From: a virus
DNA: 43,559 nt
Virus record (IMG/VR): IMGVR_UViG_3300024264_001189
Location: 1 to 43,559 of that record
Strand: one strand, 5' to 3'
Within the stretch, counting starts at the first letter, position 1, and every line of letters begins with the position of its first letter. Shown piece after piece: positions 1 to 43,559 of the stretch. Under the pieces are notes generated by a model. The model worked only from the letters and a program-made list of their open reading frames with translations. It did not search any database and was not told where the DNA came from. A program made the position numbers and the translations under genes.

Positions 1-191
1 GGATCTACTGCAAGTGTTCCTTGTAGTTGGACATCACCTAAAAATCCTGCTAGATTAACTTGTATGGTATGTAAGCCGTCACTACGTCCGTAGTACCCGT
101 CCCCTTTGAATTTATCACCTGTGACAGTCTCAATTGTACTGTCTCCTGGGTGTGTATTTGCTGTTAAAATTGTTTCACTATTAGTTGTCAT
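1..191 (-). CDS. Virion structural protein, N-terminal part (cut by window edge)
   Basis: The first 63 residues of a leftward gene whose 3' end lies outside the window. It begins MTTNSETILTANTHPGDS and continues with a GDGYYGRSDGLHT segment and an LAGFLGDVQLQG strand-like stretch. This N-terminus resembles proteins annotated as virion structural in marine T4-like phages, a resemblance recalled rather than searched. The ATG at 191 lies five bases past the stop of the gene before it. No good Shine-Dalgarno is visible, so translational coupling is likely. Nothing can be said about the C-terminal domains. Confidence 0.6.
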   Translation of the reverse strand, partial: MTTNSETILTANTHPGDSTIETVTGDKFKGDGYYGRSDGLHTIQVNLAGFLGDVQLQGTLAVD

Positions 192-195
192 ACTA

Positions 196-861
196 TTATT
201 TATCAGTTTTTTTCCGATAAACAATTTTATCAGTACGTTGAGGACTGCCGCCTATAATTAAGTTTACTAGGTTAAGTATTTTCTCATCTCGTACATAAAA
301 GTACAATCCTTTAGTATAACCATTATTTTTTATTTCGTTGTAAGTGACCCTACCTATCTTTATTTTATCAGTATTACTGTCAACCCAATTAGTAAATTCA
401 CTATTTGTTTGCTTCCCTAATGTAACTTTGTACTGAAAGTCCTTTATAGTATCACTAATAATTGTATTAGCTTCTAATAAATTAATACCTTCGGTGCTAG
501 GCTCCCAAAATTCACAACAATGTAATAATTTTGATTTTAATTTATTCATCCATGATAAGTTATTAGAATATATTTGTATCCTTGGATTTTCTACACGCAA
601 TTTCATATCTTGAAAATTAGAAAATTCATTAAACATCTTTTGTGCTTGCTGTAGCTCAACAACAGGAACACTTTCGTGTCTTAAACCACGATGTAAAATT
701 ATTGGATCTACGCCGCTTTCGAAATTTTGTTGTAATATATCTAAGTTTTCTTTAGCCCATGCGTAGTTCTTGTCTCTAAATATATGCGCAAGCTGATTGC
801 GAACAACCAACTTGTACACATATTTGTCATAGAAAAGCTTGGTAGTCTCAAACTTTAACAA
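196..861 (-). CDS. Conserved phage protein of unknown function, probable TTG start
   Basis: About 221 residues, no recognised catalytic domain. The N-terminus (LLKFETTKLFYDKYVYKLV) looks like a natural start, and a TTG at 861 has AAGAGG nine bases upstream (871-876). The frame is open further upstream, with ATGs at 909 and 903 and a TTG at 918. Those starts would extend 55 to 71 bases into clpA and lack a clear Shine-Dalgarno. The protein is basic and rich in aromatic and asparagine residues, with no signal peptide or membrane segment. It overlaps the clpA stop by 14 bases, which suggests coupling. I do not recognise a function. The start call is inference from the ribosome-binding site. Confidence 0.65.
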   Translation of the reverse strand: MLKFETTKLFYDKYVYKLVVRNQLAHIFRDKNYAWAKENLDILQQNFESGVDPIILHRGLRHESVPVVELQQAQKMFNEFSNFQDMKLRVENPRIQIYSNNLSWMNKLKSKLLHCCEFWEPSTEGINLLEANTIISDTIKDFQYKVTLGKQTNSEFTNWVDSNTDKIKIGRVTYNEIKNNGYTKGLYFYVRDEKILNLVNLIIGGSPQRTDKIVYRKKTDK

Positions 862-3094
862 GCTCGATATCCTCTTTGCATTCCAGCAATAACTTTTCTT
901 CATCTGCATTAAAATCAATATTTAATACACCACCGTTTTTCAGATTACCAAACAATAGTTCTCTTGATAAAGATTTTTTAATTTCATTATCAATTACACG
1001 CTGTAAAGGTCTTGCACCCATTTTAGGATTAAAGCCTTTGTCTACTAGATAATCTAACGCTTCGTCTGAAACATTTATTACTACACCTTTGTCAGCAACC
1101 ATGCCTTTAAGTTCATGTAAAAATTTACCAACAATTTTAAGCATAACTGGCTTGCCTAATTTAGCAAATGTAATTGTAGCGTCAAGTCTATTTCTAAACT
1201 CTGGAGCAAAGAACTTTTTAAGTGCTTTATCTTCGTATTCGCTTTCAGCTACTTCGTTAAATCCAATAGCATTTTTCTCTGCATCTGCTGCACCTAAGTT
1301 AGTAGTAAGGATTAATACACAGTTACGTGCATCAGCCTCTTTACCATTACTTCCAGTAACAATGCCATTATCCATAAGTTGTAATAGAATCTGTGATACG
1401 TCTGGGTGTGCTTTTTCAATTTCATCTAGCAGTAATACACAGTTAGGGTGTTCTTGTAGTTTAGTAATTAACTGTCCTGCGCTATCTTCATAGCCTACAT
1501 ATCCTGGAGGAGATCCGATTAGTTTAGCAATACTATGTCGTTCTTGATATTCACTCATATCAAAACGTATAAGCTCACTTCCTAATTCTGATGCAAGTTG
1601 TTTTGCAGTTTCAGTTTTACCTGTTCCAGTTGGGCCCATAAACACAAATGATCCAATTGGACGATTGTCAGGCTTTAGTCCGGCTTGTGCTACTAAGATT
1701 TTATCTACAATAGATGAAATTGCTTCGTCTTGACCGTATACTACTTTCTTAAGATTATCTTCTAAGTTAGCCATGCCTTGTGTTTCTGTTTGTGCTACAG
1801 TTTCTACAGGAATCTTAACCATCTTAGCAAGTTCGAATTCGATCTCTGCTTCACCTACTGACCTTTCTTCAACTGCTTCTTTTAGATTAAATCTACTACA
1901 TGCAACATCAATTAAGTCAATTGCTTTATCAGGTAACTTTTTATCATTTTGATATTTAACACTTAGTCTTACAGCCGCTTCGATTGCTTGTTCAGTAATT
2001 GTTGTATCATGGTAATCTTCATAATACTTTTTAATGCCACGTAGAATATCTTTTGTTACTTCTGGTGTAGGCTCGTCAACTGTTACACGTTGGAATCGAC
2101 GCATCAATGCACGATCCTTTTCAAAACTCTTGCGATATTCTTCCCATGTAGTTGAAGCAACTACTTTGAGATTACCTTTTGTAAGTGCTGGTTTGAGCAT
2201 GTTAGCAAGATCATTTGATTTGTCTGAACCACCTGCGCCTGCGCCATTCATCATATGCGCTTCGTCAATAAACATTACTGTTTTGCCTTTACGCTCTAAT
2301 CCTTTAAGTACAAGTTTTAATCTTTCTTCAAAATCGCCACGGTACTTTGATCCAGCAAGCATTGCTCCGATATCCAAATTATAAACTTCATAGTCCTTTA
2401 AAAATTCAGGAACATTATCATTTACAATATTAAACGCAAGTCCTTCTGCAATTGCAGTCTTACCTACACCAGGTTCTCCAACAAGTAGTACATTGTTCTT
2501 TTGTCTACGTCCAAGTGCTAGTGCAATACTGTCAAGCTCTTCGGCTCTACCAATAATAGGATCAATTTTATCTTTTTCAGCAAGTTTATTTAAGTTAGAT
2601 GTAAATGCATTAAGTGCTCTATGCATTGCACCAGTTAGTTCGTCATCTTCGAATTGATCATCAACACCACTACTAATATAGGCTCCAAAAGATTCTTTAG
2701 CAATACCTGCCTTTTCTAACCAATAGTTACTAATAGATTTCTTTTCAGATAGTATACTTAAAAGTACATCTGATAATTCTATATGACTTCTGCCACTAAA
2801 AAGAACTTGTGTAAATGCTCTATTCAATACACGTTCTACTGCTTGTGTCTTTTTAGGTTTATGCTTATCATTGTCGATCATTATTTCTTCACAATGATTC
2901 TTTAAATGATTTTCTAAGTTTGTTTTTACAAATTTAGGATCTATGCCATAGCCTTCGACTAACTTTTCAAATGTTTCTTCGCACAACATTGAAAATAGCA
3001 AGTGCTCAACAGTAACATATTCGTGTTTAAGTTTCCGTGCATCTTTAATAGATTTTTCAAATACTAGTTTTAAACTTTCGCTAGGTTCTACCAT
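848..3094 (-). CDS. clpA: ClpA-type AAA+ unfoldase
   Basis: A full-length (748 aa) ATP-dependent Clp unfoldase. The order is: Clp N domain (about 1-140); AAA module 1 with Walker A GEPGVGKT at 206-213 and Walker B MFIDEAH near 273-279; AAA module 2 with GPTGTGKT at 487-494, LLLDEIE near 554-560, the arginine-finger region PEFRNRLD at 631-638 and sensor-2 GARPLQR at 693-699. Residues 610-612 are IGF, the loop tripeptide by which ClpA and ClpX dock on ClpP, so the protein looks able to feed host ClpP. No clpP is in the window. The family unfolds tagged or adaptor-delivered substrates in the cytoplasm. A sigma70-like promoter lies directly upstream, separate from the late lysis genes. GGAG precedes the ATG at a rather long spacing of 13 bases. 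Confidence 0.93.
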   Translation of the reverse strand: MVEPSESLKLVFEKSIKDARKLKHEYVTVEHLLFSMLCEETFEKLVEGYGIDPKFVKTNLENHLKNHCEEIMIDNDKHKPKKTQAVERVLNRAFTQVLFSGRSHIELSDVLLSILSEKKSISNYWLEKAGIAKESFGAYISSGVDDQFEDDELTGAMHRALNAFTSNLNKLAEKDKIDPIIGRAEELDSIALALGRRQKNNVLLVGEPGVGKTAIAEGLAFNIVNDNVPEFLKDYEVYNLDIGAMLAGSKYRGDFEERLKLVLKGLERKGKTVMFIDEAHMMNGAGAGGSDKSNDLANMLKPALTKGNLKVVASTTWEEYRKSFEKDRALMRRFQRVTVDEPTPEVTKDILRGIKKYYEDYHDTTITEQAIEAAVRLSVKYQNDKKLPDKAIDLIDVACSRFNLKEAVEERSVGEAEIEFELAKMVKIPVETVAQTETQGMANLEDNLKKVVYGQDEAISSIVDKILVAQAGLKPDNRPIGSFVFMGPTGTGKTETAKQLASELGSELIRFDMSEYQERHSIAKLIGSPPGYVGYEDSAGQLITKLQEHPNCVLLLDEIEKAHPDVSQILLQLMDNGIVTGSNGKEADARNCVLILTTNLGAADAEKNAIGFNEVAESEYEDKALKKFFAPEFRNRLDATITFAKLGKPVMLKIVGKFLHELKGMVADKGVVINVSDEALDYLVDKGFNPKMGARPLQRVIDNEIKKSLSRELLFGNLKNGGVLNIDFNADEEKLLLECKEDIELVKV

Positions 3095-3126
3095 AATTAA
3101 GTTATTTCTCCGCTTTATCTTTCTTT

Positions 3127-3155
3127 AGTATACTATTTCTTGAGCATTATGTCAA
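3127..3155 (-). promoter_or_regulatory. Sigma70-like promoter for clpA
   Basis: On the minus strand, TTGACA (3150-3155) and TATACT (3127-3132) are separated by exactly 17 bases, close to the bacterial sigma70 consensus. The -35 overlaps the last codons and stop of dnaJ (TTG ACA TAA). Transcription would start near 3120, giving a leader of about 25 bases before the clpA ATG. This suggests early, host-polymerase expression of clpA, apart from the late genes upstream. Confidence 0.75.
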
Positions 3156-3968
3156 GTTGTTTCTAACAACTTTCAATGCTTCTAATACATTATTATCTGT
3201 AATATTTGTAATGGTGGGTATGACTGTAATAATTAAATTGCCTGATGCACCAGAATTAAAATCTGGTAAGCCGTAGCCTGATATTTTAAATTTTGAAAAC
3301 TCTTTTGTGCCTTTTGGAATGTTTAAATTAATTGTTTTGTTATCTAATGTTTCTACTTTTTGTTTACAGCCTAGTATCAAGTCTAATGCACTAACGTACA
3401 AGTCTTGATGTATATCATTTCTATCTCGTTGATAATTCTTCTTAGGGTTAACACCAATGTTAACTACTAAATCACCTCTTTGATTAGCCCCAACGTGATT
3501 TCCATACCCCCTAAATCTTATATTCATTCCGTTAGTTGCGCCTTTAGGAATATTAATATCTAATCTTTCAAGGTCTCCATTGTTCAGTCTATAGCTCAAC
3601 ACTACATCCTTGCCAGTGTATACTTCTTCTAAATTTATAGTTGTTCGAAGATTAATATGCGGAGATACACCTCTAGCATTATTTCTCATATGCCCGAATA
3701 TGTCACCAAAAGGATTATTACCTTGCGGGTTTGTAAAATTACTAGTATTAAAATTGAATCCGCCAGCGCCAGCAGTTTGCTGATGATCGTAGGAAGCACG
3801 TTTATGCGGATCTTTTAAATTATCATATGCTTCACTTATTTGTTTGAATTTAGTATCGTCACCACCTGTTCGGTCAGGATGGTTTTCCATCGCTAACTTA
3901 CGATAAGATTTTTTGATATCTTCTGGTGACGAGTCCTTGCGAACTCCGAGAATAGAATAGTAGTCCAT
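3147..3968 (-). CDS. DnaJ-like co-chaperone, type II (no zinc finger)
   Basis: 273 aa. A J domain (about 1-65) carries the HPD motif at 30-32 that stimulates Hsp70 ATPase. A Gly/Phe/Asn-rich linker follows (about 66-97), then two beta-sandwich substrate-binding domains (about 100-265) with DnaJ C-terminal features such as LNIPKGTKEFSKFKI and GYGNHVGANQRGDLVV. The CxxCxGxG zinc-finger repeats of classical DnaJ are absent, so this is a type II protein like CbpA. It probably directs host DnaK to phage proteins during virion assembly or takeover. It lies between the lysis genes and clpA. The Shine-Dalgarno is weak (GATAAGTAATTGT before ATG). The family call is secure. The client set is unknown. 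Confidence 0.93.
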   Translation of the reverse strand: MDYYSILGVRKDSSPEDIKKSYRKLAMENHPDRTGGDDTKFKQISEAYDNLKDPHKRASYDHQQTAGAGGFNFNTSNFTNPQGNNPFGDIFGHMRNNARGVSPHINLRTTINLEEVYTGKDVVLSYRLNNGDLERLDINIPKGATNGMNIRFRGYGNHVGANQRGDLVVNIGVNPKKNYQRDRNDIHQDLYVSALDLILGCKQKVETLDNKTINLNIPKGTKEFSKFKISGYGLPDFNSGASGNLIITVIPTITNITDNNVLEALKVVRNNLT

Positions 3969-4011
3969 ACAATTACTTATCGCACAGACTACTACATAAA
4001 GTTAGTACTGA

Positions 4012-4341
4012 TTACTTCTTTTTGTTATCAGAGTATGCATTACCAGCAAAAAATGCTGCTACAATTGCTGCTACTGAAACAAAGTATGTTGGAGCCATAT
4101 CGCCTAGGATCTTACCTGCTTGCTCTAGTCCAATCAATGCTGCGATTACAACTGCAAACGGATATAGTAACATACCAAATAGTGCAAACCAAGCCATGTT
4201 ACGCATTGCGTCTCTACGTTGGTCAGCATCTTCAAGTTCTTTACGTTTAAACTCTAAGTACATTGCTTGTTCTTCAGCTGATACTTTTCCGTCGCCGTTT
4301 GTATCTGCTGGATGGTGCGCTTTTACTTCTGCTTCACTCAT
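4012..4341 (-). CDS. EF-hand membrane protein, candidate holin or lysis regulator
   Basis: 109 aa. Residues 13-24 form a canonical EF-hand calcium loop (DTNGDGKVSAEE: D1, N3, D5, G6, V8, S9, E12). A charged helix follows (about 25-46), then two hydrophobic segments (about 49-72 and 86-102) and a short basic tail. The ATG overlaps the stop of the 94-residue gene by ATGA. Position at the end of a cassette with endolysin, spanins and a second wall hydrolase, two membrane segments and small size make it a candidate holin or antiholin. Similar EF-hand small membrane proteins occur in marine T4-like phages, as far as I recall, without a proven function. The motif and membrane segments are visible. 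The lysis role is inference. Confidence 0.75.
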   Translation of the reverse strand: MSEAEVKAHHPADTNGDGKVSAEEQAMYLEFKRKELEDADQRRDAMRNMAWFALFGMLLYPFAVVIAALIGLEQAGKILGDMAPTYFVSVAAIVAAFFAGNAYSDNKKK

Positions 4342-4622
4342 TTCTTTTTCCCCTCAAGTTTAGCAAGACGTGCTTCTAGCTCGTCTATTTTAGATGTTAT
4401 TTTTGGATATTTTACACGCCAAGCATTTGGATCATTTTGTAACCATGTCCAACCCCAACGTATTGCTAGGTATTCTAGTGTGGCATCAAACTTTTGTACT
4501 GCCCACGTTGCCATTTTTGTATCTTTAAACCAGAATAAAAATCCTGCTCCAAATACTGATCCAGCTAGTGCTGTATAAATCCACAAGCGATTGCTTGCCA
4601 TTTGTTCAATCATTTCCCACAT
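4338..4622 (-). CDS. Small single-pass membrane protein in the lysis cassette
   Basis: 94 aa. One hydrophobic segment near the N-terminus (about 13-33, LWIYTALAGSVFGAGFLFWF) is followed by a Trp-rich region (IRWGWTW) and a C-terminal heptad-like helix (IDELEARLAKLEGKKK) that could form a coiled coil. GAGGGG lies six bases before the ATG, and the gene overlaps the EF-hand gene by four bases. It could be a holin partner, an antiholin or an inner-membrane scaffold. I do not recognise a family. The lysis link rests only on position and topology. Confidence 0.65.
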   Translation of the reverse strand: MWEMIEQMASNRLWIYTALAGSVFGAGFLFWFKDTKMATWAVQKFDATLEYLAIRWGWTWLQNDPNAWRVKYPKITSKIDELEARLAKLEGKKK

Positions 4623-4643
4623 ATTAACCCCTCAATTATTATG

Positions 4644-5180
4644 TTAGTATTTAGCCATCCAATTTGGCAAACTTCCGCCATAAGCCTCTGTTGGTTCTTC
4701 GTGTCTACGTATTCCTATTGCTTTACTTGCTCGATATAATACAACACTAACTTTATTTTGTTGATTTCCACCTAGTATATAATACCATTCAACATCGTTA
4801 ACTACTACAGTCTTAAAATAAATTCCTACGTGACCTTGCCATCCTTGATTGCCTCTTGGAAATACTACAATATCGCCTATGGCTATATCATTAGAGTCGA
4901 CACCAACTCCCCATTTTAAGAAACTTCTTGCAGTTAGCGGATAATTGCTTACACTAGCACTGCCTTCAATGCCGCTTTCTTCAAGTACACTATTAATAAA
5001 TGCAGCACACCATTCTGTACGTACAGGATCAACTCCGGTAAGTTCTTGCAATTCGTTGCGATGTGTTCGTTCGGCATAGCCTAGATATGGTATTGCAGTA
5101 CTAATTAAGGAGGTATCATCCTGTTTACCATTACATCCTGCCACTAGACAACATATACATATGATAATAAATCTTTTCAT
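4644..5180 (-). CDS. Lipoprotein with CHAP/NlpC-like wall hydrolase fold (TIGR02594-like)
   Basis: 178 aa. The N-terminus is a lipoprotein signal (hydrophobic 4-14, lipobox LVAGC, acylated Cys16). The body has the layout of the TIGR02594/CHAP family: WCAAF with the candidate catalytic Cys58, GDIVVFPRG at 102-110, GHVGIY with the candidate catalytic His117, LGGNQ near 136-140, and IGIRR near 155-159. Such proteins are cysteine amidases or endopeptidases of peptidoglycan. The lipid anchor would place it in the periplasm on a membrane, so it may assist the cytoplasmic endolysin or act on the wall in another phase. It lies four bases downstream of the Rz1-like gene. Confidence 0.82.
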   Translation of the reverse strand: MKRFIIICICCLVAGCNGKQDDTSLISTAIPYLGYAERTHRNELQELTGVDPVRTEWCAAFINSVLEESGIEGSASVSNYPLTARSFLKWGVGVDSNDIAIGDIVVFPRGNQGWQGHVGIYFKTVVVNDVEWYYILGGNQQNKVSVVLYRASKAIGIRRHEEPTEAYGGSLPNWMAKY

Positions 5181-5184
5181 AAAA

Positions 5185-5649
5185 TTATTTAAATGGATTT
5201 AGTCTTTCTAAAGTTGACTCTTCGGCGTCAATAAGCTCTTGTTGGGCTTGTACTTGATCTTTAGCACCTTCTAAGTTAGCATTTGCTTGTTCAAGTGCTT
5301 CCTCAGATTCTTCGTAATAGTTACGGTATGCTTTTATAATAGCATTTTGTTGTTGTATATATCCCATTATGTCGCTATGGTTTAATGACAAAATTTCATA
5401 GCCGTCGTCAGTCAATCCAATTAACACTGGATCATTTTTATCTTTTACTAACTTTGCAAATACTTCTTCAGCATTAGCTTCGGTAATGATTATCCATTCT
5501 AAATCTTTTAGTCTTAACTGAGTTGCATCAGGCAATATCAAATTAGGCTTGTCTATGGGCCTTGCACTAATTTCTATTTGTCTTGGTGGATTTGAACTAC
5601 AACCTGCTAAAAATATAGTGGTTAATAATGCAATTACTATAAGTCTCAT
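5185..5649 (-). CDS. Rz1-like outer-membrane spanin lipoprotein (o-spanin candidate)
   Basis: 154 aa from the ATG at 5649, which overlaps the stop of the Rz-like gene as ATGA and has AAGGA seven bases upstream. An in-frame GTG at 5667 is a poorer start. A lipoprotein signal is clear (MRLIVIALLTTIFLAGC, acylated Cys17), followed by SSNPPRQ. The mature part is longer than classical Rz1 and ends in a glutamine/glutamate-rich helix (about 95-150). Placement directly after a membrane-anchored coiled-coil gene is the typical spanin pair arrangement. Such pairs fuse inner and outer membranes after wall breakdown in Gram-negative hosts. The role is inferred from architecture. Confidence 0.75.
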   Translation of the reverse strand: MRLIVIALLTTIFLAGCSSNPPRQIEISARPIDKPNLILPDATQLRLKDLEWIIITEANAEEVFAKLVKDKNDPVLIGLTDDGYEILSLNHSDIMGYIQQQNAIIKAYRNYYEESEEALEQANANLEGAKDQVQAQQELIDAEESTLERLNPFK

Positions 5650-6143
5650 AGGTTCTTCCTTTTCCACGGTTCGGATTGGATATCAGGATTAAAGTTTGGA
5701 TTAGCATCTCTCCAACATTCTGGATTTATCTCACTTGGCTTAGTTGCAGCAAGTTCCGAATCAGTTAATACAGCACCGCTATATATTTCCATACAACGTT
5801 GTGCATTTTTTGTTGCATTGTTTAGTATTTTTTCAGTTAATGCAGTCTTTGCAACAGCAGCCGCGCCTATGTCATGACGTGATAGTCTATTTTCTAATGC
5901 ACGATTGCGATCATTTATTGCAGTAAACTCTTTTTGTAGTCTAGAGTTTTCAGCTTGCATTGCAGCAAAGGAAGCAGTCTGTGCCTCCAATGCTTCTTCG
6001 TTAATAGCAACTGCTGTTTCTAATTTTGCATTATTCTCGTTGAGTATTGCCAAACGCTCTTGTGTATCATTATAATACCATGCGCCAGCAGTACCACCGG
6101 CAAGCATTAGTATAAACATTATAGCTGCTAGTTTCAGTCCCAT
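5646..6143 (-). CDS. Rz-like inner-membrane spanin (i-spanin candidate)
   Basis: 165 aa. An N-terminal hydrophobic anchor (about 4-23, LAAIMFILMLAGGTAGAWYY) precedes a long charged alpha-helical region (about 28-90) with heptad spacing, then a C-terminal segment with two cysteines (near 117 and 143) and a proline-rich tail. This topology matches Rz-type i-spanins. The start lies two bases after the endolysin stop, and the stop overlaps the o-spanin ATG. Together these give the order endolysin, Rz, Rz1 seen in many Gram-negative phages. No sequence identity to a named Rz is claimed. Confidence 0.75.
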   Translation of the reverse strand: MGLKLAAIMFILMLAGGTAGAWYYNDTQERLAILNENNAKLETAVAINEEALEAQTASFAAMQAENSRLQKEFTAINDRNRALENRLSRHDIGAAAVAKTALTEKILNNATKNAQRCMEIYSGAVLTDSELAATKPSEINPECWRDANPNFNPDIQSEPWKRKNL

Positions 6144-6145
6144 AT

Positions 6146-7027
6146 TTAATCGTCCAGTAACTTTGCAAATGTTGCAGGTCCTGCAACACCATCAGCTGTT
6201 AAGCCGTTTGATAGTTGCCATGCCTTTAATGCTCGTTCTGTACCAGGACCAAAGTCTCCGTCTGCTCCAATGCCTAATGCTTCTTGCATTATTTTAACAC
6301 CATCGCCTTTAGAACCTTTGCGTAGTACGCCGATATCATCTAAGATATCTTGTATGTCGTCATCATCACCAGCAACATCTTCTGCACTCATACCTAGTAC
6401 TTCCATTGCGTTAATATAACGCTTTTTACGATCATCTAAACCAATGCTTCCGCCGTTGATTTTCTTAGTCATACGTTTTACGTCATCACCATCTGCAATA
6501 TCATTTAGTTTGTTTGTATCCCAGAACCAACATGCACTTTCAACAGCACCTTTTGGCGTAGCAACATATTCTGCTGCTTCTTCTGCTGTCATGTCTACAC
6601 TGTTACCAAAACGTGTATAGTTTTCACGTCCTGTTAATTGCTTTAGACCACGTCCACGGAATCTCCATCCGTCACCGTCTTCAGTATTGCCCATTTTGTA
6701 TTTACGGTACTCGTCCATATACACATAGTTTGCAATCATTTCTGGGTTGCGGTGATATTCATCTGCGTCACGCTTCGGTGCTGCACCAAAGTATCTACCA
6801 AACACAGCACGTAGTGCCTTTGCTGAGTAGTTTAGGTTTTCTTCTAAACTTCTAAAGTTATTACTTTCGTGAGCGCACTGACTTAGAAAGTGTGCAACTC
6901 TACGTTCAGTTGTAATACCGTACTTTGGCATAATATCAACTAGCGCATCAAACCAATCATTAACATTTTTGTTACCTGGAATGATTTTGGCTAGGTGATC
7001 TTTAGTAAAATCGAATTCAAAACTCAT
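6146..7027 (-). CDS. Endolysin: GH19-like glycosidase with C-terminal peptidoglycan-binding domain
   Basis: 293 aa. Residues about 10-205 match phage GH19 (chitinase-like) lysozymes: FLSQCAHESNNF with candidate catalytic Glu54, LNYSAKALRAVFG, and WRFRGRGLKQLTGRENY near 121-137. A Gly/Asp linker (about 212-228) leads to a peptidoglycan-binding type 1 domain (about 233-292: VLRKGSKGDGVKIMQ, DGDFGPGTERALKAWQ, LTADGVAGPATFAKL). The enzyme would cleave the glycan backbone. It has no signal peptide, so a holin must release it. AAAGGA precedes the ATG. It heads the lysis cassette and is about the usual length for modular GH19 endolysins. Confidence 0.9.
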   Translation of the reverse strand: MSFEFDFTKDHLAKIIPGNKNVNDWFDALVDIMPKYGITTERRVAHFLSQCAHESNNFRSLEENLNYSAKALRAVFGRYFGAAPKRDADEYHRNPEMIANYVYMDEYRKYKMGNTEDGDGWRFRGRGLKQLTGRENYTRFGNSVDMTAEEAAEYVATPKGAVESACWFWDTNKLNDIADGDDVKRMTKKINGGSIGLDDRKKRYINAMEVLGMSAEDVAGDDDDIQDILDDIGVLRKGSKGDGVKIMQEALGIGADGDFGPGTERALKAWQLSNGLTADGVAGPATFAKLLDD

Positions 7028-7039
7028 TGTGTGTTTCCT

Positions 7040-7759
7040 TTATACAATAATTCTTTCTAGAACAAGTGTATTACCATCGTTTTCGAAAGTTAATTTATGC
7101 CCATATTTAGTAATATTGTAGTCACCAATGTACTTAGAAAGAAATATAATTTCTGCAAAGTCATTTGTGTTAAAACTCTCTTCGATAGAGTCTAAAGTAT
7201 GTTGTGTCGGTCCGTAATCTACAAATCTAAATGCAAGCGGATCAGCATAAGGCTTTTTAATTTTTAAAGTTTCACCTAACATGCTTATTTCTTCAAGGTA
7301 GCTACGATTAAAGAAACTTCTATAGTTAGTAAGTTTTGCTTCTTCGATGTTAACTCCGTAGCTGTCTTTATCTGTTGGAACGTCATTAGTTATATTTTCA
7401 ATTGTTGCTTCTTGGCTTCTAAAATTTTTGTAATATCTGTACTTAATCTTGTCAAGCCCAGCAATTTTGCCTACGCCGTCTAGTATTTCAGATATTTGAT
7501 CTGGAGAGTGACGAGATCTTTCCATTTCAACAAACACTTTATAAGTGCCATCACTTTGTTCACCTTCAGTACTGTCTGCATCTAAGATAAAATCATAACC
7601 TTTTTCTAAAAAGTTTTCTAGATCTTTAGCAGCAGCTTCTTCTTTTACACTAAAACTAAGTGTTACGATATCTGAGTCTTCACCCATTTTACTTTTGTAA
7701 CTGTCAATTTCAAAAATATCGTACACTAAGTCGGCTAAGTCGTGTTGTCTAAGTCCCAT
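7040..7759 (-). CDS. Conserved marine T4-like phage protein, unknown function
   Basis: 239 aa, acidic, no membrane segment or known motif. The N-terminus MGLRQHDLADLVYDIFEIDSY and the LDADSTEGEQSDGTYKVFVE stretch resemble a protein conserved in marine T4-like phages (recalled, not searched). The overall alternation of short helices and strands suggests a compact alpha/beta protein. Its ATG overlaps the upstream stop by one base (TAATG), and both genes stand behind a late promoter box. A virion or assembly role is therefore likely, but not shown. Confidence 0.7.
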   Translation of the reverse strand: MGLRQHDLADLVYDIFEIDSYKSKMGEDSDIVTLSFSVKEEAAAKDLENFLEKGYDFILDADSTEGEQSDGTYKVFVEMERSRHSPDQISEILDGVGKIAGLDKIKYRYYKNFRSQEATIENITNDVPTDKDSYGVNIEEAKLTNYRSFFNRSYLEEISMLGETLKIKKPYADPLAFRFVDYGPTQHTLDSIEESFNTNDFAEIIFLSKYIGDYNITKYGHKLTFENDGNTLVLERIIV

Positions 7760-8277
7760 TATAGTTCTGGCTCCTCTGTACCTGCTAATGCTGCGTCAGC
7801 ATCTTGAGGTTCTTGCATTGCTGTTTGTGCAGTTGCTGGCTCAGTAGCTGATGCAATCTGTTCTGCATACCCGCCGTATATGTCACCTAGTAAACTTTTA
7901 GGCATTTTAATGTTAACAAGCCAAACTGGTTTCCTATCTAGTTTACCTTTTTTAGTACCTGGACGCATGTCATCAGGATCTTCAATTTTACGAGGAACAA
8001 TAACTGAATCTTTTTTATACGATACTTTGCAATCATAATCGACTAATCGTTTTGCGCCCATCGGGTCTGGCATTTCATCTTCGTCCCATATAAATGAACA
8101 TGTTACAAAATGTCTTTCAATGTCTGGACCTTGAGCAAGCTCACCGTTTTCCCAGTTCTTGTAAACATATAAGTCTAGTTCATCTATTACTCTTTCAAAA
8201 TCTTTTAATATGCTAAATGCAGTATCAGAGTTATAAATGGTTTCAATATTTTTTATAATATCTAAGGTATCTTTCAT
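7759..8277 (-). CDS. Conserved marine T4-like phage protein, first gene behind a late promoter
   Basis: 172 aa. It starts MKDTLDIIKNIETIYNSDTA and has DLYVYKNWENGELAQGPDIE and MPDPMGAKRL segments that I associate with a conserved but uncharacterised protein of marine T4-like phages. The last 30 residues are low-complexity Ala/Glu/Pro/Gln, probably disordered. It is the first gene downstream of a GATAAATA box at 8299-8306, so it is probably made late. No enzymatic motif is visible. It is coupled to the next gene by TAATG. Confidence 0.7.
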   Translation of the reverse strand: MKDTLDIIKNIETIYNSDTAFSILKDFERVIDELDLYVYKNWENGELAQGPDIERHFVTCSFIWDEDEMPDPMGAKRLVDYDCKVSYKKDSVIVPRKIEDPDDMRPGTKKGKLDRKPVWLVNIKMPKSLLGDIYGGYAEQIASATEPATAQTAMQEPQDADAALAGTEEPEL

Positions 8278-8298
8278 ATTTTTATTCCTTGCTATAGT

Positions 8299-8306
8299 TA
8301 TTTATC
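8299..8306 (-). promoter_or_regulatory. T4-type late promoter box (GATAAATA)
   Basis: GATAAATA on the minus strand, 22 bases before the ATG at 8277. In T4 the late box ends about six bases before the transcript start, which would put it near 8293 and leave a leader of about 16 bases. It would drive the 7759-8277 and 7040-7759 genes, and perhaps the lysis cassette. Confidence 0.7.
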
Positions 8307-8349
8307 GCATTTAATACTTAACTAATAGTTTTTTCGGCGTTTTAAAAAG

Positions 8350-8356
8350 CTAAATA
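8350..8356 (+). promoter_or_regulatory. Possible late-type promoter box for phoH (CTAAATA)
   Basis: CTAAATA preceded by AAAAAG, a one-base variant of the late box used elsewhere in this window. By the T4 rule the transcript would begin near 8362, exactly at the foot of the leader hairpin. No good sigma70 -35/-10 pair was seen for phoH. This is weaker evidence than for the NATAAATA sites. Confidence 0.35.
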
Positions 8357-8360
8357 TCTT

Positions 8361-8392
8361 TGTAGGGCAGAGTCCTACGGGCGATCCCTACA
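8361..8392 (+). promoter_or_regulatory. Structured leader before phoH with two competing hairpins
   Basis: TGTAGGG (8361-8367) can pair with CCCTACA (8386-8392), or its core GTAGG (8362-8366) can pair with the nearer CCTAC (8374-8378) across a seven-base loop. The two pairings exclude each other. They end 13 bases before the AGGAGG ribosome-binding site (8406-8411). This could be a 5' stability element or a simple switch. Function is inference. Confidence 0.45.
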
Positions 8393-8418
8393 GCCAATCC
8401 ATAATAGGAGGACACTTA

Positions 8419-9144
8419 ATGGGTGCAAAACGAAAAGCTCGTGATAAGCGAGTATCAAACAACTACACCAACGTAGTTGATATCAACCTTCATCAGAAGA
8501 AAAACCAGACGGTTAATATTATTCCTAGAAACAAAAATCAAGAACAGTACGTGCTTAAACTGTTAGACCCGACGAAAGATATAGTCTTTGGCATCGGGCC
8601 GGCAGGAACAGGTAAAACATTGTTGGCAGTACAAGCGTCCGTGAAGATGTTTAAGGAAGGTAAAATTGACAAAATTATTGTCACAAGACCGGCTGTATCA
8701 GTAGATGAAGATCTAGGGTTCTTACCAGGAACACTAGAACAAAAGATGGCACCCTGGACAAGGCCTATCTTCGATGTACTTCGTGAATATTTTGATGCCC
8801 GTCAAATAGAAGGTATGATCGAGGAAGGAATAATTGAAATTGCACCACTTGCATATATGCGAGGGCGTACTTTTAAAAATGCATTTATACTTGCAGACGA
8901 GATGCAAAATGCTACACCTAATCAAATGAAGATGTTACTAACACGCTTAGGTGAAAATTCCATGATGGCCGTAACAGGAGACCTAGCACAAGCAGATAGA
9001 CTTAAAGATAATGGCTTAATTGACTTTACAAAACTATTACAATCTGCAAATACTACCCATTTGGACGTAGTCCAGTTTCATCAAGGAGACATTGAAAGAC
9101 ACGAAGCAGTGAAAGAAGTGTTAAAAGTATACGGTGACGATTAA
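8419..9144 (+). CDS. phoH: PhoH-like ATPase
   Basis: 241 aa, the only rightward gene in the left half. The PhoH core has Walker A GPAGTGKT at 60-67 after FGIG, the VTRPAVSVDEDLGFLPG segment near 88-104, and Walker B FILADEMQN near 156-164, followed by AVTGDLAQ near 194-201. The basic N-terminal tail (1-50) is typical of phage forms. PhoH-family proteins are P-loop ATPases, often linked to RNA helicase or nuclease roles, and are very common in marine phages. The function in infection is unsettled. A perfect AGGAGG lies seven bases before the ATG. The gene is divergent from the late operon on its left and overlaps the 87-residue gene by four bases at its 3' end. Confidence 0.93.
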   Translation: MGAKRKARDKRVSNNYTNVVDINLHQKKNQTVNIIPRNKNQEQYVLKLLDPTKDIVFGIGPAGTGKTLLAVQASVKMFKEGKIDKIIVTRPAVSVDEDLGFLPGTLEQKMAPWTRPIFDVLREYFDARQIEGMIEEGIIEIAPLAYMRGRTFKNAFILADEMQNATPNQMKMLLTRLGENSMMAVTGDLAQADRLKDNGLIDFTKLLQSANTTHLDVVQFHQGDIERHEAVKEVLKVYGDD

Positions 9145-9201
9145 GTTCTTATACTTTTAAATTGTGGGACGGGATGATTGTAATTACTTTCATCCTGTCT
9201 C
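9121..9201 (+). terminator. Tandem inverted repeats at the phoH 3' end
   Basis: Two hairpins follow each other. TTAAAAGTAT (9121-9130) and ATACTTTTAA (9151-9160) are perfect 10-base arms that bracket the phoH stop. GGGACGGGATGA (9166-9177) and TCATCCTGTCTC (9190-9201) pair over 12 positions with two G-U wobbles in the plus-strand RNA. The minus-strand RNA would have A-C mismatches there. This favours a role in the phoH transcript. No T-run follows, so it may be a 3' stability element rather than an intrinsic terminator. Confidence 0.4.
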
Positions 9202-9404
9202 AGCAACATTAAGAGATACTCATTTTTTGTATAGATGAGACTCCAGCTGTTTGATTTTAATGGTGGTCTACCCATAGAGTCTTGGTATATACTGCCTTGC
9301 CAGTATTTCTTAAGCCAAATATACTTTTTGCTCCAGCTACTACGCACTGGCCAATAGGCAATACGTTCTTTCCATTCAACATGTACTTCCATTACCTGCG
9401 GCAT
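9141..9404 (-). CDS. Small aromatic-rich phage protein, unknown
   Basis: 87 aa with an unusual number of Trp, Tyr and Lys residues in the first half (EWKERIAYWPVRSSW, IWLKKYWQG). Its ATG shares one base with the thyA stop (TAATG), so it is probably translated by coupling to thyA. The C-terminal codons overlap the hairpin region of the convergent phoH gene. No membrane segment or known domain was recognised. It could be a small binding protein. No function can be assigned. Confidence 0.6.
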   Translation of the reverse strand: MPQVMEVHVEWKERIAYWPVRSSWSKKYIWLKKYWQGSIYQDSMGRPPLKSNSWSLIYTKNEYLLMLLRQDESNYNHPVPQFKSIRT

Positions 9405-10270
9405 TATACTGCCATTGGTGCTGGTATAGTAGGCATAGGGCTATAATTATTTAATTTGTACTGCGCAGGAGTAGTAGCTAACAATTGATCTAATGTAGCA
9501 AACGCAGGCATTTCTAGTGTAGGTACTTTTTGAGTCTTTCTACTAATCTGCTGTAATACTTGCGGTATATGATTTTGATAGATGTGACAATCACCACCTG
9601 TCCAAACAAAATCACCTACTTTTAGATCTAATAGTTGTGCAAACATATGTGTAAGCAAACTGTAACTAGCAATATTAAACGGAACACCTAAGAACATATC
9701 TGCACTTCGTTGATATAGTTGGCAACTGAGTTCTCCATCCTGTACATAAAATTGGAACATAGTATGACAAGGCGGCAACGCCATTACAGGTACACGATCA
9801 GCGTTCCATGCACTTACGATATGCCTCCTACTATCAGGATCAAATTTAAGACTTTCAAGTACTTGTGCAATTTGATCGACATATCCTAACTGTGCGTCCC
9901 AGTTTCTCCACTGATGACCATAAACTGGACCTAAATCTTTTTCAGTATCTGTGTTTTTATAGCCTAAGTCCTTGGCTTGCTTGTCTGCATTAGCAGTCCA
10001 AATAGTATTTTTGCCTACTAGTTCTTCACGTGGCTTACCAAAGTGTATTTCAGCAAGTCTACGCTCATCACTAGAACCTTCTAGCATCCATAGTAGTTCA
10101 CTAACTACACTTTTCCATGCAAGTTTCTTTGTAGTAACAGCAGGAAATCCTTTTCTAAGATTAAAACGCATTTGATAACCAAATACACCCTTAGTACCTA
10201 CACCAGTTCGGTCATTTCTATCCTTACCATTAGCAAGTATGTAAGATAATGCTCCTAAGTATTCTATCAT
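9404..10270 (-). CDS. thyA: Thymidylate synthase (ThyA)
   Basis: 288 aa, a classical folate-dependent thymidylate synthase. It has the folate/dUMP region NDRTGVGT near 19-26, the TTKKLAWKSVVSELLW segment, GPVYGHQWRNW near 114-124, the active-site ALPPCHTMFQFYV with nucleophile Cys168, the RSADMFLGVPFNIASY motif near 188-203, and GDCHIYQNH near 226-234. It converts dUMP and methylene-tetrahydrofolate to dTMP and dihydrofolate. DHFR, two genes upstream, regenerates tetrahydrofolate. The length is somewhat over the bacterial norm because of a C-terminal tail rich in Pro, Met and Ala. The ATG overlaps the upstream small gene stop by ATGA. Confidence 0.97.
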   Translation of the reverse strand: MIEYLGALSYILANGKDRNDRTGVGTKGVFGYQMRFNLRKGFPAVTTKKLAWKSVVSELLWMLEGSSDERRLAEIHFGKPREELVGKNTIWTANADKQAKDLGYKNTDTEKDLGPVYGHQWRNWDAQLGYVDQIAQVLESLKFDPDSRRHIVSAWNADRVPVMALPPCHTMFQFYVQDGELSCQLYQRSADMFLGVPFNIASYSLLTHMFAQLLDLKVGDFVWTGGDCHIYQNHIPQVLQQISRKTQKVPTLEMPAFATLDQLLATTPAQYKLNNYSPMPTIPAPMAV

Positions 10271-10416
10271 TCGCTATCCTTCTCTATTAGATTATCGTAG
10301 TAGTCGTGTGTTCCTGCTCGATATCTTTCTTTACGTTCACTAATCATTAGTGTAGATTCCCACACCATACATAACAATGGAACAATTACTAATATACTAA
10401 TTATAAATTCAAACAT
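10267..10416 (-). CDS. 49-residue single-pass membrane protein between DHFR and ThyA
   Basis: A short gene. It encodes a hydrophobic N-terminus (FEFIISILVIVPLLCMVW, about 2-19) and a charged cytoplasmic-looking tail (ISERKERYRAGTHDYYDNL). Its ATG overlaps the DHFR stop by eight bases (ATGTTTGA) with GGAAGAAAAG upstream, and its stop overlaps the thyA ATG as ATGA. Overlap on both sides keeps DHFR, this gene and ThyA translationally linked, strong evidence that it is real. Function unknown. It might place dTMP synthesis or another process at the membrane. Confidence 0.7.
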   Translation of the reverse strand: MFEFIISILVIVPLLCMVWESTLMISERKERYRAGTHDYYDNLIEKDSE

Positions 10417-10900
10417 TTCTTTTCTTCCAAATTTCAAACGTTACTGCATCATGTTCTTCTACCCATGTGCGCTTAAATAAACTTTCAATCTTTTTTAAAG
10501 GTAAAAATGTATCACAAGCGTATGCACCTGGAATACGACTTAAATAAAATTCGTCAATTACACCTAGTGTTTGCTCAATAATTTTAGGACCGCCTATGAC
10601 CCAAGTAGTAACACCTTCGTTTGCATACTCGATATGTTTTATTTCATTGTTTAGGTCGCCACTAATATACATATCAGCACCTGGGTAGTCATCCTTGCGT
10701 GTAGTTGCTAGTACATTAGTACGTTTAGGCAACGGGCGAGGCATATGCGGATCATCCCAAGTAGTAGAGCCCATTATAACAATATGTCCAGCTGTATTAC
10801 TTTTAAACCATTTTAAATCTGTACTGTTGTTGGGCCAAGGTAGTGTACCGTCTTTACTTACACCGCCATAGTCGTCACATGCTAGTATCGCTTTTATCAT
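10409..10900 (-). CDS. folA: Dihydrofolate reductase
   Basis: 163 aa from the ATG at 10900, which is where DHFR homology begins (MIKAILACDDYGGVSKDG). An in-frame ATG at 10942 would add 14 residues unlike the family and overlap the upstream gene by 68 bases. Visible DHFR signatures are GTLPWP near 18-23, TDLKWFK near 27-33 with the active-site acid Asp28, IVIMGSTTWDD near 40-50 and the NADPH-site VIGGPKI near 101-107. It reduces dihydrofolate to tetrahydrofolate with NADPH and closes the cycle with ThyA. T4 and many marine relatives also carry both enzymes. Confidence 0.93.
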   Translation of the reverse strand: MIKAILACDDYGGVSKDGTLPWPNNSTDLKWFKSNTAGHIVIMGSTTWDDPHMPRPLPKRTNVLATTRKDDYPGADMYISGDLNNEIKHIEYANEGVTTWVIGGPKIIEQTLGVIDEFYLSRIPGAYACDTFLPLKKIESLFKRTWVEEHDAVTFEIWKKRNV

Positions 10901-11069
10901 TGTCTTCACCGTACCTTCCGCGGGTTCTGTTACCGTCGCCATTTAGCTCAGTAATGTCTTGTTGCACTTCTTTGTAGTCTGATTTCTTTTTATTAAAAAT
11001 TGCGTCCCAGTTATTTTCAAACGTGCCAGTGTTAACTGCTCTAGGTCGCTGCTTACTTCCTTTACCCAT
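10875..11069 (-). CDS. Small basic phage protein, unknown
   Basis: 64 aa, highly charged and without hydrophobic core, so probably partly disordered. It starts [20 protein letters not shown] and ends with an Arg/Asp-rich tail. The N-terminal motif recalls a small protein conserved among marine T4-like phages. The ATG shares a base with the ferredoxin stop, and GGAG lies eight bases upstream. It overlaps the chosen DHFR start by 26 bases. Nucleic-acid binding is plausible from its charge, but not shown. Confidence 0.6.
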   Translation of the reverse strand: MGKGSKQRPRAVNTGTFENNWDAIFNKKKSDYKEVQQDITELNGDGNRTRGRYGEDNDKSDTSM

Positions 11070-11428
11070 TAGTCTATCTCCACAATTGGAATACTTTTCT
11101 CTACAAACATTTCAAATTTGTTAGGTATACCGTCCCACTTTGCTGCATCTGCTGGAACATCATCAGGTCGTGCTTCGATAATGTTTGGCCAAATCGCAGA
11201 ATATTTTCTATTAACATGTTCCCAGTATGTTGCATTCTCGGGTCTCAATGCATTTTCGGGTACAATAGCATCCACAGGACATTCTGGCTCACATACTCCA
11301 CAATCGATACATATGTCTGGGTCAATTACAAGCATATCTTCGCCTTCATAGAAGCAGTCTACTGGACAAACTTCTACACAATCCATATGTTTACATTTTA
11401 CACAATTATCTGTTACTAAATATGTCAT
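11069..11428 (-). CDS. fdxA: 7Fe ferredoxin of the FdxA type
   Basis: 119 aa. Cysteines sit as in Azotobacter-type seven-iron ferredoxins: Cys9, Cys17 and Cys50 for the [3Fe-4S] cluster and Cys21, Cys40, Cys43 and Cys46 for the [4Fe-4S] cluster, with further Cys12 and Cys25. The N-terminal [19 protein letters not shown] and the [16 protein letters not shown] segment are close to the FdxA pattern of alphaproteobacteria. The C-terminal half ([16 protein letters not shown]) follows the same family layout. It would carry low-potential electrons in the cytoplasm. Cyanophages usually carry plant-type 2Fe-2S ferredoxin instead, so this form hints at a different host. Its stop is coupled to the next gene, and its start overlaps the oxygenase by four bases. 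Confidence 0.93.
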
Positions 11429-12006
11429 AAATTTCTTTCTCCATTAAATTGAATTACATAATTTGCAGCAATTCTTCTATTAACACTAGTAGGACTACTA
11501 GCATGATATAGTTTACTAGGAAATACTACAAATCTACCCTTCTTAGGAGAGACTCTTTTAACAATATTGTAATCTTTAGTAGAAGGATATTCTATGTCAG
11601 TGAATATTGTGTCGCCGTCTCCGTCGCTCACATAATATATAGCACTTAACCATCCGTTATCTTTTCTATCTGAATGAACAGGGTGATTTTTATTTGCATC
11701 ATACTTCGGAGTAGCAGATAAACAATTTACTTTGCATCTTTGTATGTTAGTAATTACAGTACCTAGTTCTTTTTCTAAAAAATACAACGGAGTATGAAAC
11801 AAAGGCCACAGATATGTAGCATCTCCTTCAAAAAATGCTACATGTGAGTATTGTGCTTCTTCAACTTCATTCGGTTTTAGTGTAGTGTTCTCGTCACCAT
11901 ACGTTGCACCACTATACTGCCAGGGAGTATCTGGATGAGTCATAGCAGAATATAATTCATTTTCTAACCTAGGCGGTAATATGTTGTCTAGTACAGTTAT
12001 GTTCAT
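11425..12006 (-). CDS. 2-oxoglutarate/Fe(II)-dependent oxygenase
   Basis: 193 aa double-stranded beta-helix dioxygenase. The iron triad is His111 and Asp113 (HSD) with His168 (LYHASSPT). An arginine at 177 or 178 ([13 protein letters not shown]) would bind the 2-oxoglutarate carboxylate. [15 protein letters not shown] and [12 protein letters not shown] are typical of the phage and prolyl-hydroxylase-like branch. Such enzymes hydroxylate protein side chains or nucleobases, and the substrate here is unknown. The gene overlaps the ferredoxin start by four bases and the clamp-loader stop by one, so all three are probably made together. 2OG oxygenases are frequent in marine T4-like phages. Confidence 0.88.
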
Positions 12007-12920
12007 TATAATCTTGCCAATCTAATCAAAGTTGCTGCCAAATTAATTTCAGGATCAACAACTAATGTGTGATCTACTAGGCCTTGTTTAATAATCAGCA
12101 CAGCTTTGTCTTGAGTTTCATCATCACCGAATAAATCAATGTTGTCATACAACCATCTATACACATCTTCCATTTCTTCTGCACGTATTGTACCACATAA
12201 CAGTTTACGTGCTTCTTGTATTTTACCTGCTTTGAATAATTCGACCATATCTAACTTCCAGTCAGTGCCGCCTGTGTCACCTTCATTGGGTGCAATCAGT
12301 TTATTATCCTGCGAGTTCATTTGAACCATATTAATACATTTACGCAAGTCTGGATATGTTGCTTTTACGTAGGTATCAAGTGTATCAAGATCAGGAGTGA
12401 CACCTTCAGTGATGAGGATCTCAGCGACTCTAGCCGTAAACTCAGTTTGGTCAATCTTAGCAATGTGAAAACCTTGACACCTACTGTGAATAGCAGGAAT
12501 AATTTTATTTGGATAATTACAAGTAAGAATAAAGCGAGAAGTAGTATGGTATTCTTCCATAACACCACGCAACGCCGCTTGAGCGTTTGGAGACAAATAG
12601 TCAGCCTCGTCAAGTAACACCACCTTAAAGTCCCCGAATGGGATCATCTGTACAAAGTTTACAATTTTATCACGTACATCATCTACTGAGTTTGTTCGTG
12701 ATGCGTTTATTTCAAGAATGTCTAAGTCGTTAACTTCAAGTTCATGAAATAATAGTTTTGCAAGTGTTGTTTTACCAATACCTGCGTTACCACTAAACAG
12801 CAAATGCGGAATAGTTTTGTCTTTAAGCCATGTCTTTACTTGACTACGCTGTGCATCATCTCGAAATACGTATCCATCTACTGTTTTCGGACGATACTTC
12901 TCTACCCATAATTCTTTCAT
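12006..12920 (-). CDS. 44: Sliding-clamp loader large subunit (T4 gp44-like)
   Basis: 304 aa AAA+ ATPase of the RFC/gp44 family. It starts LWVEKYRPKTVDGYVF, has Walker A GNAGIGKT at 44-51, Walker B LLDEADYLS near 102-110, the arginine-finger SRC at 146-148 and a C-terminal collar domain (about 225-304). In T4, four gp44 and one gp62 load the gp45 clamp on primer-template DNA. No gp62 or gp45 was recognised in this window. AGGA precedes the ATG, which overlaps the upstream stop by ATGA. The assignment is secure by motif order and length. Confidence 0.93.
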   Translation of the reverse strand: MKELWVEKYRPKTVDGYVFRDDAQRSQVKTWLKDKTIPHLLFSGNAGIGKTTLAKLLFHELEVNDLDILEINASRTNSVDDVRDKIVNFVQMIPFGDFKVVLLDEADYLSPNAQAALRGVMEEYHTTSRFILTCNYPNKIIPAIHSRCQGFHIAKIDQTEFTARVAEILITEGVTPDLDTLDTYVKATYPDLRKCINMVQMNSQDNKLIAPNEGDTGGTDWKLDMVELFKAGKIQEARKLLCGTIRAEEMEDVYRWLYDNIDLFGDDETQDKAVLIIKQGLVDHTLVVDPEINLAATLIRLARL

Positions 12921-13081
12921 TTGTTTTCCTGTTGTAATCTAAATTGGCAATACACATGTCCCCATAAGTATTCGTATATCATATATGCTATTATAGCACC
13001 AACGATAGGAATTGTAAAGAAGAAATACATAATAAGATATGCGTATGCCACAGCCGCCGGCCAGTCATACCATCTAATCAT
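12917..13081 (-). CDS. Small membrane protein upstream of the clamp loader
   Basis: 54 aa from the ATG at 13081. The frame is open further upstream, but a longer start would run deep into the previous gene. Two hydrophobic stretches (about 8-22 AAVAYAYLIMYFFF and 24-41 IPIVGAIIAYMIYEYLW) could form one hairpin in the membrane, and the tail QFRLQQENK is polar. The ATG overlaps the upstream stop by eight bases and the stop overlaps the clamp-loader ATG. A replication or membrane-tethering role is only a guess from position. Confidence 0.6.
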   Translation of the reverse strand: MIRWYDWPAAVAYAYLIMYFFFTIPIVGAIIAYMIYEYLWGHVYCQFRLQQENK

Positions 13082-13256
13082 TAGACTCTTGATCTTCTTT
13101 TTTCTTCTTACGCTTTGTGTAGAATCCACCCTTGAATTCAATTTCTTCAGATCGTTCACCGAACTTGAATTGTGTTATTTTTCCACCCTTGTCAAGGTAC
13201 TCTTGTATTAATTTTTTATCTTCTTCCGAGGTATCTCTCGGATTTTGTCCCATCAT
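13074..13256 (-). CDS. Small conserved basic phage protein
   Basis: 60 aa, starting MMGQNPRDTSEEDKKLIQEY, with a GGKITQF strand and a Lys-rich tail (FYTKRKKKKEDQ). The pattern recalls a small protein widely conserved in marine T4-like phages. The ATG overlaps the exonuclease stop, with AGGAG seven bases upstream. The second ATG at 13253 is possible too. The basic tail fits a nucleic-acid binder, but no family is named. Confidence 0.65.
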   Translation of the reverse strand: MMGQNPRDTSEEDKKLIQEYLDKGGKITQFKFGERSEEIEFKGGFYTKRKKKKEDQESND

Positions 13257-13792
13257 CTTTGAACTCCTAATTCTTTATATGCTAATTGAACGCCTCTTGC
13301 TTGAAAATAAGCATCTGCTAATGCATTGTGCAAATCAGTTTGTCCTAGCAATTTACGTGGATCGGTTTTACAACAGCCAAACAAGGTACGTGCGTCCTTA
13401 ACTTGCCAAAACTGCCATGGAATCGGTGTATCTGTACTACGGTACATATCTTCAAGGATAGTTAAATCAAAACCATATCCTTGACCCCAAATGGTGTCTA
13501 CACCAACACACCATTTAGATAATTGTTTTAGTGCTTCTTGAACACTTACTGCACCAGTTTGATCAAATGCTTCTTCTAGTGCTTTAGGATCTTGTTTACT
13601 CCACCATTCAATTGTAGAGTCACTTGTAGTACGTCCTAAACGATTTTGATCGTCTATACAAACTTTTAAATACAATTCTGAGTGTGGTTCTGTGTTGTTT
13701 AACGGATCAAATTTTACTGCACCTAAACTTAACACTGCACATTGTGGACGAGTGTCAAGGGTTTCAAGGTCAATCATTGCATGTGTAGTCAA
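13253..13792 (-). CDS. dexA: DexA-like DEDDh 3'-5' exonuclease, TTG start
   Basis: 179 aa. The DEDDh residues are all visible: Asp8 and Glu10 (MIDLETLD), Asp109 (GYGFDLTIL), His155 and Asp160 (DLHNALAD). STIEWWSKQDPKA matches T4 DexA and Rv2179c-like exonucleases closely. The enzyme would remove nucleotides from 3' ends of DNA or RNA. The start is TTG at 13792 with AGGAG seven bases upstream, and the next ATG (13777) would cut just before the catalytic Asp8. The ribosome-binding site lies in the right arm of an inverted repeat that also holds a sigma70-like promoter, so this gene is probably under its own control. Confidence 0.88.
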   Translation of the reverse strand: MTTHAMIDLETLDTRPQCAVLSLGAVKFDPLNNTEPHSELYLKVCIDDQNRLGRTTSDSTIEWWSKQDPKALEEAFDQTGAVSVQEALKQLSKWCVGVDTIWGQGYGFDLTILEDMYRSTDTPIPWQFWQVKDARTLFGCCKTDPRKLLGQTDLHNALADAYFQARGVQLAYKELGVQR

Positions 13793-13798
13793 AAGAAA

Positions 13799-13845
13799 AC
13801 TCCTAGTAATTTATATACTATTATAACGTATAAACTACTAGGAGT
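13799..13845 (-). promoter_or_regulatory. Inverted repeat: operator, terminator or RBS-masking element
   Basis: Arms of 17 bases with one mismatch, ACTCCTAGTAATTTATA (13799-13815) and TATAAACTACTAGGAGT (13829-13845), flank a 13-base spacer. The repeat contains the -10 of a sigma70-like promoter, and its outer end overlaps the -35. It also holds the AGGAG of the dexA-like gene. In readthrough RNA from mazG, the stem is followed by TTTTCTTTT, a possible terminator, and would hide the ribosome-binding site. Confidence 0.7.
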
Positions 13846-13848
13846 CAA
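13820..13848 (-). promoter_or_regulatory. Sigma70-like promoter for the dexA-like gene
   Basis: Minus strand TTGACT (13843-13848), a 17-base spacer, then a perfect TATAAT (13820-13825). The transcript would start near 13813 and carry only the right arm of the inverted repeat, so the ribosome-binding site would be free in this RNA. This suggests early, host-polymerase transcription of the dexA, clamp-loader and thyA stretch. Confidence 0.78.
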
Positions 13849-13861
13849 GTATTATCTTTAA

Positions 13862-14218
13862 TTATTTTACAAATTGTGCTAGTTCAGGTGCTTTCCAACC
13901 TTCTGGTTTAAGTACTTTACCATCTTCACGCTTGCGTACTTTGCCTGTGTCTGGATCAATCTTTGCAAAGTTTGTGTCCATTACTTCTTTCCAGGCCGCT
14001 TCTCCGTCCCAGCCAGCGGCACGTATTGCACCCATAGTAACAACTAAGATGTCTACTAGTGCGTCGAGTTGTTCGACCTTGTCATCGGCTGCCACAGCAT
14101 CTACTAGCTCGCCAACTTCTTCGTCTACAAGACTTAGATACATCTTATAGTTTGCTTCACTTGGCGGCTGATCACATGCCGTAGCGAACTTATTAATATC
14201 TTCAAATACGTTTGTCAT
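13862..14218 (-). CDS. mazG: MazG-like nucleotide pyrophosphohydrolase
   Basis: 118 aa, an all-alpha NTP-PPase. The metal-binding motif is EE..E (Glu33, Glu34, Glu37 in VDEEVGELVDA) with D..D at Asp52 and Asp56 (LDALVDILVV). The tail GKVLKPEGWKAPEL matches phage MazG-like proteins that end in a PxGWxxP-type segment. The family hydrolyses nucleoside triphosphates to monophosphates. Cyanophage MazG acts on dGTP and dCTP-type substrates rather than ppGpp according to published work, so pool management is the likelier role. GAGG lies a few bases before the ATG. It ends just before the inverted repeat. Confidence 0.88.
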   Translation of the reverse strand: MTNVFEDINKFATACDQPPSEANYKMYLSLVDEEVGELVDAVAADDKVEQLDALVDILVVTMGAIRAAGWDGEAAWKEVMDTNFAKIDPDTGKVRKREDGKVLKPEGWKAPELAQFVK

Positions 14219-14227
14219 TATTACCTC

Positions 14228-14632
14228 TTATTGATTTATAAATGAACTTGGGTCAATTGTTGCGTGTTCACCGTCGGCAAATTCAGCACCAATTTGTAAG
14301 CCTTCTGGCTTTTCGTCGCTGTATGCTAGAATGCTTTCTAGCTCTACTTTACGGAGTTCAACTTCGCCTTCTGGAGTCTCTAATTTAAGACTTCTAGTCC
14401 ATCGTCCATGCATTATAAGAATCCAATCTCCGACTTCGAAGGGATCCTTGTTACGTGGACCTTTTGAATATACTTTAGCCCAGCGTGGATAGATACCTCT
14501 AGTCTTGCCGTCGTCATTACCGAGTATAATTCCGCTTGCAGTAGTTTGCTCGCCGAAATGCATGTCTGTTACTAATACTTGATCGCCTATGGCACGTGGA
14601 GTACCTTTAATCGAATTTATATTTTGAGACAT
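14228..14632 (-). CDS. GroES-like co-chaperonin (T4 gp31 counterpart)
   Basis: 134 aa. It has the GroES fold pattern: PRAIGDQVLVTD near 13-24, a mobile loop GEQTTASGIILG near 27-38 that would contact GroEL, a WAKVYSKGP strand, and VGDWILIMHGRWTRS near 67-81. A C-terminal extension of about 30 residues is acidic. T4 gp31 replaces GroES so that GroEL can fold the major capsid protein, and this gene is probably the counterpart. AAGGA lies within the end of the upstream gene. With DnaJ and ClpA it makes three host-type proteostasis genes in the window. Confidence 0.85.
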   Translation of the reverse strand: MSQNINSIKGTPRAIGDQVLVTDMHFGEQTTASGIILGNDDGKTRGIYPRWAKVYSKGPRNKDPFEVGDWILIMHGRWTRSLKLETPEGEVELRKVELESILAYSDEKPEGLQIGAEFADGEHATIDPSSFINQ

Positions 14633-14634
14633 TG

Positions 14635-15051
14635 TTAACTATCCTTTTTTGTAAAGTTACCGTCGTCGTCTTCAACCCACTCGTCAAACATTTCTTTTTC
14701 TGTGTCAGACAAATCTGTTGTAGGCTCTGCTGTTGTTTCAACTTTTTGTTGCGCTCTAGTTGTTTTGCGTGTTGACTTTTTAGTAGCAGCTGGAGCAGTT
14801 TGTGTTTCTACAGGTTTTGCTGCTTGTGTAGGCTCTTCAGCAACTGGTTCGGAACCTTTATAATATTCGCGAACAAGATCTTCACGTTTTTTAATGATTT
14901 TGCCACCTGCGCCTAGTTCGTCGCCACGTGCATTTACACGAGCATTACCAACAGCAGGAGTTAATTCGTTCTTTTTTCTAAGCAAGTCCATATCTATTTG
15001 CTTACCTTGGAAGGATTTATAGACCTTCTGTCCTTTTTGTCTTTGTGACAT
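14635..15051 (-). CDS. Conserved marine T4-like phage protein behind a late box
   Basis: 138 aa. The N-terminal half (MSQRQKGQKVYKSFQGKQID, ARGDELGAGGKIIKKREDLV) recalls a protein conserved across marine T4-like phages. The second half is low-complexity Ala/Thr/Pro/Glu with Lys clusters, then an acidic end (EMFDEWVEDDDGNF). It stands behind a GATAAATA box, with AAGGAG seven bases before the ATG, which suggests late expression and perhaps a virion or scaffold role. No enzymatic motif. Confidence 0.7.
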   Translation of the reverse strand: MSQRQKGQKVYKSFQGKQIDMDLLRKKNELTPAVGNARVNARGDELGAGGKIIKKREDLVREYYKGSEPVAEEPTQAAKPVETQTAPAATKKSTRKTTRAQQKVETTAEPTTDLSDTEKEMFDEWVEDDDGNFTKKDS

Positions 15052-15082
15052 ACTTTTTCTCCTTATGGGTTAAATGCGTATA

Positions 15083-15090
15083 TATTTATC
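15083..15090 (-). promoter_or_regulatory. Late promoter box (GATAAATA) overlapping a stop codon
   Basis: GATAAATA on the minus strand, sharing its TAA with the stop of the DnaE-like gene. The transcript would start near 15077, about 26 bases before the ATG at 15051, leaving room for the AAGGAG site. This would drive the 14635-15051 gene and the co-chaperonin late. Confidence 0.65.
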
Positions 15091-15616
15091 GTAAGAACTC
15101 ACGCCAATCCAGGTCATATTGGATTGAATTAATCTTGTGTACACCTATCAAATACAGTACATATGATGCTACTGAACTACCTCTACCTACACCCCATACA
15201 ATGTTGTTCTCACGCATAAAGTCTACTAGATAGATCATATAGCGTAATAGATTGTGCATATCACGTTCGCCATATGCTTCCATTTCTTCCCATATACGAT
15301 CTTGTACATATTTTTCGCATGGTATTTCTGCTTTGCCTAGTACATATTCATATACATTAATGTCTTTGTATTTGTCTGGCATAAACCATTCTGATTGTAA
15401 TGCACCGTCAAATGTCTTTTGGTCTACATCTAGTGGAATATATTTTGTAAGTTCGGGGTGATATTGTTCACGCATTGCTGCATTAAACTTTTCAATATCA
15501 TCTGAAGGATCACACAACACCACGTGACATTTGTCAACATGACCTGAATAGATCATATCAACTAAGTCTTTATTTGTAAACCGTGGGATACCGAGTTCGT
15601 CTGTTTTCATTAGCAT
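15086..15616 (-). CDS. Truncated DnaE (DNA polymerase III alpha)-like protein
   Basis: 176 aa. Residues about 122-176 match the start of the bacterial replicase palm: a helix LLRYMIYLVDFMRENNIVWG, then GVGRGSSVASYV (142-153), then a HKINSIQYDLDWREFLR segment equivalent to the DnaE stretch that leads to the catalytic PDFDVDF motif. The protein stops right there, so the catalytic aspartates, fingers, thumb and clamp-binding parts are absent. The first 120 residues have no clear family (about 30-60 could be a small alpha/beta domain). T4-like phages replicate with a family B polymerase, so this cannot be the replicase. Similar short annotations exist in marine T4-like phages as I recall. No good Shine-Dalgarno; ATG at 15616 or 15610. 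Confidence 0.75.
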   Translation of the reverse strand: MLMKTDELGIPRFTNKDLVDMIYSGHVDKCHVVLCDPSDDIEKFNAAMREQYHPELTKYIPLDVDQKTFDGALQSEWFMPDKYKDINVYEYVLGKAEIPCEKYVQDRIWEEMEAYGERDMHNLLRYMIYLVDFMRENNIVWGVGRGSSVASYVLYLIGVHKINSIQYDLDWREFLR

Positions 15617-15625
15617 ACATGTATT

Positions 15626-15859
15626 TTAACTGATATTAATCAGATTGTCAAGAGAATTATCACCATTTTCTTGACTTCGTTGCATAGATTTTGCTCTACG
15701 CACAAGTGCTTCTTCTTTAAACATTTCTAGCACAGTAGATATTTGAACTCTTAAGTCAGTATTTTGTGTCATCCAGTACTTTCGACCTAACTCAATTATT
15801 TTGTCTTCTACTTCGCTGTCGGTTAAATCCGAAACGTTATTTACTAGGTGATTAAACAT
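15626..15859 (-). CDS. Small conserved helical phage protein
   Basis: 77 aa, almost all helical, starting MFNHLVNNVSDLTDSEVEDK and ending NGDNSLDNLINIS. Both ends recall a protein conserved in marine T4-like phages. The pattern of a charged amphipathic helix (IIELGRKYWM, LEMFKEEALVRRAKSMQ) suggests a small helix bundle or a binding partner of a larger complex. The ATG shares one base with the upstream stop. The function is unknown. Confidence 0.7.
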   Translation of the reverse strand: MFNHLVNNVSDLTDSEVEDKIIELGRKYWMTQNTDLRVQISTVLEMFKEEALVRRAKSMQRSQENGDNSLDNLINIS

Positions 15860-16452
15860 TATGCTGGTACGTCATATACACCTTTGTAATCTGCAAAAAT
15901 AGTATCGCCGCCGTCATGTGTCCAAAATTCTAAAATAGTTGGATAATCATCACTTGCACTAGTTGCAATTACTTGTGTTTGAGAACTTCCTGCTGCCCAA
16001 GTATCAACATTACTTCTAAATACAGCATTTCCTTCACCTTGGAATGTAACATTTCTTGTAGAACCATCGTCACTTGTAAATTCTACAGTCATCTTTGCAA
16101 GTCTTCCAGCCGCCGGCCAGTCAGCAAGTGTTAATGTAAAGTCTTGGGTTGCTTCAAATTGTTGATAATGCCCGTTTAAAAAACTAATATTTTGAGCACC
16201 ATTTACAGTACCAATTGGAATAAATGCTAGTGTAATATGATCGAGCTCTGCATCAATAATTTTATTACCAGCATGATTGTTATCTGTATCTTTTCTCGAT
16301 ACATTAGTTTGTAAATCTTCAGTTTCAGTTTTAGCCGCTGCTAAACTGCTTTTGATAACAGTAAAGTTATCGCGAAATCCTTGGCTATCATTATCGATAC
16401 CTGCTACCGGATATTCCCCATCAATTGTTTCGTGTATTATGTTACTGGCCAT
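15859..16452 (-). CDS. Probable virion-associated structural protein
   Basis: 197 aa. The N-terminus (ETIDGEYPVAGIDNDSQGFR, then DNFTVIKSSLAAA) has the short helix motif seen at the start of many marine T4-like fibre and virion proteins. The rest is beta-rich with a YQQFEATQDFTLTLADWP segment and a C-terminal TILEFWTHDGGDTIFADY. It lies directly behind an AATAAATA late box, with GAGGAAA upstream of the ATG. I infer a small fibre or appendage component. No enzyme motif. Confidence 0.7.
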   Translation of the reverse strand: MASNIIHETIDGEYPVAGIDNDSQGFRDNFTVIKSSLAAAKTETEDLQTNVSRKDTDNNHAGNKIIDAELDHITLAFIPIGTVNGAQNISFLNGHYQQFEATQDFTLTLADWPAAGRLAKMTVEFTSDDGSTRNVTFQGEGNAVFRSNVDTWAAGSSQTQVIATSASDDYPTILEFWTHDGGDTIFADYKGVYDVPA

Positions 16453-16471
16453 GTTATTTCCTCTGCTATAC

Positions 16472-16479
16472 TATTTATT
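16472..16479 (-). promoter_or_regulatory. Late promoter box (AATAAATA)
   Basis: AATAAATA on the minus strand in the 31-base gap between the 1115-residue gene and the 15859-16452 gene. It is 19 bases before the ATG, giving a leader of about 14 bases that holds GAGGAAA. It would boost late transcription of the small structural genes downstream. Confidence 0.65.
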
Positions 16480-16483
16480 CTTC

Positions 16484-19400
16484 TTATGCATTATATCTGT
16501 AATTTGCGAATACAATGTATCTTTCATCAGATACACCTATTGCGCTATCAAGTACATATCTATCTATTTCAAAGTCTATTCTTTTTGGGTCGAATAAGCC
16601 TTGTTTTAGTGCATTTTCAACATTCAAATACACTTGTCTACTTTGTCCTGGCTTACAATATGCTAAAGGAATAGCCGGAACATAATCTAATTCTTTTATA
16701 CTGTTACCCTGACCAGTACGCATCCATAATGGCAAATAGTCTCTATTTGCTGCTCCAATAGATTCTAAACTATCACGCATATTTGTTAAATTTGAAATAT
16801 GGTGTAGTATTTCGTTTGACTCGCTAATAACAATACCGTCATTATCTGATTTAACAAGGTTGCGAGATTCTCTTCTACGTCTAGAAGGTTCTGAATCTGT
16901 TAGGTTGATATCAACATTAACTTCATCACCATTTCTTGTAGATATGTCTATATCGTTATTGTCAATAACTTGTAGTTGACTACCGTTTCGTGTAGTTACA
17001 TCTAATATATTTGGTGCTTCTAGCTGTACTTTGGGATCTTGGAATCTACCGTCAACGTCAATACTAGGAACACCTGTGTTTATTTCACTAGCATCGTCTT
17101 GAAATTCGTAAGATACTGAATCAGCAGTAAATGTTGGATCTAGTCCTCCTGTAAATGTTTTAGAAACCTTACCGTTTTTATCTTTTGGATCTACTATTTC
17201 TAAATATACAATTTCATATACTACATCGTTCGTGCCTGGAGTTTTTGCTACGGCTGTTTTTACTTTGCCGATGTTTAATCGTCTACGCTTGTGCCACTTT
17301 GCTGACTTTGCTACGTATTCGTCTATTTGTTTTGTTTCAACACCAGCATATGCTAACATTTTTATTTTTTGTTGAATGCCAAAGTTTGGATCATTTGGTC
17401 TATATACTGATTCAGGTGGAAATATGTTAGGATCGTTTACAAATAATTTAAATTCGTTTCTTATATTAGGTTCAATTAACGGTTGAATGTATAAGTTACT
17501 ATACAGTTTGTCATCAGTGTCTACGACATCTATATAAAACTCTTGTTCAATAGCACTGTATCCAAATCTATCTTGGGCTTTAACTGTAAATTTAGCACGT
17601 CGATCAACTGTAGTGGTATTTGTATCTAATTGTAAAGCACCACTATCAAATATAGTTAAACCTAAATTACCAGCTTCTCCGTATTGTGTAGCCTTGCCTA
17701 TAATTTCTCCAGCATATGTTAACCGAAGTCCGTTTGGCAACTTTCCTGAAGTAACTGAATACAACAATCTACTATCAGGAACTGTTGAAGTAGCTTTAAT
17801 GCATAACGTACTTAAAAGATTTGACTTTAATTGTCCAAGATTAGCAGGAGATACCCATTCAATAGTACTATCAATCTCACCAATTAAATTTACAGTAAAT
17901 GTTTTTGTTATAAACGGATTAGTTATGTCTTGATTACTGTTTGTAAGAATGCTTTTTTCAAAAAAGTCATCTTCAAGTAACGCTATTCCAATTCTTTGGT
18001 CTACTGCAAACGTTCGACCTAATGCTAGTGGTACATCTAGTACTACAAAATCATTATTTGTATCTACTAATTTATATACTAATTCACTTCCGCCTGCATC
18101 TAATGTGTTGTCTTGAAAGAATATTTTCTTTATTCTTGCTTCGAATGTTTTAGCTGTTGCAGGTGCAATAAATTCAATTTTATTTCTGTCAGCGTGTAAT
18201 ACAGTTACTGGTAAGTCCTTACTTTCAAAAATTCTAGTAATTTGTTGTGCTAATGTTTCAATTTGTATTTGTGGAACATCTGCTGCTGTTAAATTTACTC
18301 CGATATTGAAGTTACTACTAGTAATTTTCCAATGCACATATGGATAAATGTTTTTTACATTATATACTTCGTTGTTGCTATAACGTAAATCTTGATCAAT
18401 AAATTTTGTCTTGGTATACTGTGATGTACTTTTAACATAAAATCCTCTTGCTTCAGATATACTGCTTTTAGAAGCAATTAATTCTGCTTGGTAAAGCAAA
18501 GGTGTTGTTAAAGTAATTAAATCGTAATCTTCGTCGCTACCATCTACACTTTCGATTATATATTTTTGTCCAAATAGTTCAATCTCTTGGTTTCGTAAAT
18601 CATTTAAATCGTCAATACCATCATTTAATTGTATTCCGTCTTGTACGTTTCTTGGCAATTTATAAACTTTAAAAGATCTATTACCTGCTAATGTATCTTC
18701 ATAGATAGTTGCAGTAATAAATGCAAAGTCTAAGTCTGATGTAAAGCGTGTTGCTCTCACAGTAAATTTATATTCTGTTGTAACCGCAGGCATGTACGGA
18801 ACATATCCTGTAATTTCGCCCGAAAGTTGATCTAAGGTACATCCTGTCGGTAAGTTACTAGCTGTATTATCGTCATTAAAGTCTTCTAAACTATAAAGTA
18901 TAGAACCAGTAAGTGTATTAGTATCTAATACATCTAAGTATAATGTAATATTATTATCTGCACGTTTAAACCCTAAGTTGCCCGGAGTTAAGAATTTCGG
19001 TGTTCTTACATGTGTGTTGTCTGCTTTAAATATACCATTGCCGACTTTCATTATACTATTATCAGATCTTAAATAGTCATCACCTACAACATATATTTGA
19101 AATACTCTTGTTGGAACCGGTTCAGTAACACCGTCACTTACTGAAACTTTAAATTGATAATACCTGTTAAGTTTTTTAGGTGATTGTGATTCAGTTGCAA
19201 AGTCGAATGTAGTATTATCATAAAAATAACTATCAAACCCATTATCACTTCTTATTGAAAAATCTGAAGGGTAAGCATCAAACGGAGATGTATCCCAGCC
19301 ACCTGATTCTGCACGTTTATCAAGTGCTAGTAGCGGCTCAACTACACCTACAATTCTTCCATCGCTTGTTAATTCTAATCCTGGCGGAAGAGTGCCATCA

Positions 19401-19831
19401 CCTGATGAAATATAAAAAGTTAGTTGCTCACCAGTACTAATGTCTGGATCAATTGCTAATAGTTGATAGTCAATAATTTCACTATCTAGTACAAATAAAT
19501 TTTCTGTATCACTAACACTAATTAATCCTTCGTTAGTTAACCAAACAGGTTCGTCAGGTCCTGTAACATTTACTATGAATGTTCGATCTTCGATTTGATT
19601 GTCTAATGTTGCTCTTAATACAAATCTATACTTTGTATCTAATTTTACTTCAGTTGGTGTACCTAGTAATTCGTTATTATCTAATCTCATACCTCTAGGT
19701 AATTTGCCTGAAATAAGTTCTACAGTTGCATTAGAATTTATAGGTAAAGGTAAGTCACCGGGTTCTTGTCTTATTCTTTCAACAAGTGTACCTAGAGTAT
19801 AGTTATTCGCAACAGTCCAAATATTTGCCAT
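16484..19831 (-). CDS. Giant virion protein with putative Ig-like (He_PIG-type) repeats
   Basis: 1115 aa from the ATG at 19831, which has AAGGA six bases upstream; a TTG at 19837 is less likely. At least four segments carry the He_PIG-type signature LPxGxxL...GxIxG: near 44 (LPRGMRL), 148 (LPPGLEL), 327 (LPTGCTL) and 698 (LPNGLRL). Each is followed by a strand ending in FxVxA or similar. These folds are immunoglobulin-like and are common in phage tails and adhesins. The C-terminal 350 residues (IQPLIEPNIRNEFKLFVNDP, WHKRRRLNIGKVKTAV) look like a conserved non-repeat domain. A fibre, baseplate or decoration role is likely. No signal peptide. Confidence 0.78.
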   Translation of the reverse strand: MANIWTVANNYTLGTLVERIRQEPGDLPLPINSNATVELISGKLPRGMRLDNNELLGTPTEVKLDTKYRFVLRATLDNQIEDRTFIVNVTGPDEPVWLTNEGLISVSDTENLFVLDSEIIDYQLLAIDPDISTGEQLTFYISSGDGTLPPGLELTSDGRIVGVVEPLLALDKRAESGGWDTSPFDAYPSDFSIRSDNGFDSYFYDNTTFDFATESQSPKKLNRYYQFKVSVSDGVTEPVPTRVFQIYVVGDDYLRSDNSIMKVGNGIFKADNTHVRTPKFLTPGNLGFKRADNNITLYLDVLDTNTLTGSILYSLEDFNDDNTASNLPTGCTLDQLSGEITGYVPYMPAVTTEYKFTVRATRFTSDLDFAFITATIYEDTLAGNRSFKVYKLPRNVQDGIQLNDGIDDLNDLRNQEIELFGQKYIIESVDGSDEDYDLITLTTPLLYQAELIASKSSISEARGFYVKSTSQYTKTKFIDQDLRYSNNEVYNVKNIYPYVHWKITSSNFNIGVNLTAADVPQIQIETLAQQITRIFESKDLPVTVLHADRNKIEFIAPATAKTFEARIKKIFFQDNTLDAGGSELVYKLVDTNNDFVVLDVPLALGRTFAVDQRIGIALLEDDFFEKSILTNSNQDITNPFITKTFTVNLIGEIDSTIEWVSPANLGQLKSNLLSTLCIKATSTVPDSRLLYSVTSGKLPNGLRLTYAGEIIGKATQYGEAGNLGLTIFDSGALQLDTNTTTVDRRAKFTVKAQDRFGYSAIEQEFYIDVVDTDDKLYSNLYIQPLIEPNIRNEFKLFVNDPNIFPPESVYRPNDPNFGIQQKIKMLAYAGVETKQIDEYVAKSAKWHKRRRLNIGKVKTAVAKTPGTNDVVYEIVYLEIVDPKDKNGKVSKTFTGGLDPTFTADSVSYEFQDDASEINTGVPSIDVDGRFQDPKVQLEAPNILDVTTRNGSQLQVIDNNDIDISTRNGDEVNVDINLTDSEPSRRRRESRNLVKSDNDGIVISESNEILHHISNLTNMRDSLESIGAANRDYLPLWMRTGQGNSIKELDYVPAIPLAYCKPGQSRQVYLNVENALKQGLFDPKRIDFEIDRYVLDSAIGVSDERYIVFANYRYNA

Positions 19832-19846
19832 TAGCAATCCTTATTT

Positions 19847-20542
19847 TTAAGCAATAGTGCCTATATCTATATTTGCAGAGTCAGGCGCTGTAAGAGTACC
19901 CATGTCTACATCAACATTTACTTTGATATAGTCTATAAAGTTTGTAGTGTTTACTATATTTGTTACTTCCCCAAAATCAAAATCATTAACTATGTTTCCT
20001 AAAGTACGTATGTCAATACCGTGAACTAATGATTGTACATTTGTTGCAACTATTGAATTAACATTTTGTATACTATTACCATTAGCTTGTAAATCAGCTG
20101 ACAAAGTAGGATTAGCATCTGCAATTACACCAAGTCCGGTATAGTCAATTGTAACACTATTATCTTGAGATCTTGCAGTTGTAGTAATACCAGCGCCGCC
20201 TCTAATTGTAAACACTTGTCCTTGTGGATGTGTGTATGCACCTGTGTTGCCCGCAACGTTTAAGTCTGCTATAGACGTGTCTAGTGACAATGTAAGGCTA
20301 GTTTCGTTATTAACAATAGTTAAACCATTTGAACCGTTTATAGATTTAAATTCTAAGTTATAGCCGTCTCTTCTGCGAAACACTTGTCCTATACCGCTAC
20401 CCACGTTTAAACCTTCGGTTTTGTCGTCTATTCTAATGTCAAGTTCTTCCAAGTTTCTGTTTACTTTAGAAAACGCTTCTCTTAGATCATCTCCAGTTCC
20501 GTCGTTTGCAATTCTGCCAATATTAATAAGTTCAATAGCCAT
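19847..20542 (-). CDS. Short fibre-like structural protein
   Basis: 231 aa from the ATG at 20542, with AAGGAA seven bases upstream. An in-frame start at 20761 would cross the divergent promoter and the other gene. The N-terminus IGRIANDGTGDDLREAFSKV is a motif found at the start of many marine T4-like tail and fibre proteins. The body is beta-rich and repetitive (TIRGGAGITTTARSQDNSVT, LQANGNSIQNVNSIVA), as in trimeric fibres. A CATAAATA late box stands upstream. It runs away from the inverted gene on its right. Confidence 0.75.
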   Translation of the reverse strand: MAIELINIGRIANDGTGDDLREAFSKVNRNLEELDIRIDDKTEGLNVGSGIGQVFRRRDGYNLEFKSINGSNGLTIVNNETSLTLSLDTSIADLNVAGNTGAYTHPQGQVFTIRGGAGITTTARSQDNSVTIDYTGLGVIADANPTLSADLQANGNSIQNVNSIVATNVQSLVHGIDIRTLGNIVNDFDFGEVTNIVNTTNFIDYIKVNVDVDMGTLTAPDSANIDIGTIA

Positions 20543-20565
20543 AATGAGATTCCTTTGTGTAGTAG

Positions 20566-20573
20566 TATTTATG
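20566..20573 (-). promoter_or_regulatory. Late promoter box (CATAAATA), leftward
   Basis: CATAAATA on the minus strand, 23 bases before the ATG at 20542. It ends three bases from a second late box facing the other way. The leader would be about 18 bases with the AAGGAA site. Confidence 0.7.
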
Positions 20574-20576
20574 CAA

Positions 20577-20584
20577 GATAAATA
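20577..20584 (+). promoter_or_regulatory. Late promoter box (GATAAATA), rightward
   Basis: GATAAATA on the plus strand, 19 bases before the ATG at 20604. The transcript would begin near 20590 and carry the GAGGAG ribosome-binding site (20592-20597). It is back-to-back with the leftward box, so one polymerase bound here would block the other. Confidence 0.72.
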
Positions 20585-20603
20585 TGTATACGAGGAGTAT
20601 ATT

Positions 20604-22949
20604 ATGCCAAGACCATCTTTTAATAACGTAGGATTACGGAGAGACCTAAATCTTTCTGATTTACCTAACGCACCATCAGCACTTGACAATCTTTTGAATA
20701 ACTTAGTAACATCCGATGATGGTAAAACATTTGACGGAAATGATTTAAACACAGCTATCAAAGGTATTTCTAATTCAAGCGCAACAAACGAATCTATATC
20801 TAAACTAAGAGGTGTTGCAGTAAAAAATACTATTTTAGAAGATAACGAACTTGTAGATAGATTAGCAACTCCGTTAATTACAATAAAAAATCAAGTCGAT
20901 ACTATATTAGCTACAACTAATGATCCACCATTCTTTAACGGCGGTGACGGCCTATTTGCTGATTTTTATGAACCTACTGAAATATTAGAACAAACAGCTA
21001 TGACTATTAATACTGATGGTGATAGTATTATCAATGGTTCAGCATCAGCTAGGAAAAAGTTTTGGACTAATGGTCTTTTTGAATTTAGTAATAAATTAGA
21101 TGACACTCTAGGCGGCGCAAACGGTGTTGTACAATGGGAAGGGTTTTATATTCCAGACGCCAGCGGCCCAACAACATTTGCATTCAACACTACTGGCTTA
21201 TTAATATTTGAGTTTGAAAATGAAGACGGCGATTTAGAAATAAAGCGTAATGTATACGAGATCGAAAGAGATGTTTTTGTTGATAATAATGATGGCCTTG
21301 CAACACAAACAATTACAACTACTGCACAACAGGCAAGAACTGTAGCAATTGGTGACGAATTAACAGAAATTGTACGACCAGGTCAATCTAATATTGTTTA
21401 CAATCCAGGCGAAGGCCCAATTGTTACATCAATAGGTTTGAATAGTGGTATTATAACAGTAGATATTGATGTTGAATCACAATACGGCTACCAAATGAAA
21501 TTTAGTGTTGCATCTAAAATAGGTGTAGATGAATTTCGAGTTACTCATGTGGAATCAAATTTACAAAGATATATTCCTTATAAACTTAGAATAACATTTT
21601 GGTTTCCTGGAGAAGATGTTGAATATTTCAACAAGGTATTAGACGCTAACTTAGTTACTACACTTCGTACTGATGGTAATTGGCCTTATTGGTATTTGTA
21701 TAGTGAAGTTGCTGACGTTGCAGTTGATGACAGTTTTAAAGGGTTTTATGATAAACGGCTAAAATTAGGCGGCGGAACTATAGGTCCTGAAGAGGTACTT
21801 ATTCCAAGCCAATATAATAAATTTCAAAGTATAAAACCTTTAACATTAAAATACGATCCTCCGTTAACATACGCTGATGCATTAAAAGCATCTTATACAT
21901 ATACAGTAAATGAATTTTCAAATGTAATCGGTGTAACGTCAACAAGCCCGTATACTGATTTCTTAGAAATTGGCAATAAAATTATTGCAGACGAAATACC
22001 TGCAGATTCTGAAATAACAGATATTAGTACTAATAACCTTGTTATCTTTAATAACACATCAATTGCTGACGGAGCAGTTACTATAGACTTTATAGATCAT
22101 AGAGGATTTATAGGAGTAGAATTTGCTACTAGTGCTAATAATACTGTTACAGTAAATAATACATCAGGACTAAAAGTTGGAACTATTATAGTTACTGACG
22201 GTATGCCTAATGCAGGGACTTATTGTAGAATTGTTGAAATTACAACAAACAGGCAATTTGTTACTAATAGACCTTTAAATATATCTTCAAGTCAGCGTAT
22301 ATATTTGTATACTGATCGTGGATTAAACAACAATGCGTACAATAAATTTTGTACTGGAGTTATTGGTACTGAAGTAGCAGTAAGTGCAAACCCGGGTGCT
22401 ACTAGTATAGAAGTTGTGTCAACAGATGGTGTAGCAGTTAATATGGTTATAATGAGTAGCCCTTATCTACCAACTTTAGATGCAAATAATCTTCTAACTA
22501 CTAGAACAAAAGTTACAAATGTTGATACTGTAAATAGGATTGTTTCTTTTGATAGAGCAATACAAGGTACAGATCAAATGGTTGTAGGTACTACAGTAGT
22601 ATTTGCTCCTTCTAACACTACACAAGATAGAGAGCCATGTGTTATACCATTAAATACTGCTCCTCCTTTTGTAGGTACACTTGACGGGTTAAGAACAACT
22701 GACGGCAACGAAACAGCTGGTGTATTAGATACATACAAAGGTTTGAGAATGACAAATGCTGCGGGTGTGTTAAAAGTTACAAGTTTAGTAGCTCAAGATA
22801 AATCCGACACAGGTTCAGGAAGTATAACTGATTATACTATTGATCCTAATGTAAGCTCTCCTGCATTTGATAGAAGGATTCGTGTTAAGTGTGCTGGTGT
22901 GAATTTTGATTTATTAGCAACTACTGATAATACAACTAATATAGTTTAA
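20604..22949 (+). CDS. Large structural protein on the inverted strand, PA14-like domain
   Basis: 781 aa from the ATG at 20604 with GAGGAG six bases upstream; the frame is open further left, but a longer start would run into the divergent gene. The N-terminus (PRPSFNNVGLRRDLNLSDLP) resembles virion proteins of marine T4-like phages. Residues about 105-205 resemble a PA14-type beta barrel: GLFADFYEP, then VVQWEGFYIPDASGPTTFAF and LIFEFENEDGD, which in other proteins binds sugars. The last 60 residues (AAGVLKVTSL ... IRVKCAGVNFDLLA) resemble the C-terminus of the convergent 345-residue protein. It is the only rightward gene in the structural block. A receptor-binding role is inference. Confidence 0.75.
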   Translation: MPRPSFNNVGLRRDLNLSDLPNAPSALDNLLNNLVTSDDGKTFDGNDLNTAIKGISNSSATNESISKLRGVAVKNTILEDNELVDRLATPLITIKNQVDTILATTNDPPFFNGGDGLFADFYEPTEILEQTAMTINTDGDSIINGSASARKKFWTNGLFEFSNKLDDTLGGANGVVQWEGFYIPDASGPTTFAFNTTGLLIFEFENEDGDLEIKRNVYEIERDVFVDNNDGLATQTITTTAQQARTVAIGDELTEIVRPGQSNIVYNPGEGPIVTSIGLNSGIITVDIDVESQYGYQMKFSVASKIGVDEFRVTHVESNLQRYIPYKLRITFWFPGEDVEYFNKVLDANLVTTLRTDGNWPYWYLYSEVADVAVDDSFKGFYDKRLKLGGGTIGPEEVLIPSQYNKFQSIKPLTLKYDPPLTYADALKASYTYTVNEFSNVIGVTSTSPYTDFLEIGNKIIADEIPADSEITDISTNNLVIFNNTSIADGAVTIDFIDHRGFIGVEFATSANNTVTVNNTSGLKVGTIIVTDGMPNAGTYCRIVEITTNRQFVTNRPLNISSSQRIYLYTDRGLNNNAYNKFCTGVIGTEVAVSANPGATSIEVVSTDGVAVNMVIMSSPYLPTLDANNLLTTRTKVTNVDTVNRIVSFDRAIQGTDQMVVGTTVVFAPSNTTQDREPCVIPLNTAPPFVGTLDGLRTTDGNETAGVLDTYKGLRMTNAAGVLKVTSLVAQDKSDTGSGSITDYTIDPNVSSPAFDRRIRVKCAGVNFDLLATTDNTTNIV

Positions 22950-23983
22950 ACTTGATTAATGCATAAGAAGTAATCAACACCGTTGAGGTTTACTTTAATC
23001 TTATGGCTAAAGTAAGTTGCACTGATATTGCCAGACGATGCTTGCGGCGTTATACCGTCAACTTTAATTCCTGTATTTAATTTTAGTACGCCTGCTTGTG
23101 CGCTAATTGCCCCAGTTTGTAAAAATCCTGTAGATGTTCCCAAACTATTTGTTGCTGAGCCTGTTTCTTCCCAAGGGTTTGATGTATCACTAAATGCCCT
23201 AATTCTTTGAATATTAAGTACACTACTATTAGGGTCAGTAATAAAAATGCCTGGAGTGTCATTAGTAATACCTACATCTAAAATTGTATCTGAAGGGTCT
23301 TCAATAGTAAACGTACCTTCAGTATCAAATTTATCATCAGTGGCTACATCTTCATCTTCAACAAACTTCTTTTTGGCTAGATATTTTGCAACATCGAGGT
23401 ACTCGTATATTCCGCCAAAGCGTGAATTATAAGTATTTTCTTCTTCAACTGCTGTTGCTGAACCATCGCCTGAATTAATATCACTGTCGCCTGTTGCAAG
23501 CCCACTACTAAACGAAGCAGTTGATTCTGCTACACCTAAAAAATTCATATTTTCTAAAGAGACTGTATCGTATCTGAATACATTAAAATCTTCTCTTAAA
23601 CTAAGAGTAAATTGGTTATTTAATGTATCATCAGTCGCAAATTCAAATGACGTTTCTCCGTCACTGTTTCTAATATATAAATTGTCACGTACAACAGTAC
23701 CGTCGAGTTTCTCAAGTCGAACTTTATCACCATTAGTATATACACTAGCTCTACTTGCACTTAATTCTATTGTAGAATTTATGATAGTTATACGACCTGT
23801 AATTCTGTCATACTCGGATTCAAAAACATTCAATACACTTTCGTTTTTAGTATTGTTAATAAACAAACTAATATCGTCAGCAATTGGAGCTTCTCCAAGG
23901 TTGTTAATAGCATTACGGTCTAATTCATTTTCTTTTAGGTTTGCACTTTTTACAAATCCTTGTACACTTGATGATGTTGCCAT
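22946..23983 (-). CDS. Structural protein with a C-terminus shared with its convergent neighbour
   Basis: 345 aa. It starts MATSSSVQGFVKSANLKENE, a type of N-terminus seen in marine T4-like virion proteins. The middle is acidic with many Asp, Ser and Thr. The C-terminal end (AQAGVLKLNTGI ... IKVNLNGVDYFLCINQV) aligns by eye with the end of the rightward 781-residue protein. Its stop overlaps that gene's stop by four bases, inside a 10-base palindrome AGTTTAAACT (22943-22952). AAGGA precedes the ATG. A fibre or virion surface role is likely. Confidence 0.72.
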   Translation of the reverse strand: MATSSSVQGFVKSANLKENELDRNAINNLGEAPIADDISLFINNTKNESVLNVFESEYDRITGRITIINSTIELSASRASVYTNGDKVRLEKLDGTVVRDNLYIRNSDGETSFEFATDDTLNNQFTLSLREDFNVFRYDTVSLENMNFLGVAESTASFSSGLATGDSDINSGDGSATAVEEENTYNSRFGGIYEYLDVAKYLAKKKFVEDEDVATDDKFDTEGTFTIEDPSDTILDVGITNDTPGIFITDPNSSVLNIQRIRAFSDTSNPWEETGSATNSLGTSTGFLQTGAISAQAGVLKLNTGIKVDGITPQASSGNISATYFSHKIKVNLNGVDYFLCINQV

Positions 23984-23984
23984 T

Positions 23985-26894
23985 TTATGTCCTTATATTC
24001 CAGCCCACTGATCTTAAGAATTCGATCTGTTCTACAGCATCACCAGTTGGTGTTGCAGTATTTCTAATGTTTATATTTACATTTCCTCTAGGATTATTTT
24101 CGTAGTTTGCAACCATGTCTGCAATTAGTGTATTAATAGCACCCGTTGTCATTGTTGGATTATTTGATATATCAAATCTATACAATGCTCTTGCACCAGT
24201 TAACGCTCCTTCAGTGTATCCTGATATTTGATTATTGTTTATATAAAAATCATACATTCTTGTAAGATTATTCATATCAGGTATTACACTAGTAATTTGG
24301 TTATAACTTAAGAATAGTCTACGTAAATTTGGAGTAGACATTCCATTAAACCCACTTAATTGGTTAACGTGGAAATAACAATATGCCATACTGTTACTTT
24401 CGATATTAGGACAGTTGCCGGTAAATGCATTACCATATAAGTGTGCATAATAACATCTTGGATTGTTTGCAAAATTAGGAATTGGTCCTGTTAAGTTATT
24501 TTGTAATACAACAAGATATCTTAAATTTGTCATAGTATTCAATAGAGGCAAATTACCACTTACACCTCTATTAAAACTACGTACCTCAATACCGTACATA
24601 TTAGTTGCTTTAGTAAAAGTCTCAGGATGCATTGGTTTGTTCAACAAACTACTACTGCTTATTCTAAATGTACTCATGCCTGGTGTATCATCAAAAAGAT
24701 TATTAAATAATACATATTCTCTATCTACAACTTTAGCAGCATTGTCAGTTATTGTATTAACGCTAAGGTCAGCTGTAAATATTGTACCATTAAGACTCTG
24801 TGTTGCACCTACTGTAGTAAAGTCTGCACTGTTTGGATTATAAAAAATACTGTATTCTTTAGTATCTTCCATTTCTGTTGCATTAATAACCTGACCACCT
24901 TGCAATCTACTGTAACGTCCTTCAACATAGTTTAGCTGTGTGTTACCTGCAAACGGTTGAATAGGACCGTCATACCCCGAAGCGTAAAAATAAATTCTAT
25001 CTAGCCCTGAACAGTTAGCAAATTTATACGAACCTGCTGGCGTAACAAATGCACCTCGATCATTATCAATACCACTTGTACGATTATAGTGTGAATAAAA
25101 ATTATTTAACGTAGATTTACCACTTAAATTTGGAATGTTAATGCCGCTGTTTCCGCCAATATTTACATAATCTAAATTGTCACTTGTTAAAAAGAAATTG
25201 TTATCAATAATTGCATTAGAATATATGTTAATATTAGTTAGATTAGGTAAAGACTTTACATTTGGTGCTAGTGAATCAAAACTGTTTCTATACATCTGGT
25301 AGCTTTGACATAGGTTCCCAACGTCTGGTGTAGATCCAGTCGGGTCATCACCGTCTCTATCAAAAAAGTTTCTTGCGCCGCCTCTAGAGTGACTGTTTAG
25401 ATTCATTTCAACTAGGCCAGGCATACCTACAGTATTATCTTGACATACTCCAGTATTGGCATCTGCAACACCATAAGTGTCAGCACCATTTGCAGTTGCT
25501 TCAAATACTGTTCCTATATTATTGTTTGCTGCGCCTATTGTAGTGAAGTCTGTTGTTCCTGTATTTAATATCTCGTATGTTCTAAATTTTATTATATCCT
25601 GTTGTCCGATTAATCTTTTTGCAGTGCCGGTTCCGTTAGTGGCTGTTACTGCAATGCCTCTAGTGCCTACATTATAAACACCACTACCAAATACAGTTGC
25701 CCATACAGTATCGCCTGTTGATATAATTTCGTATGTTTGACCCTGAATAATATCTTGGGATCCTATAGTAGGCATATTATCAGACCCGGGTCTAAACTGA
25801 GCAGTGACTGATCCATTAAATGTATTGCCCATTAACAAGTTTGTTATTGTACTAGGCATGCGTTGTATTACATTATTATTAAGTTTTCTTAAACTTGCTT
25901 CTTCACCTAAAGTAAAATTATTTTCACGTAAGTCGAGTCTTGATACAATTGGACAAAACTGTACAAAGTTTGGAAAGTCTTTAATGATATTTCTAGTTAG
26001 TTCTAATCTAGTAAGAGATTCAAGTGTTGCTGCTGGCAACGATGATATGCCTGCACCATTTAACGGAAGTGTTTTTATAATATTTGGATTTACAAATATT
26101 TTAATTTTTCTCGGAGCAGCTCTTGTATCTCTGTATCTTAGTTCACTTACTGTAGTAGCTGAGCCACCTACATTTTCATATTCTCTTGTAAGGTATGCTG
26201 CTGTTTCATTTGTAATTATCCAACTAACTGCTTTAGTACTAGTAAGTTCAACTCTACTTGTTAAGTCTCTAAAGAAGCCATCAAATACTAACGGAATACC
26301 TTTCATCGCATACAAGTAAACAGTCTGTCCATCAAACTCTGCTTCAATTATATGTGTAGCAACTTCTGAATCTCTAAAACGTACAGCTTCAGCAGCTTCT
26401 AAGAATTCTAAATTAGGAGTATCTATTTTTCCATCTACGTCAATTTGTCCACCATAAAATATAGGAGACACATCAGTAGCAGGGTTATCTGTACTACTCC
26501 AAGAACTAACACGACTTGTACTAATATCTGCAACTTTAATTGTTATATCGTCAGGGTCAACATATTTGTACTTAATTGCACTTGCACCTAAAAGACCGTT
26601 TATTGTAAGGTTACCTTTTAGTGTTTCTGTTGTACCTGCTGTTTGATCAATAATAGCAGCATATTGTTGTGTATCGTTATAAAGTTTAGTTATATATGTA
26701 TCAAGCTCAACATTAAGACCACTTAATGCTTTTACATCATCGGATGTAACTGATAAAGTTCCTGCTGCACCTCTTATAACATCTAAATCTGCAACCTTCA
26801 ATCCGATATTTGCAAGTGCATCATCTGCATTTACAATATCTGCTAAGTTTCTATTAACATTTAACCCAAATTTTATTTCGCCTTCAACAGCCAT
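23985..26894 (-). CDS. Virion protein with leucine-rich repeats and small repeated inserts
   Basis: 969 aa. The N-terminal 100 residues (IKFGLNVNRNLADIVNADDA) look like a virion attachment region. Leucine-rich repeats occur near 268-350, 540-660 and 770-930, with units such as LRYLVVLQNNLTGPIPNF and LRRLFLSYNQITSVIPDM that follow the LxxLxLxxNxLxG pattern. Three inserts of about 45 residues near 380-427, 432-478 and 669-715 share a G.TYEI..TG.TDFTTIGA..N..GT.FEA theme, also frequent in marine phage tails. Such LRR arcs bind proteins or glycans, so a host-binding role is likely. The C-terminus ends EQIEFLRSVGWNIRT. It lies one base after the next upstream gene. Confidence 0.78.
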   Translation of the reverse strand: MAVEGEIKFGLNVNRNLADIVNADDALANIGLKVADLDVIRGAAGTLSVTSDDVKALSGLNVELDTYITKLYNDTQQYAAIIDQTAGTTETLKGNLTINGLLGASAIKYKYVDPDDITIKVADISTSRVSSWSSTDNPATDVSPIFYGGQIDVDGKIDTPNLEFLEAAEAVRFRDSEVATHIIEAEFDGQTVYLYAMKGIPLVFDGFFRDLTSRVELTSTKAVSWIITNETAAYLTREYENVGGSATTVSELRYRDTRAAPRKIKIFVNPNIIKTLPLNGAGISSLPAATLESLTRLELTRNIIKDFPNFVQFCPIVSRLDLRENNFTLGEEASLRKLNNNVIQRMPSTITNLLMGNTFNGSVTAQFRPGSDNMPTIGSQDIIQGQTYEIISTGDTVWATVFGSGVYNVGTRGIAVTATNGTGTAKRLIGQQDIIKFRTYEILNTGTTDFTTIGAANNNIGTVFEATANGADTYGVADANTGVCQDNTVGMPGLVEMNLNSHSRGGARNFFDRDGDDPTGSTPDVGNLCQSYQMYRNSFDSLAPNVKSLPNLTNINIYSNAIIDNNFFLTSDNLDYVNIGGNSGINIPNLSGKSTLNNFYSHYNRTSGIDNDRGAFVTPAGSYKFANCSGLDRIYFYASGYDGPIQPFAGNTQLNYVEGRYSRLQGGQVINATEMEDTKEYSIFYNPNSADFTTVGATQSLNGTIFTADLSVNTITDNAAKVVDREYVLFNNLFDDTPGMSTFRISSSSLLNKPMHPETFTKATNMYGIEVRSFNRGVSGNLPLLNTMTNLRYLVVLQNNLTGPIPNFANNPRCYYAHLYGNAFTGNCPNIESNSMAYCYFHVNQLSGFNGMSTPNLRRLFLSYNQITSVIPDMNNLTRMYDFYINNNQISGYTEGALTGARALYRFDISNNPTMTTGAINTLIADMVANYENNPRGNVNINIRNTATPTGDAVEQIEFLRSVGWNIRT
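24750..25757 (-). repeat. Three copies of a 45-residue module inside the LRR protein
   Basis: Coding copies at about 25614-25757, 25461-25601 and 24750-24890. The first two are adjacent, the third lies about 570 bases downstream in the gene. They share the TYEI/EYSI start, TDFTTIGA or ADFTTVGA in the middle, and a GTVFEA or GTIFTA end. The copies differ a lot at residue level, so they are old duplications or separate insertions. Confidence 0.6.
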
Positions 26895-29800
26895 TTAAAC
26901 TTCCCTAGTATTCACGCTTACGCTTACTATATTTACGTCATTGTTTATCATGCTCCGTCCAGTAAAGAACGTTGCTTTTGTATTCAATAACCCCGGTGTA
27001 ATTGTAGTTCTATCAGAACCGTAAACACTTTTTAATTCTATAGTATTATTATCTAATGGTGAAACATAAATTGTATCTTTTAATGTTCCTGGACGAAGTG
27101 GCTGTGTATTTTGCGTATCAACACTTGCACTTGCTAATCGTTCTGTTTCTAAATATGTTGCCGCAGGTACACCTTGCTGACTATTTCCACTACCTACTAC
27201 AGAAACTCCGTCATTAGTTACCCAATTAGGACAAAACGCTCTAATAGTATCGTTAATAGATTCTGTAATAGTGCAACCGTTTACCTTAGCACCGTCTCTC
27301 ATGAATACTACAACGTATAATGGTTTTGGTTGATAACTAAATAATTTTGTAGAACTATTTGCTTTTACATCGTCGCCAGCAGCAGTTCGATCTTTTATTG
27401 TTATTGGTGATAAGTTCATTGTGAAATTACTTTCACCTGGGTTACCATCAACTTCGATATAAAATTTTATTTCACTATTAACTTCATAGTTTGCAATTGA
27501 TCCAATAAATCTTACTCCGCTAGGAGCATCGTCTATGCCAAACTCGCCACCTGTTAAACTATAATTTAACAATGCATCAGGACGTTCATTAAAAATAATA
27601 AATCCGCCTGCTGATGCAGCACCTGTTGAAGGATTGTTTGCTGTATACGATACTACATAATCTTCTCTATCAAGAATGTCAATTCTTAATCCGCTACAAA
27701 CTCCGCTGTCGTCGCCTTCTGGCTGCGGCAATCTATAATCAAGATCATAACGTATACCTAACGGAAAATCACCTTCGCCACTTTCGTAGCCGTCTCTAGT
27801 TCTAGTTATACTACTTTGAGTGTATTCCAAGTATAATAAATCTTGTAGATTTGGTTTCACTTCAACTGTTCCGCCACCCGACTGTGGTACTTCAAATGCA
27901 AAGAACTGTCTTGGATTTCCTAATGCATCTGTGCGTGTTGCTATAACTGGCTTATATTCGCTTACTCCAATTAAGAACTCTCCAAATTGGTTGCCATCGC
28001 CTGTACGTTCTACTGGATTTAAATAGTTAAAATCAAATCCGTCACCTGTAATAGGATATGTTGCGCCAGCCATTGCATCATAATAACTTGTAAATCTTAC
28101 TTGAGTAAGATCAATGCCTGACGTTGGAACTTCTGCACCGTCTACTGATACTGTAGTTTCTAATGGAGTAGTACTTTTAACATATGCTGTTTCGTAGCCT
28201 ATTCTATTAATTACTGCACCATCTTCTGAACTTCTATTTACATAAGAACTCCATATACCGTTTACAATTATTTTTGCATCGTCGTCTTCTTCTCTAAGAA
28301 TAGGATCTCCAAGAACGTTACCACCGGATACGTATGCTGTAAATGTGCCGCCATCAACACCAATTGAAAAATTAGGATCGTTATATAGAGCAATTTGAGT
28401 TGCACTTACGGGATCAACATAATAAGACTGATTGTTTAATTCAGTAGTTCCTACTACATCTTCAATATCTATTTTGCATCCTTCAAATAATCCATGATCG
28501 GTTGCTGTTGTAATAATAATAGGATTGCTAAGTGCAATAGCAGATATTGCTGCTGGGTCAAATCTATTCATTGTAAAGTCAGCAAGATTTTCTCCTAAAT
28601 TAATACTTCTAACAATGCCATTTTCAACACTGTGTAGACTAGGAGCATAATGATGTCCAAATAATGGGCAACCGTTTACTTCTACAATTTGTAATTCAGT
28701 TAATTGATCGCAATCTACTTTTACATCTAATGGATATACATTCTTTTTATTAGGTTTTTTGTAACCTGTTCTAGGTTCATTCCCAACTGCTGCACTACTA
28801 CCGTCTCTATTTTGAATAAAGGGTTTTGGGTATATTCCAGTTAAACTTGTATGTCTTGCACTGTTAATACTGTTTTCGTCTGAGTTATATGAGTAAATAT
28901 ATCCACCTGAGTTATCACCACCGTCAATGTAGCAACTAGCACCATACTTGTAAAGGTACTGCGGTTCTCTAATACTTGAGGTATCTCTTATATCTTGTAG
29001 GTATAAAAATTTAAAAAATGGATCTTGTAAACACGGTTCGCCGAGTTGATTTTCAATTGTAATTTGATGCAATAGTACCCAGCGGGCATCTCCGTTGTCA
29101 ACTGGCACATATGCATAGAACTTAGCACCAATAGCGCCATACCAACCAAACTCAATTTTATACATAGTAACTTTAGTTGGGTCTAGTAAGTACCCACTAG
29201 GTCCATTACCGTTTACAGGATCGCCATTAAAGAAATCTCGTGTTATGACTAATTCATAAAATGTGTCTTCGTTGTATGGTTCGCGACTTGTAACTTCTTC
29301 TTGATCATCAAGTTGGAAGCCCATTCTATTTAGAACTACTTCTGGTAAAGGAACTGTACTACGTCTTACAATATTAAAGTTAGGACCGTTTACTTGGAAA
29401 ACATATTGATCAGTACTATTACCTATACCCCATTCGATAAAGTTAGCTGTACTACGTTCATCAACACTACATCTAAATCCAAATGTAAATCCACTAATAC
29501 GTCCTGGTTGGTATCTATATGCTTTTTTACTAGTAAGTTGTCCATAATATCGTGCGCCACTACTACTGCCAGGACGAGTATTTGTTGTATCATATCCTTC
29601 TGGGAAAGTTATTGGGTCGCCAGTGCCTGGATGTATTAATAGTCCGTCTCGCATATCCATCCATGCTTGGCACCAGTTTTCAATTTTGTCATATCCTAAT
29701 TGTTCGTCATCAGGGTATTCAACGTCAGAACCTGTTGCATATACTATACTAGGATCTAAGAATTTTTCTTCTGCAAACAAAGGATAATTACCAATAAACT

Positions 29801-30374
29801 GTTGATACAAATAATTGCCTAAGTCTATCCAAAGGCGGAATCTTTCAAAAGTCTGTATACCGTAGTTAGGATAATTAGGACCTTGTGCAAATGTAAATGG
29901 TACTGGAAAACTTTCAATTGTAAGTGCTTGTTCGTTAATATTTTCAGTAATTTTTGTAAAGAAATGATTACCGTAGGTTAAATTCTTTCTGTTATACCAA
30001 CCAGCTGGTTGATTAAATACACCGTTGTATTGGAAAAACTCCCATTCATCAAGATTACGTCCGTATGTACTAACATCGGAGAACAAACTTAACTGTGTCT
30101 CTGCACGAGGTATGCCTAAAAGACTAGTAGAAACTTCTGATGTTTCTGCAAACTGCTCTACCATATTAACAACACTACGTTCGTCATTGTTAATACTAAC
30201 ACTTAAACTATTTTCGGCTTTTGAAAGAGCTGCTAACGGTCCTTCGTCTTCTGTTACGATAACATTATTATTAGCATCACGTAACGGCACACCTTTAACA
30301 ATATCATACAACGGAACAAAAGTTTTAGTTGTAGGAATTGGGATTTTGTCGAAGCCTATTTTAATCTGAGGCAT
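26895..30374 (-). CDS. Large virion structural protein, paralogue of the next gene
   Basis: 1159 aa. Modules in order: N-terminal region to about 80; SLLGIPRAETQLSLFSDVST near 84-103; KKAYRYQPGRISGFTFGF near 283-300; YKIEFGWYGAIGAKFYAYVP near 405-424; YGASCYIDGGD near 477-487. The same modules in the same order occur in the 1593-residue neighbour, so the two are paralogues. The C-terminal half is beta-rich without a known motif. Homologues are annotated only as virion structural proteins in marine T4-like phages, as I recall. It probably forms part of the baseplate or fibre network. GGAGGAGCAATAATAA precedes the ATG. Confidence 0.75.
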   Translation of the reverse strand: MPQIKIGFDKIPIPTTKTFVPLYDIVKGVPLRDANNNVIVTEDEGPLAALSKAENSLSVSINNDERSVVNMVEQFAETSEVSTSLLGIPRAETQLSLFSDVSTYGRNLDEWEFFQYNGVFNQPAGWYNRKNLTYGNHFFTKITENINEQALTIESFPVPFTFAQGPNYPNYGIQTFERFRLWIDLGNYLYQQFIGNYPLFAEEKFLDPSIVYATGSDVEYPDDEQLGYDKIENWCQAWMDMRDGLLIHPGTGDPITFPEGYDTTNTRPGSSSGARYYGQLTSKKAYRYQPGRISGFTFGFRCSVDERSTANFIEWGIGNSTDQYVFQVNGPNFNIVRRSTVPLPEVVLNRMGFQLDDQEEVTSREPYNEDTFYELVITRDFFNGDPVNGNGPSGYLLDPTKVTMYKIEFGWYGAIGAKFYAYVPVDNGDARWVLLHQITIENQLGEPCLQDPFFKFLYLQDIRDTSSIREPQYLYKYGASCYIDGGDNSGGYIYSYNSDENSINSARHTSLTGIYPKPFIQNRDGSSAAVGNEPRTGYKKPNKKNVYPLDVKVDCDQLTELQIVEVNGCPLFGHHYAPSLHSVENGIVRSINLGENLADFTMNRFDPAAISAIALSNPIIITTATDHGLFEGCKIDIEDVVGTTELNNQSYYVDPVSATQIALYNDPNFSIGVDGGTFTAYVSGGNVLGDPILREEDDDAKIIVNGIWSSYVNRSSEDGAVINRIGYETAYVKSTTPLETTVSVDGAEVPTSGIDLTQVRFTSYYDAMAGATYPITGDGFDFNYLNPVERTGDGNQFGEFLIGVSEYKPVIATRTDALGNPRQFFAFEVPQSGGGTVEVKPNLQDLLYLEYTQSSITRTRDGYESGEGDFPLGIRYDLDYRLPQPEGDDSGVCSGLRIDILDREDYVVSYTANNPSTGAASAGGFIIFNERPDALLNYSLTGGEFGIDDAPSGVRFIGSIANYEVNSEIKFYIEVDGNPGESNFTMNLSPITIKDRTAAGDDVKANSSTKLFSYQPKPLYVVVFMRDGAKVNGCTITESINDTIRAFCPNWVTNDGVSVVGSGNSQQGVPAATYLETERLASASVDTQNTQPLRPGTLKDTIYVSPLDNNTIELKSVYGSDRTTITPGLLNTKATFFTGRSMINNDVNIVSVSVNTREV

Positions 30375-30377
30375 TTA

Positions 30378-33300
30378 TTATTGCTCCTCCCATGTAAGCG
30401 AAGCACTTACGTCTACAATAGAATTTGCACTATTTGTTGCATTAGCAAATGTTGCTAGGTATAGTGTTTCAATTTTATCTGTAAGTGGATAACTTATGTA
30501 CTCCTTATTATAATCAAAGTATGTTAAAAGATCAAACTCGTCTGCACCTGGTGCAATATAGTAACTTGCTAAACTTGTGCCTGACCTTGGAATTGGTGCT
30601 TGTGCTCTTAGTGCAACTTCTACAGAACTTAAACGTTCTTTTTCAAAAGTTGTTTCATCTGCTGTTAGTGAGTTACCTTCAGAATCAAATACTCCTTCTT
30701 TTAAGAAAGGACTACTTGCTGCAATTACAAGTGTACCATTGTAAGTGTCTGTAGGATAGAAATAGTAGCTGTCGTTGCTTTTCTCTAGTCTTCCAAGTAC
30801 ACTTATAAGTGTTTCGGAGCCATTCAAACTTGCACGGAAATAGCCGTATGTAAATTCACCATTCTGTGATAGATAACCTGCATTGTCTACACTAATTAAG
30901 TAGCTAGTGTTAATGTCAGTTTCTGTACTATTTTGTAAACTATTAAATGTTGATGTAGTACTTTGGAAAATAGGTGATTTCAATAGTGTTACTTTACAGT
31001 TTTCAGTACCTGCTGAACCAACACTAAGTCTTGTTGGATACACCTGTACACGGTTACGTACATCAATGCCTTCACCTGATAAGATGTTGTCTTTTGTTTT
31101 TAGTCCGTATATAATACTTGGCCTGTCTGCAATAATAGTTATTGTACTAACTTGGCTAACTGGCTTGTTGAGATACACATCACTTCCGTCTATCCAAATT
31201 ACTTCAACGTTTTGATCTTGTGAGTTACCTGTAATGACTTTTGCACCTACATAGTATGTACTTACTGCTGGAGCATCTCTACCTGTTGTGTCTGGATCTA
31301 AGTTTGTTACTGTAAAGTAAGGAGCAACAGGATCATCAGCATTAGTGTTAGTTACGCCTAACTTAAATTTACTACCGTAAACTGGTGTTGGTGTATCTGA
31401 ACTGTGATTAAACAATCTTACTGTACCTCTGTCACCACCGTCAATATAATATGAAGCACCGTACTTAACAACACTCTCTGAATAACTTCCATATGGGTCT
31501 TGTAGTCTATCAGCATTTGGAAGTCCAAATCTATTTTCACTACCTCCACCGTATACAAGGTATGTAATTGGAAGTGTAGCATTACCTAGTGAAGATATCT
31601 TCAACTGGTTTGAACAACGTAAATGGTGTACACGTACCCAACGTGCTTCTCCATTGTCTACTGGAACATATGCTAGGAATAATGCACCAACAGCACCGTA
31701 CCAACTAAATTCAACTTTAAGCATGGTAACCTTACTAAAGTCCATATCCCAAACACTTGTTTGTGACAACTGTAAGTTGTTTTCAGTAAATGGCGCACCT
31801 GCTTTGTTATCAAGAACATTATCACTATATACTGCGCCTCTAGTGTCGCCATCTAAACTATCACCTGAGAATCTACTACGTGGAACACGATACTCGTATA
31901 CACTATAGAATTGAGGATCAACCATGTCACGTACCCAAGTTTTATACTTGTAGTTTAGTTCATCAATTTGTTGTCTCATGCTTGCTGCATCTACGCTAGT
32001 GTCAATTGCTGTATCAATATAACCTACAGCTTTATCAACTGTTTCTAACGGTAATACATTTGAGCTAGAATATAAGTATGGGAACATACCATCCTGTACC
32101 TTACGTGCATCTACAGGCCAATCAGTTGGGTGTCCTGCATCGTTATATGTTGTTGGAAACTTAAATGGTACAACTGTTTGAATAAAACATTGTGTTCCTG
32201 CATCACTTAATGCAATAGGTGTTCTACCTTCTGGAACTTGAAAATCAAATTCATCAAAGTCTGCTACTGCCGGATCTACTAATTGTATTATATTACTCTT
32301 AGGACCTTCAACATTTGATACAAAATACATTTTTCCGTCTACAAGGTCTGTACTGTCACCGTAATAGACAACGTACTGACCAATTGTACAACTAGCACCT
32401 ATTATGCTGATTGCATCAGCACCAGTATCAATATGTGATTTGTATTTGGTTTGCGGACGTAGTAGTGATGGATCATATACAGCACCGTGTGTCATAATTA
32501 ACCCGTCACGTAATATAAGTAAATCGCCAAACTGTCCTGCTTTACCGTATTCTAGTGATCCTGTAAATTTAGTAGTAAAGTTTCCAATAACAATGTCAGC
32601 AAGGTCTTCTAATTTATCAACCTGTGCTGTTGATAATGCAAAACGTGTTGCTACACTGTCAATGTTTACTGTGCTTGCATCTGTTCTAGTAACAGTAACC
32701 TGACTAGAATCAGTAAGTAAACTTTTCAAAAATTGGTGTCTAGCTACTTCTGCAATAACTCCACCGTCTGTTTGTGAAAATACTTTTAGTGTATCGCCAG
32801 CGTAATACTTGTATGCTTGATATGCTGTTGCTGCGTTACCGCCATACTGTAAGTCACTCGCATATGCTTCAACTACATAACGTACATCTCTAGCACACTT
32901 GTACTTAAGAACATCTAAGTCATATACACTTGAATCGTATGCTAAACTTTGACTTACTAAGTATCCTAGATACTTGTCATATACACTAAAGATTGTGTCT
33001 AGTTTAGGACGCTGTCCGTATGCCGCTGCTGCAACTTGAGCATTGCTTATAAGACCAGTAGTTGTATTATCTGGACCTGGCTGCGGTGGATACTTGCTTC
33101 CTGGTGTACCATTTGCTGTAACTGCTTGAATTTGATAAGCTGAAATAACACCTAGCTTTGTTCTAGCTGCTGTTTCATTTATGTCATAAAGTTTTTGACG
33201 AAGTATATTACGGAAGTAATAGTGTGCTTCGCCTTCTCTTTCTGCACTTACAAGTAACCCTGTGTTATATGTAGTTGCATTTGCTACTGTGTGACCATCG

Positions 33301-35159
33301 CCACCCCATTTTAAATCATTGACATATGCATCTAGTGCAAATCCTAAATCTCTAATACATTTTAGATCATCACCTGCAAATGTAACAGTTACTACACCGT
33401 CAATTAATGCTGTTTTGCCAGCTAACATAGCAGTTGAACCAGTTTTTAATACTGCATCACTCTGCCATGCATAATCTGGAACTGTTCGTAGTGCTGGTAA
33501 AATATCAGCACCAGTTGTTCTATCAAGTATATCGCCTTCTTGTATTACATTTTTAATAATAGTTGCAAGTGCTACTGCTGCATCTGAATCACTTGCAGAC
33601 GCTGCTCCTGCTGTAGTATTTTGTGTTTCGGTATTACCTGTTTGTTTTGTAATCGTTACGTCTTTCATAATATCATCAATGATACTAATTAAATGAGTGT
33701 AACCTGCTACTGTTGAAGTTAGGAATGGACCTGTTTGATCACTCTTGCTAAATCCATCGTATGAGAAAAATCTAGCTGCATCGTGTGTAGCACTATTGCC
33801 GCCGTACAGCATATCAAAACAAATTGCATTTAGTACAAATAGTACGTCTCGTGTACATTTAAATACATTGTGTGTAGAACTTGGATACTGTGTTGCTACA
33901 AATTCGTTAACGTCTGCTGCAATAAAGTCTCTGTTGTTTACAATCTGATCTTTTAGTGAAATTACACTTGCAGATGCAGTTGAAGGGTTAGTAAATGTAA
34001 CTGCTTTTAAAAATGCAATCTGTTCAGTTTGCGTTGCACTTGCATAATCAACTCTAGTAGCACTGTCTACAGCAATTGAGTTAAATGTATTAAAGTAAGT
34101 ATCTACTGCTGTATCAGAACTTCCAGTTACGCCAGCTAGTGCTTTAATTGCTGTTTCTAAACCGTCAATTGCTGCTGTGACTGTTCCGGATAACGGATAT
34201 TCATTTGAATTAGCTTCTGCCAATGCTTGGAACGTTGCTCCGTAGTTTGTACCTAAAGAACTATCATACGCAACACTGTCTAAGAAGTAACCTAAATCTC
34301 TTTTACATTTTACACCTGAATTACTTAATACTGCTGATTCTACTATTTCTTTGCTGTTAAGTGTTAAGTAGTTAGTTGCTGTTGGAAATGCATTATAACT
34401 ATCAGCAGTTACGTATTTGTTTGTACCTGCTGTATCACTTGCTGGTGGCTTACCTGCTAGTGCGTGATCTTCTAATTGTTCTCCTGCTGCTGTACCAAAT
34501 TGTAACGGATTGTATCTTAAAATAGACTGTGTACGTCTTACAACTGAAAACTGATCGCCTTGTGAAGTATCTCTTGTTTCCCAATAATAACCATCAAACT
34601 TATCAAAAATACCATACTTACGATTAGGTGGATTTAGTATTGGATCTCGTTGTGATGATGCATTTTTAACATCTCCTACATAACTTGTACTCTTAATACC
34701 AAATGTAGCAGCTGAAACACGTCCTGGTTGATAACGGAAAAAACGTTTTGAAGTTAGGATTGCTGTTTCGTCTGCAGGAGCAGTAACCAACGCACCTGAT
34801 TCTTCTGGCAAGTGTCTAATACCCCAACCTTGTAGTCCGCCTACGCCACTGTACCAATTAAACGTATTTGGTAAAGCACTGTATTCTGCAGGCTCACTTG
34901 ACCATTCGCTTGGGTTAACATCATATGTGTTAACATCAGCAAAAATACCTAGTGCAACTTCTGACCTTGGAATACCAAGTAACGAAAGTGCAACTTCTGA
35001 TTGTATTTTATTTTGTTCTACTACAGGTATTGCAGTTTGGTCTGTTGCAACAACCACCGGAATACTTTTTGCTGCAGGCTGTGCTCCGGGCGTTACCGGT
35101 GTTGTTCTACCTACGTTAACAACTGATGCATTATTGTTTATATTTGTTAAACTACTCAT
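30378..35159 (-). CDS. Giant virion structural protein with four Cys-x-Arg-Asp repeats
   Basis: 1593 aa, among the longest here. It shares LLGIPRSEVALGIFADVNTY (61-80), FFRYQPGRVSAATFG (140-154), VEFSWYGAVGALFLAYVPVD (1149-1168) and YGASYYIDGGD with the 1159-residue paralogue. Between the second and third module sits an extra region of about 1000 residues, compared with about 110 in the paralogue. It holds four copies of a C(K/T/I/A)RD unit followed by a helix and D..YGGN or similar, at Cys285, Cys435, Cys601 and Cys755. The ATG shares one base with the upstream stop context (TAATG). A fibre or baseplate role is likely. The exact role is unknown. Confidence 0.76.
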   Translation of the reverse strand: MSSLTNINNNASVVNVGRTTPVTPGAQPAAKSIPVVVATDQTAIPVVEQNKIQSEVALSLLGIPRSEVALGIFADVNTYDVNPSEWSSEPAEYSALPNTFNWYSGVGGLQGWGIRHLPEESGALVTAPADETAILTSKRFFRYQPGRVSAATFGIKSTSYVGDVKNASSQRDPILNPPNRKYGIFDKFDGYYWETRDTSQGDQFSVVRRTQSILRYNPLQFGTAAGEQLEDHALAGKPPASDTAGTNKYVTADSYNAFPTATNYLTLNSKEIVESAVLSNSGVKCKRDLGYFLDSVAYDSSLGTNYGATFQALAEANSNEYPLSGTVTAAIDGLETAIKALAGVTGSSDTAVDTYFNTFNSIAVDSATRVDYASATQTEQIAFLKAVTFTNPSTASASVISLKDQIVNNRDFIAADVNEFVATQYPSSTHNVFKCTRDVLFVLNAICFDMLYGGNSATHDAARFFSYDGFSKSDQTGPFLTSTVAGYTHLISIIDDIMKDVTITKQTGNTETQNTTAGAASASDSDAAVALATIIKNVIQEGDILDRTTGADILPALRTVPDYAWQSDAVLKTGSTAMLAGKTALIDGVVTVTFAGDDLKCIRDLGFALDAYVNDLKWGGDGHTVANATTYNTGLLVSAEREGEAHYYFRNILRQKLYDINETAARTKLGVISAYQIQAVTANGTPGSKYPPQPGPDNTTTGLISNAQVAAAAYGQRPKLDTIFSVYDKYLGYLVSQSLAYDSSVYDLDVLKYKCARDVRYVVEAYASDLQYGGNAATAYQAYKYYAGDTLKVFSQTDGGVIAEVARHQFLKSLLTDSSQVTVTRTDASTVNIDSVATRFALSTAQVDKLEDLADIVIGNFTTKFTGSLEYGKAGQFGDLLILRDGLIMTHGAVYDPSLLRPQTKYKSHIDTGADAISIIGASCTIGQYVVYYGDSTDLVDGKMYFVSNVEGPKSNIIQLVDPAVADFDEFDFQVPEGRTPIALSDAGTQCFIQTVVPFKFPTTYNDAGHPTDWPVDARKVQDGMFPYLYSSSNVLPLETVDKAVGYIDTAIDTSVDAASMRQQIDELNYKYKTWVRDMVDPQFYSVYEYRVPRSRFSGDSLDGDTRGAVYSDNVLDNKAGAPFTENNLQLSQTSVWDMDFSKVTMLKVEFSWYGAVGALFLAYVPVDNGEARWVRVHHLRCSNQLKISSLGNATLPITYLVYGGGSENRFGLPNADRLQDPYGSYSESVVKYGASYYIDGGDRGTVRLFNHSSDTPTPVYGSKFKLGVTNTNADDPVAPYFTVTNLDPDTTGRDAPAVSTYYVGAKVITGNSQDQNVEVIWIDGSDVYLNKPVSQVSTITIIADRPSIIYGLKTKDNILSGEGIDVRNRVQVYPTRLSVGSAGTENCKVTLLKSPIFQSTTSTFNSLQNSTETDINTSYLISVDNAGYLSQNGEFTYGYFRASLNGSETLISVLGRLEKSNDSYYFYPTDTYNGTLVIAASSPFLKEGVFDSEGNSLTADETTFEKERLSSVEVALRAQAPIPRSGTSLASYYIAPGADEFDLLTYFDYNKEYISYPLTDKIETLYLATFANATNSANSIVDVSASLTWEEQ
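32800..34307 (-). repeat. Four C-x-R-D repeats coding for a helical module
   Basis: Units start at about 34307, 33857, 33359 and 32897 (KCKRDLGYFLDSVAYD, KCTRDVLFVLNAICFD, KCIRDLGFALDAYVND, KCARDVRYVVEAYASD). The pitch is about 150 to 165 residues. The last three end in a D(M/L)xxGG(N/D) turn. The single cysteine per unit could bind metal or form inter-chain contacts, though phage virions form in the reducing cytoplasm. Confidence 0.7.
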
Positions 35160-38100
35160 TAGTTAATTTTCCCTTTGGTTACTACGAAATTATTTTGTAG
35201 TGCTATGCTGCCACCAACTCCAGTCGGTTCTTGTATGTCACCAAGTGTACTTCCAAAATCTATTCCAACTGTATTGTTCTGTGTATTTATTGTAGTAATA
35301 GTACCATTGACCCCACTTACTGATGGCGTAGTCTGATGCCCTACAAGTCTTACAATATCGCCTGCTGTAAGTCCTGTTGTGCTAGACACTATTACTGAGT
35401 AGTCGCCACCTGGTGATTGAACACCTGCGCCTACAATTGTATTTTGCGGTACATACTCTGTATGTACAATTCTATAAATTAATCCTTGAGAATTAGCATT
35501 TGCTGCAAATAAAGTTGCATAGTTAGCTCTTTGTAATAAATCGTTTACATTTAACTGTTGTATTCTAAATCTAAAATTACCACTTTCTAAATCCTCAGTA
35601 CTGTGTGTAAACTGAATATACGGATTGTTTGATAATGTGTTTGAATAATCTGTGTCTAATTCTTCTACATTGTTTGTTTTTATAAGTTCGTTAATAATTG
35701 GTGTTAGTACACCTTGGTTAGCAGTAAAATCAAATAATACTCCGCTTTCTTGATATGTATAGTTTGGACTATTAAAGTCAACATTTGCTTCAATTTGAAT
35801 ATTAACACTATCATACTCTGAGTTGAATACATCTGGATTTTGTAAAAATTCGTTAGCAGGTCCTAACAACACATTAGGTGAAAGGACAACTTTAGTAGCA
35901 CCGTATGCAAATAATCCTGCTCCGCAATTATCAATTACGTTAGGTGTAACAATACCTTTTGAAACAGCATCAACATACACAGCATCAGAATAATTTCTAA
36001 ATGTGTTATGTGCAATTTTTACACTTCTTGCTTCAGACGCATATAATGGACTGTAATCGTATGAGTATGTTAACCCACCATTTGTAATTTCACAATTTAG
36101 TACTGTAAGATTTTCACTAAACACATCATTGTATGCATATATGCCGCCGCCAATAACATTATCTAATTCAACATTTTCAAATAATATGTCATTGCCAAAT
36201 ATTCTAATTGCATAATTTAAGTAAGCTGATGTTGTATCTTGTGCAAGGTATTGATTTACATGACTTCCGTCTAATCTTAGATTTTTTACACTAATATTTT
36301 CTTGTGTAGCATATGTCTCAGTATCTACAGTAATCATAGCATTTGATCCTGTAGTAATGTCAGTGGACCAATATTGTTTACGTATTCTTGTTTGGTCGCC
36401 TTGACCTGCTAATGTAAACCCTGATGGAATAGATAGTTGTTTAATAAAGTATGTTCTATTTTCTAAAGTATAACTATTTCTATTTTGTGTTTTAGCAGCG
36501 TCAATTTTTGCTTGAATAAGAACAGTGTCATCAATTACAACTGTGTTAGTTGCTTCTGCATAGAAACTAGTAGTTGTTTCTACTCTGTTATTAACTAAAT
36601 CAATAGCATCTATTTCAGTGTCAAACCAACCTAATTTGCTTGTTGTTGGAGCAGTAAGCGGCATGTGTACTACGCCACTTGCTTCATTGAAGGTGTTACC
36701 TGATGTTTTATTGCTCCAGTCAACTAAGTCAAAATCATAATAATCTGTATACGAAATGCTAGATAATGCTGTTGATAATTCTTTTGGTCCTAAAACTTTT
36801 ATTAAACTAAAGTTTGCTTCTGCCCCAATTTTTCTGTATAGTAATATTCCGTGATTTGTACTTTGACGTGCAAGTACCAGCTGTATGTTACTGCTGTTAT
36901 TAAATGTTAATAGTCCGGCTTGCTCAATCTCTACTGTTGCAGGACCAACGCTTTCACTTATTTTACCTGTAGTAAAATCAAATTGTGCTACACGATAACT
37001 AAACGTAACTTCGTCTCCGCTGCCGTCGGGTGTTGCAAAACCTACCGCAGTTGCAGAAACACCCATGTTTATATTAGTTTGTTCTGTAGCATCAGCACTT
37101 GCACCAAACACTCTTATTTTTTGTCCTACTTTAAAGTAAGGCATATCTGCAGATGGTACTGTTAAACTGTTAGTTAATGTACCAGTAGCTGCTGTAGATG
37201 CAACTACTGCACTAGTGTCGAATGTTTCGTCAACATCAATACTACCACTAACAACTAAGTTACCTCTAATACTTACGCCACCGTCTACACTTAATGCACC
37301 AGTATCAAAGTCTAGTGCTGTTGATGTATTGCGAATTTTAAGTCTTACGTTTTGATTAAAATCTAATAATGCACTATCTAATGTAGCTGACTGTTGCCCA
37401 TTTGTATTAAAATATAGTTTGTCATCTGATGCACCCGGAGTAGCTTCAGCTTTAATAAATGTAAGTCCGTCAACACTTCGAACTCCGCCTAAGCTTCCCC
37501 AGTTTGTTCCATCGTATCCTTCAAAAATACCTATTTCAGTATTAAGACGTAATGCACCAGCAGTGTTAGGATTTCTTTGTGCTGTAGTACCTGCTGGAAC
37601 AATTATAGCATTAGTTCCAGTAACTTGTAAATATCCATTGCCGTTTGGGCTAATTGAAATATTAGTATTATCTAATGTTGTACTTATTTGTGTGCCACTA
37701 AATTCAAGATTTTCTATAGTGTCAATATTTACAAATGTATATTGGCCGTTGCCATCAGTAGTTAAAAAGTTATTATTAGAGCCTTCTGCAATTCCTAAGT
37801 CAGTTAGTGTTGTAGGGATAGTAGGCTTATTTGTTAAATCATCATAACTAACAACTCCGCCTGCAGGTAAGTCTAAGTATTCAAAATCACCGCCAGCGGC
37901 AATAGTTAGATATTGTCCTGCTGTAGGTGTTTGGCCGCCGTCTTTAAGTTTTGCTGGAGTAATAAAATCATCATTAATTTGATTAAGACCAATCTCACCA
38001 GACAGGCCAAAGAAGTTAGTAGCGCCGCCACCGCCTGCGCCTGATCCTGCATCAACAAATTGTAAGTTGCCGGCGCCATCTGTAGCAAGAACTTGCCCGA

Positions 38101-38509
38101 TAGTTCCTTCATCTACATTTAGCTCAGTAACACTAATAGAGTTAGCATTAATTACTGCTGCACTTACTGTACCACTTAGCGCACCTCCTAATGTAGGGTC
38201 TTGCGCTGGTATGTCTTGGAATGTAACTAAGCCCGAACCGTTTGTAATTAATATTTGTCCATCTGTTCCATCTGTTACTAAATCAGTTATAGCTGCTGGA
38301 ATAGTTGGTGTGTTAGTTAACTCTGTATAACTGCCAGTAAAATCAGTATTATTAATAATAAATCTAGATGCTTGCACGTAGCCTACAGCAGACATATTTA
38401 GAGCATTTATAATACTACTATTTGTTAAAATCAGGTTATCACCGTCTGGCAATTCCTTAAATTTATTGCCGTCTGAAGTATCTACTACTAGTGGAAATCT
38501 ATTTGCCAT
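35159..38509 (-). CDS. Tail fibre or spike with right-handed beta-helix region
   Basis: 1116 aa. The N-terminal part carries fibre-type repeats (YTELTNTPTIPAAITDL near 61-77 and YDDLTNKPTIPTTLTDLG near 228-245) with GQILITNGSG-like turns and a GAGGGG hinge near 162. Residues about 660-900 look like a right-handed parallel beta-helix: TYFIKQLSIPSGFTLAGQGD, ISVKNLRLDGS, ILFENVELDNVIGGGIYAY, LTVLNCEITNGG, VKIAHNTFRNYSDAVYVD. This fold is typical of spikes that bind or cleave surface sugars. I see no clear catalytic pair. A GATAAATA late box stands upstream. The ATG has AGGA about ten bases away. Confidence 0.8.
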   Translation of the reverse strand: MANRFPLVVDTSDGNKFKELPDGDNLILTNSSIINALNMSAVGYVQASRFIINNTDFTGSYTELTNTPTIPAAITDLVTDGTDGQILITNGSGLVTFQDIPAQDPTLGGALSGTVSAAVINANSISVTELNVDEGTIGQVLATDGAGNLQFVDAGSGAGGGGATNFFGLSGEIGLNQINDDFITPAKLKDGGQTPTAGQYLTIAAGGDFEYLDLPAGGVVSYDDLTNKPTIPTTLTDLGIAEGSNNNFLTTDGNGQYTFVNIDTIENLEFSGTQISTTLDNTNISISPNGNGYLQVTGTNAIIVPAGTTAQRNPNTAGALRLNTEIGIFEGYDGTNWGSLGGVRSVDGLTFIKAEATPGASDDKLYFNTNGQQSATLDSALLDFNQNVRLKIRNTSTALDFDTGALSVDGGVSIRGNLVVSGSIDVDETFDTSAVVASTAATGTLTNSLTVPSADMPYFKVGQKIRVFGASADATEQTNINMGVSATAVGFATPDGSGDEVTFSYRVAQFDFTTGKISESVGPATVEIEQAGLLTFNNSSNIQLVLARQSTNHGILLYRKIGAEANFSLIKVLGPKELSTALSSISYTDYYDFDLVDWSNKTSGNTFNEASGVVHMPLTAPTTSKLGWFDTEIDAIDLVNNRVETTTSFYAEATNTVVIDDTVLIQAKIDAAKTQNRNSYTLENRTYFIKQLSIPSGFTLAGQGDQTRIRKQYWSTDITTGSNAMITVDTETYATQENISVKNLRLDGSHVNQYLAQDTTSAYLNYAIRIFGNDILFENVELDNVIGGGIYAYNDVFSENLTVLNCEITNGGLTYSYDYSPLYASEARSVKIAHNTFRNYSDAVYVDAVSKGIVTPNVIDNCGAGLFAYGATKVVLSPNVLLGPANEFLQNPDVFNSEYDSVNIQIEANVDFNSPNYTYQESGVLFDFTANQGVLTPIINELIKTNNVEELDTDYSNTLSNNPYIQFTHSTEDLESGNFRFRIQQLNVNDLLQRANYATLFAANANSQGLIYRIVHTEYVPQNTIVGAGVQSPGGDYSVIVSSTTGLTAGDIVRLVGHQTTPSVSGVNGTITTINTQNNTVGIDFGSTLGDIQEPTGVGGSIALQNNFVVTKGKIN

Positions 38510-38532
38510 GTGCGTCTAATCCTATATTAATG

Positions 38533-38540
38533 TATTTATC
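38533..38540 (-). promoter_or_regulatory. Late promoter box (GATAAATA) overlapping the 44-residue gene stop
   Basis: GATAAATA on the minus strand, 24 bases before the ATG at 38509. Its TAA is the stop of the small basic gene (CGA TAA). This is the same arrangement as at 15083-15090, where the box also uses a stop codon. Confidence 0.65.
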
Positions 38541-38670
38541 GCTTCCTAGGTATACCCTTTGGAGCTCCGTTAATTTTAATTCCAAGTCGTGGTCCACGGT
38601 TATAGACCACAACAGTTCTTTTGCCATTTGTATCACTAGCATGTTTTCCTTTAGGTTTAGCTTTCGACAT
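38536..38670 (-). CDS. 44-residue basic protein between two giant structural genes
   Basis: A small gene translating as MSKAKPKGKHASDTNGKRTV, then VVYNRGPRLGIKINGAPKGI and PRKR. About a quarter of the residues are Lys or Arg, with no acidic residue but Asp13. The ATG shares one base with the upstream stop (TAATG), and its own stop lies in a late promoter box. Tight coupling and sensible composition argue it is real. No family is recognised. It may bind nucleic acid or act as a minor virion or assembly protein. Confidence 0.6.
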   Translation of the reverse strand: MSKAKPKGKHASDTNGKRTVVVYNRGPRLGIKINGAPKGIPRKR

Positions 38671-41600
38671 TATGCTTTCCCTACTACTACTTCGACAATG
38701 CCTTTTATATTATCGGTATTAGTTTCTAAGCTCTTGCCAATAACAGTACCTACACTTGGTGTATTATTTACTACTGCAAAGCCTGCTGTTGCACTTGTGA
38801 CTAGTATATCACCTTTTTGTACAGGACCAATTACCATACAAGGAACACGCCCTGCAAGTGCTATTGCAGCAACATTGTCACCTTCTTGATGTGAGTTCAT
38901 TAAGTATGCTGGATTTGTAGAAACAACGCCTGCTACTCTATGATCGCCTTTTGTATTTGTTATAGTAACTTCTTCGCTACCACCAAATACAACAACAGTG
39001 CCTGGTTCGTATGCGTTGTCACTGACATAGTTTTCCGCCAAGTCAGCATACTGTGCTTGAGCTGCTGTACCAGTAAATGTTGCAGCATGTACAGTTGCAA
39101 ATGGATTAGTAGTACTACCTATATCACCTGTTAAAGGATCTCCGTTGCCGTCATCACCTAGTGAAATACTTCCTCCAACTTCTAGTGTACCTGTTGATGT
39201 AATAGCACCTACAGCTAATGTACCTACTGTTTCTATATTACCATTAGATTCTGTAACTTTAAATTTTTGGACACTAGCACTGTTAACTACAAAGTCACCG
39301 TCTATTGTAAGAGTTGTACCTACAGCAAGACTTTCACCAATTGTTACAGCACCAGCAGCATCAATATCATGTATATACAAATGCTTGTATCCATAGTCAG
39401 AACTACCAATATCAAAACCAGCAGTACCGTCGTTGCCGTTAATACTAGGTGTTATTGCTGTAGCAGTAAATTTAGCAGGTATATCGTTATTTGTTGCTCC
39501 CGGAACTACTATAGCAACTTCGCCTTCTTCTGTTAGACCACTGCCTGCACCTAATGATATCCCTGTTGTCTGTGCTCCTTTAGCATCAGCATCTTCGATG
39601 AATTTTGTATACATCCATCCACTAGCAACAAATTTACTAGTGGAAGCTTGCGCAGTTTGAAGCTCTGATTGACCAAACACTTCTGGTAGATTATCCCCGT
39701 CAATATCTGGATCAGTTAATCCGCCAATATTAATATTACCTGCAAAGTTTGTATCTGATGTACCTGTACCGCTACTGGTAAACATTAAGCCACCTGCACC
39801 GTTATGGTATGAAGTTACACCACCTGCACTTTCACTAATAACAACATTGTCAGCTAGTTTAAATCCAGCGTTACTTGCTGTTATAATACCAGTACTATCA
39901 GTTTTAACTATGCTGTCTTTACTACCTGCGGTCGAAATATTGATAACTTCGTATGTAAATACTCCGTCAGCAGTATCATCTTTATCGCCGGCTGTTCTTA
40001 CTACTGCACCTGTACTTTCTAGAGGTTCAAAAGGGTCAACGCCTGTTGTTTCATCAAAATCAACACCAATAAGATCTTTATGTAGTATTGCACCACCTTT
40101 ATCGGCTACAGTTTCAAATGATACTGCTGTTGCGGTTGCTGTTGTATTTTCATCTGCATTACCTATAACAGTCCAAGCACCTATTTGTTGTATTTCAGCT
40201 AAACTAATACCGTTGTTTTTGATACCTACCCAGCCATCAGTTATTTCAAAATTTGCACTATCAAAACTTGTTAATCCGCTACGTGCTTGCTTGGCTGTAG
40301 CATCACCTGTAGGTGCAGCAGCTTCTGTTGTTGCTAGTTGCATACTTAACTTGCTTTGTAATATAGCTGCATCTGGAGCAACGTCTTGGTTTACAATAAC
40401 TTCGTCGTTAATCTGTAAGTTATAATATGCTGTAGGATCATCAGGTACACTTACATCCTGTGATGTTGTATTTTGTCTACGTATGTAAAGTCCAATATCA
40501 CTTACAGGATCTGTGCCGCCAGCGCCGTTGTCTACAAATGGTTCTTCTTGTATGTTGATAATTTCATCAAACGGACCATTAATAGCATCAGCTGCTCCTC
40601 CAGGTGTTCCAGGATTACTAATTGCATAACTAGGTTGTCCTTTAGGATCTGTTGTAACAACGACTGTAGCAGTTGCAGTGTATATCGGAACACCAGCAAA
40701 TGATGGAGCAGCATCAACGTCTCCAGTAACTGAGTTATCAACATATTTGTTTACTTCTAGACCGCCATTAAATTCTGTTGCAGTTGGGAAGTAAGTAATT
40801 TGTAATGTAGATCCAAATGTTCTGTCATAATAAGATGTCTCGCCAACAATTGTACCATAAATTTCACTAGCATTACTGTTACATAGTACACGACCTACAT
40901 CAAAGTTATTCCCTGATGCTGACTGACTGTCAATTAATAATACCTTTGTTCCTGTGTATCCTAGTATGTGTCCACGGTCCGGAGCAGTAATTACAGTATC
41001 ACGCATATTTTTGAATTTATTAAAGTATTCAGTTTTACCGTCAACGTAGTCTCTATTAACAGCAATGGATCCGTCGTTATCACTTAAATTAACATTAGCA
41101 ATACCAGTAATAGTATTGTTAGCGGCTTGTAAATCACCAGTTAACGGAACACTACCGTTCTGTGCCAGAATCTTTGGACCAATACTGTTTGTAACAGGAG
41201 CACCTGCTTGATCAAATCCTAATCTTCTATTTACGTATCCACGTACAGCACTTTCTGTAGGCACTGTATCAATAGCATTGTCGCTCATTGCTGTGTCTGT
41301 ACTAAATTCTGTTACAACAACACCACGTTTAAATCCAATACCGTCAACATCTGAAAGTGCAATACTTGCCGCAAATGTAACTGTACCAGTACCTTGGTCA
41401 ACTGTAAAGAATCTACCAACACGGAAGAAACCATCTTGGTCAGTTGTTACATAAAATACTCTACCCTTTGTACGTTCTTGTACTTCGTTTGCTTGGTTAG
41501 CTTCTTGTGCAGGAAAGCCAAGTAGTACGTTTGGATAGTTAGTTTGGTTAAAGCTACCTGTACCAACATCAAGCATATCGTGTCCTGTTGCACGACAGGT

Positions 41601-43559
41601 TGAAATATTAATTGTAATCTTAGCTGGTGCAGCATCTTGCAATCCTGCTCTAAGTATTATGTTTTGATTTGCGCCTGTTGTAATAGGTTCTGCAATACCA
41701 TCACCTGCTTGTGTAGTTAGGTTAGTTTCTCTGTGATCCTGTGCAGTAGGTACAATATTTACTGCTGAAACTACATCAGCTAGTACTGTATAGCTATCAC
41801 CATCATCGTAACTTATTTCTAAAGCACCTGTTGTATTAAAGTCTGTTTCACTCCAATCAAACAATTTGATTTCATTATCAGCAAGTGATTTATATTTTAC
41901 TTTACCATTTGCTCCGGTGTTACCTACTTGACGGACTATAGCATTTACAAGAGTTGCACCATCTAATGCTAGACGATTAAACTGTGCGTTGCCATTAAGT
42001 TGAAGTGTAACTTCTTTAATCTCTTTTAGATCAACAACAGCAAAGCTATTTGTTTCTCCAAAGATTTCAGTTGCTACATAATCATTTTGTGCATTTCTAA
42101 ATACATATTCTCTGTAGTTATAAACATAATGCTTTTTACCTCTCCAACTAAGTACTTTTGGTAATTCAGCTGAATACTCTAATGTCTCTCCATCTGGGTC
42201 TTGAACAATGTTTCCGTTTGCATCAAAGAATGTTGGACGGTATGTTACATTTGTATCTAAGTTATTATTCAATCTCCAAATGTCGTTGTACTCTGGAAGT
42301 ATATCAATAGCAATAGTAGTATTGCCAGCGACAGCACCTAACTGTGATGCACTACCAGGGTCAGTAGCAGTAATAACGCCGCTTCCGTTAATGTAATAAT
42401 TTTGTGCTGCTTCGTCTACACTCATTCTTACATAGTCGTAAGATGCATCAAAGCCAGTTAGTGTTTCGTCTATATCTAAATTATCACCTGCTGAGTTAGC
42501 TTTTCCAAAACTTATAGATCTGTAAGTGTCCTTTGGATCATCTTGGAAGTTAACTGCTGTACTAGGACGAATGGTAAGATTGTTAACATCATTTGCTTTA
42601 TCAAATAAGTGCGCTTGGTTGTTTCGTATAGTTAATGGTTCATCTCCTGGAACTATTTGTAATAGTCCATCGTTATCAAACTCATCGTTACTAGTACTAA
42701 AGTTTAATTTGTAAACTTGTCCGTCTACTAATGGAGTAGTTGCTGAAGTTGCAGGGTTACCAGATACTTCTAATCTTCTAATTGATCCTGTTTGTAAATT
42801 AAGAACATCTCTGTCTAACGAAATACCTACTTCAGTAATAGTAACTGTTGCATCGTTAGCAGGTGAAGTTCCACCTAGTGTAGTACCATAGATTAAGAAC
42901 TGGTCTCCAACTTTATAATGATCGCCAAATTCGTCATTTAGTATACTTACGGTATATTGACCACTATTTCTTCTAACTTTACCAATTGCAATCTGTGCAT
43001 GTGTACTAGATACAAACGGATAACTTTCGTCATTATCAGTAATAGCAACTCCGTCAACTGCAACGTCTTGTACTCTTGCTTGATATATTGCATAACCAGG
43101 TTCGCCACTTATTGCGTCTGCACCTACATATGCATATGAATTGCCAGCTACATCAACTGTGCTACTTGCACCAGCTTTGTCAGCAGCATCGTCAAAGTTT
43201 ACATCATAACCGTCAATTACTACACCTTGTAGTCTTTGAACATTTGATACTTCGTATCTTGCTAGTGTAAATTCTGGTGTTTGTGTACCGCCAAGTGTAT
43301 CGTTATGGTAATAGTCAAGTTCGCCTTTATTGTTTGGTACTTCTTCTAAGTTATAAACATGTAAACTTAATTGAGTTGCTAAGTTATTATATCCTGTAGT
43401 ATCAATGTTTCCAAACGTAGCACCTGTTGGACTACCGCCATTAAGAATATTACTACCTTGGTTGTATGTTCCTGTAACACCTGTTAAGAAAATCTTTTGT
43501 GCATTAGCTGAACTATATGCAACTGTACCAGAACCGTCACCTGTTGAACCTGTTATAGT
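38670..43559 (-). CDS. Giant virion protein with C-terminal Peptidase_G2-like domain (5' end outside window)
   Basis: At least 1629 residues. The frame is open from the stop at 38670 to the right edge, so the start lies outside; the ATG at 42425 is internal. The visible N-terminal part reads like a tail or fibre protein (RSISFGKANSAGDNLDIDET, EFTLARYEVSNVQRLQGVVI). The body has many beta-rich repeats with IYTATATVVV-like strands. The last 130 residues (QYADLAENYVSDNAYEPGTV, HRVAGVVSTNPAYLM, GRVPCMVIGPVQKGDILVTS) match the Peptidase_G2 or IMC-type autoprocessing domain of phage tail spikes, frequent in marine phages. In that family the domain assists trimer folding and is cut off. Whether it is active here is unknown. 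Confidence 0.8.
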   Translation of the reverse strand, partial: TITGSTGDGSGTVAYSSANAQKIFLTGVTGTYNQGSNILNGGSPTGATFGNIDTTGYNNLATQLSLHVYNLEEVPNNKGELDYYHNDTLGGTQTPEFTLARYEVSNVQRLQGVVIDGYDVNFDDAADKAGASSTVDVAGNSYAYVGADAISGEPGYAIYQARVQDVAVDGVAITDNDESYPFVSSTHAQIAIGKVRRNSGQYTVSILNDEFGDHYKVGDQFLIYGTTLGGTSPANDATVTITEVGISLDRDVLNLQTGSIRRLEVSGNPATSATTPLVDGQVYKLNFSTSNDEFDNDGLLQIVPGDEPLTIRNNQAHLFDKANDVNNLTIRPSTAVNFQDDPKDTYRSISFGKANSAGDNLDIDETLTGFDASYDYVRMSVDEAAQNYYINGSGVITATDPGSASQLGAVAGNTTIAIDILPEYNDIWRLNNNLDTNVTYRPTFFDANGNIVQDPDGETLEYSAELPKVLSWRGKKHYVYNYREYVFRNAQNDYVATEIFGETNSFAVVDLKEIKEVTLQLNGNAQFNRLALDGATLVNAIVRQVGNTGANGKVKYKSLADNEIKLFDWSETDFNTTGALEISYDDGDSYTVLADVVSAVNIVPTAQDHRETNLTTQAGDGIAEPITTGANQNIILRAGLQDAAPAKITINISTCRATGHDMLDVGTGSFNQTNYPNVLLGFPAQEANQANEVQERTKGRVFYVTTDQDGFFRVGRFFTVDQGTGTVTFAASIALSDVDGIGFKRGVVVTEFSTDTAMSDNAIDTVPTESAVRGYVNRRLGFDQAGAPVTNSIGPKILAQNGSVPLTGDLQAANNTITGIANVNLSDNDGSIAVNRDYVDGKTEYFNKFKNMRDTVITAPDRGHILGYTGTKVLLIDSQSASGNNFDVGRVLCNSNASEIYGTIVGETSYYDRTFGSTLQITYFPTATEFNGGLEVNKYVDNSVTGDVDAAPSFAGVPIYTATATVVVTTDPKGQPSYAISNPGTPGGAADAINGPFDEIINIQEEPFVDNGAGGTDPVSDIGLYIRRQNTTSQDVSVPDDPTAYYNLQINDEVIVNQDVAPDAAILQSKLSMQLATTEAAAPTGDATAKQARSGLTSFDSANFEITDGWVGIKNNGISLAEIQQIGAWTVIGNADENTTATATAVSFETVADKGGAILHKDLIGVDFDETTGVDPFEPLESTGAVVRTAGDKDDTADGVFTYEVINISTAGSKDSIVKTDSTGIITASNAGFKLADNVVISESAGGVTSYHNGAGGLMFTSSGTGTSDTNFAGNINIGGLTDPDIDGDNLPEVFGQSELQTAQASTSKFVASGWMYTKFIEDADAKGAQTTGISLGAGSGLTEEGEVAIVVPGATNNDIPAKFTATAITPSINGNDGTAGFDIGSSDYGYKHLYIHDIDAAGAVTIGESLAVGTTLTIDGDFVVNSASVQKFKVTESNGNIETVGTLAVGAITSTGTLEVGGSISLGDDGNGDPLTGDIGSTTNPFATVHAATFTGTAAQAQYADLAENYVSDNAYEPGTVVVFGGSEEVTITNTKGDHRVAGVVSTNPAYLMNSHQEGDNVAAIALAGRVPCMVIGPVQKGDILVTSATAGFAVVNNTPSVGTVIGKSLETNTDNIKGIVEVVVGKA

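Follow-up and report, generated by a model that had tools for sequence, protein, structure and literature searches.

A phage gene for the probable N-terminal unit of a minimal, two-gene DNA polymerase III alpha

The N-unit gene and its neighbours

We analysed a 43,559-nucleotide stretch of viral DNA (IMG/VR record IMGVR_UViG_3300024264_001189, hereafter the window), in which a 176-residue open reading frame runs along the minus strand from 15616 to 15086 with an ATG start and a TAA stop. This gene, its parts and its neighbours are arranged as follows:

15086..15616, minus strand: N-unit of split minimal DNA polymerase III alpha, 176 residues (PF07733, PHROG 11127, AlphaFold2, structural match)
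15395..15616, minus strand: N-terminal 74 residues of the N-unit, family-specific (outside the structure-matched ranges; pLDDT mostly >84)
15089..15394, minus strand: DnaE-like region, residues 75-176 (VIA-align to 2hnh, equivalent to E. coli DnaE 277-393)
15173..15193, minus strand: GVGRGSS motif, residues 142-148 (R145, G146 and S147 equivalent to E. coli R362, G363 and S364)
15626..15859, minus strand: small upstream open reading frame, 77 residues (no match better than 0.03)
14635..15051, minus strand: downstream neighbour, PHROG 14844 (1.3e-16)
14228..14632, minus strand: second downstream neighbour, GroES-like or head morphogenesis protein (PHROG 931, 5.3e-15)
13862..14218, minus strand: MazG-like nucleotide pyrophosphohydrolase (PHROG 671, 5.5e-34)
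13253..13792, minus strand: 3'-5' exonuclease, Rv2179c-like (PF16473, 2.4e-37; PHROG 255)
12006..12920, minus strand: T4 gp44-type clamp loader (PHROG 168, 1.9e-76)

The frame is a real and conserved feature, and the initial annotation was right that it is DnaE-like, carries GVGRGSS at residues 142-148 and stops just ahead of the catalytic aspartates. In a Pfam search, PF07733 (the Pol III alpha 'NTPase' domain) matched residues 99-175 (6.6e-11), and PHROG 11127 ('DNA polymerase', family length 171 residues) covered nearly the full protein (7.5e-44). Comparison of a structure prediction with DnaE, a check proposed in that annotation, was carried out on an AlphaFold2 model (pLDDT 92): residues 75-176 aligned by VIA-align to residues 277-393 of 2hnh (Z 10.9, rmsd 2.6 Å, 98 residues), and scores against DnaE and PolC structures ranged from Z 8.4 to 13.3, the best being to M. 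tuberculosis DnaE1. The DnaE-like part starts near residue 75, not near residue 120 as first proposed; for residues 1-74, which this comparison barely probed, no solved structure appeared among the matches listed.

The C-terminal end paired with E. coli DnaE residues 384-393 in the solved-structure alignment, before M399-P400-D401, and counting from residue 392 the gap to PDFDVDF is eight residues. No PDFDVDF-like continuation was found in the DNA 3' of the stop codon, where the next gene begins after 34 bases, and the chain, whose last residue corresponds to E. coli 393, lacks the catalytic aspartates and fingers that a complete DnaE or PolC holds in one chain. No PHP family match was found in the protein either, only 74 residues preceding its palm part. 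With about 170 residues, a GRGS-bearing palm part, the fold of the start of the DnaE palm in residues 75-176 and an end before the catalytic aspartates, the window protein has the make-up of an N-unit. Its likeness to bacterial DnaE and PolC is in the first palm segment, by fold and by the GRGS motif, whereas the phage form comprises two chains without PHP or C-terminal domains and has an altered R390 position.

The setting, described earlier as a phage operon leading into a late gene, is more exactly a cluster for replication and nucleotide metabolism that holds the clamp loader, exonuclease, MazG, thymidylate synthase and DHFR. A gene equal in size and place to the PHROG 14844 neighbour is found in Atu_ph07, RaK2, CBB and PA5oct, and the family as a whole keeps this gene immediately 3' of the N-unit; its protein has a strongly conserved stretch, IDMDLLRxKNELTPAVGNARVNARGDELGxGGKI. 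The DxD-like 'IDMDLL' was considered as a mimic of the catalytic motif and rejected, because the PHROG 14844 gene adjoins the N-unit also where a real C-unit (the partner gene described below) exists. Many distant phages keep the GroES-like gene two genes 3' of their N-unit; the match of the window's copy to Cpn10 was weak and under the family cut-off. Elsewhere in the window, a 2OG-Fe(II) oxygenase-like protein (11425-12006) adjoins the clamp loader gene, and a Clp-type AAA+ ATPase (748 residues, PHROG 4871) lies beside a DnaJ protein (848-3968), forming a chaperone or protease pair of the phage. At 15070-15090, and at the equivalent place in 80 related loci (L002-L081), the N-unit stop codon usually falls within TAAATA or TAAGTA, beyond which come A/T-rich DNA and a Shine-Dalgarno-like AGGAG; by its letters the region resembles a late promoter of the T4 type (TATAAATA) and is a candidate for one.

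Conservation and end point of the N-unit family

A scan of IMG/VR returned at least 496 close relatives of the window N-unit. Eighty of these, together with relatives in nine isolated phages, had a common end point and differing DNA beyond it, and a more distant second set (n = 80) ended likewise at the same place. In all, 161 of 170 aligned N-units ended exactly where the window N-unit does and the remaining nine stopped 1-11 residues away, a non-random end point that answers the annotation's question of whether homologues stop together. The gene is also maintained, as that annotation had proposed: over 74 N-unit pairs the median pN was 0.11 against a median pS of 0.52, indicating that the protein is under purifying selection.

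G142, G144, R145, G146, S147 and S151 were invariant in the aligned N-units (n = 170, a set selected for GRGS, which 163 of 164 fetched loci have). The position of E. coli R390, which we take to be a conserved arginine on the active-site side, was Glu or Asp in every N-unit (170/170), and the Y340 position was aliphatic instead, nearly always Leu, Val or Ile. These two changes could affect catalysis.

The window N-unit was at most 43% identical to the isolate homologues found, and its lineage is one of metagenomic phages. Two close relatives (L004 and L042) end in TGA and have different downstream DNA, so that the usual next gene is displaced. The 141-kb Alishewanella phage Slicko01 carries an N-unit (L091:5713-6225) and also a C-unit; since this phage is below jumbo size, the split form is not confined to jumbo phages. 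In phage CBB, the 172-residue homologue CBB_328 stops at the point where the window N-unit stops and lies among equivalent neighbours; the accessible part of the published account treats it as a 'truncated' Pol III alpha and names no partner (PMC5259590).

A second gene with the complementary half

Group 2.2 jumbo phages were described as encoding a family B polymerase together with a split minimal Pol III alpha, made of one protein for the N-terminal, NTP-binding part and another for the C-terminal part that binds Mg2+ and the template, with their genes far apart (Iyer et al., 2021, PMC7824862). The window gene is of the N-unit kind of this system (PHROG 11127), and the reference phages with its homologues show the two-protein split, the distant genes, the family B polymerase and the families PHROG 11127 and PHROG 11778; unlike that set, the window represents a metagenomic lineage, and the split form extends to the smaller Slicko01. 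What we add is the exact break point, the invariant residues, the R390-to-Glu/Asp change and the spread of the family.

All nine reference phages with an N-unit had a second gene, the C-unit (~190 residues; open reading frames of ~190-217 residues), and all nine had a family B polymerase. The C-unit lies 11 kb (Slicko01) to 224 kb (Phosso) from the N-unit. It starts with a motif absent from the N-unit, often MPD[IV]DIDF, and spans the third catalytic aspartate, the fingers and the steric-gate histidine. Six C-units were found with the fingers profile PF17657 (XacN1, RaK2, Atu_ph07, CBB, Phosso and Slicko01), by matches that were weak but concordant, covering the same profile positions in each phage; the C-unit's own profile then detected the gene in PA5oct, Vibrio 2.275.O, SCTP-2 and 11 large IMG/VR contigs. 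By comparison, the PF07733 profile missed the C-unit, giving in the reference phages, apart from the N-unit itself, only weak matches, of which one had internal stops, and single-sequence scans with the XacN1 and Phosso proteins returned little or nothing. Near the N-terminus D-I/V-D-I-D is followed by KHNVGV (for KHAGGV), the segment with the third aspartate reads GFFKMDFLN, and LIRPxK and FKKSHxxxYA stand for LFRPGP and FNKSHSAAYA. The C-unit frames fall in PHROG 11778, 'DNA polymerase'.

The two genes co-occur. C-units were present in 63 INPHARED records, and 49 of the best 50 N-unit phage records were among the 60 C-unit records listed; IMG/VR scans gave at least 600 C-unit matches. Exactly two residues, mostly Met-Pro (equivalent to M399-P400), preceded DxDxD in 131 of 159 metagenomic C-units. 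The positions of D401, D403, D405, K553, D555, the fingers Arg-Pro and H760 were invariant in 165 C-units, a set selected for DxDxD from which no fetched C-unit was dropped for want of that motif. In DnaE, the catalytic aspartates are D401, D403 and D555, and H760 acts as the steric gate (PMC8485763). An AlphaFold2 model of one C-unit (pLDDT 90.5) aligned over residues 1-189 to 2hnh 399-781 at Z 8.2, with a best Z of 9.5 among Pol III alpha structures, and in the models each predicted half fits onto the Pol III alpha structure. Because the N-unit corresponds to DnaE 277-393 and the C-unit to 399-781, the break lies in a loop of ~5 residues; the C-unit start codon commonly corresponds to M399 of MPDFDVDF. 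The surroundings of the C-unit comprise helicase, primase and recombination genes, and the gene contexts of the two units fit a role in replication or repair.

Two kinds of match were set aside as lying outside the split form: that in Bacteroides phage DAC20, a full-length DnaE of 1276 residues, and frames of 564-578 residues matched by the N-unit profile. The latter are a single-chain DnaE without PHP, with GRGS, LPDVDIDF and fingers, encoded near a gp41 helicase gene:

L294:94-1794 (minus strand), L297:1534-3234 (plus strand), L302 and L303, on contigs G108, G119, G107 and G104: single-chain PHP-less DnaE

These contigs also hold a split C-unit, and phages with both may have three polymerases.

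In the window's own lineage, no C-unit was found within the 43.6-kb window, in 47 contigs of up to 84 kb, or, using a wider profile, in the large N-unit contigs G019 (of 200 kb) and G002 (of 359 kb). The RaK2 gene map places the C-unit among the UvsX, UvsW, gp61 and gp41 genes, and comparison with that map gave no matches to this block in the window-lineage contigs, G019 or G002. This would explain why no C-unit was found on them. The lineage contigs and G019 carry clamp-loader and structural genes, and several contigs gp43 too, a homologue of RaK2 gp43 lying on G068 and G074, outside the window itself. Conversely, four contigs (G084, G088, G104 and G108) have the block and a C-unit without the N-unit cluster. 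The first gene of G104 is 81% identical to G019:17214-18401, and several next genes match in order. On these sequence matches, the simplest reading would be that the two contig sets are two parts of one phage group, and the window's own phage may well carry the second gene.

A two-chain polymerase as the proposed product

We propose, with a probability of roughly 75%, that the product of the window gene is one subunit, the N-terminal and triphosphate-binding one, of a minimal C-family DNA polymerase split in two, and that its partner is encoded by a distant gene. With homology, exactly complementary break points, co-occurrence and conserved catalytic residues established, we infer the physical assembly, polymerase activity and biological role of the pair. 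The N-unit would contribute the first palm part and use its GRGS loop to bind the incoming triphosphate, while the rest of the palm, with all three catalytic aspartates, and the fingers would come from the C-unit. The chains would fold together without a covalent link, with the break in the loop that joins residues 393 and 399 of E. coli DnaE, to give a PHP-less polymerase of ~370 residues. This enzyme may supplement the family B replicase (gp43-type) alongside the gp44 clamp loader; its most likely task would be second-strand synthesis, gap filling or lesion bypass. The initial annotation's statement that the protein cannot polymerise DNA holds for the N-unit chain alone and probably not for the pair.

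An assembled pair might instead be something other than a replicative polymerase, such as a template-independent nucleotidyltransferase or a weakened component with a regulatory or structural part in the replisome. The acidic residue at the R390 position of every N-unit, the loss of Y340, and a family without thumb, PHP or C-terminal domains are compatible with this. We nevertheless consider it unlikely, since no variation was seen in the three aspartates, the fingers motifs, the steric-gate histidine or the equivalent of K553, as if under selection for templated choice of dNTPs. Less probable still is a decoy or inhibitor, a DnaE mimic that blocks host replication by engaging the host's partners of Pol III (tau, clamp, epsilon). 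A single chain similar to host DnaE without catalytic aspartates could be read this way, but DnaE's PHP, clamp-binding and C-terminal regions are missing, these phages also encode a dedicated partner with the other half, and both the match of the C-unit start to the N-unit end and the partner's invariant catalytic residues would be left unexplained. The lone decoy, sensor or inhibitor suggested at first finds no support here, the missing half being a separate gene in the same phages with invariant catalytic residues. Nothing in the data speaks for an artefact of sequencing or assembly, or for a recent frameshift cutting a longer polymerase gene, which had been named as a possible refutation; both are ruled out by homologues from independent contigs and isolates that share the end and differ downstream, and by the lack of a continuation 3' of the stop.

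Returning to the split polymerase, a fuller version of our proposal is more tentative and on balance doubtful: an active C-family polymerase of ~370 residues, with the triphosphate loop and the aspartates on separately regulated chains, could serve as a second polymerase that is switched on by supplying one half and works with a T4-like clamp loader beside the family B replicase. If true, the pair would be among the smallest C-family polymerases.

A polymerase active site divided between two distant genes is unusual, and the prediction of 2021 was made from sequence only. The N-unit/C-unit family is common in one viral collection. Should the pair extend primers, C-family catalysis would need neither the PHP nor the C-terminal domains, and there would be a reason why phages that encode a family B polymerase keep a second one.
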